DNA from: a virus
IMG/VR virus record: IMGVR_UViG_3300046665_000434
Coordinates: 62,001-126,000 of that record
DNA length: 64,000 bases
Direction: 5' to 3' (one strand)
Shown: one piece after another, positions 1 to 64,000 of the stretch
How the letters are laid out: each line of letters starts with the position of its first letter
Position numbering within the stretch: the stretch's first letter is position 1
Notes under the pieces: generated by a model
What the model was told of the DNA's origin: nothing
Database searches by the model: none
What the model saw: only the letters and a program-made list of their open reading frames with translations
Program-made: the position numbers and the translations under genes

Positions 1-27
1 CAGCGTCTTCGTAAAGGTCCTAAATAG
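1..27 (+). CDS. C-terminal end of an upstream protein (partial)
   Basis: The first 27 bases read as an open frame ending in QRLRKGPK and a TAG stop at 25-27. A Shine-Dalgarno (SD) sequence and a new start follow within 35 bases, as expected for a same-strand operon neighbour. Too little is present to say what it is. Confidence 0.55.
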   Translation, partial: QRLRKGPK

Positions 28-58
28 TCAGTATTGAACAAAATAAGGAGTATTAGCT

Positions 59-487
59 ATGCATTTAGTCAATGTTGACCAACAACACCTTGCTGTCGAC
101 GCTATGAAGCACCTCAGAAATCGTGTGGTGATTCGTAGTAACCCAGGTCAGCCGGTGACGTTACAGCTCCTGACGAGTCTGAAAGAAGCTGGCTGGACCG
201 TGATCTCTGGCGATTACGACAGCCTGTTAGTTGTCGACGAGTCCGGTAATCCGATGACGCCTGATCAACTTGAGGGGCTCGTCGTAATTGACAAGTCGGT
301 AAAAGTCATGACAAGCGGTATCATCGAGTACCAGTATCAGGACACCGATTTGTTCTCGGCAGTAATGGCCAGCAAACATCGTCACTACTACAGTTCTCGA
401 ACAGTACTCAGTAGCAAATCTCGTAGTGAGCGGGTCCCTCACAGACTCCGATCGGGCGAGGGTAATCGTAAGGGACCTATGGGATAA
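59..487 (+). CDS. Unknown protein, 142 aa
   Basis: ATG at 59 follows an AAGGAG SD about 10 bases upstream. Not recognised. The first 100 residues look like a small alpha/beta domain (for example VTLQLLTSLKEAGWTVISGD). The last 30 are basic and serine-rich and probably disordered. It is the first of a run of closely spaced + strand genes. Confidence 0.75.
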   Translation: MHLVNVDQQHLAVDAMKHLRNRVVIRSNPGQPVTLQLLTSLKEAGWTVISGDYDSLLVVDESGNPMTPDQLEGLVVIDKSVKVMTSGIIEYQYQDTDLFSAVMASKHRHYYSSRTVLSSKSRSERVPHRLRSGEGNRKGPMG

Positions 488-492
488 TCGCC

Positions 493-768
493 ATGCCGCA
501 ATACGAAGTTGGTGATGTGGTCTATGCGATTAAGGAACTCAGAGATCCGCCTTCTGGAGATAGTCCGGGCGGGTATCTGTGTGACTTTGCAGATAAGCTG
601 ATCATCCGTGATGTATTCCTCCCCAAGAATGGAATGCACTCGTATCTGGTGTCTCATGAGCCTAGGGTAAAACCGCCTTGGTTTCAGATATACGGTAACG
701 AGATCAGCACCATGAAACATTTCTCCCACAACAAACCTTTTCACTGGACAAGGCCCAATGGATATTGA
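493..768 (+). CDS. Unknown protein, 91 aa
   Basis: Starts 5 nt after the preceding stop, so probably translationally coupled. The opening (QYEVGDVVYAIKELRD) resembles small SH3-like beta-barrel phage proteins, but no family can be named. The next gene starts inside its last codons in another frame. Confidence 0.7.
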   Translation: MPQYEVGDVVYAIKELRDPPSGDSPGGYLCDFADKLIIRDVFLPKNGMHSYLVSHEPRVKPPWFQIYGNEISTMKHFSHNKPFHWTRPNGY

Positions 769-889
769 AGAACAATGCGGTTGTAATGACGAACGTATGT
801 GTCGCGGCCACACTCAGGAAGGTCTGATCGGACTGAGTTTCCTGCTGGTCGGTTTGCTCGCCGGACTTTACCTGACCTTCTGGAAGTAA
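758..889 (+). CDS. Small membrane protein, 43 aa
   Basis: ATG at 758 overlaps the end of the upstream gene by 11 nt in another frame and the frame ends at TAA 887-889. The N-terminal half is hydrophilic and cysteine-rich (EQCGCNDERMCRGH), with a possible metal-binding CxC...C pattern. Residues about 20-42 form one hydrophobic helix (LSFLLVGLLAGLYLTF). A perfect terminator hairpin follows at once, which supports this as the last gene of the unit. Function unknown. Confidence 0.6.
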   Translation: MDIEEQCGCNDERMCRGHTQEGLIGLSFLLVGLLAGLYLTFWK

Positions 890-891
890 TA

Positions 892-919
892 ACACACCAG
901 CCCTTACAGGCTGGTGTGT
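892..919 (+). terminator. Rho-independent-like terminator
   Basis: An 11-bp perfect stem (ACACACCAGCC / GGCTGGTGTGT) with a 6-nt loop, followed by ATTTCATTTG, lies directly after the 43-aa membrane gene. Confidence 0.75.
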
Positions 920-954
920 ATTTCATTTGTGCCGTAAAATATATAGGAAAGGTA

Positions 955-1533
955 ATGAACGATATTCGTAAAGCTAAGGCAAAACGTCATGAACAACAAT
1001 GGCACACCGCTGTAGAGTCCCTGCTACCAATATTGCCTACTTTGGAGAATGCTGGCGATACGGTAGCAAAATATCTGCTACTGTTTATTCGAAACGCCAA
1101 GGAGGTTGGTATCCAAGAGATGCGAAAGCATTGTAACTTTGACTGGAAAGTTTCTGATGTAGGTATGGACCGAATGTCGGTCTTCCATCAGTCCCGGACA
1201 ATGAAGACACCGTACTTCTCTATCGAACGTATCTACGTCGAGAAGGGTACTTACGATGGCACTAACAATGTGTCAGCTGACGAGAAATTCAGAAAGGTTA
1301 TCCTCGACAGAGTGCGCGGCTACGATGTGGTGAAAGATTCGGCTATGGCGCTCACGATGCTGATACTTGGCCCTATGCTGAAACAGCTAGCGCCAGACAC
1401 AGATAGTCGAATCGTTGAATTCAAAGAAGACGCTGGATTACATTTAGTGTTCCAGGAAAGTGATAACCCTAACCTGTTCCTCAAGGTGTTTATTGGCGTA
1501 GCTTTCGAACACCCAAATTCGACCGGTAATTAA
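955..1533 (+). CDS. Unknown protein, 192 aa
   Basis: An in-frame upstream extension would read through the terminator at 892-919. The ATG at 955, preceded by AGGAAAGG, is therefore the better start. The sequence is mixed helical with a basic N-terminus (MNDIRKAKAKRHEQQ). No recognisable motif. Confidence 0.75.
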   Translation: MNDIRKAKAKRHEQQWHTAVESLLPILPTLENAGDTVAKYLLLFIRNAKEVGIQEMRKHCNFDWKVSDVGMDRMSVFHQSRTMKTPYFSIERIYVEKGTYDGTNNVSADEKFRKVILDRVRGYDVVKDSAMALTMLILGPMLKQLAPDTDSRIVEFKEDAGLHLVFQESDNPNLFLKVFIGVAFEHPNSTGN

Positions 1534-1594
1534 TTACCGCCGATCAATGTGTTATGCAACAGAGCCCCACATCTACCAACAGTAAGGAAACGAC

Positions 1595-1858
1595 ATGGGA
1601 AGCTTTGAGCTACTCTTGTTTGTTCTAACATTGGTTTGGGTGGAAGTCCTCATCGCACTGGTCAACCTCATCGTCTACAAGAGCTTAACGTTCGAAGTGG
1701 GCGGCAAGTCTGAGTTCTGGCTGGCAAGTAAGGTGCGTAGCCGCACGGTAGGTTTCCAGGACCTACACGACGGCGTTGGCCCTTTGATGAGAACTAACTT
1801 CATTCGACCACATCTGGCCACGTCCGACTACAGCGCAGGGCATTGGCCCCTGGTCTAG
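1595..1858 (+). CDS. Small membrane-anchored protein, 87 aa
   Basis: AAGGAAA precedes the ATG. Residues about 4-30 form a hydrophobic helix (LLLFVLTLVWVEVLIALVNL). The rest is polar. Family not recognised. Confidence 0.7.
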   Translation: MGSFELLLFVLTLVWVEVLIALVNLIVYKSLTFEVGGKSEFWLASKVRSRTVGFQDLHDGVGPLMRTNFIRPHLATSDYSAGHWPLV

Positions 1859-1898
1859 CCATAGTCGCTTGGGGATAATCATCGTCTGACGTGCCACT

Positions 1899-2039
1899 AT
1901 GGGTACGCCACCCCAACCACAACCGATGCTCCCAACACGGGATAACCGTGACGATCGTACGGAAGAATTGTCCGTACACACTCCAGCCGGTTCTTACTCG
2001 CTGAAGGCTACACCTCCGCCCCGAGGTAAATTCCAGTGA
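1899..2039 (+). CDS. Possible 46-aa proline-rich peptide
   Basis: A short frame from ATG 1899 to TGA 2039 begins MGTPPQPQPMLPTRDNRDD. It lies in an otherwise empty 294-nt gap between two real genes. There is no convincing SD, so this is a weak prediction based on position and spacing. Confidence 0.3.
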   Translation: MGTPPQPQPMLPTRDNRDDRTEELSVHTPAGSYSLKATPPPRGKFQ

Positions 2040-2046
2040 CGGTTTA

Positions 2047-2136
2047 ATGTGCAAGGCGGATCAAGGCTGGCTGGCCGATGCTTCCGTTTTAGCCATTATC
2101 CTAGGTACTGCGACAGGGGCGGTTTTATTTTCATAA
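2047..2136 (+). CDS. Possible 29-aa single-pass membrane peptide
   Basis: ATG 2047 to TAA 2134-2136, 8 nt after the preceding candidate. The C-terminal half is a hydrophobic helix (SVLAIILGTATGAVLF). It resembles other very small membrane genes in this region, but the SD is weak. Confidence 0.35.
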   Translation: MCKADQGWLADASVLAIILGTATGAVLFS

Positions 2137-2152
2137 CCTGAGGTATTTTGTA

Positions 2153-2362
2153 ATGGTAGATCATCCTGAAGACGCAGCACCGAAGCAATCCGATTCTTCA
2201 TTGAAAGCAGGCGATCAAGTCTGGTTGAAAAGCGGGTCTCCGGCTCTTACTGTACGTGATGAAAGCTTGTGGGGCGTCGATGTCGTCTGGATGAACGGCA
2301 GCGCACTGAATGAGGCGCGTTTCCCAGCGGCCTGTCTCACCAAATCCCCCACGTCTAACTAA
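2153..2362 (+). CDS. DUF2158 (YodC-like) small protein
   Basis: 69 residues, with a GAGG SD 10 nt before ATG. Residues about 21-63 (GDQVWLKSGSPALTV, then VDVVWMNG and an F...CL ending) match the DUF2158/YodC pattern of a small beta-barrel: 'GD-V-LKSGGP-MTV ... V-C-WF'. The N-terminal 20 residues are a polar leader. The molecular function of this family is not known. It is followed by a terminator. Confidence 0.7.
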   Translation: MVDHPEDAAPKQSDSSLKAGDQVWLKSGSPALTVRDESLWGVDVVWMNGSALNEARFPAACLTKSPTSN

Positions 2363-2369
2363 GCATAAC

Positions 2370-2394
2370 GCCGGTGGTCACCCACCGGCTTTAT
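2370..2394 (+). terminator. Terminator hairpin followed by TTTATG
   Basis: Stem GCCGGTGG/CCACCGGC with a 4-nt loop, then TTTATG. It is one of several GC hairpins in this window followed by the same TTTATG(C/T) string. Confidence 0.7.
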
Positions 2395-2414
2395 GTCGAT
2401 ATAAGGATTGATCT

Positions 2415-2771
2415 ATGAGCCATACCAACGAGAAAGGCAACGTTGTAAAGTTCTGCACTTGCGCCGATTGCATAGCTGCTGACCCAAAAACCCTATCGTC
2501 CACCATGGTGGCTGGGGTATTGAATCGAATCTTCAATGACCTATCTGGCGCATTGCGCACGTTCGGTGTCCCGTACACTGAGGAGTATAACGTCAACGTC
2601 CAGAAGTATCTCGACAATCAACTGGCCGCACATTTCCCGCTCCTTGGTGAAGCAAACCCTCAAGCGATTGTAGAGATCCTGGAGGATGGGTCAGTCAATG
2701 GTTCTTATCGTTTCTCGATGTCTGCTTATTCAAATACAGCACATGTCGACTATTCCGTGAAGAGGGTGTAA
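2415..2771 (+). CDS. Unknown protein, 118 aa
   Basis: AAGGAT precedes the ATG. A CTCADC cysteine cluster lies near residue 14; otherwise the protein is a soluble mixed alpha/beta sequence. It ends 2 nt before the next gene, so the two are probably co-translated. Confidence 0.75.
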   Translation: MSHTNEKGNVVKFCTCADCIAADPKTLSSTMVAGVLNRIFNDLSGALRTFGVPYTEEYNVNVQKYLDNQLAAHFPLLGEANPQAIVEILEDGSVNGSYRFSMSAYSNTAHVDYSVKRV

Positions 2772-2773
2772 TA

Positions 2774-3250
2774 ATGACTATGGAACTTCCACCGATCGAT
2801 CCTAGCGATGTTAAGGAATTTGTAGGATTCTTGCTGTGCTGCGGGTTAGCCCTGACCTTGTCGTTCTGGGTAGTGGTTTGGTCTTTCGACGCTTGGCGCC
2901 ATCTCTGGGCATGGATTGATGATAATCCAGAGCCCAAAACCAATCCGATGGTAGCGGCAATCATGCGGGCGTTTGGCTACACCGAAGTAGGTCCTCGCTA
3001 TATCTGGCAGACAGGGACAATCTTCTTAAACAAACGCGGTGTATCGGCTACCCTCCCCTACATCGAGATTTCGATAGGTCTATTTATCTTACCGACAGTG
3101 GTGTACACCATCATCTGTTGGTGGGATGTGGTATTGTCGGGCATTGCGCTGGTAGCTGTGGCATTTCTGGCGCGGTATAATCGACGGTTGTTGAAGAAGA
3201 TCGATAAACACGCCGCTGATACTTCGGCGCATGTTCAGAAGGATGATTGA
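2774..3250 (+). CDS. Integral membrane protein, 158 aa
   Basis: Three hydrophobic segments are visible: about residues 17-40 (FLLCCGLALTLSFWVVVW), 97-115 and 120-135. The C-terminal tail is basic. An alternative ATG lies 2 codons downstream. No family recognised. Confidence 0.75.
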   Translation: MTMELPPIDPSDVKEFVGFLLCCGLALTLSFWVVVWSFDAWRHLWAWIDDNPEPKTNPMVAAIMRAFGYTEVGPRYIWQTGTIFLNKRGVSATLPYIEISIGLFILPTVVYTIICWWDVVLSGIALVAVAFLARYNRRLLKKIDKHAADTSAHVQKDD

Positions 3251-3251
3251 A

Positions 3252-3542
3252 ATGGGGTTGTTTAGTTTTCTCAAGGCATTGTTCTTCCCGGCGAAAGCAG
3301 ACGCGGTTGGGGCGCAGCGTATCCCTCTCGAAGCGTTCGAAGACATGAGAGTCAAGTTCGGCCTGGATTATGAGATCCATGTCGTGACGATCACCGGATC
3401 ATCAGGTTCTGTACAGCGGTTGTTCAGCAACGGCGATGTTGCCTACCGCACCAAACTTGATCGGATGGTCATCGTTCAATACCACGACATCACCGAAGTG
3501 CGGTACACGCCACCGGTCGATACCAACGGACATGCAGTATGA
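3252..3542 (+). CDS. Unknown protein, 96 aa
   Basis: ATG at 3252 is preceded by AAGGATG. A longer in-frame start at 3231 would lie inside the preceding gene. The N-terminus is amphipathic or hydrophobic (GLFSFLKALFFPAKA). The rest is beta-rich. Overlaps the next start by 4 nt (ATGA). Confidence 0.7.
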   Translation: MGLFSFLKALFFPAKADAVGAQRIPLEAFEDMRVKFGLDYEIHVVTITGSSGSVQRLFSNGDVAYRTKLDRMVIVQYHDITEVRYTPPVDTNGHAV

Positions 3543-4057
3543 ACAAACTCTACATCTTAGGTGAGGACCACAACAGCCTTAAAGAGATAGCTCGTATCAA
3601 CGAACGTATAAAGGCTATCAAGCCTGACTACCTGTTGCACGAGCTGCTCTACACGGATCTGTGTCTGACTCGCGAAGAGATCAAACAACGGCTCGACGCT
3701 TGCTCAGAAGGCGGTATCTGTGATCCTCGCCTCAATAAGGATATCTACGAGTTGGGGTATGCTGAAAACATTCCACTTGTCGGTATCGATCTGGATCTGT
3801 CTGGTAGTGCGCGTATGACGCTGCGTAAGCAGTTTGAACTGCGCGAGAAGCAGATGGTGAAGATGATCGAACAGTACCGCACCAAGGGTACGGTAGTCGT
3901 CGTGGTAGGGGATGCTCATCTGAGGACACAATCCACAACCGAGTTAGGTCAGTCATCACCTATCCCGAGGATCTTTGCGGCCACGGCCACTATTGAACGT
4001 AGCCTTACTGCGAAGTATTCGGCAGAGGCGTCAATCCCATCCTGGCTTAAATGGTGA
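3539..4057 (+). CDS. GxxH...GxxH protein, possible ChaN/TraB/EreA-type fold
   Basis: 172 residues beginning LYILGEDHNSLKE, then YLLHELLY near residue 32, and VVVVVGDAHL near residue 121. The arrangement GEDH ... HE ... GDAH is typical of a broad metal-hydrolase-like superfamily (erythromycin esterase, ChaN, TraB/Tiki) in which these His/Glu residues line the active site. The motif match is visible; the enzymatic role here is inference. ATGA overlap with the upstream gene suggests an operon. Confidence 0.55.
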   Translation: MNKLYILGEDHNSLKEIARINERIKAIKPDYLLHELLYTDLCLTREEIKQRLDACSEGGICDPRLNKDIYELGYAENIPLVGIDLDLSGSARMTLRKQFELREKQMVKMIEQYRTKGTVVVVVGDAHLRTQSTTELGQSSPIPRIFAATATIERSLTAKYSAEASIPSWLKW

Positions 4058-4061
4058 GACT

Positions 4062-4433
4062 ATGAACGAGTTCTCGTACAATAGCTTCAATACGTTCCTG
4101 AAGTTTCCAGACCCTACCCCGGAAGAAGTCCGGAAGATGTGCGTCAAAGTCCTCGATGAAGTGATGACGAAAGTCTCCGACTATCTGGCGACAACGATGG
4201 TGCTTCCGAACAAGTCCCGTGTTATGGCACAGCAGAACAAACGCAAACTCGCCAATTATTACCGAGCTCTGCTGAACCATGATGTCGAGAAACAGTTCGA
4301 CATCTATTTCCCGTTCGTAGGTAAAGGTCCTCACTGGCGAGTCTTTTGGACAGCTGACAAATCCACCATCTATATCTCTGGTGTTTATCACGATCACCAG
4401 AAGACGTATGCGGTGGAAGCGGTTGAAATGTAA
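4062..4433 (+). CDS. Unknown protein, 123 aa
   Basis: ATG at 4062 lies 4 nt after the upstream stop. The longer reading from 3975 would overlap the previous gene and is rejected. A predicted helical N-terminal half is followed by a beta-rich C-terminus. It is the last protein gene before the tRNA region. Confidence 0.75.
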   Translation: MNEFSYNSFNTFLKFPDPTPEEVRKMCVKVLDEVMTKVSDYLATTMVLPNKSRVMAQQNKRKLANYYRALLNHDVEKQFDIYFPFVGKGPHWRVFWTADKSTIYISGVYHDHQKTYAVEAVEM

Positions 4434-4550
4434 AAAGTTACGGAAGGTGATAAGGTTATGTAAAACACCGACTGCCGCACTCATGCAGCCAGGTTGGTGA
4501 ATTACGAGGGATACCCGGCAATCCCAGCGCTCTGCGCTAAATCCGGCTTC

Positions 4551-4627
4551 GCAGTATTAGCTCAGTTGGTTAGAGCGCAGCACTGTCACTGCTGAGGTCA
4601 CCGGTTCGAGTCCGGTATATTGCGCCA
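4551..4627 (+). tRNA. tRNA-Asp(GTC)
   Basis: Acceptor GCAGTAT pairs with ATATTGC. The D-arm is TAGCTCAGTTGGTTAGAGC. The anticodon stem CAGCA/TGCTG encloses loop CTGTCAC (anticodon GTC). The T-loop is TTCGAGT and CCA is encoded at 4625-4627. It is the first of an array of complete CCA-encoding tRNAs. Confidence 0.92.
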
Positions 4628-4634
4628 CTTTCAT

Positions 4635-4710
4635 TCCAAGGTAGCTCAGTCGGTAGAGCAGCACGCTGTTAACGTGTTGGTCCCTGGTTCGAATCCAGGT
4701 CTTGGAGCCA
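4635..4710 (+). tRNA. tRNA-Asn(GTT)
   Basis: Acceptor TCCAAGG/TCTTGGA. The anticodon stem GCACG/CGTGT encloses loop CTGTTAA (anticodon GTT). T-arm CCTGG-TTCGAAT-CCAGG, with CCA encoded. Confidence 0.92.
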
Positions 4711-4716
4711 CACAAA

Positions 4717-4792
4717 GGGTTAGTAGCTCAATTGGCAGAGCACCGGTCTCCAAAACCGGTTGTTGCAAGTTCGAGTCTTGCTTAGCCCGCCA
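4717..4792 (+). tRNA. tRNA-Trp(CCA)
   Basis: Acceptor GGGTTAG/TTAGCCC (two wobble pairs). The anticodon stem CCGGT/ACCGG encloses loop CTCCAAA (anticodon CCA). T-arm GCAAG-TTCGAGT-CTTGC, with CCA encoded. Confidence 0.9.
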
Positions 4793-4798
4793 TGTTTT

Positions 4799-4885
4799 GG
4801 ATGATGTAGAGACAGATGGCTACTGTCAGCGGACTGTAACCCCGCCGCTTCATGCTAGAGGTTCAATTCCTTCCTTCATCCACCA
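4799..4885 (+). tRNA. tRNA-Tyr(GTA), class II
   Basis: Acceptor GGATGAT/TTCATCC (6 of 7 pairs). Anticodon stem GCGGA/CCCGC encloses loop CTGTAAC (anticodon GTA). A long variable arm, as in bacterial tRNA-Tyr, precedes T-loop TTCAATT. Discriminator A and CCA are encoded. The D-arm is atypical (GACAG/CTGTC stem), so the fold is less certain than for its neighbours. Confidence 0.72.
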
Positions 4886-4892
4886 CTTTAAT

Positions 4893-5014
4893 AGTCTTGT
4901 AGCTCACTGGTAGAGCGCGTCCTTTCGGTTCGACTCCGAACATGCCTCGGCTTCGGCCAACGGCGTGATCTGGATACACGGACGAGGTAGCAGGTTCGAT
5001 TCCTGCCTAGACTT
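4893..5014 (+). tRNA. Interrupted tRNA-like gene A with a second T-arm inside the anticodon loop
   Basis: Outer tRNA: acceptor AGTCTTG/CTAGACT (6 of 7), D-arm GCTC...GAGC, anticodon stem CGTCC (4918-4922)/GGACG (4980-4984), T-arm GCAGG-TTCGATT-CCTGC. A 57-nt segment (4923-4979) fills the anticodon loop. It contains a complete T-arm (TTCGG-TTCGACT-CCGAA, 4924-4940), then CATGCC (4941-4946), which can pair with GGCGTG (4962-4967) like an acceptor stem read 3'-half-first, then a D-arm-like stretch (TCTGGATA). The 3' end is T-CCT rather than NCCA. If about 50 nt are removed, one possible loop is TTTACAC (anticodon TAC), but this solution is not unique. Confidence 0.6.
4923..4979 (+). other. Inner permuted tRNA-like segment of gene A
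   Basis: Order within the segment: T-arm, 3' acceptor-like strand, a 15-nt linker rich in CGG/GGCC, a 5' acceptor-like strand, then a D-loop-like sequence. It has no recognisable anticodon arm. It may be a degenerate version of the clearer permuted unit at 5698-5766. Confidence 0.45.
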
Positions 5015-5023
5015 CCTAGCAAT

Positions 5024-5189
5024 AACTCTGTAGCTCAGTTTGGATAGAGCGTCCTCATTTTTCCCCTAGGGGGATTGCAGGTTCAAGTCCTGTCCATTGC
5101 AAGTCCCCTAGGGGAGCCTTGGCTTTGGTGGCGGAATTGGTAGACGCGAACACGAGGAAGGTCACGGGTTCGATTCCCGTCATGAGTTA
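5024..5189 (+). tRNA. Interrupted tRNA-like gene B enclosing a Leu-type permuted unit
   Basis: Outer halves: AACTCTG-TA-GCTC...GAGC-G-TCCTC (5024-5056) and GAGGA-AGGTC-ACGGG-TTCGATT-CCCGT followed by ATGAGTT (5154-5188). Anticodon stem TCCTC/GAGGA is 5 of 5; the acceptor is solid only for AACTC/GAGTT. The 97-nt insert (5057-5153) starts with a 3' half and ends with a Leu-type 5' half (GCTTTGG-TG-GCG-GAATTGGTAGA-CGC). The 3' half holds a CCCCTAGGGG variable-arm hairpin and T-arm GCAGG-TTCAAGT-CCTGT. The inner acceptor GCTTTGG/CCATTGC pairs 5 of 7. The 3' end is A-CCT. Confidence 0.5.
5057..5153 (+). other. Inner permuted class II (Leu-like) tRNA segment of gene B
   Basis: 3' half first, then linker, then 5' half with a leucine-type D-arm. 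The palindrome CCCCTAGGGG occurs twice, once as the variable arm (near 5064-5073) and once in the linker (near 5105-5114). Anticodon-stem pairing is poor, so it may be decayed. Confidence 0.4.
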
Positions 5190-5198
5190 CCTGTTAAT

Positions 5199-5293
5199 GA
5201 TCCCCACTCCACTAAATCCCTCAAGGCGTTCTCTTAGGAGTTGCTGAGCGATGGTGGTGCGAGTAATAGCAAGTTAAAACCTTGTGGGGGTCA
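5199..5293 (+). ncRNA. tRNA-like structured element E1
   Basis: GATCCCC (5199-5205) pairs with GGGGGTC (5286-5292) as a 7-bp terminal stem followed by A-CCT. A T-arm-like hairpin GCAAG-TTAAAAC-CTTGT directly precedes the 3' strand. The interior folds into further hairpins but has no canonical D-arm or anticodon arm. It lies between two tRNA-type genes. Confidence 0.4.
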
Positions 5294-5303
5294 CCTTTTC
5301 AAT

Positions 5304-5380
5304 TGGGGTATAGCCAAGTTTGGTTACGGCAACGGGCTTTGATCCCGTCATCGCTGGTTCGAATCCAGCTGCCCCTTCCA
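5304..5380 (+). tRNA. tRNA-Gln(TTG)
   Basis: TGGGGTA-TA-GCC...GGC-A-ACGGG-CTTTGAT-CCCGT gives anticodon TTG. The D-arm GCCAAGTTTGGTTACGGC is Gln-like. T-arm GCTGG-TTCGAAT-CCAGC, acceptor strand TGCCCCT, and CCA encoded at 5378-5380. Confidence 0.88.
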
Positions 5381-5385
5381 TTTAC

Positions 5386-5463
5386 GATCCTTTGCGACAC
5401 GGTTGCGGTGCCGATCCTGCGATAGTGAAGCATTAGTCCCGGCACTCGACGCCGGGAGGATCA
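5386..5463 (+). ncRNA. tRNA-like structured element E2
   Basis: GATCCTT pairs with GAGGATC (one wobble), followed by A-CCC. A strong T-arm-like hairpin CCCGGC-ACTCGAC-GCCGGG sits directly before the 3' acceptor strand. The length (77 nt to the discriminator) is exactly tRNA-like, but D- and anticodon arms do not match the consensus. Confidence 0.4.
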
Positions 5464-5474
5464 CCCTTTCGTTA

Positions 5475-5562
5475 TACTAGGTTCCTGCCTCGGGCAGGCC
5501 AGCTGTAGGTGACTGCGCGCAACTCCACCTCGGCTGTATGGATAATCGCCATGACCTGGTCA
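5475..5562 (+). ncRNA. tRNA-like structured element E3
   Basis: TACTAGG (5475-5481) pairs 6 of 7 with CCTGGTC (5555-5561), followed by A-CCC. Inside are a D-position hairpin CCTGCC-TCG-GGCAGG, a long central arm (CAGC...GCTG with inner AGGTG/CACCT) and a T-position hairpin TATGG-ATAATCG-CCATG with a 7-nt loop. The cloverleaf layout is clear, but the loop sequences are not canonical. Confidence 0.4.
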
Positions 5563-5570
5563 CCCTTTAT

Positions 5571-5656
5571 AGTCCTCTAGCTCAGTTGGTTCAGAGCGTC
5601 CCCCTATCTTGCTAACGACATGGGGAAGGTCGTAAGTTCGAATCTTACGAGGACTT
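5571..5656 (+). tRNA. tRNA-like gene with an 18-nt anticodon loop
   Basis: Acceptor AGTCCTC/GAGGACT is 7 of 7. D-arm GCTC...GAGC; T-arm GTAAG-TTCGAAT-CTTAC; anticodon stem TCCCC (5599-5603)/GGGGA (5622-5626) is 5 of 5. The loop is CTATCTTGCTAACGACAT instead of 7 nt. It contains TTGCTAA, which would be an ideal loop for anticodon GCT, but the flanks pair only partly. The 3' end is T-CCT, without an encoded CCA. Confidence 0.65.
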
Positions 5657-5665
5657 CCTATTTAT

Positions 5666-5807
5666 AACTCTATAGCTCAATTGGTAGAGCGCCATCATCT
5701 TTAGGTTGCGGGTTCGATTCCCGCATGATCCGCATGGATCATTAGCTCAATTGGCAGAGCAGAAGATCACGCGATGGAGGTTGCAGGTTCGAGACCTGCT
5801 AGAGTTT
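5666..5807 (+). tRNA. Interrupted tRNA X, probably Val(CAC), carrying a permuted tRNA in its anticodon loop
   Basis: Outer gene: acceptor AACTCTA (5666-5672)/TAGAGTT (5800-5806) is 7 of 7. D-arm GCTC-AATTGGTA-GAGC; anticodon stem CCATC (5692-5696)/GATGG (5773-5777) is 5 of 5; variable AGGTT; T-arm GCAGG-TTCGAGA-CCTGC; 3' end T-CCT. The insert 5698-5766 is itself a permuted tRNA body. Removing it leaves loop ATCACGC: exactly 7 nt, U at position 33, anticodon CAC. The insertion point is ambiguous by a 2-nt TC direct repeat. Confidence 0.75.
5698..5766 (+). tRNA. Circularly permuted tRNA body Y (3' half before 5' half)
   Basis: In order: TCTTT, AGGTT, T-arm GCGGG-TTCGATT-CCCGC, acceptor 3' strand ATGATCC (5725-5731), 4-nt linker GCAT (5732-5735), acceptor 5' strand GGATCAT (5736-5742), TA, D-arm GCTC-AATTGGCA-GAGC, A, GAAGA. 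The acceptor pairs 7 of 7 and the anticodon stem GAAGA/TCTTT 5 of 5. Y has no anticodon loop of its own and its acceptor end is closed by a tetraloop, so it cannot be charged without processing. This is the clearest interleaved unit in the window. Confidence 0.72.
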
Positions 5808-5817
5808 CCTAATGCTA

Positions 5818-5935
5818 GACCCACCGGGAAGCGGGTAAAACGCCGAGGGGTTGAAATTGGCGTGATGGCCTAGAGGCTCATGTTGGCCCGAATGAGAGTG
5901 AGCGCATTGAAATAATCGGGCCCCCGCATCAACTA
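5818..5935 (+). other. Structured intergenic sequence after the tRNA cluster
   Basis: No gene is seen. GGCCCGA (5885-5891) pairs perfectly with TCGGGCC (5916-5922) around a 24-nt loop. Additional short hairpins lie upstream. A CTA/CTACTA run follows and the next gene starts at 5951. It may be an RNA or a leader. Confidence 0.35.
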
Positions 5936-5950
5936 CTACTACTAGACTAG

Positions 5951-6493
5951 ATGGTGATGCTAATGTTCATGTTGAAAATTATGTCCGGTGAAGACCGGCC
6001 AGATTCTGATGTCTCGAAGTCGTTCAAGGGCGTTATCCTTGGCGATGGGATGTCGTTCGAGTTCTCCCGTAAGGTAACGACTGAAACGGCTCTGCTGACA
6101 TTGACGAGCCCAGATGGCTCTCACGTCACTATGGACCTCGCCGGTAACGCTTACATCGTAAGTAACACCGGTAAGACCGTGGCGTCATTCGCTTACAGTA
6201 ACACCAAGCTCGTTGACGCTGAGGTAGCTAACAGGCCTACGTTCAGCGAGCACGAAGATCGTCGACAGCGAGCAGCTGCGAAGCCGCTCAACTCTGTCTC
6301 AGTGAGTGCTGAAGCGGAAGCACTTACCAGTGCCCGCATCCTCTGGTTGAGATTACACGAACCTAAACGCCTTGACCGGTTGCGTGTATGTCGAAGAGCG
6401 GACGGCAGTCTCGTAGTAAATGATCAGGTCGACACGGTCCGACAATTGGATCAGTGGGGTGTCCCAAACACCTACGGCGAACTACTGAATTAA
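5951..6493 (+). CDS. Unknown protein, 180 aa, with a C-terminal domain shared with the gene at 10371
   Basis: Several Met codons lie near the start (positions 1, 3, 5, 7, 11); the true start may be a few codons downstream. N-terminal ~80 residues are beta-rich (FKGVILGDGMSFEFSR). Residues ~125-170 (RILWLRLHEPKRLDRLRVCR, then ADGSLVVND and TVRQLDQ) align with the C-terminal half of the protein at 10371-10685, so the two share a domain. Function unknown. Confidence 0.7.
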   Translation: MVMLMFMLKIMSGEDRPDSDVSKSFKGVILGDGMSFEFSRKVTTETALLTLTSPDGSHVTMDLAGNAYIVSNTGKTVASFAYSNTKLVDAEVANRPTFSEHEDRRQRAAAKPLNSVSVSAEAEALTSARILWLRLHEPKRLDRLRVCRRADGSLVVNDQVDTVRQLDQWGVPNTYGELLN

Positions 6494-6538
6494 AGAGATT
6501 TGGCTCCAAGCGGAATCGGGGGATTTCTAACTTGGGGC

Positions 6539-6626
6539 GTTGTCAGAACAGACGTTGGGCGCGGTTGCTTGAAAGATAGCGTGCTAGCCCATCGAGTTAT
6601 GCTTCCTCCGGCGGCGTTCTGATAAC
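6539..6626 (+). ncRNA. Structured RNA element
   Basis: The 192-nt gap 6494-6685 contains no gene. GTTGTCAGAAC (6539-6549) pairs with GTTCTGATAAC (6616-6626), 11 bp with one wobble, enclosing 66 nt that contain further short stems. The location in the tRNA region suggests an expressed RNA or leader. Type not recognised. Confidence 0.35.
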
Positions 6627-6685
6627 TAAGTGACGGGCTTCAATCCTAAGCAAGCCGGGGACCAAATTCTATTGGAGATAACAAC

Positions 6686-7024
6686 ATGGCGTTGGTAAAA
6701 GTACGGGTTGCGGTGACTCGCGAAAGTCTGCTGGGTCGTCTTCTGCAACTCGATCCAGAGATGGATCTCACTGACAGTATCAAGGCGGTTGAAGTTGAGG
6801 CGGTTATCGATGAAGCTGGCGTGAATCATCCCGATTGGGAATTCAACATCAGCACCATTGCTCCGTTCATCACCGGCGTTGGTACTGTCGCAGGCCATGG
6901 CAAGATCAGCTTTACAGTAAACATGCAAGATGGCGCCCTCACCATTGAGTCTACAGAGGCTGCTAAAGACCTGCTGCTGGTTCTCAAGGTTACGACCGAG
7001 AATCATAACCACCGTCCGGTCTGA
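6686..7024 (+). CDS. Unknown protein, 112 aa
   Basis: A GGAG SD 9 nt before ATG. Compact acidic alpha/beta sequence (for example SLLGRLLQLDPEMDLTDSI, TVAGHGKISFTVN). It lies between RNA elements and ends 12 nt before tRNA-Ile. Not recognised. Confidence 0.75.
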   Translation: MALVKVRVAVTRESLLGRLLQLDPEMDLTDSIKAVEVEAVIDEAGVNHPDWEFNISTIAPFITGVGTVAGHGKISFTVNMQDGALTIESTEAAKDLLLVLKVTTENHNHRPV

Positions 7025-7036
7025 CAAGTTTTTTTT

Positions 7037-7111
7037 AGTATCGTAGCTCAGAGGTAGAGCGCGGCCCCGATAAGGCTGAGGTCCGTGGTTCGAAACCACG
7101 CGGTACTACCA
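7037..7111 (+). tRNA. tRNA-Ile(GAT)
   Basis: Acceptor AGTATCG/CGGTACT; D-arm GCTC-AGAGGTA-GAGC; anticodon stem CGGCC/GGCTG enclosing CCGATAA (anticodon GAT); T-arm CGTGG-TTCGAAA-CCACG; CCA encoded at 7109-7111. A T-run precedes it. Confidence 0.9.
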
Positions 7112-7120
7112 TGTGTGCTG

Positions 7121-7179
7121 ATGCGCCGATGTCTTCGACTAGCAGCCTTTGAGCGGGTAGGTCGTGAGCATTGGCGCAT
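7121..7179 (+). ncRNA. Long hairpin downstream of tRNA-Ile
   Basis: ATGCGCCGATG (7121-7131) pairs with CATTGGCGCAT (7169-7179), 11 bp with one wobble, around a 37-nt loop. The remainder of the gap to 7334 holds a CCCC/GGGG hairpin near 7194-7210 and no convincing ORF. Role unknown. Confidence 0.35.
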
Positions 7180-7334
7180 TGGCGCCTCTTTTCCCCTCCG
7201 CAGGGGGAGACTTGAGACTATAGGGTATCTTGGTATCACGCCTGAGAATGTGTGCTGGCATATCCTGAAACCTCTGCTGGGAGGTGTCTTTCGTATGTAG
7301 GGGTACTCAGCTCCGGCATCCCGCGACTAATTTC

Positions 7335-8042
7335 GGATAGATAGGGAAGTGGCCAAACCCATCGGATTGACTTATTCTATGTATTTAAACATGGGATACG
7401 TCAATGAACTGCATCCACTGTCAGCGAGAATGTGTTAATTGGAATTCTCGGCGTGCACACGAGTGTCGTTGTCCGATGAATCCCAATCGGAAAGTCTTTA
7501 GCCCCAATCTAGGCAACCGACATTCTGAAGCTACTAAGGAGAGATGTAGGGCTGCCGCTCAACAGCAACATCGGCAAGGTTTAAGTGCCGGTTTCCCTAA
7601 CTGGGAAGGTAGAACTCATCGAGAAGAAAGTAAGTTAAGAATATCCCAAGCGCTGATGGGTAACAGGAATGGTAACCATCGAGGGGATCGACAGTCCTAC
7701 TATCGCGGGATCAGAATGGATTCTAGATGGGAGGTTCGTACTGCCGAGTGGTTAGATGACATGGGTTGTTATTGGAGATATTCTCCGAGGGGATTCCAGC
7801 TATCCGACGGGCGACACTACTATCCTGATTTCTTTGTCTATGATGATGAAGGTTGTTTAGATTACCTGATCGAAGTTAAAGGTTATTTTAGAGAAGGTAA
7901 TCGTTTGAAATTCGAAACGTTTAAACGAGAATATCCTGAAATAGAAATACGGTTGTGGGAGAAACCTCAACTTAAAGAATTGGGTATCCTTTAGAGTCCG
8001 GTCTCTATGAGTACGTCGGTTCGAATCCGACTCTGTCCTCCA
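7335..8042 (+). tRNA. Class II (Leu-like) tRNA gene split by an endonuclease ORF
   Basis: The 5' half (7335-7366 plus loop bases) is GGATAGA-TA-GGG...CCC-A-TCGGA. The 3' half from 7997 is TCCGG, a variable arm (CTC-TAT-GAG core), T-arm GTCGG-TTCGAAT-CCGAC, TCTGTCC, T, CCA (8040-8042). The acceptor pairs 7 of 7 and the anticodon stem 5 of 5 with one wobble each. Joining the loop bases on either side gives TTTAGAG (TAG) or TTGAGAG (GAG), both leucine anticodons. About 623 nt separate the halves, almost all filled by the ORF at 7404-7994. Confidence 0.68.
7404..7994 (+). CDS. NUMOD3 / PD-(D/E)XK homing-type endonuclease inside a tRNA gene
   Basis: 196 residues. The N-terminus has a C-x2-C...H-x-C-x-C cluster (CIHCQRE, HECRC), possibly zinc-binding. 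Residues ~40-90 carry two NUMOD3-like repeats (HSEATKERCR, REESKLRISQALMGN). The C-terminal half has the Vsr/TnsA-like nuclease signature: SRWEVRTAEWLDDMG, then YYPDFFVYDD and IEVKGYF, supplying the catalytic D...ExK. It lies between the two halves of a split tRNA, and its stop overlaps the anticodon-loop region of the 3' half. Homing endonucleases often sit at conserved tRNA sites. Confidence 0.8.
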   Translation: MNCIHCQRECVNWNSRRAHECRCPMNPNRKVFSPNLGNRHSEATKERCRAAAQQQHRQGLSAGFPNWEGRTHREESKLRISQALMGNRNGNHRGDRQSYYRGIRMDSRWEVRTAEWLDDMGCYWRYSPRGFQLSDGRHYYPDFFVYDDEGCLDYLIEVKGYFREGNRLKFETFKREYPEIEIRLWEKPQLKELGIL

Positions 8043-8060
8043 ATTGATGGAAAGGTAACC

Positions 8061-8489
8061 ATGTCCACTACGCCTCATGTTCGAGTTGGTGTCGCAGTCC
8101 TTATTCGGAGGGCTAACGGTAAGCTTCTCGTTGGTCGTCGTCAAGGAAGTCATGGCGCTGGTACTTGGACTGTCCCTGGTGGACATCTGGAGTTCGGTGA
8201 ATCGATCGAAGACTGTGCTCGACGTGAAGTGGCTGAAGAGACTGGCCTTACTCTGCTGAGCGTATCGGTAGGTTTTGCCGTAACCAATGATATCTTCACC
8301 GAAGTCAACAAGCACTACATCACCGTCTGGGTGGAAGCTACCGTCGGTGAGATTGACGAAGCCGAAAACCTAGAGCCTGAGAAGTGCGATGGTTGGGAAT
8401 GGTATCATGGACCAGAGGTTCCCACACCTCGATTCCTAGGTCTCCAGAACTTGATAGATCAACGTCCAGCCTACTGGAGTTATACTTGA
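8061..8489 (+). CDS. Nudix hydrolase, NUDT15/MutT-like
   Basis: 142 residues; ATG at 8061 is chosen because AAAGG lies just upstream and an earlier start would run into the tRNA. A complete Nudix box (G41-x5-E47-x7-RE-x2-EE-x-G62-L) coordinates Mg2+ for cleaving nucleoside diphosphate-X bonds. The surrounding sequence (GRRQGSHGAGTWTVPGGHLE, NLEPEKCDGWEWY) resembles NUDT15-type (d)NTP pyrophosphatases. A nucleotide-pool-sanitising role is inference from the family. Confidence 0.9.
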   Translation: MSTTPHVRVGVAVLIRRANGKLLVGRRQGSHGAGTWTVPGGHLEFGESIEDCARREVAEETGLTLLSVSVGFAVTNDIFTEVNKHYITVWVEATVGEIDEAENLEPEKCDGWEWYHGPEVPTPRFLGLQNLIDQRPAYWSYT

Positions 8490-8499
8490 TACCATATTT

Positions 8500-8625
8500 C
8501 CATGATAGCTACTCGGAAAGGCGCCGTCAATGGGTTCGACTCCCGTTACCCTTAGGGGTATGTTGCCACCCGTACGGGTGGCTTGGCATAGACGGAGATT
8601 GTAGGTTCGACCCCTGCTCATGGAA
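8500..8625 (+). tRNA. Interrupted tRNA-like gene Z with an inner T-arm and closed acceptor hairpin
   Basis: Outer gene: acceptor TCCATGA (8500-8506)/TCATGGA (8618-8624) is 7 of 7. A short D-arm GCT...AGC; anticodon stem CCGTC (8524-8528)/GACGG (8591-8595) is 5 of 5; variable AGATT; T-arm GTAGG-TTCGACC-CCTGC; 3' end A-CCT. The 62-nt insert (8529-8590) holds a second T-arm ATGGG-TTCGACT-CCCGT, then TACCC-TTAG-GGGTA as a closed acceptor-like hairpin, then a 7-bp hairpin GCCACCC-GTAC-GGGTGGC. No anticodon loop can be rebuilt cleanly. Confidence 0.6.
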
Positions 8626-8669
8626 CCTAATCTTCAGCACAGTAGCCTATTCACGTTAGGAGTATTTTC

Positions 8670-8819
8670 ATGAGTATCGAAAACGAAAAGATCGTAACCG
8701 AACGGAAAGCTTCCGGGCCAAATCTCTCGATGCCGAAATGGAAACCCAGTCAGAAGCTCGCTGATGAGATCGGCGATGAACTTGCGGAACTGATGGCGAA
8801 AGAAGCCTCGGCCAAGTAA
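8670..8819 (+). CDS. Small acidic protein, 49 aa
   Basis: ATG 8670 with an AGGAG SD, TAA at 8817-8819. Sequence begins MSIENEKIVTERKASGPNL and ends in an acidic amphipathic helix (LADEIGDELAELMAKEASAK). A small real gene between RNA elements; function unknown. Confidence 0.7.
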   Translation: MSIENEKIVTERKASGPNLSMPKWKPSQKLADEIGDELAELMAKEASAK

Positions 8820-8834
8820 GCACAACTCTTTAAT

Positions 8835-8940
8835 CCCTGGTCGACCATGCGGGGTTGGGCCTATACCCACGATACGATACGATCTAGCTACACGTCCGTC
8901 GTGGTTATTTGTCGGGAGTTCGATCCTCTCACTCGGGGCT
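8835..8940 (+). ncRNA. Possible further tRNA-like element
   Basis: A T-arm GGGAG-TTCGATC-CTCTC is followed by ACTCGGG, which pairs (6 of 7) with CCCTGGT at 8835. CCACGA (8867-8872) pairs perfectly with TCGTGG (8899-8904) in the anticodon-stem position around 26 nt. The D-region is not canonical and there is no CCA, so this may be a decayed tRNA. Confidence 0.3.
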
Positions 8941-8955
8941 GTATTTGGAGTCGCT

Positions 8956-9159
8956 ATGCTTGACAACGTTGAAGAAAATGTTGAGTACAGGTCTCCATCA
9001 GGGATCAGGTTCAAGGTAACCAGTATAGCGAGACATGCTCAGGATTGTTCCTGGCCCATGATCGTATACACTAATCTCGAACCTACCAAAGACGCACCTA
9101 CCGGTACAGTCTGGGTTATCGCTGAGTCGATATTTCTGAGAACGTTTTCGCGGATATAG
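8956..9159 (+). CDS. Unknown protein, 67 aa
   Basis: A GGAG SD precedes ATG. Beta-rich short protein (NVEYRSPSGIRFKVTSIARH...PMIVYTNLE). The C-terminus and stop codon overlap the first 10 bases of tRNA-Gly, an unusually tight packing. Confidence 0.65.
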   Translation: MLDNVEENVEYRSPSGIRFKVTSIARHAQDCSWPMIVYTNLEPTKDAPTGTVWVIAESIFLRTFSRI

Positions 9160-9223
9160 TTTAATGGTAGAGCCTCAGCCTTCCAAGCTGTTGACCCGAG
9201 TTCGATTCTCGGTATCCGCTCCA
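9150..9223 (+). tRNA. tRNA-Gly(TCC)
   Basis: Acceptor GCGGATA/TATCCGC is 7 of 7; D-arm contains AATGGTA; anticodon loop CTTCCAA (TCC); T-loop TTCGATT; CCA encoded at 9221-9223. It is the last tRNA of the region. Confidence 0.88.
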
Positions 9224-9232
9224 ACACAGGTC

Positions 9233-9278
9233 GCCACCTACCCTTCGGGTAGGTGGCTATACCTTCTTCTTTTTTTTG
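9233..9278 (+). terminator. Strong terminator ending the tRNA region
   Basis: An 11-bp perfect stem GCCACCTACCC/GGGTAGGTGGC with loop TTC, then a T-rich tract with eight or more consecutive T. Confidence 0.88.
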
Positions 9279-9345
9279 TTAACGTAAGTTGCGTTTATTA
9301 TGTAGATAAATTCTTCAATACAGTTTAGCAGTAAGAGAGGTACTG

Positions 9346-9627
9346 ATGTCCTCAACCGTTCACGAACTTAATGATAACGTGTTCAGAAAGTATCTGATCT
9401 ACGCAGTCGTCGAAGACAGTGATTGTCGGCCACTTCAGCTACAGCTCCACCTGATGATGGAGCACGTCTATACCCGTAAGGGCTTGCATCCTGACGTTCA
9501 GAAAGAGGAGTTCGAGAAGTCTCTCTTTTCGTGGGCGCGTAATAACCGGTTGTTCCCTGCCCGCATTACGCCGACAGTAGAACGGTTCTTGAAAGCTAAT
9601 AAATCTAACGGGAGGATTGCAGCATGA
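9346..9627 (+). CDS. Unknown protein, 93 aa
   Basis: An AGAGAGG SD precedes ATG. Helical, charged sequence. It overlaps the next start by 4 nt (ATGA), so the two are almost certainly co-translated. As its partner may be an anti-defence protein, it could share that role, but nothing in the sequence proves this. Confidence 0.75.
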   Translation: MSSTVHELNDNVFRKYLIYAVVEDSDCRPLQLQLHLMMEHVYTRKGLHPDVQKEEFEKSLFSWARNNRLFPARITPTVERFLKANKSNGRIAA

Positions 9628-10328
9628 CTCAAGAATACGCAAGCACCAAGATCGTCACCGCCTGGCACGCACAAGCGCCTAACTCTGGCGGTAAAGGTGA
9701 AGACGGCTATAGCGTCAAGTACAAGAATGGCTACGTCAGCTGGTCACCGACCGCTGCATTTGAAGAGAGTAGCGTCGCTCTCGGTAACATCAGCCACTTC
9801 CCTCCATTCCTGCAACGCCTGATTGCAGAACACGCCATCTTGAGTGACAAACTCACTAAGCTCCAGGACTTCATCGATTCGTCTGATTTCCAGATACACA
9901 TCGACGATCCTGATGAGCGTGCGCGCTTGAATCTGCAAGAGTCCCTGATGGCCCGGTATGCCGAAGTGCTGGCTGTCCGTATCGCCGTCCACAAAGAGAA
10001 AGTCGTTAATGCACCGCCTGCGACCATCACTCCAGTCATCGTGAGGTACGCCGGTAAAGGCCCGCATGAACTCCAGGAGCAAACCGTCGCTTTGGGCGAC
10101 ATGCCTGAATCGTTTGATCTCGAGAAAGTCAGCGAGGCTGTTGCAGCAAAGGTTGGCGATGTCGTATATCAGGAAGACGTCTATGAACTCGACGGCCAAG
10201 GTAGTCCTGTCGTGAACGTAGGCCATGATGGACAGCAGGTGTTTGTGATCAAGCACCACAAAGGCACGCCCGTTATCCAGGAACCGATGAAGTTTGGCGA
10301 TGAGTTCAACTTCAACAAAAACGACTGA
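9624..10328 (+). CDS. Acb2/Tad1-type hairpin-domain protein (possible anti-CBASS/Thoeris sponge)
   Basis: 234 residues in three parts. Residues ~1-50 end in GYVSWSPTAAFEES, a segment common in phage proteins that carry anti-defence domains. Residues ~62-121 (LQRLIAEHAILSDKLTKLQ, DERARLNLQESLMARYAEVL) match the helical hairpin of Acb2 and Tad1, which bind cyclic (oligo)nucleotide or cADPR-type signals. Residues ~130-234 are an unrecognised acidic domain. Known Acb2 proteins are about half this size, so this would be an extended form. Immune suppression is inferred from the family. Confidence 0.6.
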   Translation: MTQEYASTKIVTAWHAQAPNSGGKGEDGYSVKYKNGYVSWSPTAAFEESSVALGNISHFPPFLQRLIAEHAILSDKLTKLQDFIDSSDFQIHIDDPDERARLNLQESLMARYAEVLAVRIAVHKEKVVNAPPATITPVIVRYAGKGPHELQEQTVALGDMPESFDLEKVSEAVAAKVGDVVYQEDVYELDGQGSPVVNVGHDGQQVFVIKHHKGTPVIQEPMKFGDEFNFNKND

Positions 10329-10370
10329 TATGGAATTGTTGTTAATTCCAAAACCTATCGGGAGAGTACC

Positions 10371-10685
10371 ATGACTAAAAAGTCCGATGCCGCTAAGGTG
10401 AAAGAAGTGGAGAAACGGTCAGTCTGGCAATCCGTTTCGAAAGAGGCGGAGACCCTGGCAGAGAAACGGCTGGAATGGCTGGAGCTCAATGACCCGGCGA
10501 ACGCTGCTCGCATCCGTACGTTGCGCCGCGATGATGGCAGCCTGGTAATCAACGAGTTGACCGGCACAGTCCATGACCTGGACGTTGCATTGGTTCCCCG
10601 GACTCTCGATGATCTGCAAAACACTGATCCGCTGGTAGGGCGTAAGTCCTATAAGCTGCAACCGGCTGATCAGAAAGCAGAGTAG
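10371..10685 (+). CDS. Unknown protein, 104 aa, sharing a domain with the gene at 5951
   Basis: GGGAGAGTACC before ATG supplies the SD. Residues ~30-75 (RLEWLELNDPANAARIRTLR, then DDGSLVINE and TVHDLD) align with the C-terminus of the 5951-6493 product. The N-terminus is a charged coiled-coil-like helix. A terminator follows. Confidence 0.78.
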   Translation: MTKKSDAAKVKEVEKRSVWQSVSKEAETLAEKRLEWLELNDPANAARIRTLRRDDGSLVINELTGTVHDLDVALVPRTLDDLQNTDPLVGRKSYKLQPADQKAE

Positions 10686-10691
10686 CTGGAC

Positions 10692-10724
10692 ACAGCGTAG
10701 GGCTTTCGCCCTACGCTGTTTATG
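10692..10724 (+). terminator. Terminator hairpin followed by TTTATGCCG
   Basis: A 12-bp perfect stem ACAGCGTAGGGC/GCCCTACGCTGT with loop TTTC, then TTTATGCCG. Confidence 0.82.
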
Positions 10725-10736
10725 CCGGAGATATAC

Positions 10737-10997
10737 ATGGATAATACACAGTGGCTCTTGGAACGTTACGAGAAGGCTTTGAGAGCTATCGCTAAGGGTT
10801 TGTCAGGACATAACGCTAAAGCCGTCGCTACAAGCGCTCTAGGCTGGCCTGACATACCTGCCGATCACCACGTTTGGGTTCTGTTCGACATGGCTGAAGG
10901 TGGGGCGTTCATGTGTGAGCGTTGTGCGGACTGTCAGCTCGGTTATAACCACGCCCCTCCCCCTAAAGAAGGTTGTACTGGAAGGAAAATCGAGTAA
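10737..10997 (+). CDS. Small protein with a cysteine cluster, 86 aa
   Basis: ATG 10737 is preceded by GGAG with ideal spacing; an earlier in-frame ATG at 10722 lies in the terminator tail. The C-terminus has MCERCADCQLGYNH and a further Cys (EGCTG), suggesting a zinc ribbon or knuckle. Family not recognised. Confidence 0.72.
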   Translation: MDNTQWLLERYEKALRAIAKGLSGHNAKAVATSALGWPDIPADHHVWVLFDMAEGGAFMCERCADCQLGYNHAPPPKEGCTGRKIE

Positions 10998-11068
10998 GTC
11001 ATACATTACCTAACCGCTAAGTCTATGTAGGACCGGAGCACACCAATCTTACAGCGAGGAATATCCTT

Positions 11069-11227
11069 ATGTCTATTGGACTCTTGCTCCTCATCATCCT
11101 GATCGTACTGCTGATCGGAGGTCTGCCTACTTGGGGATATTCGAGAGGATTCGGGTACGGGCCATCAGGGGTGGTTGGAGTGGTACTGGTTATCGTTGTG
11201 GTCATGCTGGTACTTGGCAGGCTATAA
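11069..11227 (+). CDS. DUF3309 small membrane protein
   Basis: 52 residues, with a GAGGA SD and TAA at 11225-11227. Hydrophobic helix 1 (GLLLLIILIVLLIGG), the hallmark central PTWGYSRGFGYGPSG, and hydrophobic helix 2 (VVGVVLVIVVVMLVLG) match the DUF3309 family found widely in proteobacteria. Function unknown. Its presence in a phage suggests host acquisition. Confidence 0.85.
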   Translation: MSIGLLLLIILIVLLIGGLPTWGYSRGFGYGPSGVVGVVLVIVVVMLVLGRL

Positions 11228-11238
11228 CGAACTACACT

Positions 11239-11266
11239 GCCGAGGGGCTTCGGCCTCTCGGCTTTT
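11239..11266 (+). terminator. Terminator hairpin followed by TTTTATGCCG
   Basis: A 10-bp stem GCCGAGGGGC/GCCTCTCGGC with loop TTCG, then TTTTATGCCG. Confidence 0.82.
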
Positions 11267-11291
11267 ATGCCGCATTAACGAGGAAATATAA

Positions 11292-11972
11292 ATGACATCA
11301 CCGCAAGATGAACTCAACAAGAAACATATCGAAACACCAGAACCTGGAGATTACTGGCACGAACGTATGGTTCCGTACCATCTGGTGCTGGCGGTTCTGG
11401 AAAATGGGAACATCGTTATTGCTGAAAGCGGGGATTATTCCGGCATCAGGCTTGATCGTTGTCGCGAAGTCACCAAGGCAGAACAGAACAAGCTCGTATG
11501 TTATCATGGACATACTCAGGCGTTCTGTGCCGATGTGTTAGTAGGGTCTGAAAATGGCTTGAAGGGCGTGGATGTTTGGAAGATGCATTACCGCGGGGAC
11601 TATACTTCCATCGACGAAAGTAAGGTCAGTAAAGAATCCCCAGTGGGCGTATCTGTTGAGATCATTGGTCCAACACCGCGCATCGATCCGATGATCCCTA
11701 ACGTCATCACCGGACGGTATATCCAAATGCTGGGTAGCCGTGGATTTGAGCCCGTCCAGAATGAAGACCCCGACCAATTCACTTGTCCTGATAGCTTCGA
11801 TGGAAATCATCTTCTCTGGATGCTAATCAAGATCCGTAAAGGTGAACTCTCCGATGTAGGTAAAGCCAACCGCTGGCTGGCCTTCGTACAAACCGTAATC
11901 ATCTTCAAGGGATGGACCACGATCAAAGAAGAACGTGACTTCACCCGCCCTTATTTCAACAACACTAACTAA
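11292..11972 (+). CDS. Unknown protein, 226 aa
   Basis: Clear SD (GAGGAAATATAA). The N-terminal ~65 residues form a small beta domain (HLVLAVLENGNIVIAESGDY); a C-terminal helical region contains NHLLWMLIKIRKGELS and KANRWLAFVQ, a pattern seen in other phage hypothetical proteins. No enzyme motif. Confidence 0.78.
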   Translation: MTSPQDELNKKHIETPEPGDYWHERMVPYHLVLAVLENGNIVIAESGDYSGIRLDRCREVTKAEQNKLVCYHGHTQAFCADVLVGSENGLKGVDVWKMHYRGDYTSIDESKVSKESPVGVSVEIIGPTPRIDPMIPNVITGRYIQMLGSRGFEPVQNEDPDQFTCPDSFDGNHLLWMLIKIRKGELSDVGKANRWLAFVQTVIIFKGWTTIKEERDFTRPYFNNTN

Positions 11973-11984
11973 AGGAACATTGCC

Positions 11985-12353
11985 ATGAAAGTACTCACTT
12001 ACGAGCAATTCCTCGCTACCGATCGACCAGTCATCTACGCTACGATCGATCCAAAGACCGGCGAGATGTCTAACGATCTTTGCTTGAAATACAAAACGGT
12101 CGGTAAAGGTTGGGAATACACTAGCCTCTCCCCCGATTTGTCGGTAGGTACTGATTACAACAAACTGGCCACTAACTCCGACCTCGTCAAGGAATGCATC
12201 GCTAGCGGAGAAGACGTCCCCATGAACTTCGACGACAATGGTCGCCGTGAAGACGGCTCCTTTCAAGACCAATGTTTGTTTGGCGTCTTTACAGAAGATG
12301 AAGTTAAATCAATGGTCAGTGTCTTGAGGGCAGCGGCGGATTTGCCCGGTTAA
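11985..12353 (+). CDS. Unknown protein, 122 aa
   Basis: Starts 12 nt after the upstream stop with AAAGGAA as SD. Soluble, acidic, no recognised motif. Confidence 0.75.
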   Translation: MKVLTYEQFLATDRPVIYATIDPKTGEMSNDLCLKYKTVGKGWEYTSLSPDLSVGTDYNKLATNSDLVKECIASGEDVPMNFDDNGRREDGSFQDQCLFGVFTEDEVKSMVSVLRAAADLPG

Positions 12354-12413
12354 AGTTTAACGCCAAGCACGAACTATATAAGACAACCACGCAATATAAG
12401 GAAGCGTAGTAAG

Positions 12414-12845
12414 ATGTCCATTAGACCGCCAGTGTTGGCGATTGATCGCCAGAAACATTATCGTGATGCATTTACCGATAAAACGATGCGGCTCTATCTG
12501 CCCGTCAACGATCGGGACGAGGTGGTCGAGCACACTAACGGAGAGTGGTTGAAGTGCTGGACCTGGACCGATGTTGAAGGTGAGGTCCCGGTTGCGCTGT
12601 CATCGACAGCGGTGGGTATTTCCCACGCTCTGTTGTGGGCTCCTCGAGAAGATGCCCGTTTGACGCCAGATGGCGTGGTGATCGTCATGGCGCCATTACC
12701 TCGCAGTGTGGCATTCAATAGCCTCAGTAAGCTCGACCAATGGTCACGGCATCTGGAGCGGTCACCTGAATTTGATATCGAGTATCGAGTCGAGACAAAA
12801 CCGATATTCGTCGTTAATGACCCTGAAGAAAATCCACGTAATTAA
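12414..12845 (+). CDS. Unknown protein, 143 aa
   Basis: SD GGAAG upstream of ATG 12414. Beta-rich soluble protein. It ends 16 nt before the QueC-like gene and is probably co-transcribed with it. Confidence 0.75.
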   Translation: MSIRPPVLAIDRQKHYRDAFTDKTMRLYLPVNDRDEVVEHTNGEWLKCWTWTDVEGEVPVALSSTAVGISHALLWAPREDARLTPDGVVIVMAPLPRSVAFNSLSKLDQWSRHLERSPEFDIEYRVETKPIFVVNDPEENPRN

Positions 12846-12861
12846 TAAGGAGGGTATTCCC

Positions 12862-13953
12862 TTGGCTGAGAAGAAACCTTTGCTGCTGTTCTCCGGTGGT
12901 CTGGACTCCACGTACATCGCGTACAAACACTTCATTAAACAAGAACAGTTCGATATTGTCTATATCGATGGTCGCCAATCTCGTCGTAAAATCGAGGTCG
13001 AGGAGGCTGTTCGTGGTGAGATCCTCAATTGGTTACGTAAGCATACTGAGTTCTCCTGCTATCCTCGCCAACACTCCGCGGCGTCTACCGTGGACTGGTC
13101 TAACGCTACCAGCGCCGGGTTTCGTCAGGCTATGGCTTGGTTTGTATGCGCTCTGGAAGTGGTCGATCCACACGTACACTCTTGCGTGGAAATCGGCTAT
13201 GTTGCAGGTGATCAGATCTCATCCAATCTCGATACCCTGATCGCCGCTTGGAACGCGCTCTGGCCGGTAGCTAAAATCAGCGACAGCGTGGTCCCATTGA
13301 AATTTCCTCTTCGTTATACGACGAAGACTGAAATCATGAACCATATGCCGAAGGATCTGTACGAACTCACTTGGGTGTGTGAGCTTCCTAAGGGTGATGT
13401 TCGTACAGGGTATAAACCTTGTGGTGACTGTGTTCCATGCGATACCCGAGGAATGCTCGAGTACTCCAAAGCTCGTCGGAAAATGACTGCTGAAGAGCAA
13501 AGTCAGCTCGATGCATGGATCGGAAAAACTCTCGATCTGCGCCAACTGGCGAAACCTGAAATCGTGGCAGCGACTGCAAAGGACGCATATAGCGTTACGG
13601 ATAGTGTACAGGAGATCGTCGAGATCGCCAAGAAACTTTCCGAACCTGCCGATGAGAAGCCGGTCACTTACCAACTTGACTGGTCGAAGGTAAAGCAGGG
13701 AGGTACTGATGTCGCCAATGCGTTACAACAGCTTACCGATACAGCGCTGGCGATCAATAAACTCCCTCCTTCGGAAATGGCAAAACTGTTTGTGCTCGAT
13801 GATCACGGCGACCCTCTTCCAGTTGCAGACGGCGCGGTAAAATGGGTAGATCCGATGACATCTGTGCTTAAACGGGATCTTGAGGAACGCGGGTATATGG
13901 ATGCGATCCCATCGGGGCCGGTCAATGACTTACGGAAGGAGGCTGACCTGTAA
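12862..13953 (+). CDS. QueC-like PP-loop ATPase (7-cyano-7-deazaguanine synthase family)
   Basis: 363 residues from a TTG start at 12862 with a strong AAGGAGGG SD; longer readings would overlap the upstream gene. LLLFSGGLDST at residues ~7-17 is the PP-loop that adenylates substrate. A cysteine set near residue 180 (WVCELPK...YKPCGDCVPC) matches the zinc site of QueC. A C-terminal extension of ~120 residues follows. QueC makes preQ0 for queuosine, and in phages can feed deazaguanine DNA modification. No queD, queE or transglycosylase is visible here, so the pathway is unproven. Confidence 0.75.
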   Translation: MAEKKPLLLFSGGLDSTYIAYKHFIKQEQFDIVYIDGRQSRRKIEVEEAVRGEILNWLRKHTEFSCYPRQHSAASTVDWSNATSAGFRQAMAWFVCALEVVDPHVHSCVEIGYVAGDQISSNLDTLIAAWNALWPVAKISDSVVPLKFPLRYTTKTEIMNHMPKDLYELTWVCELPKGDVRTGYKPCGDCVPCDTRGMLEYSKARRKMTAEEQSQLDAWIGKTLDLRQLAKPEIVAATAKDAYSVTDSVQEIVEIAKKLSEPADEKPVTYQLDWSKVKQGGTDVANALQQLTDTALAINKLPPSEMAKLFVLDDHGDPLPVADGAVKWVDPMTSVLKRDLEERGYMDAIPSGPVNDLRKEADL

Positions 13954-14705
13954 TGCTGCAATCTATCGATAGCCTCGCCCTGAAGACCATGTTCAAAGTC
14001 AGGCTCGAGAAATTGGGCCTGTTGTTCGTACATGACTTCATCAGGATTCACAACCCTGGACGTAACACGTACCACAACACCACCCACATGCTCGGTGTCG
14101 CTGAGATGGCTACTCGTCTGTGGGATATCGAAGTAGGTCCAGCTGAGCACGATGAGGCCGGTAACTGTCTCGAAGAGCTCGTGGTGGCTGCGTTATTCCA
14201 CGACTTCGACCACAGTGCTGGTGAACTCCCTGACAAGGAGAACATAGCTGACGCCAAGCTTGGCATCGAACAGATGCTGGATCGGAAAGAGTACGACGGT
14301 CAAGTCGGCCTTTACATGATCATGGACGACGGGTTTATCCCGGCCGTTCATCGATTGATGGATGTTACGGAATACCCGTTCGTACATGAGCCAGTCAGTA
14401 CGTCTGAGAAGATCATCCGCGATGCGGATATCCTCTATACGTTCCAGAGCCGTACAGGGCCGATCGTACATGGCCTGTATCGAGAGCTGATGAAGTCTGG
14501 ACGTCTGACTATCGGCATGACGTTCGGACAGTTCCTGGAAGGTCAGCAAGGCTTCCTGGATGGTGTGCAGATGTTCACCAAGACGGGGGCGGTGTTGAAG
14601 GAAGCGTTGACTGCTAAGGTCATTGCCGAACAAAAGCGTTTCGATTACGAAGTCCTCAATGAACGAGGACAGATCCTCAAAAACCAGTTCAGGAATAAAC
14701 GATGA
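13953..14705 (+). CDS. HD-domain phosphohydrolase, 250 aa
   Basis: Its start overlaps the QueC-like stop by one base. HD signature: YHNTTH (H41, H45), FHDFDH (H83-D84) and IIRDADIL (D157). These form a metal site for phosphomonoester or phosphodiester hydrolysis. The YHNxxH spacing resembles phosphodiesterase-like HD proteins. It sits between a nucleobase-pathway gene and dCTP deaminase, which suggests nucleotide metabolism. Substrate unknown. Confidence 0.82.
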   Translation: MLQSIDSLALKTMFKVRLEKLGLLFVHDFIRIHNPGRNTYHNTTHMLGVAEMATRLWDIEVGPAEHDEAGNCLEELVVAALFHDFDHSAGELPDKENIADAKLGIEQMLDRKEYDGQVGLYMIMDDGFIPAVHRLMDVTEYPFVHEPVSTSEKIIRDADILYTFQSRTGPIVHGLYRELMKSGRLTIGMTFGQFLEGQQGFLDGVQMFTKTGAVLKEALTAKVIAEQKRFDYEVLNERGQILKNQFRNKR

Positions 14706-15493
14706 GTCTACTATCCGATCGGCAGATCAGGGCACGCTGTACACCGCCTGAGTTTTACGCAGTGACTACCCATCAGAAGACTAATCAGCAACTGGTCTTC
14801 CCGTATGGTCGGGATCAACTGATCAAGAATTCGAGAGATCTTGATCAGGCCCGTGGGGATGGTGCGACCATGGTCGATTGTCCCCGGACAATGGGGCCGG
14901 TTACTCATTCCGCCACGGCTGAACTGTTGCGCAAGTCAGGCTGGAAACCAATGATCTCGCCCTTCTCACCAGAGTTGGTCAGGTATCACGGGAAGACCAG
15001 AATCATCAGCTGGGGTCTGAGCTCCTACGGGTACGACATTCGTATCTCTGGGGTTGACCTCAAGCTCTTCAACAACATCGGTGGACAGATCGTTGACCCG
15101 ATGCGGATCCAGACTGGCCGCTACGCAGTGCCGGAAGTGATGCACGATGATGAGTTCGATCTGGACTACTTCATCTTACCGCCTAACAGTCTGGTGCTGG
15201 CTCACACGGTTGAAAGCTTCTGTATCCCACGGGACATCCTCGTGACGTGCATTGGCAAGTCAACCTATGCCAGAGTGGGTGTGCACCAACTGGTGACGCC
15301 GCTGGAGCCTGAATGGGAAGGCGAATTGGTGCTCGAGATTGCATCGACTACCAACTATCACACCCGCGTCTATATCGGCTGCGGTATCGCTCAGCTGATG
15401 TTCAACAAAGCTGATGAAATCTGCGAGGTCAGTTACAAGGACCGTGACGGTAAGTATCAGGGACAGACGGGTACTCAAGATGCGCTCGTTTAA
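14702..15493 (+). CDS. dcd: dCTP deaminase (Dcd family) with an enlarged N-terminal region
   Basis: 263 residues; the start overlaps the upstream stop (ATGA). Core motifs are intact: SSYGYDIR (107-114), GKSTYARVGV (185-194), TPLEPEWEG with a following catalytic Glu (about 212), GIAQLMF, and a C-terminal KYQGQ nucleotide-binding lid. The enzyme deaminates dCTP to dUTP, feeding dTTP synthesis. Typical Dcd is ~190 aa. Here a Dcd-like first segment (LLSDRQIRARC) is separated from the expected continuation (near residue 80) by about 60 extra residues. Confidence 0.9.
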   Translation: MSLLSDRQIRARCTPPEFYAVTTHQKTNQQLVFPYGRDQLIKNSRDLDQARGDGATMVDCPRTMGPVTHSATAELLRKSGWKPMISPFSPELVRYHGKTRIISWGLSSYGYDIRISGVDLKLFNNIGGQIVDPMRIQTGRYAVPEVMHDDEFDLDYFILPPNSLVLAHTVESFCIPRDILVTCIGKSTYARVGVHQLVTPLEPEWEGELVLEIASTTNYHTRVYIGCGIAQLMFNKADEICEVSYKDRDGKYQGQTGTQDALV

Positions 15494-15520
15494 GATGGGA
15501 CTCTACCAGGATCATCGGTT

Positions 15521-15802
15521 ATGAGAACACTGTGTGTAATTCTGTTTGGCGTGTTCTTCAGTACTGGGTTATTCTATATCGCTGGTGCGTTCGTGGCCGG
15601 TGATTGGAACTCTGGTCATTGGGATGTCGTTTCCAAGCTCTTCTTGGCGATATCAATAATCATCGTCCATTTCGTGATGGTTATAGCTGGACTTGTCCAT
15701 CGTAAAGAAATTGAGACCTGGTTCAGGACTAAGCGAGCCCAAGTATCGGCAGCTAACGTAGTGCCGATTGTAAAGGAACAGGACAATGCCCGGAAAGGTT
15801 AG
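15521..15802 (+). CDS. Two-helix membrane protein, 93 aa
   Basis: Hydrophobic segments at residues ~3-25 (LCVILFGVFFSTGLFYIAG) and ~40-62 (LFLAISIIIVHFVMVIAGL), then a basic tail. Overlaps the next gene start. Function unknown. Confidence 0.7.
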   Translation: MRTLCVILFGVFFSTGLFYIAGAFVAGDWNSGHWDVVSKLFLAISIIIVHFVMVIAGLVHRKEIETWFRTKRAQVSAANVVPIVKEQDNARKG

Positions 15803-16193
15803 ATCTCGTAACTTCGATCTGGTGGTGGCGCAGATGCAATCCACCATTCTTCCATCGATTGGGTTATACCGCACCCAGGGCTGGAAGAAGTTCAGTTATC
15901 GAGTCAGTCGTGAGGATGCGGGGATTGGCCGCATCCGTGAAGAGCTGGTGGAGAAGGTTGTCGCCTATGGCAAGAAGGTCGGCATGATCATCTTCTACGA
16001 CAATCTCCACCACAGTTTCCACTTCGATTATGACCTCTTTTCGGTAACACTAACTGTAGATGAGGCCAAAGCGTTCAATGTAGCTTTCGAGGAGAGACGT
16101 CTTGGAACTGTGGACAATACAAATAGCCAAACACCGGTTAGCCAAAAGCCAAGGGATAGTGTTCCTCGACACAACAGTCAAGAGCGGCGATAG
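15786..16193 (+). CDS. Unknown protein, 135 aa
   Basis: Overlaps the upstream gene by 17 nt and the downstream gene by ~90 nt. The N-terminal ~110 residues look folded; the last 25 are polar and may be disordered. Confidence 0.65.
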   Translation: MPGKVRSRNFDLVVAQMQSTILPSIGLYRTQGWKKFSYRVSREDAGIGRIREELVEKVVAYGKKVGMIIFYDNLHHSFHFDYDLFSVTLTVDEAKAFNVAFEERRLGTVDNTNSQTPVSQKPRDSVPRHNSQERR

Positions 16194-16470
16194 ATGTTTT
16201 GCTCCTGGGTGGGGCATGGTAATGGCCCACAAGGCTGGTGAGATCTCGGATGAGGACTATACTGAGCGTTATATCGGGATGATGCGATACACCTATCACT
16301 TTCGCAAAGAACGTTGGTTGGAGGTATTGGCTAACGAACGGCTGGCTATAGCGTGTTATTGTACGCCCGGTAAGTTCTGTCACCGCCATCTACTGGCGGA
16401 CTACTTGGTGAAGGTTGGCCAACGAAACGGTATACTCGTAACGTTTAATGGCGAATTGACATCTGTATGA
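16102..16470 (+). CDS. DUF488-like protein, 122 aa
   Basis: Begins at a TTG codon (16102) with GGAG 8 nt upstream, inside the preceding frame. Near residue 85 IACYCTPGKFCHRHLLADYL matches the C-x-P-x-x-C-H-R motif common to DUF488-type proteins and their phage relatives, possibly a metal or nucleotide site. A later start is possible. Confidence 0.65.
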   Translation: MELWTIQIAKHRLAKSQGIVFLDTTVKSGDRCFAPGWGMVMAHKAGEISDEDYTERYIGMMRYTYHFRKERWLEVLANERLAIACYCTPGKFCHRHLLADYLVKVGQRNGILVTFNGELTSV

Positions 16471-16486
16471 GAGAAGCGTAGTTAGG

Positions 16487-17125
16487 ATGACTGTCATGAT
16501 AAAGCACATGTTCAAGCTGTTCAAGTGGCTGAGTGACAAAACCGACCAGGAACCCACACCTGAGTCCGTAGAAGAAACACCCAAGACTATAGAACCGCCT
16601 ATCTTGCTGAGGATCGATAAGATCGATTCCGATCAGGAGAACTCACGGCAGTTCTTGGCGTATGGGTGGTGTCATGGCATCCAGACTTACCTGACTAACT
16701 TCGTTTTTGATTGGGTAGAATTCATCAATCGGCAGATAGGGCCCGATGGGCACTACACTACCCGGATGATGCACGTCCCTGTTAATGACGAGTATCAGGT
16801 CAGAGCAGACTGGATCGATTCAGTAGATGGCCGAGCTCTAAACTTTACTGGCGATACTCCGTTGTTTGTATTCATGCCGTATCCTCGTTGGGGAGATGAG
16901 GTGGCATCTACAGACATGCTGTTCGGAGGTCCTAGTCACAAAGCGTTATCTATCCTGCATGCCGTAGCACTGAGGCTGGAATGTCGGATCAATACGATCG
17001 AGACCAGCCCTAACGGCGACATGCTGGTGATATTCAAACCGCGCGATAAAAACTTCGACTTAAAAGAAGTGGTCGGTCGCATCAAAGCGGTATTAGAAGA
17101 AACAACTCAAGAAAATAAGGGGTAG
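16487..17125 (+). CDS. Unknown protein, 212 aa
   Basis: Starts 16 nt after the upstream stop. N-terminal basic amphipathic helix (IKHMFKLFKWLSDK), a Thr/Glu-rich linker, then a ~150-residue soluble domain. No motif recognised. Confidence 0.72.
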   Translation: MTVMIKHMFKLFKWLSDKTDQEPTPESVEETPKTIEPPILLRIDKIDSDQENSRQFLAYGWCHGIQTYLTNFVFDWVEFINRQIGPDGHYTTRMMHVPVNDEYQVRADWIDSVDGRALNFTGDTPLFVFMPYPRWGDEVASTDMLFGGPSHKALSILHAVALRLECRINTIETSPNGDMLVIFKPRDKNFDLKEVVGRIKAVLEETTQENKG

Positions 17126-17127
17126 TC

Positions 17128-17838
17128 ATGGAACAGAAAGCTGCTAAGAAGCCTCGGGCCCGTACGATCGTAATCCCGATCGACCCTAGCCTCTCCCTGC
17201 GAGAGGTCGCTACGAGTAACTGTCAGGTATTCCATGCATTGAGAAAGCGCACCAATGCTGATATCTACCACTATGCCATTCCTGATAAAGAAGGCGGTAT
17301 CTTTCTGCGCCGTATCAGAGTGGTCAAGTCTGCAAAAGCCGACATAGGCTTCGAATTGGAAGACCTCCCGGATATCTCGGATCTGCACGATACCAATATG
17401 CCCTGGGCTGGACACTGCTCGCTCAAAGACGGAAGCCGTCAGTTTAACTCCAAGTACGTATTGTCCACCGTGATCGATACAGTGCTGGAGTTTGAGAACA
17501 TCCTGTACAACCTACATGTCTACCATGACCCGTCGGCGGGTCCTCTGCAACTGTTCGATCTACATCGAGCCGGGCGGATGGATACTTGCCATACGGTAAG
17601 TGTGCGGGACGATATCCCAGAGATCGATCGGCTACCTTTCTATGAGGAGCCTGAAGCGCTTCCAGAGGCTCTTGTGGAGTTGTTGGCGACGTACGGATAC
17701 CGTCACTCAGGAGGCACGTTGTTCGAACACCCTGACTGGTCTCACAATGCTAACGGTCGCATCAACTGCGTACCTTACGGCGTCATTCGCGAAGTCATCA
17801 TTGGTGAAAAACATGTTCAAGTTAGAACTGGTTCCTAA
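17128..17838 (+). CDS. Unknown protein, 236 aa
   Basis: Starts 2 nt after the upstream stop with AAGGGG as SD. Soluble alpha/beta protein. Its 3' end overlaps the i-spanin start by 26 nt. Confidence 0.72.
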   Translation: MEQKAAKKPRARTIVIPIDPSLSLREVATSNCQVFHALRKRTNADIYHYAIPDKEGGIFLRRIRVVKSAKADIGFELEDLPDISDLHDTNMPWAGHCSLKDGSRQFNSKYVLSTVIDTVLEFENILYNLHVYHDPSAGPLQLFDLHRAGRMDTCHTVSVRDDIPEIDRLPFYEEPEALPEALVELLATYGYRHSGGTLFEHPDWSHNANGRINCVPYGVIREVIIGEKHVQVRTGS

Positions 17839-18256
17839 GTGGGCCTGGGTGTTGTTGGCACTGGCATTGCTGGGTGGCGTGTATCTGGGTGCCAAGCATC
17901 TTGTCGATACCTACAACGCAGCGATCGAAAATGCGGCTACGTTGAAGTCGGCCAACGACAGTCTCCTGTTCGTCAACAACAATATCAATAACGAGCTCAT
18001 CAGTCAGATCGACGATCGCAAGACGGTCAACGACATGAACGTGAAGCTCGATACTGATAAGCAACAGTTGGCCGGACAGATTGGTGATATCTCCTCTCAG
18101 CTGGATCTGGAGATAGCCAAGCGTAAGTCCCTTGAGCGTGCTGGTAAACTCCAAGTGTGCGTCGACCCAAATCCAGGACCGCCTCCTGAAGCAGCGCTGA
18201 CTTGGAAAGCTTATTGCAAAGCCTCCAAAGACCCTAAATGTAGTACCGGGAGTTAA
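17813..18256 (+). CDS. i-spanin (Rz-like inner-membrane spanin)
   Basis: 147 residues. One N-terminal transmembrane helix (WAWVLLALALLGGVYLG, ~10-26), then a periplasmic coiled-coil-rich region (ENAATLKSANDSLLF ... DISSQLDLEIAKRKSLE), and a short C-terminal tail with Cys and Pro. This is the Rz architecture. It is followed within 6 nt by a small lipoprotein, the expected o-spanin. Together they would fuse inner and outer membranes at lysis. ATG 17813 is chosen because it places the TM at the N-terminus. Confidence 0.8.
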   Translation: MFKLELVPKWAWVLLALALLGGVYLGAKHLVDTYNAAIENAATLKSANDSLLFVNNNINNELISQIDDRKTVNDMNVKLDTDKQQLAGQIGDISSQLDLEIAKRKSLERAGKLQVCVDPNPGPPPEAALTWKAYCKASKDPKCSTGS

Positions 18257-18262
18257 CCACCC

Positions 18263-18595
18263 ATGATTCGTCCACTGTCGTTACTGTTGCTGCTGGGTCT
18301 ACTCGCGGGCTGTACCACCACTCGCGATGTTGTTGTTAAAGAAACCACCGTTCGTTATGTTACGCTTGACGATCAGTGGTTGGCTGATCTGCCGTTGCTG
18401 GTCACTCCAGCGTACGGTGAAGAGTATCAGAAAGCTACCCTGCAAGAACGTATCGACATGTGGTCGAAGTTCTACATCAAGTACGTAGAGCAGGGCGGTA
18501 GTCACAACCTGACGTTGGAAAACGCAAGGAAGTACAACGCATTGAAACGCGATGAAGTGCAGACCACCACTTGTCGCGATGGAGCGTGTAAGTAA
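18263..18595 (+). CDS. o-spanin (Rz1-like outer-membrane lipoprotein)
   Basis: 110 residues. A lipoprotein signal peptide (LSLLLLLGLLAGC) gives a lipobox with acylated Cys17. The mature part is longer and less proline-rich than classical Rz1, so it is a non-nested, separated o-spanin. Its position right after an i-spanin is the main support. Confidence 0.75.
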   Translation: MIRPLSLLLLLGLLAGCTTTRDVVVKETTVRYVTLDDQWLADLPLLVTPAYGEEYQKATLQERIDMWSKFYIKYVEQGGSHNLTLENARKYNALKRDEVQTTTCRDGACK

Positions 18596-18891
18596 TGGAG
18601 CTGGTTTATTTCTACGTGATAAACGCGATGCTGCTGTCAGGTAACGATGCGGTTAAAACACCCTCAGGGCCTGTACCGCCGTTTAACATTGGTTATATTG
18701 CCATCATCGTCTGTTTCATGGTGTGGTGCGTAATGAATGGTACATTAATCGTCAGGCAGGTCAAAGGTAAACCGATGACGGCTACTACGTGGGTTATCTT
18801 TGGCGTAGTGACTATCCTCTGTTTTGCCGGGGTTTGGGTTGGCGGTGAGTATCACACCAAGTTCTTGCAACATTGGTACGCAACACACTGA
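18595..18891 (+). CDS. Membrane protein, 98 aa, possible holin-like lysis protein
   Basis: Its start overlaps the o-spanin stop by one base. Two clear helices (YIAIIVCFMVWCVMNGTLIV and WVIFGVVTILCFAGVWVG), and a weaker N-terminal hydrophobic stretch. Membership of the spanin unit suggests a lysis role, but no endolysin is adjacent and sequence alone does not prove a holin. Confidence 0.7.
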   Translation: MELVYFYVINAMLLSGNDAVKTPSGPVPPFNIGYIAIIVCFMVWCVMNGTLIVRQVKGKPMTATTWVIFGVVTILCFAGVWVGGEYHTKFLQHWYATH

Positions 18892-18893
18892 CA

Positions 18894-18925
18894 TAGAGGG
18901 CGGGGAAACCCGCCCTCTATGCTGC
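18894..18925 (+). terminator. Terminator of the lysis unit
   Basis: An 11-bp perfect stem TAGAGGGCGGG/CCCGCCCTCTA with a GAAA tetraloop, ending at 18919. No long T-tract; TATGCTG follows. Confidence 0.75.
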
Positions 18926-18940
18926 TTCATTGAAAACATT

Positions 18941-18953
18941 TACAGTCATACAT
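18941..18953 (+). promoter_or_regulatory. Putative phage promoter element TACAGTCATACAT
   Basis: The 13-mer lies in an AT-rich stretch (ATTGAAAACATT just upstream) after a terminator and 44 nt before the next ATG. The same 13-mer recurs at 21457, 34026 and 50617, and its AGTCATACAT core at 10997. Confidence 0.5.
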
Positions 18954-18996
18954 TGTAAACTTGCACCACCCAACCAACTATTAGGAAGAGCTAAGT

Positions 18997-19890
18997 ATGA
19001 AAGTCCCGAAAACTTATACCAAATCTGACTTCGGTCCAGAGATCGCACGCAGCTCCGATAAACATCGCGTTATCGACATCCTAACCTCGGTCATGGAAGT
19101 CATGGCTGCCGAATTCCCGGCACAGTTGGGCTTCCCCTTCACTATCAATCGTGCTGGGCTGTATTCCTCGCTGCTGAAATTTACACCAGAGGCTTATGAC
19201 CTCTATATCGCTGATGGTGACGGCCTGGCCAACACCGAGGCGTACGAGCACTTACTCAACGAGATGGTGGTACATGCATACAACCTCTCCTGGTCGCATG
19301 TGTGTTTCACTAATCGTGTCCCGTTACCCTCCGATGCTGAATATACCGTAGGGTTATTCCTGGCCAATACGGATCTTCTGCACAAACAGGCCAGTCAATA
19401 CAGTCAGCTGACTCGCAGCTTCGACCATCTGTCTGTCACGGCGGGTGCGCCTGATCCTCTTGATGTCCTCGACCAGAAGGTTAAAGACATCACTGGAATC
19501 CGAGCAGAGGACATCGCAGGACTCATCGAATTCGAAGGGTTCCTCGCGAAGAATCTGGAGGATGGGATGGTGACGATCCACAATCTCGCAAATGTGAATG
19601 AATGCATCCGTGAAGTCATTCTCGATCTGATGCACAAACGCCTGGCAGAAAAACCTCGCCAGTCTCGCGCAACGCTCGAAGACCTGACCGACATGAGCGC
19701 CGCTCGTGAAGAGATGGACCAGGACCGCGCTGGCTATACGCCCAACCGCCCCGGCCGTACTCTGGGTCGCCAGCGCAGCACTGACCTTGAAAATATCCAC
19801 CAGACGCTGGAGATCATGGAGAAACAACTCCATTTCGCAACAGACCTGCTGCTGGGTATTGCGCGGCCTAATCGTAATAAGCAATACTAA
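18997..19890 (+). CDS. Unknown protein, 297 aa
   Basis: SD AGGAAGAG. Mostly helical, with a long C-terminal charged region (LEDLTDMSAAREEMDQDRAG). First gene after a terminator and a putative promoter. Possibly structural; no motif to confirm. Confidence 0.78.
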   Translation: MKVPKTYTKSDFGPEIARSSDKHRVIDILTSVMEVMAAEFPAQLGFPFTINRAGLYSSLLKFTPEAYDLYIADGDGLANTEAYEHLLNEMVVHAYNLSWSHVCFTNRVPLPSDAEYTVGLFLANTDLLHKQASQYSQLTRSFDHLSVTAGAPDPLDVLDQKVKDITGIRAEDIAGLIEFEGFLAKNLEDGMVTIHNLANVNECIREVILDLMHKRLAEKPRQSRATLEDLTDMSAAREEMDQDRAGYTPNRPGRTLGRQRSTDLENIHQTLEIMEKQLHFATDLLLGIARPNRNKQY

Positions 19891-19930
19891 CACTGATGCA
19901 CCCCACTAACCGAGTAGGTAAGGAAGTAAG

Positions 19931-20227
19931 ATGTCCCAAGTCAATAGCGTGCAGTACGACGAAAACTTCATCATGACATCCAACGGATATTATGCGGAGG
20001 TAGAAGCGTTACGGATGGCTCGGTCAGCACTTGACTCGAAGTATTCCGAACTCTCGTTGAAGCGCCAAGCTGCACTCATGGCGCATGACGATCTGGCTGA
20101 GGTCAACCGCAACATTGTTGAAGTTCAGATGGCTCGCCGCGACATCAACGACAAGATCGATGAAGCCCTTCAGAAACATCTGGGGTACATCCATACCAAC
20201 ACGCACCATCGCAACATGGTCGGCTAA
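19931..20227 (+). CDS. Coiled-coil protein, 98 aa
   Basis: SD AAGGAAG. Nearly all alpha-helical with heptad-like spacing (EVEALRMARSALDSKYSELS). A terminator hairpin follows. Function unknown. Confidence 0.75.
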   Translation: MSQVNSVQYDENFIMTSNGYYAEVEALRMARSALDSKYSELSLKRQAALMAHDDLAEVNRNIVEVQMARRDINDKIDEALQKHLGYIHTNTHHRNMVG

Positions 20228-20252
20228 CTGACCTGATGGGTAGATAGGGGAG

Positions 20253-20290
20253 GGAGACTTAGGTCTCCTTCTTCTATTCTTTCTTTTTTA
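20253..20290 (+). terminator. Terminator
   Basis: GGAGAC-TTAG-GTCTCC, then a pyrimidine-rich run containing six consecutive T. Confidence 0.72.
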
Positions 20291-20317
20291 TCAGTACGTT
20301 TTGAAAAGGATAGCAGC

Positions 20318-20887
20318 ATGAATTTCCAACGCACGGATACTGCTCCGGTGCCAGCAATCCTCTTGCTGGTGAGTTCCGAAGATCTGGTAACCCCAGCTCT
20401 GGAACGTCTGGGCATTTCACCGGATGAAACGATTACCCTGGATGCTGCAACCGTATGGGATCGCCGGTGGCGCGAAGCAGACAAACAGAAGGTGTACGTA
20501 GCCGTTCTCACTGAACGTCTCTACACGCAATACACCAGTCAGGTATGGATCACGGCGAGTGGCATGCCTGATCTTGACTGGTCTGGTCTTGATGATATCC
20601 CTGAATACCATCGCCAGTTCCTGGCCCTGCGTGCTCTGGGTTACTTCTTCGGCAATACGCTGATCGATGCAAACGGCGATACTCAGTCGCTGTATCAGCC
20701 TGACGTCATCAACGAGTTCGATGTCATCCTGACTGAAACTGCAATCGATGCCTATTTGAACAAGTTCGAAAACGCATTGCTTGTCGATCCGTACGATGCT
20801 AAGAACCCAGTACCGCCAGGCGGTGGCGGTGGTCTGTTGGATCAGATGGTAGCCACTCCACCTGATGGCGACGATAACCTCATCTAA
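20318..20887 (+). CDS. Unknown protein, 189 aa, tandem paralogue of the next gene
   Basis: AAAAGGA SD. Residues ~27-70 (ALERLGISPDETITL, TVWDRRWREADKQKVYVAVL) align closely with the 20948 product. The C-terminus ends in a Gly/Pro-rich tail (NPVPPGGGGGLLDQ). A terminator separates the two paralogues, so they may be expressed independently. Confidence 0.78.
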   Translation: MNFQRTDTAPVPAILLLVSSEDLVTPALERLGISPDETITLDAATVWDRRWREADKQKVYVAVLTERLYTQYTSQVWITASGMPDLDWSGLDDIPEYHRQFLALRALGYFFGNTLIDANGDTQSLYQPDVINEFDVILTETAIDAYLNKFENALLVDPYDAKNPVPPGGGGGLLDQMVATPPDGDDNLI

Positions 20888-20895
20888 CCTCAAGT

Positions 20896-20925
20896 CGAGG
20901 GACTTCGGTCCCTCGGTTTATGCCG
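20896..20925 (+). terminator. Terminator hairpin followed by TTTATGCCG
   Basis: CGAGGGAC-TTCG-GTCCCTCG, then GTTTATGCCG. Confidence 0.8.
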
Positions 20926-20947
20926 TATCTATAAATAAGGAAGCCGT

Positions 20948-21394
20948 ATGCAATTCAATCTGCTAAGCATGATTAAGCCGCACGCCACGTTACTCATCGT
21001 CAGTGATTTTGAACAGATCGGCAAGGCCATTACCCGCCTTGGCCTTCATCCAGACGAAGTGATTACGCTTGAGCCAAACACAACCTGGAATCGGACTTGG
21101 CGAGAAGCTGAGAAAGAAAAGGTATTTGTGGCTACGTTGGATGAACATCTCTACGACCGAGCAGTTGCCAAAGAACTGTTCGACCGCCTCGAGGACTATC
21201 ATCGCTATTGCTTACAAGACATTATCCTTCCCCACTTCTTCTCTGAAGATACCGTTAACTGCACCGAGACCATTTCAAGACCTGCTAGGTTCCGGGATGT
21301 TGAATTTGACATCATCCTCATCGAAACTGATACCCACGCTTATCTACACAAGTATCGGGCAGCCACGATTCTTGATCCAATCGAGGTCAAGTGA
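20948..21394 (+). CDS. Unknown protein, 148 aa, tandem paralogue of the preceding gene
   Basis: SD AAGGAAG. Shares RLGLHPDEVITLEPNTTWNR and TWREAEKEKVFVATLDEHLY with the upstream protein and lacks its Gly-rich tail. The block conservation indicates duplication and divergence. Function unknown. Confidence 0.78.
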   Translation: MQFNLLSMIKPHATLLIVSDFEQIGKAITRLGLHPDEVITLEPNTTWNRTWREAEKEKVFVATLDEHLYDRAVAKELFDRLEDYHRYCLQDIILPHFFSEDTVNCTETISRPARFRDVEFDIILIETDTHAYLHKYRAATILDPIEVK

Positions 21395-21400
21395 CATACT

Positions 21401-21442
21401 CCAGAGACAGCCGCAAGGCTGTCTCTGGATATATTCTTTTTT
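21401..21442 (+). terminator. Strong terminator
   Basis: A 12-bp perfect stem CCAGAGACAGCC/GGCTGTCTCTGG with loop GCAA, then a T-rich tract. Confidence 0.88.
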
Positions 21443-21456
21443 GTATTTAAAAAGAT

Positions 21457-21469
21457 TACAGTCATACAT
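21457..21469 (+). promoter_or_regulatory. Putative phage promoter element TACAGTCATACAT
   Basis: Same 13-mer as at 18941, 34026 and 50617. Here it lies 15 nt after a terminator T-tract and 52 nt before the next start. Confidence 0.5.
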
Positions 21470-21520
21470 AGTTAGCCTGAAGGGTTGTACAATCAATTCA
21501 CTAAATGGAGAACTATCGTG

Positions 21521-21700
21521 ATGCTAACCCGCCTCTTTGCTAAGAAGAAGTCACCCGACGAGATCGAGATGCTTCGCCGTCAGGCGGGTACAGCTCGGAA
21601 GTTGTTCGAACGTGCAATGAAAGAACAAGGTATCAACAGTGAGGCCGCTACCTACTGGGCCAATAAACTCGATGATGCAGAAGATCAACTCAACGCTTAG
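21521..21700 (+). CDS. Small helical protein, 59 aa
   Basis: GGAG 11 nt before ATG 21521; an adjacent GTG at 21518 is an alternative. Charged two-helix sequence (SPDEIEMLRRQAGTARKLFE). Not recognised. Confidence 0.68.
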   Translation: MLTRLFAKKKSPDEIEMLRRQAGTARKLFERAMKEQGINSEAATYWANKLDDAEDQLNA

Positions 21701-21712
21701 TGGGATGACGTA

Positions 21713-21922
21713 ATGGCTAAATTCACACCGAGTGATCTTTCTAAAATACTACTCCCAGAGGGTTGGAATTCTTCTGAAGAACGATTGGCCTTAGAGATGG
21801 CGATCAAAGCCACGACCAAGAAAGTTTTCGTTGGGGGCGTAGGTAACCACATCTCGGGAGGCTCAGTAATGGATACGGATATCACGTTCAAACAAACTGG
21901 TCAAGTAGGTGTCGAAGAATAA
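21713..21922 (+). CDS. Unknown protein, 69 aa
   Basis: Starts 12 nt after the upstream stop. No motif; a Gly-rich middle (VFVGGVGNHISGGSVM). Confidence 0.65.
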   Translation: MAKFTPSDLSKILLPEGWNSSEERLALEMAIKATTKKVFVGGVGNHISGGSVMDTDITFKQTGQVGVEE

Positions 21923-21958
21923 TCGCCGACATCTACAGCAACACTCTTACATCTTAAC

Positions 21959-21971
21959 GTCCGAGGAGGAC
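21959..21971 (+). promoter_or_regulatory. SD hairpin, GTCC/GGAC form
   Basis: GTCC-GAGGA-GGAC: the Shine-Dalgarno core sits in the loop and 3' arm of a 4-bp hairpin 4 nt before ATG 21976. One of 11 such sites; the stem covaries with the GACC/GGTC form elsewhere. Confidence 0.6.
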
Positions 21972-21975
21972 TGCC

Positions 21976-22575
21976 ATGCCCCGTACCAACGAACAAACCC
22001 CAAACATCCTCACTGCCCCAGACTCCATAACCAAATCCGCAGCCTGTTACTGGAATTCGGTCACCAAGCGGATGGAACCTTTCATCGGCCTGGGTTATGG
22101 CCGCCGGGTTTATATCTCGGTGCCTAAATGCGATCTGTGGGTTCGTCCAACCGTTCTGACTTTAGGTCTTGTCGAGTTCAACAAAGTTCTCGCTGACCTT
22201 CGTTACGACACCATCGATCCAGTCGACTGGGCAAAAATGGAACAGGCCGATCAGAAGATCGATCGCCTGACTGTGACTTTCGATAACCTGTTCGACAAAC
22301 AAATGATCACCGGGCTGGGAACTCTGGCAGAATCTCTCAGCCTGCGTTATCCGATACCTGCCAATGTATTCCAGGAGATGGCTTCAACAACATTCGCAGA
22401 GATGATTGTTGAGGTAGAGAAACTTCTGCGCGGTATTCTTTCCATCCCGTACAACGAACAGATCGCAACTCAGGCGTTCGATCCTGAACTGCCTGAGATC
22501 AAACACATTCTCGATAACTATAACCCCATCAGACATCGTGCATTGGTGTATCTGGCGTGGTTACTTTCTGAGTAG
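21976..22575 (+). CDS. Unknown protein, 199 aa
   Basis: Preceded by an SD hairpin. Mostly helical, acidic, no recognised motif. Starts a run of closely spaced genes to 24092. Confidence 0.75.
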   Translation: MPRTNEQTPNILTAPDSITKSAACYWNSVTKRMEPFIGLGYGRRVYISVPKCDLWVRPTVLTLGLVEFNKVLADLRYDTIDPVDWAKMEQADQKIDRLTVTFDNLFDKQMITGLGTLAESLSLRYPIPANVFQEMASTTFAEMIVEVEKLLRGILSIPYNEQIATQAFDPELPEIKHILDNYNPIRHRALVYLAWLLSE

Positions 22576-22585
22576 GTAAACGCCC

Positions 22586-22963
22586 ATGACGTCGTTAAAA
22601 CCTTGCATGTACCCGTACGAGCGTAAAGAAATTCACGATGCTTACGGCTGGCTCTTCACCCGTGAAGAGTACGAGTCGATCGTGACGCGTAACAAAGAAG
22701 TAGCTTGGCACATCGTAAGGAATAACGACGTCGCCGTATCTGATGTCTACATTCGTGAGTATAACGCAGATGGCGGCATTTGCCGCTATATGTCGCTCGA
22801 GTTTTTCGTGACGACAGTTATCCACGGTAAATTCAGCCTTAGTGAAAACATCACTCGTGACTATGAGAAGATGAGACTCGCTTATGCCGAGTTCCTCGGC
22901 GAGCGTATCAGAGATCTCCACTGGCACGAGCGGTTATTGAAACATTTACGCAAGCAGCAGTAG
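22586..22963 (+). CDS. Unknown protein, 125 aa
   Basis: 10 nt after the upstream stop. Soluble alpha/beta protein with a basic helical C-terminus (HWHERLLKHLRKQQ). Confidence 0.75.
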   Translation: MTSLKPCMYPYERKEIHDAYGWLFTREEYESIVTRNKEVAWHIVRNNDVAVSDVYIREYNADGGICRYMSLEFFVTTVIHGKFSLSENITRDYEKMRLAYAEFLGERIRDLHWHERLLKHLRKQQ

Positions 22964-22971
22964 GAGGTTTC

Positions 22972-23322
22972 ATGGCTGATGATGCGCGCGAAGAGGTCCA
23001 TCTTTGCGTCGAGACTTTCTCGAGGCCTTACTCAGATCGCGCAAAGATCCTGGTATCTGAGGAGTTCTTCCACAAGCGCGCTAAGCTCTTGCGGGTGATG
23101 GCCACAACTGTAGAGCAACGGGGCGAGGAGTGGGTAATGGCTACCTACTCCCCGACTGGCCTCAGGTACGAATACGCAGAGGCCCTGCGAATGTTTACCG
23201 ACGGGGAGTTACCGCCCCTGAAACCCGAACAGAAATGGTGTATCTTCGATGGCCCTACCATCAAGTACATCTTCGACCCGTCAATCCCTGATCGGGCTGT
23301 CAACCTCGCCATACCTACCTAG
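22972..23322 (+). CDS. Unknown protein, 116 aa
   Basis: TAGGAGGTTTC supplies a very strong SD 8 nt after the upstream stop. No motif recognised. Confidence 0.75.
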   Translation: MADDAREEVHLCVETFSRPYSDRAKILVSEEFFHKRAKLLRVMATTVEQRGEEWVMATYSPTGLRYEYAEALRMFTDGELPPLKPEQKWCIFDGPTIKYIFDPSIPDRAVNLAIPT

Positions 23323-23335
23323 GAATACTGAGACC

Positions 23336-23782
23336 ATGAAAAAGAAAGAACAGAAGATTGCAATCAAGTTCCACCATCGAGACCAAGGTTCGCACGGTTA
23401 CTCCACGTACGACAACGTCGTCTACAAGCGCCTGGAACTTGCGAAAAGCAAGCGCGGCTTCCTCCATCTGGAACGCAAGGGTAACACCTGGATCCTGCTG
23501 GATGGCCTTGGCCGGGATTCCGATCTCATCGAACAACTGACGTTCGTACGGGAGGAAGATAAAGCCACGGTCATTGTCTGCGATGACGCTCGTTTGGAGA
23601 TCAGTACCCATACTGAGCTTCACCTCCCCAGCCACCAATTCTGGCATCTCGACGAGTTGCCGGACCGTAAGTGGCGGTTGGCATACACCACCGGCCATGA
23701 TATCTGGAATAAACGCCTGACCTTGATTGAGTTTCTTGAGAGCGGGACTCTTGAGGAACTGGGGAAGGTGATGGGTGAGTGA
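23336..23782 (+). CDS. Unknown protein, 148 aa
   Basis: ATG 23336 is chosen over the in-frame 23249 start, which would lie inside the previous gene. Basic N-terminus (MKKKEQKIAIKFHHRDQGSH). Overlaps the next gene by 8 nt. Confidence 0.72.
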   Translation: MKKKEQKIAIKFHHRDQGSHGYSTYDNVVYKRLELAKSKRGFLHLERKGNTWILLDGLGRDSDLIEQLTFVREEDKATVIVCDDARLEISTHTELHLPSHQFWHLDELPDRKWRLAYTTGHDIWNKRLTLIEFLESGTLEELGKVMGE

Positions 23783-24092
23783 AGACACCTTCAAACGCGT
23801 TCCAGGCAGGGTAGGTCCGAAAGGATCTACTCTCATCCAATCTCGGGTCACCTATGTAAAGGAGGCCTTCATCAGCGGCTACATCGACGTCCGAGAAGAT
23901 TTGATCGCACTCGGCATTCCTCACGTAGACAGTGCGATCATCACTTTCGAGTGGGAATCCATGGGGATTGAGAACAACGGATTCCGGCTGGACTCAAAAC
24001 CTGGACTCGTTACCTACTCTCGTATCAGACGAGATGACAATGAGGAGGATGCTATCACCATCATCGTTAACCTGAACTACCCCAAACCCTAA
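23775..24092 (+). CDS. Unknown protein, 105 aa
   Basis: GTG start overlapping the upstream end. Beta-rich, no motif. Confidence 0.68.
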   Translation: MSEDTFKRVPGRVGPKGSTLIQSRVTYVKEAFISGYIDVREDLIALGIPHVDSAIITFEWESMGIENNGFRLDSKPGLVTYSRIRRDDNEEDAITIIVNLNYPKP

Positions 24093-24119
24093 CACACCCA
24101 ACTACCGATAGAGGTACGT

Positions 24120-24896
24120 ATGAAAATTGACATCATCCCCCACCTGCTCACTGAGCGCACCCTCCGTCGCAACCCCATAGCGATTAAGATTAACCTTGCT
24201 GTAGAGGGGAAACTCTGCCTGCATTATAAATATCCGAAGCAGCGTACCGTTTACCATGTCTACAAATGGCTGGCGAACAAAGACTTCATCGCCGAGGAAG
24301 AACGGAGCACTGACGTCGGTGAGTTGATCTGCGACATCATGCAGATCGATGATGATACCTCTGAAGACATTGAGGTGAATCACACTCTGGCCGGTCAGTT
24401 CCCTACGGTCTGGAATCTCATTTCAGAGTTCGATTCCAGAAATCTCAGCCCTTCGGCGTTTCTGTCGGAAGCTATCGATCGCCTCTACAACGCCACTCCT
24501 GAAGAGATGATTGCTGTCCCTTCGCCAGAGAAGGCCGACGAGTTTACTCTCTTCTGCACTCGTCTGGAATTGGAAGAGCTGCGTCTTGAGAAGAACAACC
24601 CCAAAGGCCGTGACCTCAGCGACCGGACTCTGGAAGATGTCTGTGCAACGCTGCACGACATTCGCCGTTTGACAGAGGAGGCGGGTGACCTTAATCAAAA
24701 GACCTGGGTGCCTAATATAAAACTGGCCATTCAGATTCTCGAAGAGTATAGCATCACAGCCTTTTCTCAGCGTGATAACCGCAGTGAACGAGGTCGTGAT
24801 ACCCGCGATGAGCGCGATGAGAATCAACGTGACCGAGATCGTAATGACCGAGATCGCGATCGCGTTGAACGCACTGCTCGCCGCCGCGACCGTTAA
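24120..24896 (+). CDS. Unknown 258-aa protein with an Arg/Asp-repeat tail
   Basis: AGAGGTA SD. The first ~215 residues are a helical, acidic globular region. The last ~40 are a low-complexity tail of alternating Arg and Asp/Glu (ERGRDTRDERDENQRDRDRN). Such mixed-charge RD tails are known mainly from eukaryotic RNA-binding proteins and can drive self-association. Role here unknown. Confidence 0.78.
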   Translation: MKIDIIPHLLTERTLRRNPIAIKINLAVEGKLCLHYKYPKQRTVYHVYKWLANKDFIAEEERSTDVGELICDIMQIDDDTSEDIEVNHTLAGQFPTVWNLISEFDSRNLSPSAFLSEAIDRLYNATPEEMIAVPSPEKADEFTLFCTRLELEELRLEKNNPKGRDLSDRTLEDVCATLHDIRRLTEEAGDLNQKTWVPNIKLAIQILEEYSITAFSQRDNRSERGRDTRDERDENQRDRDRNDRDRDRVERTARRRDR

Positions 24897-24956
24897 TCCG
24901 CAACCTTCTCATCATCCTGTCGCCAGATAGTCTGGCGGCATTCAGGAGTAGTTATA

Positions 24957-26420
24957 ATGAGCGAAAACCTCGGTAGCCCTATCCACCTGTCCTTCTATTC
25001 AATGGAAGGTTTCTCCAAACCAACTGGCTTTGCATTCGGACCGTTTCTGAATGAGTCGCTGGTTCAAGACCTCCGCACTGCCTCCTACCCAGCGATCGCC
25101 AATGACTCCCTGCGTCATGCGATCGCTGCCGCGATGACTCGTGCTGAGGCATTCGAGATCGATGGCGGTTGGGAAGCTGATCGGTTCTTCTTCTCCGGCG
25201 TCATCGAACTCCCTTCCCGCAGCGCCAGTCAGCGCCGCTTCGAATCGGTGATGGGCTATACGTCACCGGCCAAAGCCATCAGTGAAGATATCAAACTCTA
25301 CGTGACGCAAATCCGTGAGTATGAGATCAACACAGCCATCGATAAAAACGGTGAGCTGGGCATCTACCATCAACGTTCGGCCTCTCTGATCAATGCCGAG
25401 TCGATCCACCCAACTAAACTGACGGAAATATTCAGTCCAGACTTCGGTAATGTTGTCCGCCGTGCTTTGGGTGAACGGGCGTTCGGTTCGATGGTAGGGT
25501 TGGTCGGCATGGACCGGTCCATGGTACGTAGCCATGTTGGCACCCAGGCCCGTACTGATGGGTTTGCGCTGTCCGGCATCAGTCCCAACGCGCTGGTCGA
25601 TAACATCGCTACGACCCATCGCCGGATGAACATCGACCAGCGATGTGTTGGCTGGGGCGGGGATGAGTTGGAAGAGGACCGGCTAACGGACCTGATCCAC
25701 GAATACGTGTTCTACAACAATAACGATTTCAAACAACGTCTGCGTTGCCGGACTCACTACCAAGGCCAGGGCTATGTAACCCTGGCTGAGTTGCGTGAAG
25801 TTATTGGCGTGTCGTCCAACCACAACGACGGCGCAGGTTGCGTTAAAAGCATCAACGGTTTCTCGTCACCGGCAACGTATGTCGACGATATCCAGGAGCA
25901 GGTCGACAAGATCATCTACCTGGCTACGCTGGCGGTCGCGGCAATCATGCCGCAATATGGTCTTCGTCGGCTGCGGTTCGATTACAAGAACTTCTACCAC
26001 AAAGTGAACCTCACGTATCTGGTAAACAATTCGGACCTGCGAGTAGCTTCTGGTGACCGCATGGACCAGATGACTGAAGACCAAGTGACACTGATCCTCG
26101 GCGATGCCATGAAAGCTGTAGACGGTTTGACTGATCGCATGTACACCCTGAATATGGATATCGTCGACGGCGCAGCAGCGAACATCATGTTTGCATTCGA
26201 TGGCGAGAAAGCGATCTCCAAGTCGCTCCCTCTCTTCGCACTGTCTGCGTTCCATCCGGGTTGTAATGCCGATACTGCGCAGTATGACCAGTTCTGCCGG
26301 GATGTCTACCAAATGGTAGTCGAACCGTTTCTGACTGCGAACGACCCCTCTGTCAACCCACTCACCGTCGATGATCCGGACCTCAATGTCGACAATACCA
26401 AGCTTCCTTGGAACGAGTAA
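24957..26420 (+). CDS. Probable virion structural protein, 487 aa
   Basis: AGGAG SD. Largest + strand gene of this section, with biased codon use like the capsid gene. No enzyme motif. Sequence features (VDDIQEQVDKIIYLATLAVA, Gly/Asn/Asp-rich loops) are consistent with a structural subunit. Strong terminator downstream. The structural role is inference. Confidence 0.7.
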   Translation: MSENLGSPIHLSFYSMEGFSKPTGFAFGPFLNESLVQDLRTASYPAIANDSLRHAIAAAMTRAEAFEIDGGWEADRFFFSGVIELPSRSASQRRFESVMGYTSPAKAISEDIKLYVTQIREYEINTAIDKNGELGIYHQRSASLINAESIHPTKLTEIFSPDFGNVVRRALGERAFGSMVGLVGMDRSMVRSHVGTQARTDGFALSGISPNALVDNIATTHRRMNIDQRCVGWGGDELEEDRLTDLIHEYVFYNNNDFKQRLRCRTHYQGQGYVTLAELREVIGVSSNHNDGAGCVKSINGFSSPATYVDDIQEQVDKIIYLATLAVAAIMPQYGLRRLRFDYKNFYHKVNLTYLVNNSDLRVASGDRMDQMTEDQVTLILGDAMKAVDGLTDRMYTLNMDIVDGAAANIMFAFDGEKAISKSLPLFALSAFHPGCNADTAQYDQFCRDVYQMVVEPFLTANDPSVNPLTVDDPDLNVDNTKLPWNE

Positions 26421-26424
26421 CACC

Positions 26425-26463
26425 GCAGGGCCTTCGGGCCCTGCATCATCTTTCTTTTTTTTT
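26425..26463 (+). terminator. Strong terminator
   Basis: GCAGGGCC-TTCG-GGCCCTGC followed by a run with nine consecutive T. Confidence 0.88.
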
Positions 26464-26504
26464 GTATGAAATGGTATGCCATCATCTTAACCTGAGTATG
26501 TACC

Positions 26505-26957
26505 ATGTCCGACTCCTTCAACTATCTCGATTCTCGCGAGATCTCCCGCCGGGAATACCTGATCGGTTCAGACTTCCAGTACCGCGATAGTGTATTCGGA
26601 ATCATCACTGCCCGTAAGGGCTTCAGTACCAACTACGCCAGTATTGATGTGTTGCACAACATCTGGCTGTTCATCTTTTACGCACTGCTTGCGTCTTATG
26701 GGGATAAGGGCGCTACCATCCATGACTGGATCTACAGCGGCTACGGGATCATCAAAGCAGATGGTACGACTTACTACCCTACCCGTAAGGAGTGTGACGA
26801 TATTCTATACCGCGCTCTACGGGCAGAAGGGTTAGCCAGATGGCGAGCGTACATCTTCTACGCCGGCGTTCGTCTTGGCGGTAGTGGAGCCTACACCGCA
26901 GGTCCAGCCCTGTTCACCCCAACCCCTGTCGAACCGAACTATCTATTGGCCGCTTAA
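26505..26957 (+). CDS. DUF1353 family protein
   Basis: 150 residues. FGIITARKGFSTNYASIDVL, then GDKGATIHDWIYSG, then KECDDILYRALRAEGLARWR and IFYAGVRLGG follow the DUF1353 order (Gf-tD-aS-p, HD-lY, aD--F--aL---gv--w-A--my-avr). The family is widespread in phages and of unknown function; an HDxxY motif suggests a catalytic or metal site. Asp of the TDxAS motif is replaced (TNYAS). Confidence 0.78.
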   Translation: MSDSFNYLDSREISRREYLIGSDFQYRDSVFGIITARKGFSTNYASIDVLHNIWLFIFYALLASYGDKGATIHDWIYSGYGIIKADGTTYYPTRKECDDILYRALRAEGLARWRAYIFYAGVRLGGSGAYTAGPALFTPTPVEPNYLLAA

Positions 26958-26966
26958 AGGTATTCC

Positions 26967-27263
26967 ATGAATCGCATACACCTGAAGAAAGAGACTGCAA
27001 CGACTGGGTTCTACTATCTGGATCATGAACCTACCGGTAAGGTATTTACTGGGACGGCCAAGAATATGCAAGCAGGTATCCTAGGGATCCTCGGTGAGCT
27101 CAAAGCCGGCACTCTCGACTATCCGGTCATGTTGCGGCTCTGGAAGGCCGAGCCTTTGTTTACAGCTAAGTGCTTCCCAACGAAGACCATCAGAGAAGCC
27201 CGAGCGCTCGAGAAGGAGTTTCGTAAAGATAAGCAGCATCTGTTGCTCAATACGTATCCATAA
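26967..27263 (+). CDS. Possible GIY-YIG-like small protein, 98 aa
   Basis: Residues ~14-32 (TGFYYLDHEPTGKVFTGTAK) resemble the GIY-YIG opening, and a late ARALEKEF recalls the catalytic-Glu helix. The expected catalytic arginine is not obvious, so nuclease activity is doubtful. 9 nt after DUF1353. Confidence 0.5.
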   Translation: MNRIHLKKETATTGFYYLDHEPTGKVFTGTAKNMQAGILGILGELKAGTLDYPVMLRLWKAEPLFTAKCFPTKTIREARALEKEFRKDKQHLLLNTYP

Positions 27264-27265
27264 GG

Positions 27266-27295
27266 CATACAGCGGGGCTAACGCCCCGCTGTATG
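27266..27295. terminator. Bidirectional terminator between convergent genes
   Basis: A 13-bp perfect stem CATACAGCGGGGC/GCCCCGCTGTATG with a TAAC loop lies between the + strand gene ending at 27263 and the minus gene ending at 27302. Confidence 0.85.
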
Positions 27296-27301
27296 TTGTA
27301 C

Positions 27302-28396
27302 TTACGCCAGAATGCGCGTGAGGTCTTTGTGAACCACTACCGCCAGTGCCATGATTCGGCCTAGGAAGTGAGTAGCTTCGCTGAGGTTCTGGAGCTCCAG
27401 CTTGGCATCTTCCTTCAACTGGGCGACAGCTTCCTTATCGTTCGCTTTCTTGACTGCCCGTTCGAGATTCTTCTCGATAATACCCCGATGCTCTTCGAGG
27501 GACTTGGCCTTGTTGGAGATCAGCAGGATCGTCCGATAGGCTTCAGTAATAGCTTTGGTCAGCTGAGGTACGTCGACCTTATATTCCATGGTCTTGGTCC
27601 CGCCCTGAGGGATCTTCTGCCAGACCCGTTGGGCTGCTTTCTTGTAGCCATTGTCATTCAGGAACTGTTTGAGGTTGCTCGTATCCTGCTTGCCGCCGTA
27701 AGCTTTCTCACCATCGGCGTAATCCATGACTTCTTTCGAAGTGAGGATACCGAGTACAGAAGTGATCTTGCTGTACTCAAGACCGTTGTTCTGCACCATC
27801 CACGTAGGGATTTTCGGCATGAGTTTCTGCTTCTCGAACTTCTTGTCCGCAGGAGCAACAAACTTCTCATGTCCGATGGTGGTGAACCCTTCGGTCTTGT
27901 ACTTGGCAGCGCTTGCAGCAGCGGCCTTGGTATCTTCGTCAGCCTTTTTGGCACGTAGACCAACCGCCGAGAGGAAACGATTGAGCAGTTTACCAAGTGC
28001 CGCCAGGCGCTCACGAATCCATTTCAGAATGGCGTCGATAGTACCTTTGATTTTATCGCCGATCGACTTCTTGTCCTTCTCGGCTTCTTCAAACGAAGGT
28101 ACGGCCACCGATACTGGAATGTCCAGGCCGCTGACTTTGATCAGCTGAGACAGAGTGAAGGTGTAGCTCTCCATCGATTCGACCGTGAATTCGGCCTTTT
28201 CGAATCGAACGTACATCGACTCAAGAGACTCTGCCAATGCGCACGCACGATTGACTTCGTCGTTGTTATTGCCGACGAGTTCGACAACATCATCGAACTC
28301 CTGTTCAGGATCACCAAGGTGTTCGCCGGTCAGGATCAGAGGCCGATCGATCTCACCTGCTTCTACCGCATAGTCGAACAGCGGGTTATTTAACAT
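27302..28396 (-). CDS. Inner-body-like head protein 1 with a cleavable propeptide (paralogue of 31182-32513)
   Basis: 364 residues. The first ~103 align with the 443-aa protein at 31182: DYAVEAG/GYAVESG, ALAESLESMYVRF/SFVESMESLSLRF, and VAVPSFE/LIAPSFE. Both stretches end at S-F-E (101-103), matching the S/A/G-x-E site of phiKZ-type prohead proteases. Next comes a basic amphipathic helix (IDAILKWIRERLAALGKLLN), then a charged, Lys-rich body. This suggests packaged inner-body proteins processed during head maturation; the assignment is inference from architecture. Confidence 0.7.
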   Translation of the reverse strand: MLNNPLFDYAVEAGEIDRPLILTGEHLGDPEQEFDDVVELVGNNNDEVNRACALAESLESMYVRFEKAEFTVESMESYTFTLSQLIKVSGLDIPVSVAVPSFEEAEKDKKSIGDKIKGTIDAILKWIRERLAALGKLLNRFLSAVGLRAKKADEDTKAAAASAAKYKTEGFTTIGHEKFVAPADKKFEKQKLMPKIPTWMVQNNGLEYSKITSVLGILTSKEVMDYADGEKAYGGKQDTSNLKQFLNDNGYKKAAQRVWQKIPQGGTKTMEYKVDVPQLTKAITEAYRTILLISNKAKSLEEHRGIIEKNLERAVKKANDKEAVAQLKEDAKLELQNLSEATHFLGRIMALAVVVHKDLTRILA

Positions 28397-28423
28397 GGAT
28401 TGCTCACTTGTGCTGAGTGTTGG

Positions 28424-31117
28424 TTATTCCGTAGTACGTTTGATATCGACTCGCATCGATGCCAGCGTCTTATAGATATCGATCGGCTCACACTTGAGGA
28501 TATACTCCTCGATCGTGTGTTGTGTCTTGTACTCGTTCTGAATGCCGTTCTGCTGATTGAGATTAGGAAACCATCCGTCTTCCGCTTCAGCTTTGATGGT
28601 GTACAAGAACACCGGCAGGCGCAGAACATCGTTCAACGTGAAGCTGTCTGGTGTTTCGATCGTGATACGTTTTGTCTTCTGATCGTAGTGATACCGATCC
28701 AGACGCCATTTCTTTTCGATCGCAGACGAGATACCCAGCATGATGGCTTCATGCCGATCCGATGAACTATACAGCCATTCATTGGATTCAGTACCGTCCC
28801 ACTCAACCAACTTACCTGAACGCAAGAAGCCAGGCATCAGCTCCTCTTGTTTATACATCGACCCGTGGTACAGGTAGTGCGGCAGCTCAAACCCTGAGGA
28901 TTCTTTACTGTAGCTACGTTCCTGTCCCCAACCTTGGCCGCTGTGGCCGCTCTGGTCAAGCGTATTGCCGATACCTAAGATGTCAGCCAGCAACTGACCA
29001 AGACCTTGCAGGAACGAGAACGTGAAGCCTTCTGACGAGTATTCGGATATGTCCACCGACTCCAGAGACAGATACGCGCCCAATGGATCAGTGACCATTC
29101 GTTTCTCAAGCGCCAGCGTGTCGAGGTCGACGTTCTTCACCGACATGATCGCAGCTACCTGAGCCTGACTCCACTCCAGGATCTCGTTACTACGAGTACT
29201 GATGTTAGGCTGACTGCCGGTATCGAGCAAGAACGAGAACACATCCACGTCCTCATCCTGACCAAGGCGCGCAGCACGAGCGATGGTCTGGATCTTGATC
29301 GCTTCACGGAATGCCTGATTGAGCAGCAGGATACGGTTGGCTGCCGTCAGCGGAACCCCGGTCGACAGGGACTGGTAGGTCGCAATCAACGGATTGAGGT
29401 CTTCGTCCTTATAGAACTTAGCCACAATCTGAGGCAGGTCTTTGTTAGTAGCGCCAAAGATACGAGCAGGGGAATACCCGTCCTTGAAGACCTTCTCAGC
29501 AACAGCCTCGACGACCTCTACCCAGCTGGTGAAGATCAGCGTCTTCTTCTTGGCACCATCGATGTATTTCTCAAAGTCGATGTACTGCACCATTTCGACG
29601 TGACACTTGGAACGCATGCCGCCAACAATCGAGCCGAGCGCCTCACCCATCACTTTGAGTGGTAGGTACTTCACGACACTCTTAGCCGATCTGAACTCAG
29701 CCTTCATTGCAGAAGGTAGAGACGGGATGATCTGCTTACGCTCGTACTGGTTGGCGAGCATCGCCTCTTCTTTCATGGTCCGTGGATCGAATCCAGAGGA
29801 CACGATCTTCACTGCCTTGTTGTACTCGACGAATTCTCTCCGTTGAGCATCATTGGTTAGTGTCTTCTCGAACCAGTCAAGACCTGCCTGATACTGGCGT
29901 TCGTAAGCCTTACGGTTGAGTTCGTAATAGTGCGTACGCTCATCGATGAATTTTCGCAACACCGTACTGATGTTCTCAAGCGTGTACTTGTCGCCGTCCG
30001 GCATCTTGACGAGAACTTGCTCTTCGGTAACGTTGGTCTTGACCACGTCTTGTTTAGGGACATGGTACTTGAGGTGCCCCATCCGGTTACGCAGGATATC
30101 GTTGGCGCGCTTTGCATCACGGCCGTAGATCTTCCTGAAGCGTTCTTCCGTATCGTTGTCAAACAACGGGTCGATACACTTGAGGAATGGGATACACTCA
30201 ACGCCCAGCGCCAAGATAGGCGTACCGGACGACCAGATGGAATAACTGACAGCCTTCATCTGGCACAGTTCGATCAGCAGTTGCGCACGGTCGGACTGGA
30301 TACGGTTGAAGTTGTGGGACTCATCAAGAATAACAAACGTGTTGTTAAACTCACGGCTGTTGGCCTTGACGTAATCCAACATTTCCTCAAGCGACTCGTA
30401 ATGGCAGATGTAGTAGTGCTTGTCCAACGTCAATGGTTGTCCGCTGGTGCTGTACCAGTAAGGACGGCGCTTGGTCAGAATACCATCGATGGTATCTTTC
30501 CAGACGGTCTCAGTTACTGGTTTAGGGCAGATCACGATCACCTTGTTAGGGTGAGTAGATTCCGCACACACCAACGTACCAACGGTCTTACCGCTACCAG
30601 CGCCTGCATCGAGCATGTAGCCCTTCAGCTGGAAGGCTGGGACCAGACGTCCAAAGATCTCGATGAACTCGCTCTGGAACGGTTTGAGAGGGAATGGAGC
30701 CAACCCGACAATAGAGTCAGGGTCAGTCGCCATCTTGAAACTCTTACCGTTAGGATTGCTGAGCTTACCGCCCTTCTGCTGAGACTGGATTTCAAGAGCT
30801 TGTCGATCAGCATCACCCAGCCAAGTGTTTTCCTTACACTCGTCAATGATCTTTTGCAGTACACGTTTTGGCGTACGTGTTTGTCTGTCGTCGTAGATAC
30901 GTTGACAGATATACAGGAAGTCAGGGCCGAAGAAGTGACGCATGCGGATCTCAGACGACCGCACCACCGAGAACATGTATTTGAAGAGGGTGTTGTTACC
31001 CCAAAGCCGATACATGTCACGACGTAGCAATTCGGTACTGATCCCTTCAATAATCAGAAAGGTTGGGGTGGATTCAACTTCGATCAACCCTAGGCGACGT
31101 TTCAATCCTGCAAACAT
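28424..31117 (-). CDS. SNF2-like superfamily 2 helicase with a C-terminal LYHGS domain
   Basis: 897 residues from ATG 31117 (a GTG four codons upstream is possible). Walker A AGAGSGKT (~175-182), DExH box VILDESHNF (~267-275), SAT-like SSGTP, and C-terminal helicase motifs TLIFTSW and QTIARAARLGQDED. The last ~150 residues begin LYHGSMYKQEELMPGF, a separate domain of a kind that resembles ADP-ribosyltransferase-like 'YHGS' folds. The gene lies between two inner-body-like head proteins, so it may be virion-associated, as reported for phiKZ relatives. Confidence 0.82.
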   Translation of the reverse strand: MFAGLKRRLGLIEVESTPTFLIIEGISTELLRRDMYRLWGNNTLFKYMFSVVRSSEIRMRHFFGPDFLYICQRIYDDRQTRTPKRVLQKIIDECKENTWLGDADRQALEIQSQQKGGKLSNPNGKSFKMATDPDSIVGLAPFPLKPFQSEFIEIFGRLVPAFQLKGYMLDAGAGSGKTVGTLVCAESTHPNKVIVICPKPVTETVWKDTIDGILTKRRPYWYSTSGQPLTLDKHYYICHYESLEEMLDYVKANSREFNNTFVILDESHNFNRIQSDRAQLLIELCQMKAVSYSIWSSGTPILALGVECIPFLKCIDPLFDNDTEERFRKIYGRDAKRANDILRNRMGHLKYHVPKQDVVKTNVTEEQVLVKMPDGDKYTLENISTVLRKFIDERTHYYELNRKAYERQYQAGLDWFEKTLTNDAQRREFVEYNKAVKIVSSGFDPRTMKEEAMLANQYERKQIIPSLPSAMKAEFRSAKSVVKYLPLKVMGEALGSIVGGMRSKCHVEMVQYIDFEKYIDGAKKKTLIFTSWVEVVEAVAEKVFKDGYSPARIFGATNKDLPQIVAKFYKDEDLNPLIATYQSLSTGVPLTAANRILLLNQAFREAIKIQTIARAARLGQDEDVDVFSFLLDTGSQPNISTRSNEILEWSQAQVAAIMSVKNVDLDTLALEKRMVTDPLGAYLSLESVDISEYSSEGFTFSFLQGLGQLLADILGIGNTLDQSGHSGQGWGQERSYSKESSGFELPHYLYHGSMYKQEELMPGFLRSGKLVEWDGTESNEWLYSSSDRHEAIMLGISSAIEKKWRLDRYHYDQKTKRITIETPDSFTLNDVLRLPVFLYTIKAEAEDGWFPNLNQQNGIQNEYKTQHTIEEYILKCEPIDIYKTLASMRVDIKRTTE

Positions 31118-31181
31118 GGTGACTCTCACTTAGAGCCTGGGGCCCCTGAATTCATGGAACCCCAGTCAGTGTGGGGATTGA

Positions 31182-32513
31182 CTACTTCTTCTCTTCTTTC
31201 TTTTCAGCTTTCTTGAAGATGGTGTAACACTCGACGTTGGTTCTGAGGATACGAACACCGCAACGTTGGAAGTTGTCGCACTCTTGGGCGATTTCATTGT
31301 AACCCATCGACATCTTCATGAACGCATTGATAACGTACTTATAGCCTGCGTATTTCGAGATGCGTTTCTTGTAAGTGGCAAGCGCCACATTACGTGCGGC
31401 TTTCCAGTCGTCTTTCCGCTGCTGCTCGTTGGCGCTAAGGTGTTCGCCCCGAAGATTCGCCAGATCTGCACTGCCCAGACTCCAGCCGTATTCCCTGTCA
31501 GTTTCTCTCAAAATTTTATCGAGAGTATCACCTTCGGTCTTGGTGGCCTTGTCCAAGATCTGTTGGTAACGCTGACTCATGCCGGTGAATCTGCCAATGG
31601 TGGCCTGGATCGAATCGTTGATCGTCTTCTGCTCGAACGAGAAGGCTTCCAGCGCATTGACTGCCTCGACCAGATCCTTGATTTCCATCGGAGCAGTTTC
31701 GGTGACTTGGTGCGTACGATTATGCCGCTTGACGGACAGGGCGAAATGCTGCTTGGGATCGAACACCGCTTTACTGTCTTCGATGAACGGCATCTCGGTG
31801 ACCCGGTTAAAACCGATCTCGTGATAAATATCTTCAGAGCTAGTCACGCCCTCGAGAGTCGCAGGATCAAGGCGAATAACGTCTTCCTGGATCTTGGACA
31901 GTTTACGCGTGGTGTCTTGGATATGGCGAACGGCTTCATGGATGTCAGACATCTTGATGGCGAACTTACCACTGGCGGTGAATCCGTATCCAGGAGCCGC
32001 CATCGAGAACGCTCTGACCTTCTTGTCAGACAGTGTCGGAATGATCTCTTTGATCGCGCGCAGATCGTCAGCGACTTTAGCAGCGTGGTGGATACGCATG
32101 CCTAGCAGCTTTCTGAGGCCCTCCATGAACTTTGCAGCAGCTTGCTTGATCCATTCCCAGATCTTGGCGAGGAAGCTTTTCTGCTTATCCTCAGCTTCGG
32201 TAGAGTAATCCGACGCCGACTCGAACGAAGGCGCAATCAGACTGATCGGCAGATGTGCGATACCGGCAGACTGGATCAGCGCACCTACCGCTACCTCGTA
32301 CTGTTTAGCAGTCGCCGCAGTAGCTTCTATCGACAAGAAACGCAGAGACAGACTCTCCATGCTTTCGACGAAGGAGATTGCTCTTACCAAGTCATGACCA
32401 TGCTGACGGATTGCATGGACAGCCTCTTGGGAATACTCGATTGGAACTAGTACTGGCACCGCACCGGATTCCACGGCATAGCCCATCAATAGGTTATCTT
32501 CACGCATGATCAT
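31182..32513 (-). CDS. Inner-body-like head protein 2 with a cleavable propeptide (paralogue of 27302-28396)
   Basis: 443 residues (ATGs at codons 1 and 3). The N-terminal ~98 residues are homologous to the 364-aa protein and end at APSFE (S96-F97-E98). A tryptophan-containing amphipathic helix (FLAKIWEWIKQAAAKFMEGL) then occupies the same position as in the paralogue. The C-terminus is Lys/Glu-rich (IFKKAEKKEEKK). Together with its partner it flanks the helicase in one minus-strand unit. Confidence 0.7.
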   Translation of the reverse strand: MIMREDNLLMGYAVESGAVPVLVPIEYSQEAVHAIRQHGHDLVRAISFVESMESLSLRFLSIEATAATAKQYEVAVGALIQSAGIAHLPISLIAPSFESASDYSTEAEDKQKSFLAKIWEWIKQAAAKFMEGLRKLLGMRIHHAAKVADDLRAIKEIIPTLSDKKVRAFSMAAPGYGFTASGKFAIKMSDIHEAVRHIQDTTRKLSKIQEDVIRLDPATLEGVTSSEDIYHEIGFNRVTEMPFIEDSKAVFDPKQHFALSVKRHNRTHQVTETAPMEIKDLVEAVNALEAFSFEQKTINDSIQATIGRFTGMSQRYQQILDKATKTEGDTLDKILRETDREYGWSLGSADLANLRGEHLSANEQQRKDDWKAARNVALATYKKRISKYAGYKYVINAFMKMSMGYNEIAQECDNFQRCGVRILRTNVECYTIFKKAEKKEEKK

Positions 32514-32542
32514 GTCCCAAATAAGGAAGTAGTTTCATAAAA

Positions 32543-32851
32543 TTACGCTGCCGGAAAGCAGGTCTCTGGAATGTCTGGAAGATCGACAGTAATCCCAGCT
32601 TTGTCGTGCGTACAATCGGCACAATAGATGATGGTGTTGTTCGTCACGAAGCTGTGACAGATTGAATTCAGCCAGTCTTTGGAGACCTTGACTGACGGCG
32701 TAAACGTGATCATTGAGGCATCCTGATTCCAGCCCCAGTTATAATCAGGACGGACATGGTAGACCCGTATCCAATGCAGTTCATCGCATGCGGGGCAATA
32801 GAAAGCTACTCCGTCACCGCGCTTTACCAACTTAGATCCTAACCGTTCCAT
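32543..32851 (-). CDS. DUF6527-type zinc-binding protein
   Basis: 102 residues from an ATG with GAGAGG upstream. AFYCPACDELHWIR, then a Trp-rich NWGWN segment, FTPSVKV, ICHSFVTNNTI, YCADCTHDKAG and ITVDLPDIP reproduce the ordered DUF6527 motifs, including two Cys pairs that probably bind zinc. Function of the family is unknown. Divergent from the next + strand gene. Confidence 0.78.
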   Translation of the reverse strand: MERLGSKLVKRGDGVAFYCPACDELHWIRVYHVRPDYNWGWNQDASMITFTPSVKVSKDWLNSICHSFVTNNTIIYCADCTHDKAGITVDLPDIPETCFPAA

Positions 32852-32906
32852 AATCACACCTCTCGTTAAAAGTTATTATATAGCCTAATCTTCTTGGACA
32901 GTCATC

Positions 32907-33704
32907 ATGCTAGCGGTCATTATTAAAGGCAATCCGAAGTTCATCAACACTCCGCTAGCTAAGTCGTACTATAGTGATATCGAGACGTTTCTAAAATCTC
33001 TCGGTTACACAGTTGAGTTTAATGCCGGTAAAGACTACACTCGTCCTAGACAGGATGCGGATCTCTATATCGGACATTCTCGTGGTGCCGACCGTTATGA
33101 CTTCATGGACGCTAAGAACAAAAGCAAGTTCTTGAAGTTCGGTGTCCTTGAAGGCTATATCCATCCGGTAGATGCCGCGTGGCAGAAAGTAACGAAGCCT
33201 GGAACCGGCGTTCCCCCAAACGAACACTTCATCTTCACTGATGAGCAGAAAGAAGCTATCCGAAGTAAAACGGCCGAGCTCTCTACGGAATCGAACTCAA
33301 CTGTCGATACGTTGATTGCTAACGCCATGAAAGAAAAGTTCCTTGGCCCAGCCTCTCTTAATAAACACATGGAGAATCTGGTTGTCATCGAGTCTAATGG
33401 TAAACCTGTAGGCTTCTATATACCGTTCCAAGAAAAGGACGGTGTCTGGCGTACGGGATCGATTTACCTGCTACCTGAATATCGTGGACGTGGGATCGCT
33501 AAAGACGTGATCGCCAAGTTCGCGAAAGAGCGGAGAGTAAGGGCATGGATAGAGCGTGGAAATACAGCCAGCGTTCGGGCCTTTACTGCGGCAGGGTTGG
33601 CGGGGACTGGACGACGCTTGCTGGTGAACGGTAAGCACTTTGATGAGTACGTTACTCTTGAAGAATCGTTAGAGCGCAATACGCGTATCCTGAGCTGGGA
33701 CTAA
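32907..33704 (+). CDS. GNAT-family acetyltransferase fused to an N-terminal GHSRG domain
   Basis: 265 residues. Residues ~1-75 (VIIKGNPKFINT... DADLYIGHSRGADRYDF) form an alpha/beta domain with a GHSRG motif like the nucleophile elbow of serine hydrolases. Residues ~140-260 carry a GNAT core: VIESNGKPVGFYIPF, then LLPEYRGRGIAKDVIAKFAK (acetyl-CoA loop RGRGIA) and NTASVRAFTAAGL. Acetylation of a small molecule or protein is likely; the target is unknown. Confidence 0.8.
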   Translation: MLAVIIKGNPKFINTPLAKSYYSDIETFLKSLGYTVEFNAGKDYTRPRQDADLYIGHSRGADRYDFMDAKNKSKFLKFGVLEGYIHPVDAAWQKVTKPGTGVPPNEHFIFTDEQKEAIRSKTAELSTESNSTVDTLIANAMKEKFLGPASLNKHMENLVVIESNGKPVGFYIPFQEKDGVWRTGSIYLLPEYRGRGIAKDVIAKFAKERRVRAWIERGNTASVRAFTAAGLAGTGRRLLVNGKHFDEYVTLEESLERNTRILSWD

Positions 33705-33717
33705 TCATTATATGCAA

Positions 33718-33990
33718 GCACCGGGTAGGGTGTAAGCAGACGGTGGCGGTTACGCCTGATCGAGTGACACACTCCTCGGTTAGGTAACCAGTGGTCAGGA
33801 TGTCCTCTCTGACCTAAGACGTTATTGCTGTGGGTGCGATAACGTCTGCTGAAGCGAATGCTCAGCCTACAACGTTTGGTAGCGCGGGGACATGCCAAAC
33901 GTTGTGGGGTGGACATACATACCCCAGTGTGACCACTACCGTACATCCCTCGATCCTTCCACTCCTAGGGATCGAGGGATGTACCTTTCT
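33718..33990 (+). ncRNA. Highly structured 374-nt intergenic region
   Basis: No gene between 33705 and 34078. Four hairpins in series: GGTCAG/CTGACC; AGACGTTAT/ATAACGTCT (9 bp); ACAACGTTTGG/CCAAACGTTGT (11 bp perfect); and GTACATCCCTCGATCC/GGATCGAGGGATGTAC (16 bp perfect). The last is followed by TTTCTTTATGCCG and probably terminates transcription. The spacing suggests a structured small RNA. Type not recognised. Confidence 0.5.
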
Positions 33991-34025
33991 TTATGCCGCA
34001 TCCATACTTTTTCAATGAAATTATC

Positions 34026-34038
34026 TACAGTCATACAT
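34026..34038 (+). promoter_or_regulatory. Putative phage promoter element TACAGTCATACAT
   Basis: Identical 13-mer to those at 18941, 21457 and 50617, 41 nt before the next start and just after a terminator-type hairpin. Confidence 0.5.
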
Positions 34039-34063
34039 AACGGAGGTGACTAAACAAACCAAT

Positions 34064-34076
34064 GTCCGAGGAGGAC
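34064..34076 (+). promoter_or_regulatory. SD hairpin, GTCC/GGAC form
   Basis: GTCC-GAGGA-GGAC, 2 nt before ATG 34079. Confidence 0.6.
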
Positions 34077-34078
34077 TC

Positions 34079-34420
34079 ATGTCGTATTCTAATGCATTGA
34101 AAATCGGTGGTGTGCTGGTATTGGCTGCAATCGGTGTCGTAGCTGCTGTCAAAGCGTACCACGAGAAAGAAGCCGCTTCTGAAGAGAAGCTAAAACCTCT
34201 CCAGACACTGGCCATGAAAGTAATGCTCAATAAACTCCTGGTGGAGATCAGCGAGCTGATCGTATCCAAACAGGTGATGCCGGATGACGATCTGTTTATC
34301 AGAGTCAGGGTGTTCAGGGATCTCGCCAAGGCCGACTATGTAGATCTCAGCCATCTTGACCTGTGTATGCTGGTTCAGGAAGCGCAGGGCATACTGTCCA
34401 CACTCAAATCCATGCCTTAA
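34079..34420 (+). CDS. Membrane-anchored small protein, 113 aa, paralogue of 35464-35814
   Basis: ATG 34079 follows an SD hairpin. N-terminal TM helix (IGGVLVLAAIGVVAAV) then a helical charged domain ending LSHLDLCMLVQEAQGIL. Both the TM start and the 'SH-D---L---' region match the 35464 product. Function unknown. Confidence 0.75.
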   Translation: MSYSNALKIGGVLVLAAIGVVAAVKAYHEKEAASEEKLKPLQTLAMKVMLNKLLVEISELIVSKQVMPDDDLFIRVRVFRDLAKADYVDLSHLDLCMLVQEAQGILSTLKSMP

Positions 34421-34431
34421 TAGGAGGTTAC

Positions 34432-34887
34432 GTGAAGAATCCATTCAAACGTTACGCAACTATATTCGATCGGTTGGCAGATAGTTTTCGAATCCGTACC
34501 TTTTCTCCTAAGGACGAGGTGAAGGACGTTGTAGAAATAGGCTTCGTTGAGGCATTAGGTATATATCTTCACCACATCACGCGTGACCTTATTCGTCAAG
34601 GACATTCTGTAATGAGTGTCGTCGGTAAGGTCAAAGCCGCCAGAAGTGACGGTTGGGAAGATGATATCGCCGCAATGATCAACGAGTATACCAGTCGCTC
34701 TACGGTCACGTATCAGCGCTATCCGGCCGGTGTCATGTCGATAGGTATCCCTCAACAAACTTATCGCTTGAAGCTGGTGCGTACGGTGAAGAAACCGGCT
34801 TCGGATTTCGCGGGAGATATGACCCGCGGAAAAGTAGAACTGTCGGAACAAGTGCTGACCACTATCAAAAATTATTCGTCGGACTGA
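34432..34887 (+). CDS. Unknown protein, 151 aa
   Basis: GTG start at 34432 with a TAGGAGG SD; the longer reading overlaps the previous gene and is rejected. Basic alpha/beta protein. Confidence 0.7.
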   Translation: MKNPFKRYATIFDRLADSFRIRTFSPKDEVKDVVEIGFVEALGIYLHHITRDLIRQGHSVMSVVGKVKAARSDGWEDDIAAMINEYTSRSTVTYQRYPAGVMSIGIPQQTYRLKLVRTVKKPASDFAGDMTRGKVELSEQVLTTIKNYSSD

Positions 34888-34897
34888 TCCGACTAAA

Positions 34898-34911
34898 GAC
34901 CGTAGGAGGTC
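34898..34911 (+). promoter_or_regulatory. SD hairpin, GACC/GGTC form
   Basis: GACC-GTAGGA-GGTC, 3 nt before ATG 34915. Confidence 0.6.
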
Positions 34912-34914
34912 ATC

Positions 34915-35433
34915 ATGTTTCTTGTTTCTCGCAGTATCTTCAATCAACTCAAATCTGATTATCTCGACCTCCCTCTCGGCGCCATCGATGAAGGTCTGCG
35001 TAACAGCATCCGTAAGATCAACATGATGAACGGTATAGTGACGTTCGCTTGCTGTGAAAGCCATTTGGAGACTGAGGAGTTTCCAGAATACGGTAGTCAA
35101 TTCTACGTCGCCTTCCGGGCTAGCACTAACTACGGTATCCTTAAAATAAAGAGCATCTACAAAGGCTTTGCAGGACAGCTGGAGTTGATGGTCCCAAACC
35201 CTTATCTTGAGAATGAGTTATCGTGGACCAACCCGCGACTCGAGATCGATGAGACCTGTCAAGTTGATGGTACTGATCGACAATGGTCATTAGTGATCAG
35301 AGTAACCGTATTCAGCCATTCTTTCAAGGAAGTAGTCCTTAAAGCTTTCGAGAATGCTGTCAATAAAGAGCTGGTGCGGGACATCCCAAAAACAACTGCG
35401 GCTAAGCCGCGCCGATTCAGGCCGTCTTTCTAA
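34915..35433 (+). CDS. Unknown protein, 172 aa
   Basis: Preceded by an SD hairpin. Soluble; basic C-terminus (KPRRFRPSF). No motif. Confidence 0.75.
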   Translation: MFLVSRSIFNQLKSDYLDLPLGAIDEGLRNSIRKINMMNGIVTFACCESHLETEEFPEYGSQFYVAFRASTNYGILKIKSIYKGFAGQLELMVPNPYLENELSWTNPRLEIDETCQVDGTDRQWSLVIRVTVFSHSFKEVVLKAFENAVNKELVRDIPKTTAAKPRRFRPSF

Positions 35434-35447
35434 ATCTTACTGTCATC

Positions 35448-35460
35448 GACCGAGGAGGTC
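35448..35460 (+). promoter_or_regulatory. SD hairpin, GACC/GGTC form
   Basis: GACC-GAGGA-GGTC, 3 nt before ATG 35464. Confidence 0.6.
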
Positions 35461-35463
35461 ATT

Positions 35464-35814
35464 ATGTCGCTTTATAACGTATTGAAAGTTGGTGCTGTAC
35501 TGGCAGTTGCTGGCGCTGCCGGCTACATTGGTTACAAAGCCATAGTGGCCTATAAAGAAGAACAGGAGTATCAGGCAAAGCAAGAAGAAATCAACGACAT
35601 TAAAACACAGTTAGTGTTAAAAATGATGTCCATCCGCCTGATCGTTTCTTTCAACGGTTCTGAATGGCTGGAGATTAAAGATCCTCAGGCTTACAGTTAT
35701 TACGTAGATCTTGTCAACGCCCGCAGCACCGGTTACCGTGGATTCAGCCATGCTGACTTCAAGCTCCTCTTGTACAAGCTGGAATACGTGTACGCAGTAG
35801 TTACTGCACGGTAA
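35464..35814 (+). CDS. Membrane-anchored small protein, 116 aa, paralogue of 34079-34420
   Basis: N-terminal TM helix (VGAVLAVAGAAGYIGYKAIV), acidic coiled-coil linker, C-terminal FSHADFKLLLYKLEYV related to the upstream paralogue. Strong terminator follows. Confidence 0.76.
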   Translation: MSLYNVLKVGAVLAVAGAAGYIGYKAIVAYKEEQEYQAKQEEINDIKTQLVLKMMSIRLIVSFNGSEWLEIKDPQAYSYYVDLVNARSTGYRGFSHADFKLLLYKLEYVYAVVTAR

Positions 35815-35816
35815 TA

Positions 35817-35858
35817 TACAGGAGAGGCGTAAGCCTCTCCTGTACTCTTCTTTTTTTT
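35817..35858 (+). terminator. Strong terminator
   Basis: A 12-bp perfect stem TACAGGAGAGGC/GCCTCTCCTGTA with loop GTAA, then eight consecutive T. Confidence 0.9.
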
Positions 35859-35931
35859 GTTGTAATAGCTTACATTTGGTTTCAATACTATGTAGAAGTA
35901 CCCGTGGCTAATAGCCATTACAGTACAGCCA

Positions 35932-35943
35932 TGCTCTTTAACA
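35932..35943 (+). promoter_or_regulatory. boxA-like antitermination sequence
   Basis: TGCTCTTTAACA is identical to the bacterial rRNA-operon boxA core bound by NusB-S10. It lies in a 430-nt stretch without genes (35860-36291), downstream of a terminator. Only sequence identity supports a role. Confidence 0.4.
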
Positions 35944-36169
35944 ACTCGGTGTCAGTCACAGTAAGTGCTATCTCAGTACAGCTCCCTGATAATGACTCTC
36001 TAGCATAGCGGGTATCCAGCCCTGCATCTTAGCGCCTTTCTGGAACGATAAGCGCGCTCCATTCGATCATGTACGAAATATCAAGTCGTTGAGCAGTAAG
36101 GGCGCTGCGCTCTGGCGATACACGACAAGGGTTGAGTCGGGTCTTTGGAAGAAACAAAGAAGTCATACG

Positions 36170-36194
36170 GCCCGGCCTTGCGCCGGGCTTTATG
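36170..36194 (+). terminator. Hairpin followed by TTTATGCTG
   Basis: GCCCGGC-CTTGC-GCCGGGC then TTTATGCTG closes the 35.9-36.2 kb non-coding stretch, so that stretch is probably transcribed. No ORF of note is seen in it apart from a 25-codon frame at 35931. Confidence 0.65.
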
Positions 36195-36291
36195 CTGTAT
36201 GTAAGTATTTATAATGACGAAGTACTTATGAACATCAGTGTAGACTTCCGCCATGACAAAGATCAACTACCCTATCCTTGGAGCAGAATCC

Positions 36292-37041
36292 ATGAACCCA
36301 GACATCGATCGTCCTACACGGCCAACTTTAGCTGAAGCTATCGCAGCGATCACAAAGCCAGCGCCGTATTGGCCACAAGACCTCATCGTCAAAGTGGTAT
36401 CGCTACCGTCGAAGATGGCCGCAGACGAGCAGTTGCGTGATGCGTTTATCAACGTAATCGAAAACTTGGCAACCAATATCAGTTCGTTCAGTACTGAGCG
36501 TGTATTGCGGCCAGCTAGTGTCGGCGATGATGTCCTTGAATTCTCCAATAACTTTAATGGCATCACTGTCCACGCGCCGGAATACGAGAACAAACCCGTC
36601 CTGCGCATGTTGCGCCAGATCCAGAATCAGTACATGGTAGGTCGTAGTCTGTCCCAACTGGCAAGGGACCCTTTCGCACTGATTGCGTTCGAGCCGAACA
36701 AGACTCGTACCGACGTGATCGATGCCTGGTTCATTCCGTCGTTTTTCATCAGCACCCTGCCTGCACATATTTGCAGTAAGAGTATCAGATCCGCGGCCGA
36801 TACCGTCATCGGCGGTGAAATTTATTCGTTCGATCTGTCCGGTGAAACCCTCCAGAGTGATCTGATCAGCGATGTCGCGTCGAAGATGTACAAGTCTATG
36901 ATGCTCACTCCGGAAGGTGAACAGACCAACTCTGAGTTCTCATGGCCAGGTGCGTTGAAACAGCTGCTGCCTAACGGTAGTACTGATGTACTGAGTAACC
37001 GTATGCAAGGTTATTCGGAAGTCATCAAACAGGCAGAATAA
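36292..37041 (+). CDS. Unknown protein, 249 aa
   Basis: ATG 36292 has GGAG 8 nt upstream; an in-frame ATG at 36253 has no SD. Soluble, mixed alpha/beta protein. Ends in a terminator, so it forms a one-gene unit. Confidence 0.76.
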   Translation: MNPDIDRPTRPTLAEAIAAITKPAPYWPQDLIVKVVSLPSKMAADEQLRDAFINVIENLATNISSFSTERVLRPASVGDDVLEFSNNFNGITVHAPEYENKPVLRMLRQIQNQYMVGRSLSQLARDPFALIAFEPNKTRTDVIDAWFIPSFFISTLPAHICSKSIRSAADTVIGGEIYSFDLSGETLQSDLISDVASKMYKSMMLTPEGEQTNSEFSWPGALKQLLPNGSTDVLSNRMQGYSEVIKQAE

Positions 37042-37057
37042 CCTGATCCCTGCATAG

Positions 37058-37082
37058 GTCCGGCTACTGCCGGACTTTATGC
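37058..37082 (+). terminator. Terminator hairpin followed by TTTATGCCG
   Basis: GTCCGGC-TACT-GCCGGAC then TTTATGCCG. Confidence 0.8.
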
Positions 37083-37138
37083 CGTGTCATTTCTCACCAA
37101 ACCGACTTATCTAATAGACAACTAATCGAGCATCTGAA

Positions 37139-38128
37139 ATGACTACATTTATCGTAATGACTTATGAACGTTCTTATCATGCCCATCACCGTCACGCCAG
37201 CAGTGGCTTTATCGCGTTTGCTGTAGCTAGCGCCGATATATTGGACTATAAACGAACCATAGTCGATAGCCCTAGCCCTCACCTTACGAAACCTGACCAT
37301 TTTATCGAGATGGAGTTAGGGTTTCCGCATGCGGTAAGACCATTTTTGAGTGAGCTGGTCGACTCGTTCTTTCATCACAAAGACAGTGAACTATGGAAAA
37401 TGTCGCAGTTCTTGGTGGTTGCTCAGTACGACCCGCAGAAAGACAAGATCGTCAATAAGCAAATTATCCCGCTGCGCGATATCAAGAAAGCATTTCTGCC
37501 GGAGCAACCGATTGACGATAAGTTTTCCAAAGTGGGGTTGGAGTTCCGTAACAACTTGAACGAGGAAGATATCTCTATCGTAAAAGAGGTGGCGTTGAAC
37601 CTCGACCTGAACGAACGGCTGCTCACAAAAGCCAGACGCTGGAATGCTGGAGATAACAAACGCCTCGGCCAATTTCAGCTGGTGAAGAACCACTGCAAAA
37701 TGATCGGTATTCGTCAAGCTCCATTCTCGGTCCACTCTTTAGATACCGATATCCATATTGATCGGTTCAATTCGAAGAACATCGAATTGATGGAGACGTT
37801 CTTCAATAAACACGTCACTTCGATCGAATACGGTATCGGTGATTTGAGAAGCGCGAAACTCTTTTACGCCGGCCCTCTTACGGCAGAGATGGTCACTGGC
37901 ATGGTGGAGTTGTTTAAACGTTCTGAATTCGACATCCTCTATTATCAAACCAATACCCTCGGTAATGAGGTCGTCGAAGCTGAGGTTCTGAATCTTAGTT
38001 CCGGTAGTTTTGGGATCCATGAACAGGCTGGGATGCCAGAGCGTGGCTTTGTTGATTTCCACGCCCTCAGACATCCAAAAGGCGAAGGTGCGCTGCGATT
38101 CGCCGAACAACTCCACAACCAGCTGTAA
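37139..38128 (+). CDS. Unknown protein, 329 aa
   Basis: His-rich start (ERSYHAHHRHASSGF) then a long alpha/beta region without recognised motifs. Stand-alone gene with ~480 nt of non-coding DNA after it. Confidence 0.76.
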   Translation: MTTFIVMTYERSYHAHHRHASSGFIAFAVASADILDYKRTIVDSPSPHLTKPDHFIEMELGFPHAVRPFLSELVDSFFHHKDSELWKMSQFLVVAQYDPQKDKIVNKQIIPLRDIKKAFLPEQPIDDKFSKVGLEFRNNLNEEDISIVKEVALNLDLNERLLTKARRWNAGDNKRLGQFQLVKNHCKMIGIRQAPFSVHSLDTDIHIDRFNSKNIELMETFFNKHVTSIEYGIGDLRSAKLFYAGPLTAEMVTGMVELFKRSEFDILYYQTNTLGNEVVEAEVLNLSSGSFGIHEQAGMPERGFVDFHALRHPKGEGALRFAEQLHNQL

Positions 38129-38613
38129 ATAATTACATGATGTCACCGTGATATGTAAAAGGTCTATCACGGATCAGTTACCTCCTTTGGGGAGCGGTGT
38201 TGTAATTCCCCGTCTGGCCGACAACCGCTCTCACTTTTTATTCCTTGGGATCGTATTACGGTTCCTCAAGAACCCCGCCGCGTAGCGTATTTGCCCGCGC
38301 GCGGCTAGGTACTGCACCGCCTCACCCTATAGGTTGCAGTTACAGCCAGCGAAGGCTGGTGGACCTCGTATAGCGCTGTCGAATGCTGTTAGTTAATGGG
38401 GTGGTCTCTCACACTGAGCCGCCAGTTGTCGGTAGGCCGGGTTAAGGCTTGGTCGCCCAGTTCACCTTGACCTGATCTTGGTGTTCTACCTGAATCTATC
38501 GACAAGTCCTGCCTCTCCTGCCTCCTTAGGGAGGTGGGGGAGTTTTATGCTGTTAGGGATATGGTATGCAGTGGTAGCCTCCATTGTACCGCAACACTTT
38601 AAAGGACTGTCAC
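38129..38613 (+). other. Non-coding stretch with two terminator-like hairpins
   Basis: No gene is seen in 485 nt. GAGCGG...CCGCTC (38191-38230, with inner TTGT/ACAA) is followed by ACTTTTTATT. CTCTCCTGCCTCC-TTAG-GGAGGTGGGGGAG (about 38513-38542, three wobbles) is followed by TTTTATGCTG. The 280 nt between them may be a small RNA. Not recognised. Confidence 0.45.
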
Positions 38614-39138
38614 ATGAAACTCAATATCGCTCTGTCTGCTGTAGCGAACGTGCTGGGTGCTATCAACGCTGCCAACACCGCTGTTAGCCTGGCCCTCACC
38701 GAAGCCCAGGTTACTTTCGCTGCACCAGCGGTAACTGCCGGCACTGCTGGCCGTAACACCTCCATTACCTTGACCGGCGTCAATGGCCAGGGCGTCGAAG
38801 GTTCTCGTACATTCTCCTACACCCGCCAATCCCTGGCTGCTGGTGCCGTGGCTTCGACTGCTCCGGCAAGCGTTACCACAGCGCCTGGCGATACCGAAGC
38901 AGCTTCGCTGACCAAGGTCGCTACTGCTCTGGGTCTGCTGGCTGGTGAGTTCACTTCGAGTGCGTTTACCGCTCCTGCGGACATGACCACTCCGGGCACC
39001 ATCACTCTGACCGCCAACGCGGCCAGTCTGGTGTACACCGGGGCTCGTACGGTGGCTTTGAATTTTCCTGACTCCGACGTAGACTTCGCCACCCTGGCGC
39101 CGACTACTGACCTGGACGGTTTCGATGCTGAAGCCTAA
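38614..39138 (+). CDS. Structural-repeat family protein, 174 aa (+ strand member)
   Basis: ATG 38614 has AAGGA upstream. A cluster of Ala/Thr/Val-rich beta-strands, with ITLTGVNGQ and ITLTANAASLVYTGARTVAL, and the ending DFATLAPTTDLDGFD. That ending is nearly repeated at the end of the minus-strand gene 49963-50559 (FANLAPVTNLSAFD). The A-S-L-Y-G segment occurs across the minus-strand family, so this is a member on the opposite strand. Likely an abundant virion decoration or Ig-like protein; inference. Confidence 0.72.
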   Translation: MKLNIALSAVANVLGAINAANTAVSLALTEAQVTFAAPAVTAGTAGRNTSITLTGVNGQGVEGSRTFSYTRQSLAAGAVASTAPASVTTAPGDTEAASLTKVATALGLLAGEFTSSAFTAPADMTTPGTITLTANAASLVYTGARTVALNFPDSDVDFATLAPTTDLDGFDAEA

Positions 39139-39156
39139 GGCAGTTAGTTGATACAG

Positions 39157-39188
39157 CATACAGCCCCGGCGAAAGCCGGGGCTGTATG
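39157..39188. terminator. Bidirectional terminator between convergent genes
   Basis: A 14-bp perfect stem CATACAGCCCCGGC/GCCGGGGCTGTATG with a GAAA loop lies between genes ending at 39138 (+) and 39203 (-). Confidence 0.85.
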
Positions 39189-39202
39189 CCGTTCGTGTTA
39201 CA

Positions 39203-41041
39203 TCACGGGTTGTAATGCAGAATCATTCGATTCTGGAACCACGACCCTACCGTCGGCTCGATACAAACGCATCGAGTGTACTTGGTCGAGTTAGCCTCAG
39301 GAACTGACGTACTCGGCAAGACGAAACGGAACCAGTTACAACCTCCGATACCGCCATCGACCTTACTGTCGTTCATCGACCAGTTGGTCCTGTCAGTGTT
39401 GGCGTTCAACCAGTTGATAACCGCCGCTGCGGTAGTCGACGGATCGTTAGGCTTCCACCAACCTCCAGTACCGAGTGCTTCGAGGTTGGTCTTGATAGCA
39501 CTGGCATCGTACGCGTACAGGATGTCTCGGCCGATACGGAATACCGAACCTGGAACAAACAACGAACTGGTCGACAATACCGTCAGGTTAAAACCAACCA
39601 GACCTGTGATAGTTGCATCAGCAACATCGAGAGTAGTCAGCGACAACCCGAACTTACTGTTGATCGCAGCCAGCGAAGTCCAGATGGTAGATCCCATCCC
39701 GCTGCCCGGAAGTGTCAGATCAACTTTGTTTATGAACGCAAGGTTGATCGGGAACCGTTTGAATTTAAGAGTTACAGCATTCTTAAACCCAGATGGCCTC
39801 AATGCCCTCACACTCACGGACGAGTTATACGTAGCATCTCCGGTAATTGTCTGAACCGACTCGAAGACTACACCGTTTGACTTGAACCCAGTACCGTACT
39901 GTTTGTTCAGCTGGGCCAGGAACGATGCCAGAGGCGTCAAGGAGAACGTCGGTTGGATAGGCGGTTTTGTGATCGCATAAGCCTGGACGTTACGAAGACG
40001 CATGATCTTACCAGCAGTGACTGGAGTGAACGTCAATGTGGTGGCGTCGACACTAGCAGCAGTCCATGCCGCACCATCAGGAGATGTCGGGAAAGTACCC
40101 AACGGCAAGTTGTACGTATATGCCGTAGGCATCGCTGTGGCTTTAGCCGTAGACGTCGAACCATTGGTGGTCAACGTTGTGTTAACCGTAATCCCCGTCG
40201 AATCACCGGCCTGACCGCCCATGCCGAGGACGAGTGCATCGATCGTGTGGTTGGGTGGCAGGAACGTTGCCAAACTGACTGCCAGTGCTCCGGTATTCGT
40301 AGACTGGACAGCGGCTCCTGACGAAGGGAGTACCCAATTCAACGTGTCCAGAAGGGTCGTTGTATAGATGCCCGTCAAGGGTGCCCAAGCGGAACCTACT
40401 GCCGAATCAAGACACAGCGGAACCAGACGACGTGGTCCAATGCGACCGTTGAAGGTATCGCCAGTCACGTTGTCGTACAGCATGATATCTCGGAAGGAGC
40501 ACCCGCCTGCATAGTTCGATGGTGAGAGCCTGAAAAACACACCGAAGTTACCAGCAGCGAAAGCGGTCTTTAGAGTAGCCGACAGTGCTTTACTGCGGAC
40601 AAACACGTTATTGACGTATACCGAAACCGTCCCCGCTACCGTATCAAACACGTCTTCAATGTACGCGGTATCACCGACCGCGATGTTAGGACTGAAGTCA
40701 GAAACGATCAGGCCGCCATCCGCACTCCCAGTACCGTTGAAGTTCTGGTCAACCGACACCATCGTGTGCGCTGGCAACAATGGCACAGCTTCGATGGTAA
40801 CCCGATACGCCAGAGTGAAACTCGTAGGGTTAGTCATCAACCCCGTGAAGAGGATCGTCGCGTACGTATCGGTGGTCGAAGTTCCGGGCGGGGCGGTAAT
40901 CGCCCCTCGGTTGTTAACCTGGAATCCTTTCCCGTTGCTAGGCTCTTGGGCATAGCGAGTGAATGCATAGCCGCTGGTTGCAAGCCAGGTATCCGTAACG
41001 TTCTTGACGCAATGGTCAAATTGAATTGCTGCACGTAACAT
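39203..41041 (-). CDS. Large adhesin/tail-decoration-like protein, 612 aa
   Basis: TAGGAG SD. N-terminal ~350 residues resemble a lectin or LamG-like jelly roll with the phage tail-type motif GRIGPRRLVPLCLDS. A family beta domain follows (~370-500; VTLKFKRFPINLAF at the 'Y-R-dL' position). The C-terminal ~110 residues (WLNANTDRTNWSMND, PEANSTKY, MILHYNP) match the end of the 311-aa protein at 44647. Modular, surface-exposed virion protein; receptor or glycan binding is inference. Confidence 0.72.
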   Translation of the reverse strand: MLRAAIQFDHCVKNVTDTWLATSGYAFTRYAQEPSNGKGFQVNNRGAITAPPGTSTTDTYATILFTGLMTNPTSFTLAYRVTIEAVPLLPAHTMVSVDQNFNGTGSADGGLIVSDFSPNIAVGDTAYIEDVFDTVAGTVSVYVNNVFVRSKALSATLKTAFAAGNFGVFFRLSPSNYAGGCSFRDIMLYDNVTGDTFNGRIGPRRLVPLCLDSAVGSAWAPLTGIYTTTLLDTLNWVLPSSGAAVQSTNTGALAVSLATFLPPNHTIDALVLGMGGQAGDSTGITVNTTLTTNGSTSTAKATAMPTAYTYNLPLGTFPTSPDGAAWTAASVDATTLTFTPVTAGKIMRLRNVQAYAITKPPIQPTFSLTPLASFLAQLNKQYGTGFKSNGVVFESVQTITGDATYNSSVSVRALRPSGFKNAVTLKFKRFPINLAFINKVDLTLPGSGMGSTIWTSLAAINSKFGLSLTTLDVADATITGLVGFNLTVLSTSSLFVPGSVFRIGRDILYAYDASAIKTNLEALGTGGWWKPNDPSTTAAAVINWLNANTDRTNWSMNDSKVDGGIGGCNWFRFVLPSTSVPEANSTKYTRCVCIEPTVGSWFQNRMILHYNP

Positions 41042-41051
41042 AGTTCAGCTC

Positions 41052-41582
41052 CTAGGACCAGTCGAGGGTCGTACCGGTAATCACGGCGGTGATTGGTTTC
41101 AGCGCCATGCCTAGAACAATCGTCAGGCCGGGAATGAAGAAACGGCTGGTCGTCGCTGCGGTGAGCGTGATACTCTCGTCCGTACTGGCGATGGTAATGG
41201 GATTGATGTCATCAGATGTCAACGTCATCCCACTGGCCGTATTGAGCAACGGCAGCAATGAAGTCAGGTCTGTTGCAGAACTGAAATCGAAGTGAGATTT
41301 ATCGTCGATGATCCGGCCGATGTCAACCCGATTGTACGGCAGCGTAATAGAGCCCTGGAGGTTCGATGTACCTGTAGCCGTCACCAACACCTGGCTGTTG
41401 TAGTTGGCATTCCCGGTGAGCACTGTAGGGGCTCCCAGCGTGAAGTCAGACGATGTCCGCGGAGACTTAGCCGCAGCAATGACCAAGTTCATCAAAGCGA
41501 CCTGTCCAGTTACCCCTTTTGGCAGAACGGCTGGAGGAATACCGATGGCATAACCAACGATGCTTCTGATGGCGATTGTCAT
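41052..41582 (-). CDS. Structural-repeat family protein, 176 aa (C-terminal part of a split gene)
   Basis: Strong AAGGAGGT SD. Matches the last ~175 residues of the 499-aa protein at 42621 (PKGVTGQVALMNLVIAAAK / PKGVTGRQALLNLIAATAK; VLTGNANYNSQV / VLTGNANFNTQV). The neighbouring gene 41595-42608 matches the N-terminal part. A functional SD in the 12-nt gap argues for gene fission rather than sequencing error. Confidence 0.78.
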   Translation of the reverse strand: MTIAIRSIVGYAIGIPPAVLPKGVTGQVALMNLVIAAAKSPRTSSDFTLGAPTVLTGNANYNSQVLVTATGTSNLQGSITLPYNRVDIGRIIDDKSHFDFSSATDLTSLLPLLNTASGMTLTSDDINPITIASTDESITLTAATTSRFFIPGLTIVLGMALKPITAVITGTTLDWS

Positions 41583-41594
41583 TTTTGTACCTCC

Positions 41595-42608
41595 TTACGC
41601 GTCTGGGGTCATGGTGAGGGTAGTGGCAAGGATCTTACGATCCGTCCATTTACCGCCGTCTGGAGCAAGTGGGATGTTCGGCAACTTCTGCCCGTAAGTC
41701 AACGTGGTAGGAACGACCAGCGTAGTAGAAGTACCCGCAGTAGCTCCCTGCTTCACATCAACTTTGAGGTTGGCCGCAGTAGCTGAGGTCGTACGGCCAG
41801 ATATTGCCAACGATACACCGTCGATCTTGAACCCTGTCGGAATCGAAGACCCAAGACCCACTACTAATGGAGTCTTATCCGCAGGGCTGTTGAGCACCGC
41901 GGCGTTGTTGTAGTCATTGGTAAGAACTGTCAGCAGATCGGGACTAGCGCCTGACGTCGGAGTCCATCCCGCACCACTGGCGGTTGCAGCGTAGATAGGC
42001 AGAATCTTTCGATCACCGAGCCGAGTCGTGATACCGTCACCTGCCACATCGTCAGCACTGTGGAAGTCTCTGATCTCCATGACGCCAGCTGAGTTAGCGC
42101 TAGACAACATGGGGAAAATATAAAGTCTCCTTGTACTGGCCATCTCGGTCTTAAATGCGGCCGCCAATACGATTGGTGTTTTTGCCACGCCGTCGTAATA
42201 CGGAGTGATGGTCCCAGCCGCGATGTCGTAAACGTAATCGACGAACATCGTAGTCCCGACAGTACTCGCTGGGAAGAAATCCGTAAACGACCCAAGAGAA
42301 ACTGTATTCGAAGATAACACAGATGGGGCCATGGCAATTGCGAATCCGCTACTACCCGCTGCCGTTAGTGTCACTCTGAGTCCAAAGAACACTTTAGTCG
42401 CAGTAGCACCAAACGTACCCCCGTCGATCTGCATCAACGTGCGGTTAGCGTTAGTGCCAGTAGGGCACGTCATCGCACCAGCAGTAGTGACGAAAGCACC
42501 TTTCCCGACTTCACCGTTATAATGACTAACCGGAATGCCTGCCGTTGTAAACCACGTATCGACTACGTTTTTAAGGCAGTGGTCGTAGTTGAAAAAACTG
42601 AGTAACAT
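41595..42608 (-). CDS. Lectin-like tail-decoration protein, 337 aa (N-terminal part of a split gene)
   Basis: Begins FNYDHCLKNVVDTWFTTAG, closely like the 612-aa protein (FDHCVKNVTDTWLATSG). Contains RLGDRKILPIYA, the G-R/D-R-ilPl motif shared with that protein. It ends where the family beta domain would begin, and that domain is encoded separately at 41052-41582. Confidence 0.74.
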   Translation of the reverse strand: MLLSFFNYDHCLKNVVDTWFTTAGIPVSHYNGEVGKGAFVTTAGAMTCPTGTNANRTLMQIDGGTFGATATKVFFGLRVTLTAAGSSGFAIAMAPSVLSSNTVSLGSFTDFFPASTVGTTMFVDYVYDIAAGTITPYYDGVAKTPIVLAAAFKTEMASTRRLYIFPMLSSANSAGVMEIRDFHSADDVAGDGITTRLGDRKILPIYAATASGAGWTPTSGASPDLLTVLTNDYNNAAVLNSPADKTPLVVGLGSSIPTGFKIDGVSLAISGRTTSATAANLKVDVKQGATAGTSTTLVVPTTLTYGQKLPNIPLAPDGGKWTDRKILATTLTMTPDA

Positions 42609-42620
42609 ATCGACGCCCTC

Positions 42621-44120
42621 TTACAGGAACCCGTTGAGAACCGGGTTAGGGAATTCAGTGCTGATGTTCGGGATGTCACGACCGACCAGGAATGTAGAGC
42701 CTGGGATAAAGAAGCGACTAGTCGCAGCAGCAGTGAGTGTCACCGATGTGGAACCGGAGACGATGTCCCCATCTACGATATCATCAGCGTTGATGGTCAT
42801 TCCGCTCGCCGTTACCAACTTAGGCAACAGATCGAGGATCTTCACTTCAGAGCCGATGGTCAGTGAGAGTGGGTCGTCGAACATCCGGGTAAGATCTACC
42901 CGGTTGTAGAACATGGTCCACGAGCCACGAAGACCCGACCCTACAGTTGAACCTACCACTACTTGAGTGTTAAAGTTCGCATTACCGGTCAACACGTCCG
43001 GCGCAGCAGCCGTGAAGTTTGCAGGTACTCGAACCGGCTTAGCGGTCGCAGCGATCAGGTTTAGCAACGCTTGACGGCCAGTCACGCCCTTAGGCAGTGG
43101 AGGCAGTGCGTAGGTAACCGCATAGCCCTGGATGTTAGCGACGTTCACTACCCCGGCCGGAGTCGTAACCAGATCGATGTTTCCGATCGATGTCTTGGTC
43201 AGCTTCTCGCCCAGAGGACCTTTGTGGAATACACCAAGAGATCCGCTGTAGGAGTACCCGGTTGCTGCGGCGTTGGCCGAAGTACCAGCGAGATCAGTAC
43301 CGCCTTCGTTCAACTTACCGGCTACGGCGATCACCGCACCGGTGGTCGATCCGAGACCTGCGTTCAGCTCAATCGCATATGCTGCACGAGATGCAGGGAT
43401 GGCGCTGAGAAGACGTGTAGTCAACGGCATCACTGGACTAGGAGCTACGGCGATCTTTGTAGTCGGAACAGCTCCAGGCTCACTCAGAGCGGCTACAAGA
43501 GATCCTCCAGCTGGGTTGGTCGTCCAGTTGGTCCCTGTTGCAGCATTCAGAGTAACCGGATAGTTCTTCCAGCTGGTGTATGGCCCAGTAGGTTGACCGA
43601 GGCTTGCTTGATCATCACTGATGATGATGTCGGACCAGTCGATCTGGTTGGCCACACTACCTTTGGCTTCCAGGCCGAACGAGAAGCTGCGCAGACCTGC
43701 GCCGACGTTGAGGCCGCCGATACTAACCCCATCGCACAGACATTCGACGTTACCCGTTGCGAAGGTATACGAGAACTCGAGGCAGTATTCTTTGTTGAGG
43801 ACAAGGTTCGTGATCGCAGCAGCGCGAATCAGGAACGTACCACCGAAGTAAATGATCCCGGCCTGGTTGTTGACCAGCGCCGTAACGCGAGCTTTTACAC
43901 TCACCCACAGCTTGGCCGTAGGAGCAGCCAAGTAAGGGTCAAGCGGGATGGTGATTCGTTCCAGGCCTGCGGTGGTGCTGTTACTGACGATCCAGCCGTT
44001 GACGATAGTGTTCGACACAGATTGATCTGCGCCGCGAGTCAAGCCGTGAGTAGCGTAGTTGGCCCAACTCGTATCGTTCTGCGGTAAATGGTTGACTGCA
44101 ATAATTGCTCTGACGGCCAT
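42621..44120 (-). CDS. Lectin-like plus repeat-domain structural protein, 499 aa
   Basis: GTGGAG SD. Intact two-domain version of the split pair: N-terminal jelly-roll-like region (~1-320) and a C-terminal family domain (VTGRQALLNLIAATAKPVRV, FYNRVDLTRMFDD, SVTLTAAATSRFFIPGSTF, ending NPVLNGF). Confidence 0.74.
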   Translation of the reverse strand: MAVRAIIAVNHLPQNDTSWANYATHGLTRGADQSVSNTIVNGWIVSNSTTAGLERITIPLDPYLAAPTAKLWVSVKARVTALVNNQAGIIYFGGTFLIRAAAITNLVLNKEYCLEFSYTFATGNVECLCDGVSIGGLNVGAGLRSFSFGLEAKGSVANQIDWSDIIISDDQASLGQPTGPYTSWKNYPVTLNAATGTNWTTNPAGGSLVAALSEPGAVPTTKIAVAPSPVMPLTTRLLSAIPASRAAYAIELNAGLGSTTGAVIAVAGKLNEGGTDLAGTSANAAATGYSYSGSLGVFHKGPLGEKLTKTSIGNIDLVTTPAGVVNVANIQGYAVTYALPPLPKGVTGRQALLNLIAATAKPVRVPANFTAAAPDVLTGNANFNTQVVVGSTVGSGLRGSWTMFYNRVDLTRMFDDPLSLTIGSEVKILDLLPKLVTASGMTINADDIVDGDIVSGSTSVTLTAAATSRFFIPGSTFLVGRDIPNISTEFPNPVLNGFL

Positions 44121-44140
44121 GTGTTTTCTCCACCGTTGGG

Positions 44141-44638
44141 CTAGAAGCCAGGCAACGTATTGTCGACGAAGGCATTGTTGATCAGGATCGAATCAGAGAA
44201 GTCGATCGTGACGTTTCCGATCCAGCCGTAACTGTCGGACTTAGCCTCCATCTGGAACGTGATAGTGCCGTCCGAGTTTGCTGTGGCCGTATGGTCAACC
44301 AAGTCATCGGCGCCGAACGGGATGCCTGAGATCTTCTTCAAGAAAGGAAGCATACCGGCAGTGTTAGTGCCATCGACTGCTTTGTTGCCTTTCTTGTTGA
44401 CGAACGTGAACTCGCTCAGATCGATCCGGTTATACCAGACCACGCGCTTGCCAGTACCCACTGTCGACGACGGAGTGAACTCGACCGTGATGCGAGTGTT
44501 GGCGTTGTACGTAGTCTGTTCGCCGGAAGTGGTCGCTCTCGGGACACCGAGCGTAACATCAGCAGCAGCGACAGTAACACCGGCCGCGACTGACAGGTAC
44601 GCTAAGACGTCTTGCTTACTTGTCAAGTAAATGCTCAT
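44141..44638 (-). CDS. Structural-repeat family protein, 165 aa
   Basis: Single-domain member: NTRITVEFTPSS, VVWYNRIDLSEF, ITFQMEAKSDSYGWIGNVTI, ending NAFVDNTLPGF. Same order of motifs as its neighbours. Confidence 0.75.
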   Translation of the reverse strand: MSIYLTSKQDVLAYLSVAAGVTVAAADVTLGVPRATTSGEQTTYNANTRITVEFTPSSTVGTGKRVVWYNRIDLSEFTFVNKKGNKAVDGTNTAGMLPFLKKISGIPFGADDLVDHTATANSDGTITFQMEAKSDSYGWIGNVTIDFSDSILINNAFVDNTLPGF

Positions 44639-44646
44639 CGTGCACG

Positions 44647-45582
44647 TTACCTGTTGTAATGAAGATAGATTTTACCGGTGAACCAACTATCGGCCGCGGC
44701 GTTGAGAACGATCAGCTGGTTGTAGTCCGTGGAGTTGGCTTCTGGATAATTGGCGTTTGGCAATGCCACGTTGTTCCAATTGATGTTACACGTACCGCCG
44801 TCGGTAGACGCTGCACTATTGTTCCAGTTAGTTCGACCGGTGTTAGCATTCAACCAATCGAGTATCTGGATAAACGGTCCGGTTGCCTGCCCTGCCGGAG
44901 AATACCACGGATTCGGGATGGTTGCGAACACCGCTTTAAGTGCAGACGCATCAAGACCATAAGTCTGAAATTGTCCAAGCGGCTTCTTACCGACCAGAGT
45001 CAGGCTACCATCAGGGAATACACGCCCCGCCAGCACTTGCTTAGCATCAGGGATCAGATCCGTGATCTTAGGCTTGGCAGCAATCCAACGCACAGCGAAC
45101 GTGCCGATGTATCCGACACTCGTCTCTTTCGCGGTAACTGTCAGTGTTTGAGAAGGACGGCCTTTGATCAACGGATCGCTAGTCGAAATGGTGAACTGGA
45201 TGTTGTTGAAGTCATCCGTGGTAAACGCTGTGCCATTCTGACTGTTGATATCCGCCAGAAGCTGGTACAGCGTAAACGTGTTCTGCGCAGCGCCGTTAGG
45301 CACTACCGGACTTGGCTTCATCACGGTCAGCGGGTTACCGCGGAACAGGACAGCCAAGTCGATACGACGATAGCGAATTGGCTTGCTGTTGATCCAGGTG
45401 GTGTGCGTACCAGGACCTACTGTCAGCGCACTGTTAAGAGTCGGCTTGGACGAGACGCTAACTTTGGTCACAGGCCCCAACCGACAGTTGTCCTTAGACA
45501 CTGGTGTCGGAAGAGAACCCGAGTTGTTAGCGTTGATCAAATCCAACACCAGACTGGTTGAATCTTCGGTGATGATCGGCAT
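44647..45582 (-). CDS. Structural-repeat family protein with a C-terminal HYN domain, 311 aa
   Basis: Residues ~1-170 are the family domain (RYRRIDLAVLF, LTVTAKETSVGYIGTFAVRW). The C-terminal ~110 residues (WLNANTGRTNWNNSA, PEANSTDYNQ, KIYLHYNR) are shared with the 612-aa protein. Confidence 0.75.
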   Translation of the reverse strand: MPIITEDSTSLVLDLINANNSGSLPTPVSKDNCRLGPVTKVSVSSKPTLNSALTVGPGTHTTWINSKPIRYRRIDLAVLFRGNPLTVMKPSPVVPNGAAQNTFTLYQLLADINSQNGTAFTTDDFNNIQFTISTSDPLIKGRPSQTLTVTAKETSVGYIGTFAVRWIAAKPKITDLIPDAKQVLAGRVFPDGSLTLVGKKPLGQFQTYGLDASALKAVFATIPNPWYSPAGQATGPFIQILDWLNANTGRTNWNNSAASTDGGTCNINWNNVALPNANYPEANSTDYNQLIVLNAAADSWFTGKIYLHYNR

Positions 45583-45587
45583 GGTGA

Positions 45588-46382
45588 CTAGACCTTATCG
45601 AAGGTGTTGTAGTGGAAATACAAATCCCCCGACATTCCTGAGGACTGGATCGCACTTTGGATAACCACCCGATCGAACGCCTGATTGCTATCAGGGATTG
45701 CCGAGGTAGCGTTATCGCTGCACGGACCTTTAGTCCATGGTGGAATTTCCAATGCGCCGCAGGCAGTGGAGAACGCTGCGTAGTCCTTGTACGTCCCGGT
45801 TGCGATATCCGGCAGCATCGAATCACGCAGAGAAGTGAAGTCCTTACCCCACGTCAATACACGCGCCGATTTCTTGCCGAGCTTCGGATCAGTCGGATGG
45901 GTCAGTACCGGCAGATACCGCAGACCAACGATGCTGTCGAGCAGAGTCCTGCCGTACATGAACTCAACATCAAACGATCCCAACCAGCCGAGACTTTCAG
46001 GTTTTGCTGTCAGAGTCAGTGATGCTGTTTCGTTCAACTGAAGAGTCGGAGGAGTAAAGTCCTCCAGATCCTCAACCGACAGGAACATCTGAAACGTCGC
46101 ATTGAGCAACGAGATGATCGATTCCTTGGTGAACGGTTCGGTACTACGCACCTGAGCATCGGGGGCGATGTCTGCAAGTACGATACGCTTATACAGCACA
46201 TCGACTTGGTTGATGTACGTACGACCAGGAACCGCCAGCACTGTTACACGGGTGTTGTAATCATCCCCAGTTTCAGCCGTCGGTACATCGAACGTCACGT
46301 TGAGCGTGTTCAAAGGGCGCAGTGGCGTGTTAGCCAGGTTGATCTCTTTGAGCAGTTCGGTTTGACTGAGAGTGGTCGCCAT
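45588..46382 (-). CDS. Structural-repeat family protein with a C-terminal HYN domain, 264 aa
   Basis: Family domain (LYKRIVLADIAPD, LTLTAKPESLGWLGSFDVEF) followed by a region ending IPDSNQAFDRVVIQ ... DLYFHYN, like the 272-aa-class neighbour. Starts 2 nt after the next upstream gene ends. Confidence 0.75.
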   Translation of the reverse strand: MATTLSQTELLKEINLANTPLRPLNTLNVTFDVPTAETGDDYNTRVTVLAVPGRTYINQVDVLYKRIVLADIAPDAQVRSTEPFTKESIISLLNATFQMFLSVEDLEDFTPPTLQLNETASLTLTAKPESLGWLGSFDVEFMYGRTLLDSIVGLRYLPVLTHPTDPKLGKKSARVLTWGKDFTSLRDSMLPDIATGTYKDYAAFSTACGALEIPPWTKGPCSDNATSAIPDSNQAFDRVVIQSAIQSSGMSGDLYFHYNTFDKV

Positions 46383-46384
46383 GA

Positions 46385-47218
46385 TCAGTCCTCAACAGGT
46401 GCGTTAAAGTGCAGGCACAAGTCCCCGGTGAGTCCCAGAGAGGCAGTGGCAGACAATGTAACCACGATACCGAACTGGTAGGCCGGGTTCAGACGAGGGT
46501 GACCGGAAGCCGCTCCCACGTAAGCCACGGTAGCCCCGTCCAGAGAATAACGACCGTTACCCGTCACGATCCACGAATCACCTGTGTTAGCCGCAAGAGC
46601 AGCCTGCAACAAAGTGAACCGATCAGCACCGTCTACGGTCACTGCATGCAGACCGGTGTATTGGTCAGACATGTCGCGCCAGTAAGAGTAGAACACCGCG
46701 AATGGTTTCGTGGTATCCGTCTCTGGGTAGTAAAGGCCTGGAAGATCAGTGTTAGTGATCGAGGTGGTCAGATCGTAACCGCCCGCAGTGACGGTAAAGG
46801 TGACTTGGCCTACCCAACCCAGGCTACCTTCGGCAGCTACGAGGGTGACATCGCCAGCACCGTTGGTCAGGTTGACTGGAGAGGTGACTACGTCGGATAG
46901 CAGAAAGCCAGTACCGTACAACTGGTTCAGACGCTGAGCGAATTTCCAAGTGTCGGTGATACCGCTGGCCAGAAGACCGGGTTTGGTCAGAGTCACCAGA
47001 TCTGCCAGATTGCGACGCTTGTAGCGAATGGTCACAGCGCCATCGTAGGTACTGTTGACGTCCTTACTGGTGATGGTAAGGCTGGTGTTCGTGCCGGAAG
47101 CATCTGGAGTTACAACCGTCGGAGCACTGTACGTGTATTGCTCACGGATCAGTTGTACCAGACTGGTGGTATTGATAGAGCCCAGGATGTCCGTGATCGG
47201 ATCTTTATACAACGACAT
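46385..47218 (-). CDS. Structural-repeat family protein with a C-terminal H[FY]N domain, 277 aa
   Basis: Family domain (IRYKRRNLADLVTL, VTLVAAEGSLGWVGQVTF) plus a C-terminal region ending GDLCLHFN. Same architecture as 45588-46382. Confidence 0.75.
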   Translation of the reverse strand: MSLYKDPITDILGSINTTSLVQLIREQYTYSAPTVVTPDASGTNTSLTITSKDVNSTYDGAVTIRYKRRNLADLVTLTKPGLLASGITDTWKFAQRLNQLYGTGFLLSDVVTSPVNLTNGAGDVTLVAAEGSLGWVGQVTFTVTAGGYDLTTSITNTDLPGLYYPETDTTKPFAVFYSYWRDMSDQYTGLHAVTVDGADRFTLLQAALAANTGDSWIVTGNGRYSLDGATVAYVGAASGHPRLNPAYQFGIVVTLSATASLGLTGDLCLHFNAPVED

Positions 47219-47228
47219 AGTGACAACC

Positions 47229-48026
47229 TCAAGCCCGGTTATAGTGAATGTAAGCCGTTCCGTGGTACGTAGCCGATGACACAGCTTTCTGAACGACCAC
47301 GTTAGTGAAGGCCTGGTTGGCTTCAGGGACGTCCTTGGTCAGGTAGTCGAAGGTCGTGCCAGGCAACGGTCCCGGATAGTTAGGGAAGCCGTTTTCAGCC
47401 ATCATGCCTTGGATATATTCCCACTCAACCCAATAACCGTAACGGGTCAGGAAGTGAGCCTGATAGTCCGAGAAATCAATCCCCCAAGACAAAAGATCGA
47501 TACATTTCAGAGTCGCATCCGGAGTTTGTGGATGGACCAGCACTGGAAGTTCGGTAGTCGTCACTGCCGTAGCCAGCATAGGCCGCAGCCGAGTGAAGCG
47601 TACTACAAAGCTGCCGGTATAGCCGAGGCTGTTCTGATCGGCTTTGAGTTCGATGTTGAGCTGCTCATTACCGCCCAGCCAACTGACACTGGTGTTCACC
47701 ACGTCATTCGTCGTCAGATTGATGCCGACGGCTTTGTTGATGGCGGGCAAGAGACTCCAGACATCCAACTGACCGAGCGCTTTGACGACAGGGCGTACAC
47801 CGCCAAATGCTTTCGTCAAGTCGATCCGTTGGTATTGGAAGTTGGCAGAGCCTTCGTAGTTCTGGCTATTCCACATGGCCGTAGTTGGAAGGATGATTTT
47901 ACCGGTATCCCCTGGTCTCATCTTTCCGAAATACAGATCGGATGCCACCAGCGCAGCAGGTAGTGTATTCTGAAGATTGATGAGCCGTAGGATCTCATCG
48001 ATCGGTTTCCCATCGAAAAGCTGCAT
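47229..48026 (-). CDS. Structural-repeat family protein with a C-terminal HYN domain, 265 aa
   Basis: ATG 48026 has CAGGAG upstream and is preferred to the longer reading. Family domain (FQYQRIDLTKAF, IELKADQNSLGYTGSFVVRF) then EANQAFTNVVVQ ... TAYIHYN. Confidence 0.75.
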   Translation of the reverse strand: MQLFDGKPIDEILRLINLQNTLPAALVASDLYFGKMRPGDTGKIILPTTAMWNSQNYEGSANFQYQRIDLTKAFGGVRPVVKALGQLDVWSLLPAINKAVGINLTTNDVVNTSVSWLGGNEQLNIELKADQNSLGYTGSFVVRFTRLRPMLATAVTTTELPVLVHPQTPDATLKCIDLLSWGIDFSDYQAHFLTRYGYWVEWEYIQGMMAENGFPNYPGPLPGTTFDYLTKDVPEANQAFTNVVVQKAVSSATYHGTAYIHYNRA

Positions 48027-48059
48027 GGTTTTCTCCTGCGGTGACACGCGTTAACGCAA

Positions 48060-48110
48060 TAAAGAATGAAGAGACAGGCCGAAACCCGTCTCTTCATCCG
48101 TTTGACCAGG
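48060..48110 (-). terminator. Terminator on the minus strand
   Basis: GAAGAGAC...GTCTCTTC hairpin reading on the minus strand after the gene ending at 48121, followed by ATTCTTTATTG. Confidence 0.65.
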
Positions 48111-48120
48111 ATACCGGGTA

Positions 48121-48678
48121 TTACGGAGTAACAGGTTTGGCGCGAGGAACCACGGTCAGACCATCCAGAGTTTGGTTGGTGATCACGGTTGCCAGGTCGA
48201 TATCTTCGGCCTTCAGAATGAACGTCAGGCTGCCGCGATATGCCAGGGAATCAGCATCGGCCACCAGCTGTACAGCGTGTTCTTCGTTCAACTCACCGGT
48301 GAACGTCGGCAGAGGGCCGTCGACGATTTCGGAAGGGTCGATGTTGGTCAACAGCTGGGCGTTGATTTCCGGCAGCATGTCGGCGATGTTCACCGCGTTA
48401 CCGACAGTGAAGACCAGTTCCATGTCGGTGCCATCAGCCCACTTGGTGTGCTCGGCCAGATTTGGACGGTTGTACTGGACAGTCACCGCGCCAGTGTAGC
48501 CAGAACCTTCTTTGGCTGTGAAGGTAATGGTGGTGTTCTTCGGCGGATTAGTGCCGGTGGTTTCGATAGGTAGACCAATGTCGACCAGACCTTCGGTCAG
48601 GACTTTGCCATTGGTGATACCGGACGTGTTGACCAGATCGAGCAACAGCGCCTTCGAGGCTTTAGTGAAATCACTCAT
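48121..48678 (-). CDS. Structural-repeat family protein, 185 aa
   Basis: Clean single-domain member: ALLLDLVNTSGITNGKVL, NTTITFTAKEGSGYTGAVTV, QYNRPNLAEH, ADMLPEINAQL, LVADADSLAYRGSLTF, LDGLTVVPRAKP. The two halves of the domain each carry an A-x-S/G-x-x-Y-x-G strand, suggesting an internal duplication of an Ig-like fold. Confidence 0.78.
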   Translation of the reverse strand: MSDFTKASKALLLDLVNTSGITNGKVLTEGLVDIGLPIETTGTNPPKNTTITFTAKEGSGYTGAVTVQYNRPNLAEHTKWADGTDMELVFTVGNAVNIADMLPEINAQLLTNIDPSEIVDGPLPTFTGELNEEHAVQLVADADSLAYRGSLTFILKAEDIDLATVITNQTLDGLTVVPRAKPVTP

Positions 48679-48749
48679 GGTAGATAGACTCGCATGGTTA
48701 CAGTGAGGTGCCGCCAGAAGTGACGGTGTCTATTAGGTAGGCATAGGAT

Positions 48750-49292
48750 TTACGTCGGAGAAGGGGCTTCTCGTGGAACGTAAGTCAGGCCGTCCAGATC
48801 CAGGTTGGTAATGACAGTGCTCAGTTCGATCAGATCAGGTTTGATCGTCACGGTCAACGAACCGATGTAGCACAATGAACCCGGTTTCGCAGTGACGGTC
48901 ACATCGATCGGGGTATCGACATACGGAGGTACGTCACCGTCGGTGTAATCGTCGGAAGTCAGATTGACGCCGAGACGCTCGTTCAGAGTGACGACCACGT
49001 CGGCAATCTTCTTGTAGCTGTTCGGGTTGAGGCTGAGGGTGTTATCCGGAATCGCCAGATACACATCGGCAATATCAGTAGTCAGGTCGAGTCGGTCGTA
49101 ATTGACGTCGACAGTACCCTTGTACTTGGTCGAATCAGGCTTTGCAGTGACGGTCACCTTGGAGTTCTTGGCTCCGGTAGTTGTCGCCACGTTACTGTAG
49201 ACCAACTCGGTGTCTTCGATAGTTTTACCGTTGACGCGGTTGATCATGTCAGTAATGACGACGTGGGGGACCTTCGTTAGATCATCAGCCAT
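48750..49292 (-). CDS. Structural-repeat family protein, 180 aa
   Basis: Closest in design to the 185-aa neighbour: VITDMINRVNGKTIEDTEL, VTVTAKPDSTKYKGTVDVNY, DRLDLTTDIADV, VTVTAKPGSLCYIGSLTVTI, LDLDGLTYVPREAP. Confidence 0.78.
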   Translation of the reverse strand: MADDLTKVPHVVITDMINRVNGKTIEDTELVYSNVATTTGAKNSKVTVTAKPDSTKYKGTVDVNYDRLDLTTDIADVYLAIPDNTLSLNPNSYKKIADVVVTLNERLGVNLTSDDYTDGDVPPYVDTPIDVTVTAKPGSLCYIGSLTVTIKPDLIELSTVITNLDLDGLTYVPREAPSPT

Positions 49293-49342
49293 GATGCAGC
49301 TCTCGTGTGGGTTTTAGTTAGGGGCGGTTATATCATCGTGAA

Positions 49343-49382
49343 GCGCATAGAGCCGTATGGAGAGGTACTCCTCTCCATACGT
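49343..49382 (-). terminator. Terminator on the minus strand
   Basis: CGTATGGAGAGG/CCTCTCCATACG, an approximately 12-bp inverted repeat with a TACT-like loop between minus-strand genes. Confidence 0.7.
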
Positions 49383-49388
49383 TAGGGC

Positions 49389-49925
49389 TTATGCTGGCGG
49401 GGAGTACGTCAGGCCAGACAGATTCGGAATAGTGATCAGTGTTGCCAGATCCACCAGACTCCTGGTAACCTTGAGTGTCAGCTGACCCAAGTACACTACC
49501 GAGTTCGGCCGCATCACCAAATCAACGCTTACGAAGTCTTCATCATCGCCACTCAATGCAGGCAATGTTTGTTCGATGATCTTGTCAGCGGTGATGTTGG
49601 TGTTCAGACGTTCATTCAACTCAGGCAACAGATCAGACAGGACCGTGTACTCGCCTTTATCGAACGTCAGGATAGACGGCGCATTAGGCGGTATGAAGTC
49701 TATCAACCGTACGCGGTTATAATAGAACGAGGTGCTGTCCCGAAAGCCTAAGCCTGGGATAGCAGTCGCCATGATCACCGTGTTGCGATTCACAGTCGGA
49801 AGCGGATTGAACGTGGTCGGCGTACCGAAGGTTACCTGCGCAGAACTTAGGGGTTTGTTGCCATTGTCGTTACGGATGAGGTCGATGAGAACATCCACCT
49901 CACTTCGTGTGTAATCGATATCCAT
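49389..49925 (-). CDS. Structural-repeat family protein, 178 aa
   Basis: ATG 49925 (MDIDYTRSEVDVLIDLIRND) is preferred because upstream residues are out of family. FYYNRVRLIDF, SDLLPELNERLNTNITADKI, LVMRPNSVVYLGQLTL, LSGLTYSPPA. Confidence 0.75.
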   Translation of the reverse strand: MDIDYTRSEVDVLIDLIRNDNGNKPLSSAQVTFGTPTTFNPLPTVNRNTVIMATAIPGLGFRDSTSFYYNRVRLIDFIPPNAPSILTFDKGEYTVLSDLLPELNERLNTNITADKIIEQTLPALSGDDEDFVSVDLVMRPNSVVYLGQLTLKVTRSLVDLATLITIPNLSGLTYSPPA

Positions 49926-49962
49926 ACACGCATACTCAGCTGAAGGGCATATAGGAAGAGGT

Positions 49963-50559
49963 CTACGCCGGGTCGAATGCGGAGAGGTTGGTGACAGGCG
50001 CGAGGTTCGCAAAATCTCTGGCTACCAACTCATCATAATTGCCGCCATCAGTCGGCTCGGTCGCCCCAGGCGCTGTAAGGCCATTCAGGACGTTGTTAGG
50101 GAATTGGGCTGCCAACGATAGCGAACCTTCCACAACGTTGATCTGAAGCGTCCCTATCCAGACGTAGGACTGATCGATAGGTGTGATCGTTGCAACACTT
50201 CCATCGAAGGTATAAGTCTTGACCTCTTCATAACCCAAGGGTAGGTTGTACTTAGTGCGCAGAGCGTACATGATGGAGGCGTAAGTAGGCTCGCCGTCGA
50301 GTTCGACAGTTACGTCATCGACACCGATTTCATGAAACGCTTCAGTGAGGTCATGGCGTTTGTAATAGTAGACTTGGGAGCCTTCTATCTGTGTGCCAAA
50401 CGCGGTGCCCATCACGGCGGTGTTCATGCCATCATCAAACACTCCAGGATATAACTCCGTAAACCTGAGGTTGGAAGCATCTAGAAAGACGCCGTATTCC
50501 TCAAGTATTGCGCTATTCGTTGTACGAATCATGTCGTACAGTAGTTCAACACCTGCCAT
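49963..50559 (-). CDS. Structural-repeat family protein, 198 aa
   Basis: Most divergent member: YYYKRHDLTEAF, YVWIGTLQINVVEGSLSLAA, NNVLNGLT, and a C-terminal FANLAPVTNLSAFD shared with the + strand member at 38614. First gene of the minus-strand run. Confidence 0.75.
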   Translation of the reverse strand: MAGVELLYDMIRTTNSAILEEYGVFLDASNLRFTELYPGVFDDGMNTAVMGTAFGTQIEGSQVYYYKRHDLTEAFHEIGVDDVTVELDGEPTYASIMYALRTKYNLPLGYEEVKTYTFDGSVATITPIDQSYVWIGTLQINVVEGSLSLAAQFPNNVLNGLTAPGATEPTDGGNYDELVARDFANLAPVTNLSAFDPA

Positions 50560-50616
50560 ATCGACACCTGTTCTGTGGGCTGATCCCTACATTATTCGTT
50601 ATTCATTGAAAACATT

Positions 50617-50629
50617 TACAGTCATACAT
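50617..50629 (+). promoter_or_regulatory. Putative phage promoter element TACAGTCATACAT
   Basis: Same 13-mer as at 18941, here also with the identical upstream ATTGAAAACATT. Located in the divergent gap before the + strand gene 50671. Confidence 0.52.
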
Positions 50630-50653
50630 AGTGAAGGTGAATCCACAACCAGC

Positions 50654-50667
50654 GACCGTAGGAGGTC
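50654..50667 (+). promoter_or_regulatory. SD hairpin, GACC/GGTC form
   Basis: GACC-GTAGGA-GGTC, 3 nt before ATG 50671. Confidence 0.6.
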
Positions 50668-50670
50668 ATC

Positions 50671-51267
50671 ATGGATTATTCAGCAATCAACCACGTCATC
50701 TATCGGATCAAATTGCCGAAAGAGATGTTCGTTATCGGTGGCACATTCGCTGCCGGTCTGACGGAACCTAGCCTGGCAAAGGCGATGGGTGGTGGTGGCG
50801 AGCAGATTAAACTGTTCGTCTCGTCGAGCAACTTCGAAGTGTTGAAAAACTACACTCCGGATGTTCCTCGAGCTGTTCTGACCGTGGAGGACGATCAGAT
50901 CAGTTTGCGCGATGGACACATGCACATTGTGTTCCATCGGGGACTTCCTCAATCCTGGGTTAACGAGAGTGGTTACCAGGTCCAACATCCAGTGCCTCTC
51001 AAGCACTGGCTCGACACCAACGGCTATGAAAGCTGGGCGGTGTTGATGCAAGACACTCCATTCGAAAAACGGATGGAGGGTTGGGTGTTGACGGAGGAGG
51101 AGGCTGTATTCAAGGAAGAATGCTCCCGCCATGACTGGTATTCCGATTACTCCGACGACTTCAGTGTCGTCAAGAACGGAAAGGTAGGACTTAATGTTCT
51201 ACTGGCCCGTCGGGATGTAATCGGCGGTAAGGCGCGCGAGATCTTCGCGCACTACTCCAACCGGTAA
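50671..51267 (+). CDS. Unknown protein, 198 aa
   Basis: First gene after the putative promoter and SD hairpin. Soluble; contains VPLKHWLDTNGYESWAVL. No family recognised. Confidence 0.76.
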   Translation: MDYSAINHVIYRIKLPKEMFVIGGTFAAGLTEPSLAKAMGGGGEQIKLFVSSSNFEVLKNYTPDVPRAVLTVEDDQISLRDGHMHIVFHRGLPQSWVNESGYQVQHPVPLKHWLDTNGYESWAVLMQDTPFEKRMEGWVLTEEEAVFKEECSRHDWYSDYSDDFSVVKNGKVGLNVLLARRDVIGGKAREIFAHYSNR

Positions 51268-51277
51268 GGTGGGGAAG

Positions 51278-51304
51278 GAGGGAGTGAAAGCTCCCTCTTA
51301 TTTT
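51278..51304 (+). terminator. Weak terminator
   Basis: GAGGGAG-TGAAAG-CTCCCTC then TTATTTTC. Confidence 0.65.
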
Positions 51305-51331
51305 CTAACAGAATCCGAGGACGATAGATCA

Positions 51332-51826
51332 ATGAATATTGATAGTAAATCAAATATTAAGTTCAGCCGTAATTTACAATTTGTAGGCATCGATCATCCG
51401 TGCGTCTACTCTCGACTCCATACTCCGCCGGCGAACAACATTCCGGTGACTCTGGAAATTACCGACGACAGGGATGATCAGATATCTGTGAAGGGTGAAC
51501 TCTGGGTTTCTTTGGATTTCATCGGGGACGATGTGTTAGATTCGGTTGCAGTTAGGCAACGTATCTACATGTCAGTGCAAAATTTCTTCGGCGCGAGTAA
51601 ATTTCTCGGCCGGGTAAAAATACGGTACGCTGATCAGCATCAATCTTCCAGTCAGCCTGACGACGCAGATGATGAGTTCTGGGACCACCGCAGCACCTAC
51701 GAGTCCATCGCTCTACTGGCGGCGCAGCTGGCTAAGGTCGATCCTAAAGACTTCCTTAAAACGGAAGACTCGAAGATCTTAAATAAAGCGCTCGGCGAAC
51801 TCTGTTTCCACGCCGCGTTGTCTTAA
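51332..51826 (+). CDS. Unknown protein, 164 aa
   Basis: ATG 51332 is used because the longer reading starts inside the terminator. SD GAGGACG. Soluble, acidic C-terminal half. No motif. Confidence 0.72.
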   Translation: MNIDSKSNIKFSRNLQFVGIDHPCVYSRLHTPPANNIPVTLEITDDRDDQISVKGELWVSLDFIGDDVLDSVAVRQRIYMSVQNFFGASKFLGRVKIRYADQHQSSSQPDDADDEFWDHRSTYESIALLAAQLAKVDPKDFLKTEDSKILNKALGELCFHAALS

Positions 51827-51836
51827 CTCAATAAAC

Positions 51837-51849
51837 GACCGAGGAGGTC
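51837..51849 (+). promoter_or_regulatory. SD hairpin, GACC/GGTC form
   Basis: GACC-GAGGA-GGTC, 3 nt before ATG 51853. Confidence 0.6.
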
Positions 51850-51852
51850 ACC

Positions 51853-52227
51853 ATGCAACTCAATAATGACAGCGTCATTCAAATCGCTGATAAGCTTTGG
51901 TTCGTTATGGGACCAGACGATAAATGTCGAGAATTCACCAAATCGCTTAGCGGCGCTGAGTCGATCTACTGCGTGTCCGGTTACTTCGGCGGTTTGTCGT
52001 TAGATGTACCGCTTGGCCTGTATCGAGCTATTGGTAATTTCGTGATCGCGGATGTTGTCGACGAAGTTGACGCATCGATCCACTTCGCCAACCTCAAGCT
52101 GATCAAAAGCATGTTGGGAAATAAGTTGATTGAAAATACAACTACCCGAATGACCGTTGATTATCTTTTCGTCAGTCGTGACTGTCCTGTTTTAGAGCGG
52201 GGCGAGCCTGGTTTCTATTGTTCTTAA
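51853..52227 (+). CDS. Unknown protein, 124 aa
   Basis: Short alpha/beta protein between two SD hairpins. No motif recognised. Confidence 0.74.
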   Translation: MQLNNDSVIQIADKLWFVMGPDDKCREFTKSLSGAESIYCVSGYFGGLSLDVPLGLYRAIGNFVIADVVDEVDASIHFANLKLIKSMLGNKLIENTTTRMTVDYLFVSRDCPVLERGEPGFYCS

Positions 52228-52228
52228 C

Positions 52229-52241
52229 GTCCGAGGAGGAC
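52229..52241 (+). promoter_or_regulatory. SD hairpin, GTCC/GGAC form
   Basis: GTCC-GAGGA-GGAC. By analogy with the other sites (3 nt to the start) it favours ATG 52245 over ATG 52242. Confidence 0.6.
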
Positions 52242-52244
52242 ATG

Positions 52245-53072
52245 ATGAAAAAGTCACAACGCAACAAACCCAATGCTTCTCAAGGTACACCATGTCTCGT
52301 CATCTTTGACGAGTTTGCTAAACTACAGGCGAAGATTGCTGCCTTCCAACCGAAATACATTGTGGCGTATGAACTGCTGAGCTTCTTGCCGCACAGCTTG
52401 ATCGAGCGTATCCACAACGAATGTAAGGGAAATGATCTCGCTCACCAGCCTGATCATGTCTTCGGTGTTGTCCGTCAGGTGGATCGGATTCTCACTACCT
52501 TTCCACAATACGAGCATTATCGCAAGGTGTTGCTCGGCGCGGCGCTGCTCCACGATGTCAAGTGTCACGTCAACCGTGATATCCATCACGTCCTGGCTGC
52601 GCAGTCTGTCGATGCGTACTACGGCAACATCGGCGTCTACGATATCCATGAGCTGGAGTTGATCAAACTCTGCATCCTGGAACATCGTGCGTCGTTTAAA
52701 GGCGTACGTACTGGCCCGATTACTGAGATCATGGCTGCTGCTGATCGAGGTATTCCTGACGTGATGCGCTTCTTGCAGCGCGCTGTGTTGTTTCGCATCA
52801 GTAACGAGGGGATCACTCCCGATAACGTTACCGATGTAATCATTGAGCGACAGGTCAATAGTGCTGTCGAGCACTTGATCGATAAGTACGGTTCAAACGG
52901 GTACGCTTGGAAAAATGAATCCAAGTTCACGACCTGGGTAATGCGTGATCACATCGCCTCGTTTATCGAGACGCTTACGGACTTTACGCCTGAGGTTATC
53001 GCTAGCGGTATTCAGCGGTATCCCGGTTGGCTTAAAGAAGCCTATAAACCCACACACGAGACTCCATCATGA
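52245..53072 (+). CDS. HD-domain phosphohydrolase, 275 aa
   Basis: H-x-x-D-H in LAHQPDHVFGVV (~70), then GAALLHDVKCHVNRDIHH (~108) with the HD pair and extra His, and ILEHRASFKG further on. This is an HD metal-dependent phosphohydrolase core. It is not closely similar to the HD protein at 13953. Substrate unknown. The preceding motif is an SD hairpin. Confidence 0.78.
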   Translation: MKKSQRNKPNASQGTPCLVIFDEFAKLQAKIAAFQPKYIVAYELLSFLPHSLIERIHNECKGNDLAHQPDHVFGVVRQVDRILTTFPQYEHYRKVLLGAALLHDVKCHVNRDIHHVLAAQSVDAYYGNIGVYDIHELELIKLCILEHRASFKGVRTGPITEIMAAADRGIPDVMRFLQRAVLFRISNEGITPDNVTDVIIERQVNSAVEHLIDKYGSNGYAWKNESKFTTWVMRDHIASFIETLTDFTPEVIASGIQRYPGWLKEAYKPTHETPS

Positions 53073-53422
53073 GTAGCGTCAAAATTGTAGTAATGGGTAA
53101 TCCACTTATCCTGACTCTATCTACCGTGACTCCTGTTGGCCAGCACCGGATTGGTTCGGTGCGGGTGGAGTTTGATCATGGCGAACCAATCCATGTCCGT
53201 GTCTACGGACATGTGCGTATCTTTGAGAACGCCAAACTCCGTGCTCGCTTTGAGACGGACCTGCGCAAGTACTGCGAGAACCCGGCAGTGCTCGAACAGA
53301 TCATCCCGTACAACGGTAGCCTCGCAAAGGCTCGTCGATTCAATCCATCCAAAACCCAAGTAAATGAACGTGACTGGTATAAAGGCACAAAGAAGGGCCT
53401 CGCAGCCGTCATCGTTAGCTGA
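53069..53422 (+). CDS. Unknown protein, 117 aa
   Basis: ATGA overlap with the HD gene, so probably co-translated. Beta-rich N-terminus, basic C-terminus (YKGTKKGLAAVIVS). Confidence 0.72.
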   Translation: MSSVKIVVMGNPLILTLSTVTPVGQHRIGSVRVEFDHGEPIHVRVYGHVRIFENAKLRARFETDLRKYCENPAVLEQIIPYNGSLAKARRFNPSKTQVNERDWYKGTKKGLAAVIVS

Positions 53423-53437
53423 GCATAACACCCGAAA

Positions 53438-53450
53438 GACCGAGGAGGTC
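53438..53450 (+). promoter_or_regulatory. SD hairpin, GACC/GGTC form, before a GTG start
   Basis: GACC-GAGGA-GGTC, 3 nt before GTG 53454. It fixes an otherwise ambiguous start. Confidence 0.6.
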
Positions 53451-53453
53451 ACT

Positions 53454-53912
53454 GTGTCGTATCGAATCTCTCCAGCAACAGCAGAACTTTTGCTTTCAAT
53501 TAGTCAGAAAGGTATTCGTCTGACTAACAGCGCTGACATTCAGTTAGCTGGGAACGCAGAGGTGATCCTTAAATCAGGTAAAGAGTTTATCGTCGGTGTC
53601 GATAGCGGCACTCTTTACCTGATCGATATTGTTGACGATCAGCCGTTCTTCATCTCTGACGCGACTCACTGGGGTGAATTGCAGGGCGTCTGGTCGCATT
53701 ACTTTAATTTAGTCGCTATGACTAATTCGTCCGATCCGTTAGGACCTATCTGGTTCGAGTACGATGATCCTGAGATCTGCCGATTTGACGGACTATCTCA
53801 CGCCGAAGCCATACGTCAAGATCAATTGGTGATGTCGGCACACAAACAAATCGAACCGCTGCCTAAACAGGTTCACCGTCAAGCTGACAAACTGTCTATC
53901 CAGCATCACTAA
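53454..53912 (+). CDS. Unknown protein, 152 aa
   Basis: GTG 53454 set by the SD hairpin; the frame is open further upstream but overlaps the previous gene. Acidic, with an SMI1/KNR4-like feel (TLYLIDIVDDQPFFISD), not enough to assign. Confidence 0.7.
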   Translation: MSYRISPATAELLLSISQKGIRLTNSADIQLAGNAEVILKSGKEFIVGVDSGTLYLIDIVDDQPFFISDATHWGELQGVWSHYFNLVAMTNSSDPLGPIWFEYDDPEICRFDGLSHAEAIRQDQLVMSAHKQIEPLPKQVHRQADKLSIQHH

Positions 53913-53928
53913 TCGGTATACCCACATC

Positions 53929-53941
53929 GACCGAGGAGGTC
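53929..53941 (+). promoter_or_regulatory. SD hairpin, GACC/GGTC form
   Basis: GACC-GAGGA-GGTC, 2 nt before ATG 53944. Confidence 0.6.
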
Positions 53942-53943
53942 AC

Positions 53944-54447
53944 ATGAACATCATCAAACTCAATGCCCGTCGTGTAGTAGTCAGCGAAGCTGGCGTCACC
54001 AAAGTGATCAACCTGCCGTGTGGCGTCAGCTATTCCGAAGATCACCAGCGCTTTTACGCCTGGGTAATCGATCCTCAAACTGACAGCTGGAAGGGCAAGA
54101 GCTGGGGTGCCAAGAAGCATGGTGCTATCGAAGCCTTTGAGAACGCCGTAGAGGCTCGTGAAGAGTCGTTGTCGTATCTCTTGACCCGTCGTCTGCTTCC
54201 GCGCATTCGTCGTCCCTACGAGATCCGTGAGATCAGCGGGCTGTTTTACGTCAGAGATCCGTTGGCGAAGAAGTATCGGATGTTCTCAACGCTTGCACAA
54301 GCTGCGAAGTTCAACATCGATATCACTAAAGAGTGGATCGGTGAATACACGTTTGACAAGTTGACCATGATTCAGATCGAACGTAGCGGCTATGGCGTAA
54401 AAGCCGTCCTCGCTAAATACGACCATCGGCATGAGACTCGTCACTGA
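53944..54447 (+). CDS. Unknown protein, 167 aa
   Basis: Basic protein with YAWVIDPQTDSWKGKSWGAK and YEIREISGLFYVRDPLAKKY, resembling two copies of an AP2-like or WD-type DNA-binding strand unit; this is a weak impression only. Shares a base with the next start. Confidence 0.7.
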   Translation: MNIIKLNARRVVVSEAGVTKVINLPCGVSYSEDHQRFYAWVIDPQTDSWKGKSWGAKKHGAIEAFENAVEAREESLSYLLTRRLLPRIRRPYEIREISGLFYVRDPLAKKYRMFSTLAQAAKFNIDITKEWIGEYTFDKLTMIQIERSGYGVKAVLAKYDHRHETRH

Positions 54448-54644
54448 TGACTCACTTCAGCACGAACCAAGGTAATCACGGCTCAGCTGATGCACATCGT
54501 GAGCTCGACAATATCCAAGACCGTAAACGGAGAGAGCGCTTTGAACAGAAAGCAGTCATCGTCCTCAGTGTTGTCATCGGTGTCTTCAGTCTCCTCGGAG
54601 CTGTTCTCATCATCCAAGGCCTTCCTATCCTCTTCGAGGGGTAG
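54447..54644 (+). CDS. Single-pass membrane protein, 65 aa
   Basis: Charged N-terminus, then one TM helix (AVIVLSVVIGVFSLLGAVLI) and a short tail. Starts on the stop of the upstream gene (TGATGA). Confidence 0.68.
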   Translation: MTHFSTNQGNHGSADAHRELDNIQDRKRRERFEQKAVIVLSVVIGVFSLLGAVLIIQGLPILFEG

Positions 54645-54654
54645 ACGTCGGGAG

Positions 54655-54828
54655 GTGTTACCCATCCTGGCTTTGGCTGCGGTGTTTGTGGTAGCGTTGG
54701 ACTTCTGTCTGATGCGAGACATCTCTGCGGCTAATACGCCTCCCTGCTTCGATTACAAGGGCCAAGCTGAAGCAGGGGTGATTGTAAACACCGAGGCTCT
54801 TCGAAACGTAGACCTGTGCGGGAAATGA
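54655..54828 (+). CDS. Possible small membrane or exported protein, 57 aa
   Basis: Open frame after the previous stop: hydrophobic VLPILALAAVFVVALDFCLM then a short soluble tail with two Cys. A GTG at 54655 is the earliest sensible start, but the SD spacing is poor, so the start is uncertain. Confidence 0.45.
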   Translation: MLPILALAAVFVVALDFCLMRDISAANTPPCFDYKGQAEAGVIVNTEALRNVDLCGK

Positions 54829-54878
54829 GTCATGCCAAAAGTAATTGAACCGGGTAAGCGCTAGTTAATTACATCACC

Positions 54879-54892
54879 GACCGTAGGAGGTC
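54879..54892 (+). promoter_or_regulatory. SD hairpin, GACC/GGTC form
   Basis: GACC-GTAGGA-GGTC, 3 nt before ATG 54896. Confidence 0.6.
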
Positions 54893-54895
54893 ACT

Positions 54896-55276
54896 ATGAG
54901 TAGTAATGAAATCGTTATAGGTCGAGGTGGCATCACCCGACGTCAAAATGCCGTAATGGCGTATGAACTGTTCCTTACTGCGAAGCATCTGGAAGTAATG
55001 GAAGCTTTGCGGCCTCACTACAACGATAACTACGTCGACACCTTGATCTGTTCTGAGATCCTGTTGGAGTGGTTCGAGATCGTATCGTCGAATACGGCTG
55101 GATCTTTCGACGAGCTGTGGTGGGCATTTTACTACACTCGCATTGCGATGACCGATCCGAAGCTCGGCAACCTTTTAAGTGTTAGGGCGAGCGACTACTG
55201 TAATTTTACGGCTAAGGCTAGTGAGATCATGCGTTTCATCGCAAACCTTGACAACCGTATCTCTCAATACTGCTAA
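54896..55276 (+). CDS. Unknown protein, 126 aa
   Basis: Helical protein with Trp-rich centre (LWWAFYYTRIAMTDPK). No motif. Confidence 0.74.
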   Translation: MSSNEIVIGRGGITRRQNAVMAYELFLTAKHLEVMEALRPHYNDNYVDTLICSEILLEWFEIVSSNTAGSFDELWWAFYYTRIAMTDPKLGNLLSVRASDYCNFTAKASEIMRFIANLDNRISQYC

Positions 55277-55281
55277 CCAAC

Positions 55282-55294
55282 GACCGAGGAGGTC
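55282..55294 (+). promoter_or_regulatory. SD hairpin, GACC/GGTC form
   Basis: GACC-GAGGA-GGTC, 3 nt before ATG 55298. Last of the 11 copies in the window. Confidence 0.6.
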
Positions 55295-55297
55295 ACT

Positions 55298-56275
55298 ATG
55301 AACCGTCATGCCAGTAAGTTTGATCATGTACCGTATCCCGAAGTCAGTCCGTTTACTAAGGAACATGTCGTCGCAGGATTCCTTCCTGGAACTCGTCCAG
55401 TCGTTTTGGAAAGCCAACTCGCCGGCGGTGTTCTGAAGATCACCTACACTGGGCTGTTCGATCTTTACCGTAAACACATCGCTTCGACCATCATGCGCCA
55501 CCGCGGCACAAGTATCACGCCAAGTGATAAACTGGTAGATTCGATGCGACTTCTGAAACCAGCCATGGAGCCGGTGCTGATCTACATGTTGCAATGCTGG
55601 TCGCCAATTGTTAAAGGTAGTTTCGAACCATTGGGACGCTTCGCCTACGAAATCATTGATGAGCCTTACGACGTGAAGGCGAACATTGAAAAGGCAGTGG
55701 GGTATGCTGAGGAGCTGTATGCGCTGGCTCAGGCCATGGAAGATCCAACGATCATGGAACAAGCTGCGCTGAGCGGGGTGACGTTTGATGAGTTCCGTGC
55801 TTCGGTGACAGCGGCAGCCAAGAAAGCTCATGGCTACAAATGGAAAGAAGGGGTTCCGATTACGCAGGGGCAGAGCGATAACGATACCCCAACGACTCCG
55901 TTCAAGTCTAAGCTCGCCGGACTGGGAGAACTGAATCCTGGCCTCGACGACTCCCTCACACGCCTGATGTCAAAAGAACAGAAGATCGGCATTAGTCTTA
56001 CTAACCTGCGCACGGTCTACGAGTGTCTTGATGACCTCTCGGGCGTTGACGATGCGTCCGGTATCAACATCACCTATCCGATTGCAGGCGGCGAGTCTGT
56101 TACCAAGTGGGTGCCGTTCGACACGCTGGCAGATGTGTTTGCCGAACCTCTGGGAATGCGGTCCATCAAGATGATCCTGAGTATCAATCCTGAACTTCGG
56201 AACATGGCCATCGTTTCCGTAGCGTCTCGGATCACCACCATGTTTGCCGAGGCTGTAAAGAGAGGCGAGATGTAA
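55298..56275 (+). CDS. Unknown protein, 325 aa
   Basis: Largest gene of the SD-hairpin cluster. Mostly alpha-helical, with a Thr/Pro-rich linker (QGQSDNDTPTTPFKSK) between two domains. No recognised motif. Confidence 0.76.
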   Translation: MNRHASKFDHVPYPEVSPFTKEHVVAGFLPGTRPVVLESQLAGGVLKITYTGLFDLYRKHIASTIMRHRGTSITPSDKLVDSMRLLKPAMEPVLIYMLQCWSPIVKGSFEPLGRFAYEIIDEPYDVKANIEKAVGYAEELYALAQAMEDPTIMEQAALSGVTFDEFRASVTAAAKKAHGYKWKEGVPITQGQSDNDTPTTPFKSKLAGLGELNPGLDDSLTRLMSKEQKIGISLTNLRTVYECLDDLSGVDDASGINITYPIAGGESVTKWVPFDTLADVFAEPLGMRSIKMILSINPELRNMAIVSVASRITTMFAEAVKRGEM

Positions 56276-56308
56276 TCTCGCTAACCCCACACCCACTAGG
56301 AAACTGAA

Positions 56309-56635
56309 ATGAAGAGTTACGATCTGAACGAAATCGAAGAAGCCATCAAGCTCAACTCTGCCCGGACTGTTCCACCAGTAACGCGTATTGTTGATGATGC
56401 GCCCCGCCCGGTGCGCTGGTACACTCGTGAAGAACCTCGCGGTACTGTCAGCCGTCCTTCTAAGGAACGGGTGAACGAGATCGTCATCGAGCGTCATCTG
56501 ATCGAACTGGTCGATTACAGCAATGCCGGTGGTGACCATGTCTGCTTCGGCATCAAGGAGGGTACTGCATATCGCAAGATCCACCTCGATACTGAAACTG
56601 GTGACCTGCACGTTGGTCTTGATCTGATCTTCTGA
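56309..56635 (+). CDS. Unknown protein, 108 aa
   Basis: SD TAGGAAA. Soluble, beta-rich C-terminal half (GDHVCFGIKEGTAYRKIHLD). Followed by a strong terminator. Confidence 0.74.
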   Translation: MKSYDLNEIEEAIKLNSARTVPPVTRIVDDAPRPVRWYTREEPRGTVSRPSKERVNEIVIERHLIELVDYSNAGGDHVCFGIKEGTAYRKIHLDTETGDLHVGLDLIF

Positions 56636-56646
56636 TCAGTGCGGCA

Positions 56647-56690
56647 TACAGCTGGGGCGTGAGCCCCAGCTGTAGCTTCTTCTTTTTTTT
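56647..56690 (+). terminator. Strong terminator between convergent genes
   Basis: A 12-bp perfect stem TACAGCTGGGGC/GCCCCAGCTGTA with a GTGA loop, then a tract with eight consecutive T. Confidence 0.9.
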
Positions 56691-56693
56691 GTC

Positions 56694-57038
56694 TTAGCCA
56701 CGAACAATTTGAAGTGTCGTCGAGAAGTTCTCATGCGATAAGTGGGTGAAGATGCCGTTCTCCAGCCCTGCTGCGAAATCTTCGCCTGACCGGTAGTGGA
56801 GTCTTCCACACTGGAATCGCATCAACCACCCGCCTACTTCAACATCGTAGATATCATGCCAGACTCCGGCTACATACACACACCGCCCATCACTTAACAC
56901 AAGGATCAGCGGCACTTTACCCTGCTTGTCAAATATGCGGTAGTGGTTAGTCGACCACGAACACTCGAAGATCGTAGTTACCGTAGGGGCGTACTGTTTG
57001 ATCTCTACGATCTCAAAAGCCTTTATCACTTCACGCAT
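56694..57038 (-). CDS. Unknown protein, 114 aa
   Basis: Soluble beta-rich protein (VYVAGVWHDIYDVEVGGWLM). Starts 10 nt after the DnaB-like stop and is probably in its operon. Confidence 0.72.
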   Translation of the reverse strand: MREVIKAFEIVEIKQYAPTVTTIFECSWSTNHYRIFDKQGKVPLILVLSDGRCVYVAGVWHDIYDVEVGGWLMRFQCGRLHYRSGEDFAAGLENGIFTHLSHENFSTTLQIVRG

Positions 57039-57048
57039 GAGTTACCTC

Positions 57049-58593
57049 TTAGTCGAAGTCAGTCCAATCCTGACCAGGTTCACCGGCTGTGAGTCGGCCA
57101 CCTACCTTCTTAAAGGAAGTGTCTTCTTCAAGATCGATATCCCACTTCACGCCCATCATCGGGTGAGGTAGGAACTTGACAGCGAAGTATTTATCCTCTT
57201 CTGCTGTACTGCCCATCTTCCGGTGTTTCTCCCACTGGTACTCGAGATATGCAAATCCGTTATGCATGGTCTTGGCAATCAGCTTGGCAAAGTCAAACTC
57301 TGTCTCAAGCTTCTTACAGCTCTCGTAGTACCCGCCGCCAGGGAGGCGTTTAATGTAGTCGGGATAGTTACGTGCCAGCTCTTTTGCCTGAGTAGAGAGT
57401 TGGTGTACGCCATAGACCGCAATGTTGTTAGGCGAGGTGTAGCGACGAATGATCCGTACGACGAGCTGTGCTTCTTCACCAGCCACAGACGCGACGATAT
57501 CAGACTTATCCATCAGGTGAGGGTAGTCGATGCCCAGAGAGAAGATCTCGAAACCTTCTTTCTTGATCTCTTCCAGATCAGCAATCAGATCAAATGGAGA
57601 TGCGCCAGTGGTGTAGTCGAGGATGCGAACGTTCCAACCGTTCTCGGTCAGACGCTTACTGACATACGACGCCATCTCATCAGCAGGGACACCCTTCGTT
57701 TTGATGGGCATCTCGTACTTGGTTTCGTGCTGCTTCAAGCCGACATACAGCTTCTGGAGGATCAGCTCAGGCTTATCTTCCAGTGTGGCCAGGACGTGCA
57801 TCGGCTTCTTGGTCTTATCAATCAGTGTAGGACTGTTGAAGATACACATGGCCATGAAGTCATCGAGCAGATCACCAGATTTGTTATTGCCTGGCAACGC
57901 ACTGGTATTGCCCCACTCGCCTCGGCGTACACCGTACTGTTCCCCGTACATCCTGTTCTTGGCTTTCAGGCCCAGTTTCAGAATGCTGTTAGGATCGATG
58001 GCAGCCTGGGCCATCTCGTACGCTTGGGTGATGTTTTCAATGTCATTGAAGTCAAGGCTACGTACCGCAGTAACTGCACGACGTTTACCTGCCAGAGGGA
58101 GTTCCTGGAGTTTCAGGATGAGCTCATCCCGCCACTTGCTCAGGTTCTCGATCTTGTCCCTGTTGAAGCCTACCCGATGGCTGGCTTTCTTCAACGTGTC
58201 AAACAGTTCCTCAACGCCAATAAAGTCGTAGAGTTCGTGAGAGACTTCTTTCACTTTCTCGGCAGCCGCATCAGGATCATCGACTACCAGCAACGTTCTG
58301 CAAAAGAGATCATATAGGCGATCATTGTCCCCGCAGGCGAGACGTACTCGCACCATCATGTCGTTCAGATCGTACGGATGAGCAATACCTTTCTGCTTCA
58401 TCCAGACCAAATGTCCACGCAGTCGCTGGATTGCGTTCTGCTCTCGGCCTGATCCATTGGGATCATCGTTGACGACGATGTGCACTAACGCACGATCCAG
58501 CATGAACGTCAAAGCGTCCGCGTCGTGGTTAGGGATGTAGCTTGCGTAATAAACGGCACTAATGGCCTTGGCTAACAGTAGCTTGATTTCCAT
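57049..58593 (-). CDS. DnaB-like replicative helicase, divergent
   Basis: 514 residues. GVRRGEWGNTSALPGNNKSG (~221-240) corresponds to the DnaB segment leading into Walker A, with an atypical PGNNKSG loop in place of GxxGxGKT. Then HVLATLEDKPELILQKL is at the place of the 'SLEM' motif, FEIFSLGIDYPHLMDKS at Walker B (DY-xLM), and IAVYGVHQLSTQAKEL at the H4-type 'qLnR' position. The order of motifs supports a RecA-fold hexameric helicase. The N-terminal ~200 residues are unlike classical DnaB. Confidence 0.75.
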   Translation of the reverse strand: MEIKLLLAKAISAVYYASYIPNHDADALTFMLDRALVHIVVNDDPNGSGREQNAIQRLRGHLVWMKQKGIAHPYDLNDMMVRVRLACGDNDRLYDLFCRTLLVVDDPDAAAEKVKEVSHELYDFIGVEELFDTLKKASHRVGFNRDKIENLSKWRDELILKLQELPLAGKRRAVTAVRSLDFNDIENITQAYEMAQAAIDPNSILKLGLKAKNRMYGEQYGVRRGEWGNTSALPGNNKSGDLLDDFMAMCIFNSPTLIDKTKKPMHVLATLEDKPELILQKLYVGLKQHETKYEMPIKTKGVPADEMASYVSKRLTENGWNVRILDYTTGASPFDLIADLEEIKKEGFEIFSLGIDYPHLMDKSDIVASVAGEEAQLVVRIIRRYTSPNNIAVYGVHQLSTQAKELARNYPDYIKRLPGGGYYESCKKLETEFDFAKLIAKTMHNGFAYLEYQWEKHRKMGSTAEEDKYFAVKFLPHPMMGVKWDIDLEEDTSFKKVGGRLTAGEPGQDWTDFD

Positions 58594-58634
58594 ACCGCCT
58601 CACCGCAGGCATTGCTAGTTGATGGGTGCATCTA

Positions 58635-59159
58635 ATGAACAGACCTATTGAACTCAGGTTCATTCCGAAATGGTTGGGTGGTGCAATCACTCATTATAAA
58701 ACGGACTACAAAGACTTCGAAAGCATAGTATCGAGTCATGATGTGGATCTTTACCGCCTCGCTAACACGATGCTGAAAGCGGCTCTGTTTCGGCTGGGGA
58801 TTCGTGACTTCGTGATGCCTGATGCACTGGTCTCGTTCAAATATTCTGAGGAGGATGCACTCTTCGCTTTGTTTGGCCCAAACGCCGGTGACAAGAAGAT
58901 CGCTGAGTTTGCTTTGAGTAGTTTCTCCATTGTTCCTGATAAATATGACGGTATCATCATCGTCGAAAAGGACAACACTACTGGTAAGCAAGACTTCTTG
59001 CGTGAGTTGCTTAATGCCGTCGCCTTGTACCGCGGCAAGGAAGCAGCTTACTCGTCTGACTCTTTCAGACAGTTTCTTATCCGTATCGATACCAGTGCTG
59101 GTGAAAGTCACGCAGTTCATGAGAAGCTTGAACTCGAGAACGACACCGAAAAGAACTGA
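58635..59159 (+). CDS. Unknown protein, 174 aa
   Basis: ATG 58635 is preferred to the GTG three codons upstream; the SD is weak for both. Helical protein with acidic C-terminus (HEKLELENDTEKN). Divergent from the helicase gene. Confidence 0.72.
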   Translation: MNRPIELRFIPKWLGGAITHYKTDYKDFESIVSSHDVDLYRLANTMLKAALFRLGIRDFVMPDALVSFKYSEEDALFALFGPNAGDKKIAEFALSSFSIVPDKYDGIIIVEKDNTTGKQDFLRELLNAVALYRGKEAAYSSDSFRQFLIRIDTSAGESHAVHEKLELENDTEKN

Positions 59160-59310
59160 TTGATGATATGGAAATCTGTTATGCGCGTGCGCAGATAGAT
59201 TTGATAGTTTTGTGAAGTAATACGCCTTGCTGGACAAGGGTTGCTAATTGTAGTCGACTATAGTTAGACAGGCGTCAATCCTAAAATCGAAGCTTCGTAT
59301 ATTTAAGTTA

Positions 59311-59326
59311 CCAAATTGCAATTTGG
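59311..59326 (+). promoter_or_regulatory. Palindrome overlapping the capsid gene SD
   Basis: CCAAATTGCAATTTGG, a perfect 16-bp inverted repeat ending inside the GGAG SD of the capsid gene. It may act as an RNA hairpin (6-bp stem, TGCA loop) or an operator. The 175-nt gap before it is AT-rich and holds no gene, so it probably carries the capsid promoter. Confidence 0.5.
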
Positions 59327-59334
59327 AGCAACAC

Positions 59335-61590
59335 ATGAGTCTCATTAAACTCAACAATGCCGGATCGAATTTCGAAGACAAGAAACTGTCTGCGCCGGCA
59401 CTGCGTCAAGCTCTGGCCGATCCGGCTCAGAACTATACCACCGAATCCAACGACATGCTGAAGTGGCTGGAAGACGGTAGCTTCGAAGGCCGTGCTGACC
59501 TGAACGGCGCCGCCAAGACCCTGCAACAAATCCTGGAACCGGACCACGTCGGCAAGGCTGCCTATGGCAACCCGAACGGCATGAAGATGGCTTCGTTCGT
59601 TGCCTCCTTCGCCAACAACCTGCCTGCTCTTCTGCGCATGCAAACCTCGGTTGAAGCCAAAGGCCTGGCTGACGGCGTGCGTTACGCACCTGCCGACGGT
59701 TCGGACTTCGAATCCGAGTACTCGAAAGAGTCCTTCGACAACCAGGAACTGAACGACTTCTTCGCCGTCTCCATCGGCCTGAACTACAAAATCGCTCGCC
59801 AGGGTCCGGCGATGGAAATGGTGTACCGCACCATTCCTCTGACTCCTGAGCAAGGCGGTTTCGACATCGTCGTTCCGAACCTGTTCGTTGAAAACACCCT
59901 GCGCCACGAACTGGACGGTTCCGAGTCCGACTTCGGCTTCCGCCGCGTCATCGACTCCTCGATCGACTACACCGTTCTGAACGACAACAGCACTCAGATC
60001 GTTCCGACCTACAACGACACCACCAAGGACAACTTCGTTTCGACGACTGTCCTGGCTCCGTTCGAATACGAAAACGGTCGTCGTAAGGTTCTGACCAGCG
60101 GTCTGAAACTGGGTCAAACCATCCAGATCTTCGGCCTGGGCCAAGCTGACAGCGTGCAACGCGTTGGCCAACCTGACTACACCGAAGCCCTGGACCGTAA
60201 CATCGGTATCGCTACCGTCTTCGTTGCCCTGGGCGGCGAAACTGTCGGCTTCGACACCAAAGGTCTGCCATTCAGCCGCTACATCAAGATGCCAGAACAA
60301 GGCGGCCGTCAAATGTCGCTGAACTTCAACGTATCTTCGTTGGAGATCTCGCCGACCACCAAAGCGTGGGATGGCGATGCACTGACTGGCGCTACCTTCA
60401 AGCTGATCCAGGATGGCAAGTACACCGTCCGTCTGAAAACCCGTCTGAACGGTCAAGTTGACGTTGAGCGCGGTACTATCGACGTGACTGCTACCAGCCT
60501 GACCGTGATGTACATCACCAACGAAGCCAAAGAGCGCATCCCACTGGACAGCGGCGTTGGTCAACAAATCGTTACCGGCCTGGCCGGTCTGGCGACAGTA
60601 GCCTGGTGGCCGGACGCTCGTCTGACCAACAGTAACCACCGTCACCTGGGTCTGATGCTGAACGTCCGTACCGTTGCCGAGCGTCTGCTGACCCGTCAAC
60701 GTTCGCCGTTCTTCGTTCCGTACCCGCTGAACGAAAACCGTGACCAGTCCGTAATGGATTGGCTGACTTTCGCGGTGAGCCAGTACATCAACAACGAAGG
60801 TGTTGGTACGCTGATCAACTACCACGAGCGCCTGATGCGTCTCACTGGTGGTCTGCGTGGCGACCTGACCGTCGGCGACTTCGAGATCAACGCCCTGCCT
60901 ATCGAAGGTATCGGCCGTTACCTCGTCAACCCGTACGTCCAGGAAGTCGAGATCGACCTGCTGAACAACACCCAGTCGCAGAACACTGCCGACAACGTTG
61001 AAAACGGTATCGCGGTTCTGACCAACGCCCTGCGTTCGGTTGGCTTCGACATCCTGCAACGTACCAACTACGAAAACGCCGCCCGCTACATGGACGGTGG
61101 TGAAGTAGCCAACAAGTTCAAGTTCGGCCTGGTAACCAGCCCGATCATCGAACGCTTCCTGACCATCACCGGTGACAGCCGTACCCTCGGCGCGAACCTG
61201 ACTTACCAGCTGGAATCTGACGTCGACGCCCGTCTGACCGAAAGTCTCTACATGGTAATGATCCGTGATGGCGACGGTGTTGACCCGCTGAACGCTGGCG
61301 CAATGCTGCTGACCCCAACGCTGGTATCGACCATCTCCGCGACCCGTGACAACCGTCCGGTCAACGAAGCAATCGTACAGCCGCGCTTCCAGCACTACAA
61401 CTTCTGCCCGATCGTGGTGAAGTTCGTCGTGAAGGGCGTGCGTGAGCTCCTGGAGCAAACCATTCCCTTTCGTGTCAAGGTCGAACCGGCTGATGTTGAA
61501 GACGGTGACACCGATCCAGGTACTGGGACTGGCACCGGTGGTACTGGGGCCGGCGCAGGTAACATCGACTCCGGCGCCGGTGGCGCTTAA
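59335..61590 (+). CDS. Major capsid protein, phiKZ-type (probable)
   Basis: 751 residues from ATG 59335 (GGAG SD). Size, very strong codon bias (CTG, AAC, GAC, GGC) and single-gene unit mark it as the most highly expressed gene here. Features such as RRKVLTSGLKLGQTIQIFGL and NSNHRHLGLML fit a jumbo-phage capsid subunit. An S-V-E site at residues 105-107 matches the S/A/G-x-E prohead-protease motif and would release an N-terminal propeptide. The C-terminus is a Gly/Thr-rich tail. A tail-sheath identity is the main alternative. Confidence 0.72.
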   Translation: MSLIKLNNAGSNFEDKKLSAPALRQALADPAQNYTTESNDMLKWLEDGSFEGRADLNGAAKTLQQILEPDHVGKAAYGNPNGMKMASFVASFANNLPALLRMQTSVEAKGLADGVRYAPADGSDFESEYSKESFDNQELNDFFAVSIGLNYKIARQGPAMEMVYRTIPLTPEQGGFDIVVPNLFVENTLRHELDGSESDFGFRRVIDSSIDYTVLNDNSTQIVPTYNDTTKDNFVSTTVLAPFEYENGRRKVLTSGLKLGQTIQIFGLGQADSVQRVGQPDYTEALDRNIGIATVFVALGGETVGFDTKGLPFSRYIKMPEQGGRQMSLNFNVSSLEISPTTKAWDGDALTGATFKLIQDGKYTVRLKTRLNGQVDVERGTIDVTATSLTVMYITNEAKERIPLDSGVGQQIVTGLAGLATVAWWPDARLTNSNHRHLGLMLNVRTVAERLLTRQRSPFFVPYPLNENRDQSVMDWLTFAVSQYINNEGVGTLINYHERLMRLTGGLRGDLTVGDFEINALPIEGIGRYLVNPYVQEVEIDLLNNTQSQNTADNVENGIAVLTNALRSVGFDILQRTNYENAARYMDGGEVANKFKFGLVTSPIIERFLTITGDSRTLGANLTYQLESDVDARLTESLYMVMIRDGDGVDPLNAGAMLLTPTLVSTISATRDNRPVNEAIVQPRFQHYNFCPIVVKFVVKGVRELLEQTIPFRVKVEPADVEDGDTDPGTGTGTGGTGAGAGNIDSGAGGA

Positions 61591-61614
61591 CAGCTGATGT
61601 TGCTAGCTGAATAA

Positions 61615-61650
61615 CATACAGCGGGGCGTGAGCCCCGCTGTATGTCGTTA
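61615..61650 (+). terminator. Terminator of the capsid gene
   Basis: A 13-bp perfect stem CATACAGCGGGGC/GCCCCGCTGTATG with a GTGA loop; same arms as the hairpin at 27266. Confidence 0.82.
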
Positions 61651-61663
61651 ATGTAAGTAAAGA

Positions 61664-61680
61664 GATTACAACAATACATT
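61664..61680 (+). promoter_or_regulatory. Divergent copy of the putative promoter element
   Basis: GATTACAACAATACATT resembles TTACAGTCATACAT (differences in the central bases) and has the same position: after a terminator and ~70 nt before a start. Confidence 0.35.
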
Positions 61681-61747
61681 ATTAATTCTGACGAGGCGAA
61701 ATACAAAGAGATGCTTGGAGCGTTGTACTTTTTAACTACGGGGATAT

Positions 61748-62869
61748 ATGAGTATGAATAGTGGAGATCGTACGCCCACTTTCACGAAGTACTCTGTGCT
61801 GACTAACATGCACGTCATGGAACTGGTAGATGGTCATGCGTGTTCATCGATGACTCAGTCTGTCAGGAACGTTAGTTCTCGCGAGGTGAGAATAAAGGAT
61901 AGGTTTGGTGTGAACCAAATCCTCCACGCCTCGAAGAATGCTCGACCGCCGGAATATATCGATATCTTCTTGCGTTGGGAAATGACGGAGCAGGCTTACA
62001 AAGACACATGCAGGGATTTCAGGAGACGTTACGGTTCTGGAGCACCAGTTACCGCAGCGCTACTGGCTGCGTGGTACGATGGGGAAGCATTGAACCATCG
62101 ACGCGATATGATGCGCACTTACGAGATCCAAGTGGAGATCGTGGTTGCGGATGTAATTGCCGCAGGCGGTACTGTTTATATCGAGGAACTCGATTTGACA
62201 GTCTGTGTCAACGGTGCAGATCGTCGCGAGGAGGAGCATCCTTTTAGTCCGAGCAATCGGGTAAGAAGGGGCTTAGCTAGCGAGATCCCGCACATGGGGG
62301 AGGAAACTTTCGTTATGTCTATTCGTGCAATTGACAACAGTTCGTTGAAGTCAAGGCACGACAGGTTTCTGAAGATCGGTGATTTGGTTTACCATGTTCC
62401 GATTGAAAGAGACCACATGTGTGATAATGGCGTATACATCACAACGAGATATGACGCAGATACAAAGAACGCCACAGGGAGAACTCAAAGGGTGGTTACT
62501 CGCCGGATGGGTTTCGATGAAGCTGACAAACTGTTTCAGATGTACGATACAATCGAACAGGCCCGTGAAGGCCTGACCACGGAAGAGCTTCGTAAAGAAG
62601 AAATTCTAAGGCGACAGTATGAGCAGAAGATTGCTGATCTGGAGCGGCAAAATGAGAAACTCGAACGGGACCATGCGCATTGGCGTGAGCGGTCTACTCA
62701 TGAACAGCAATCTAGCCGAGAGAAGGAGGAGAGGAATCAAAAACGTAACTCAGAGGAAAATGTGCGGGAACAAACTCGCAGTTTCACGGAATGGATGAAA
62801 CTTGTGGGTGGCTTTATGACTGCATTAGTGGGTATAGCCGCGACAGTCGCGAAATTGAAACCTACTTAA
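61748..62869 (+). CDS. Coiled-coil membrane-tethered protein, 373 aa
   Basis: N-terminal ~260 residues are soluble, mostly beta. Residues ~275-345 form a long charged coiled coil (EEILRRQYEQKIADLERQNE). A C-terminal hydrophobic helix (LVGGFMTALVGIAATVAKL) would anchor it in a membrane. Similar layouts occur in phage proteins of unknown role. Confidence 0.75.
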   Translation: MSMNSGDRTPTFTKYSVLTNMHVMELVDGHACSSMTQSVRNVSSREVRIKDRFGVNQILHASKNARPPEYIDIFLRWEMTEQAYKDTCRDFRRRYGSGAPVTAALLAAWYDGEALNHRRDMMRTYEIQVEIVVADVIAAGGTVYIEELDLTVCVNGADRREEEHPFSPSNRVRRGLASEIPHMGEETFVMSIRAIDNSSLKSRHDRFLKIGDLVYHVPIERDHMCDNGVYITTRYDADTKNATGRTQRVVTRRMGFDEADKLFQMYDTIEQAREGLTTEELRKEEILRRQYEQKIADLERQNEKLERDHAHWRERSTHEQQSSREKEERNQKRNSEENVREQTRSFTEWMKLVGGFMTALVGIAATVAKLKPT

Positions 62870-62892
62870 CAACTAACTAGCAGGGCTGACAA

Positions 62893-64000
62893 ATGCCGGA
62901 TATCGAACTGTTTTTAGAAGCTCAGGAGGATATGCCTGTTTTCTCTCAGGACATCCTGGATGGCTTAGCCGTCAAGGGTCTCCTCTGGGCAAAAGAAGAG
63001 GTTGACACTCTCATCGAATGCGCTGAGAAGGCTTATCCCGAAGGCTTTGAGTTCGCAAGGTCTCGTATCTGTAGTCCAAAAGAAGCCATCATTGCGATGT
63101 CTTCGTTACTCTCCAAGTCCTCGGACCGTGATCCATCCATCGATCTGGCCCCAACGGATGTCTACTTGGTTGAGTATCAGTTCACGTTCAATGGCCAGGA
63201 CCTGATCAAACGGTATCTTTTCTTGCCGTATGCTCGTACTGCCGGTTTGATGATGATTGCTGCAAAGTTCTTTTCCATCAGTCCGGTAGCTTCTGACCCT
63301 GGCTTGTCGATTGGACCTGATTATGTCTTCGTCAGGTTCAGCCGGGCACCCGTCACGTTTCGTCAAACATTGGCAACCCTCAACGTCAACGGTGAGGAAG
63401 TCTCTGAGTATCTCGCGTACTCGTGGTTGCACAACCGTGGCGGTGCCAACAACAAGACCAATCAGAGCGACACTCTGGTAATTGGCGGCGCTTTGGCTAC
63501 ATTGCCGCACTATCTGTTTGCAAAATACGGTCTCGAAGAATCCTTCCGCAAGTTTGCGGGTACGGAGTTTGAACTGACCAAGATTGATATTCCCTACGGC
63601 GGTGAAGAAAAAGACCGTTGGGAACTCACTCGCGAATGCCTGATGGCTCAGGGGTACGATCTGAGCTCGTGGACGGTGTATTCCTCCGCACACTACAAAC
63701 CCACCGCGTTGAAGATGAAGACGCCTTACAAGGCTATCGCTACAAACGTGGTGATGTTGGTGCCAACGCGTAACGTGAGCAAACTGACATCTGCATTCGT
63801 CAGGGCGTTCTTTTACATGTTGGATCATTTCCCTGAACCTACATCAGGTATTAGCTTCGAAGAATACTTGGTGGAATTGCGGGGAGAAGAGCGGTGGAAG
63901 ATCTGGATGGGATATATCCAATTCGGTGATCAGTATGGCGTTGGTAAGCTGACTGAAAACATCAACCACCATTTAGCGAGTCTCGATCAGTACGTCGACA
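62893..64000 (+). CDS. Unknown protein, at least 369 aa, cut by the window edge
   Basis: Open from ATG 62893 to the end of the window without a stop. Begins MPDIELFLEAQEDMPVFSQD. Contains YLFLPYARTAGLMMIAAKFF, IGPDYVFVRFSRAPVTF and EERWKIWMGYIQFGDQYG. No recognised enzyme motif. Following the capsid gene it may be a virion protein; this is inference. Confidence 0.75.
   Translation, partial: MPDIELFLEAQEDMPVFSQDILDGLAVKGLLWAKEEVDTLIECAEKAYPEGFEFARSRICSPKEAIIAMSSLLSKSSDRDPSIDLAPTDVYLVEYQFTFNGQDLIKRYLFLPYARTAGLMMIAAKFFSISPVASDPGLSIGPDYVFVRFSRAPVTFRQTLATLNVNGEEVSEYLAYSWLHNRGGANNKTNQSDTLVIGGALATLPHYLFAKYGLEESFRKFAGTEFELTKIDIPYGGEEKDRWELTRECLMAQGYDLSSWTVYSSAHYKPTALKMKTPYKAIATNVVMLVPTRNVSKLTSAFVRAFFYMLDHFPEPTSGISFEEYLVELRGEERWKIWMGYIQFGDQYGVGKLTENINHHLASLDQYVD

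Follow-up and report, generated by a model that had tools for sequence, protein, structure and literature searches.

A tRNA gene interrupted in its anticodon loop by a second, circularly permuted tRNA raises the question of whether such a locus encodes an intron-containing tRNA, an RNA that imitates tRNA, or the remains of a recombination event. The locus considered here lies in a 64,000-nucleotide stretch of viral DNA (the window) that corresponds to positions 62001-126000 of a 154,261-base virus record. The record is a fragment of a phiKZ-like jumbo phage, with a phiKZ major capsid protein, a divergent DnaB, and internal head proteins.

In this element, which we call type D, the anticodon loop of an outer tRNA (X) is replaced by an inner, circularly permuted, acceptor-capped tRNA (Y), which runs in the order 3' anticodon stem, variable loop, T arm, GCAT-capped acceptor hairpin, D arm, and 5' anticodon stem (Table 1). 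Both heads have a cloverleaf with acceptor, D, and T arms and the elbow nucleotides. Read base by base, the acceptor and anticodon stems of X and Y pair exactly as claimed in the earlier note on this DNA, and removal of 5698-5766 leaves X with the 7-nt loop ATCACGC and U33, as it also claimed. The probability that 24 such acceptor and anticodon-stem pairs occur by chance is approximately 6e-11 if equal base frequencies are assumed. The RNAfold optimum is -52.1 kcal/mol (z = -3.3) and recovers every stem, the Y anticodon stem only in part. The arrangement is not a product of chance, and we regard this anatomy and its conservation as almost certain.

Table 1. Positions of the type D element, its paralogs and neighbors, and related RNAs in other phage sequences
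Feature	Sequence	Positions	Strand	Description or basis
Type D two-headed tRNA-like RNA, with 3' tail T-CC-TA	window	5666..5811	+	sequence, RNAfold, covariation, CM R1 150.5 bits
Outer tRNA X, 5' part	window	5666..5697	+	acceptor, D arm, 5' anticodon stem, 1 loop base; sequence, covariation
X acceptor	window	5666-5672/5800-5806	+	AACTCTA/TAGAGTT, 7/7 paired
X D stem	window	5675-5678/5687-5690	+
X anticodon stem	window	5692-5696/5773-5777	+	CCATC/GATGG, 5/5 paired
Inner permuted module Y	window	5698..5766	+	sequence, Rfam YrlA 41.8 bits (5700-5767), covariation
Y anticodon stem	window	5698-5702/5762-5766	+	TCTTT/GAAGA, 5/5 paired, one G-U
Y T stem-loop	window	5708-5724	+
Y acceptor	window	5725-5731/5736-5742	+	ATGATCC/GGATCAT, 7/7 paired, cap GCAT
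Y D stem	window	5745-5748/5757-5760	+
Outer tRNA X, 3' part	window	5767..5807	+	loop TCACGC, 3' anticodon stem, variable loop, T arm, acceptor, discriminator; sequence, covariation
X T stem-loop	window	5783-5799	+
Ordinary tRNAs Asp, Asn, Trp, Tyr-like	window	4551..4885	+	CCA encoded; Tyr-like 4799-4885, anticodon GTA from sequence
Type A paralog	window	4893-5018	+	Rfam tRNA 49.5 bits with 53-nt insert; conserved in L150, L194, L241, L440, L472
Type B paralog	window	5024-5193	+	outer AACTC/GAGTT and TCCTC/GAGGA; 67 bits to CM R1
Ordinary tRNA-Gln	window	5304..5380	+	CCA encoded
Type C	window	5571-5660	+	tRNA with enlarged conserved anticodon loop (~18 nt), consensus near UWGCUAAMGAC
Split tRNA-like gene	window	~7334-8039		GGATAGA/TCTGTCC
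ORF inside its insert	window	7404-7994		NUMOD3 motif
Type E paralog	window	8499-8629	+	outer TCCATGA/TCATGGA and CCGTC/GACGG; 49.6 bits to CM R1
Further tRNA-like element	window	8830-8945		CCCTGG..CTCGGGG, T arm
Further tRNA-like element	L194	1829-1960
Further tRNA-like element	L150	9813-9946
67-aa ORF	window	8956-9159		phrog_9138
QueC-like ORF	window	12706-13953
Type F	L187	8975-9100
Type F	L150	8133-8246
Type F	L194	523-633
B-type RNA	FLC9	129378..129227	-	R1 search, reading by eye
F-type RNA	FLC9 (L623)	129202..129084	-	R1 search, reading by eye
L187-type two-headed RNA	FLC9	129054..128918	-	R1 search, reading by eye

The strongest evidence for type D is comparative. Six distinct sequences (from the window and from contigs L150, L194, L241, L440, and L455) were compared over the 42 pairs of the structure. 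Instead of the random stem decay in related phages that the earlier note had named as the contrary outcome, 250 of the 251 cells are paired (99.6%); the five sequences from outside the window are partly interrelated, and the cells do not represent independent events. Shuffled versions of the alignment gave 85.5% paired cells, with none of 500 shuffles matching the real result, and a shift of the partner by 1-3 columns reduced the pairing to 30-41%. Both sides have changed in 18 of the 42 pairs, including pairs of both acceptor, both anticodon, and both T stems; i.e., 4, 3, and 4 pairs in the acceptor, anticodon, and T stems of the outer head and 4, 2, and 1 in those of the inner head. Between the L150 group, L455, and the window, the sequences of these same stems differ. 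A tertiary contact, the Levitt pair 15-48, also changes: the window copy has A-U at this pair in each of its heads, and the five homologs have G-C in each of theirs. U8 and A14 (which form the pair U8-A14), the D-loop GG, and the T-loop TTCRA are preserved in both heads. Anatomy and covariation together bear out the description of the insert as a circularly permuted tRNA within a second tRNA.

The homologs were found with spacing and architecture patterns over IMG/VR, followed by a script check of the four stems; the counts come from pattern scans of viral contigs and, except for type A, are lower bounds. Type D occurs with differing stems in at least five further phage contigs (L150, with L427 and L473; L194; L241; L440; and L455). 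The family is syntenic in L150, L194, L241, and L440 and present in L455, and several contigs share the order of types A, B, and C and the hairpin-insert RNAs (type F). The record that contains L455 is 254 kb long (G020; capsid protein 64% identical), and the one that contains L187, which has a related two-headed RNA, is 315 kb long (G023; capsid protein 28% identical); both records carry phiKZ-type capsid genes. The insert-bearing tRNA cluster is conserved in phiKZ-like jumbo phages. A search of viral contigs for relatives through the neighboring proteins (ORF 5951-6493 and the QueC-like ORF) found none, and two contigs with capsid genes 69-70% identical have no tRNAs. In blastn searches of 50,697 phage records, types D and B gave a single weak match, to an ordinary tRNA-Val, and type A gave none.

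Several other tRNA-like genes were encountered. In type F, a long hairpin and then a CACCA-like strand stand in place of the tRNA anticodon loop. A possible distant type in L240 and L627 and in L130 and L629 (270-kb and 35-kb phage contigs) is a tRNA-like gene (AGTTAGG..CCTGACT; inner CCATAT-GAAA-ATATGAGG) that contains an inner T arm. L272, L323, and L331 (Nocardiopsis and a similar contig) contain a tRNA-like GGCGCTC..GAGCGCC with a conserved, structured insert of ~90-100 nt that includes a T-arm-like hairpin. The spacing pattern, in which the T arm follows the D arm too soon, also picked many unrelated tRNA genes that are truncated or lack the anticodon arm, and these were rejected. A short gene of tRNA-like form that has the acceptor, D, and T arms but lacks an anticodon arm was seen in many phage and Lactobacillaceae contigs (L139, L173, L196, L301, L338, L364, and, in three copies, L197), e.g., ACGTGCA-TAGCTCAACGGCAGAGC-AAAGAAGATACGGGTTCGACTCCCGTTGCACGT.

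Within the window, type D is one of at least four paralogs (A, B, D, and E) in one tRNA cluster, in which ordinary tRNAs are interspersed among the insert-bearing genes; RNAs A, B, C, and E did not appear in the earlier note. The insert of type A is elbow-like and conserved, with the T arm TTCGGTTCGAYTCCGAA, the hairpin CATGCC..GGCGTG, and the strand TGGATACA. The inner module of type B is of a permuted class-II (Leu-like) form with a variable-arm hairpin; its inner acceptor reads TTGGCCG/CGGCCAA in the L150 group versus CTGCGCG/CGCGCAG in the Burkholderia phage FLC9. This stem is 7/7 paired in relatives and partly decayed in the window copy, which has mismatches in both acceptor stems; not every copy has therefore been kept. 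The inner part of type E is a permuted module whose acceptor is hairpin-capped; it is composed of a T arm, the hairpin TACCC-TTAG-GGGTA, and a D-like hairpin. In the window, CCA is encoded by 7/7 ordinary tRNAs versus 0/5 insert-bearing genes (Fisher p = 0.001), and all five of the latter end in CCT, the 3' end of type D being TCCTA. An ACCA end is encoded in one type F RNA of FLC9 and in the G023/L187 copies, so that the absence of CCA is not universal. Scans for promoters and terminators gave matches at chance level only.

The two-headed RNAs are accompanied by ordinary tRNAs in which the GUN-anticodon set (Asp, Asn, Tyr, and His) is prominent, with Ile and Gln in addition (window 4551-5380, L150, L241, L455, and FLC9). 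GUN-anticodon tRNAs are the queuosine tRNAs and also the targets of colicin E5; a QueC-like ORF is present in the window. Farther along the window, a tRNA-like gene is apparently split in its anticodon loop by ~660 nt, and the ORF inside this insert is likely a homing endonuclease. A further conserved tRNA-like element, also seen in L194 and L150, adjoins a conserved 67-aa ORF.

A covariance model built from type D (R1) was run on five cultured phage genomes. This search, of a kind suggested in the earlier note, found relatives in FLC9, two-headed RNAs among them; they are unannotated in the FLC9 record and were detected only by the covariance model, not by blastn. Because R1 contains tRNA arms, many of its other matches are ordinary tRNAs, and each claimed case was checked by eye; a long match in phage DT01 proved to be merely a tandem tRNA-Asn and tRNA-Asp. 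ARAGORN calls no two-headed gene, and standard gene finders miss these genes. Since FLC9 is in culture, its two-headed RNAs are directly testable.

The inner head resembles the tRNA-like module of the bacterial Y RNA YrlA. The known YrlA module (PDB 6CU1, via PMC11472068) aligns to tRNAs with a circular permutation. In published YrlA RNAs, a long stem rather than a tRNA forms the terminal part. Against the Rfam YrlA model (RF02553), the type D inner module scores 41.8 bits in the window, 40.9 bits in L614, and 37.7 bits in L612. Phage modules from TROVE/Ro60-bearing records score 34.9-39.5 bits against the same model, and the 3'-5' junctions of ordinary tandem tRNAs reach ~19-26 bits by chance; the inner head is therefore a permuted tRNA of the YrlA type. 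The window score is below the Rfam gathering score of 69, as are those of the Ro60-adjacent phage copies. The statement that no phage example of a permuted tRNA was known needs correction, since the YrlA module is known and has been reported from phages, and copies were found here beside TROVE genes. On the other hand, the terminal Y-RNA stem, to which Ro60 binds, is absent, its place being taken by tRNA X in 6/6 type D homologs, and no TROVE/Ro60 gene was found in any record with two-headed RNAs, among them the window record (G000), G020 (254 kb), G023 (315 kb), and the complete FLC9 genome (322 kb); several other records are fragments. Type D, with no Ro60 gene found and without the stem, is thus not classified as YrlA, though it works like a YrlA module.

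Five phage Y RNAs (L474, L475, L476, L477, and L478, on the contigs of L041, L116, L063, L100, and L066) have perfect permuted tRNA modules and a TROVE/Ro60 gene in the record. By eye, some of them have a complete anticodon-like arm on the 5' side of the T arm (e.g., with loops CTTTTAA and CTGAAAA) and complementary flanks. At 35-40 bits, these RNAs are missed by the Rfam YrlA threshold.

The locus encodes one structured noncoding RNA of ~142 nt in which both ends belong to the outer tRNA head, and in which a second elbow, the YrlA-like permuted module with its acceptor sealed by a hairpin, takes the place of the X anticodon loop. The heads meet at their anticodon stems, with an internal loop between these, an arrangement that gives two tRNA elbows, one acceptor end, and no anticodon loop; the predicted three-dimensional shape has both elbows exposed. 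Transcription would occur with the phage tRNA cluster, and the outer ends would probably be trimmed like those of tRNA, by an RNase P-type activity. In place of decoding, the RNA probably acts by mimicking tRNAs. As an uncleavable mimic, it could compete against genuine tRNAs for binding by host proteins that recognize the tRNA body or elbow, especially tRNA-targeting defense nucleases. YrlA is not cut by a RecA-dependent anticodon nuclease of Salmonella, and its tRNA-like domain has been proposed as a competitive inhibitor of that nuclease (Hughes et al., PMC7790460); phage tRNAs are known to counter tRNA-cleaving defenses (PMC12409363). No anti-defense context was found next to the type D RNA. 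Taken as a whole, the locus may well encode a nondecoding tRNA mimic, including a decoy for host factors that bind or cleave tRNA, and this is the explanation that we tentatively favor. The mimicry proposed in the earlier note thus survives, and the decoy role is one that we infer.

The main rival to the decoy is a scaffold like that of Y RNAs, in which a phage or host RNP would be tethered or gated by the elbow modules, in the way that YrlA acts for Ro60 and PNPase, while the outer tRNA supplied stable tRNA-type ends. The YrlA scores of the inner head, which lie in the range of the Ro60-adjacent phage modules, favor this role, but neither the long Ro60-binding stem nor, in the four genomes and records named above, a TROVE/Ro60 gene accompanies the RNA, and we consider it rather unlikely. 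A role in translation with an aminoacylated outer end, either tmRNA-like or ribosome-binding, would make use of the complete outer acceptor, D, and T arms; it is improbable, as the window lineage has no encoded CCA, anticodon, or tag reading frame and the acceptor ends are mostly A1-U72.

The loop between the anticodon stems bears on the remaining readings. It measures 7 nt in the window only and 11-13 nt in the other five homologs, and the six share no triplet; the 7-nt loop with the anticodon CAC is unique to the window copy. In its present form, the product is therefore unable to decode. Short caps that vary in length and sequence, such as GCAT, GCAA, GTAT, and TTCG, close the inner acceptor, and this speaks against the release of Y. 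The acceptor would have to be opened if RNase P and an endonuclease cut the RNA into a domain-swapped pair (5'X-3'Y and 5'Y-3'X) or freed a mature permuted Y. Each half is of tRNA length, and RNase P recognizes similar tRNA elbows; however, the linkers are variable, with TTCG and GNRA-type caps among them, and none encodes a CCA end for Y, which makes such processing very improbable. Marginally less credible still is a tRNA with an intron, from which Y would be excised and X ligated to a Val-like (CAC) tRNA. Splicing requires a consistent product, and the perfect 7-nt loop with U33 that excision leaves in the window copy has no counterpart in the other five, where the leftover loop is longer and the anticodon is not conserved; moreover, the inner stem is itself conserved and its acceptor capped. 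An RtcB ligase is encoded by FLC9, but by none of the others among six records searched, the window record and the 254-kb and 315-kb relatives included (several of the six are fragments). A search for the T4 Rnl1 family of RNA ligases gave no match, in these two relatives as elsewhere, and likewise matched in no control genome. The intron proposed in the earlier note is accordingly disfavored. The other early suggestion, a recombination relic or decaying tRNA pseudogene, finds a parallel in the mismatched acceptor stems of the window type B but is refuted by stems that are conserved and covary across six lineages, with strong compensatory and tertiary-pair changes (barring misassembly in all six contigs) and synteny in several phages, and has next to no likelihood.

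Two tRNA folds linked through their anticodon stems thus occur in nature as a conserved RNA. No description of this two-headed architecture was found in the open-access literature searched, and no Rfam family matches it at the gathering threshold. Permuted tRNA-like modules in bacteria and phages (Y RNAs) and permuted or intron-containing tRNA genes in algae and archaea are already known, while the insertion of a permuted module into another tRNA, maintained across a family, appears to be undescribed. More speculatively than the decoy itself, these RNAs might form a new class of phage noncoding RNA in which the anticodon domain is swapped for a second elbow or another capped domain, a multigene set in phiKZ-like jumbo phages whose uncleavable mimics block host tRNA-targeting immunity; the argument for a new class depends on family size and on a function still to be demonstrated. 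If they are decoys, they would be an RNA-based phage response to tRNA-cleaving immunity and a means of finding which host proteins read the tRNA elbow.

Among known systems, YrlA is the closest to the inner head, since both are circularly permuted tRNAs with a T arm, a capped acceptor, a D arm, and an anticodon stem; type D differs in having a second complete tRNA in place of the Y-RNA stem and no Ro60 gene found with it. Similar to the permuted and intron-containing tRNA genes of algae and archaea (PMC3978253, PMC3218864), type D has a 3' half before a 5' half (Y) and an interruption in the anticodon loop (X), but unlike them it has no consistent splice product, a capped inner acceptor, and no conserved anticodon. 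The stable RNAs C and D of phage T4 ("species 1 and 2," 139 and 119 nt) are similar in size and also lie inside a phage tRNA cluster, and rnaC has a tRNA-like T arm and acceptor at its end; they are without a second tRNA head, and the comparison extends only to how they may work, as homology was rejected (rnaC scores 12.2 bits to R1, and rnaD has no match). Finally, the phage tRNAs that counter tRNA-cleaving defenses such as PARIS/AriB resemble type D in that the phage supplies a tRNA shape from the same gene cluster; those tRNAs (PMC12409363) decode, whereas type D offers the tRNA shape without an anticodon loop.
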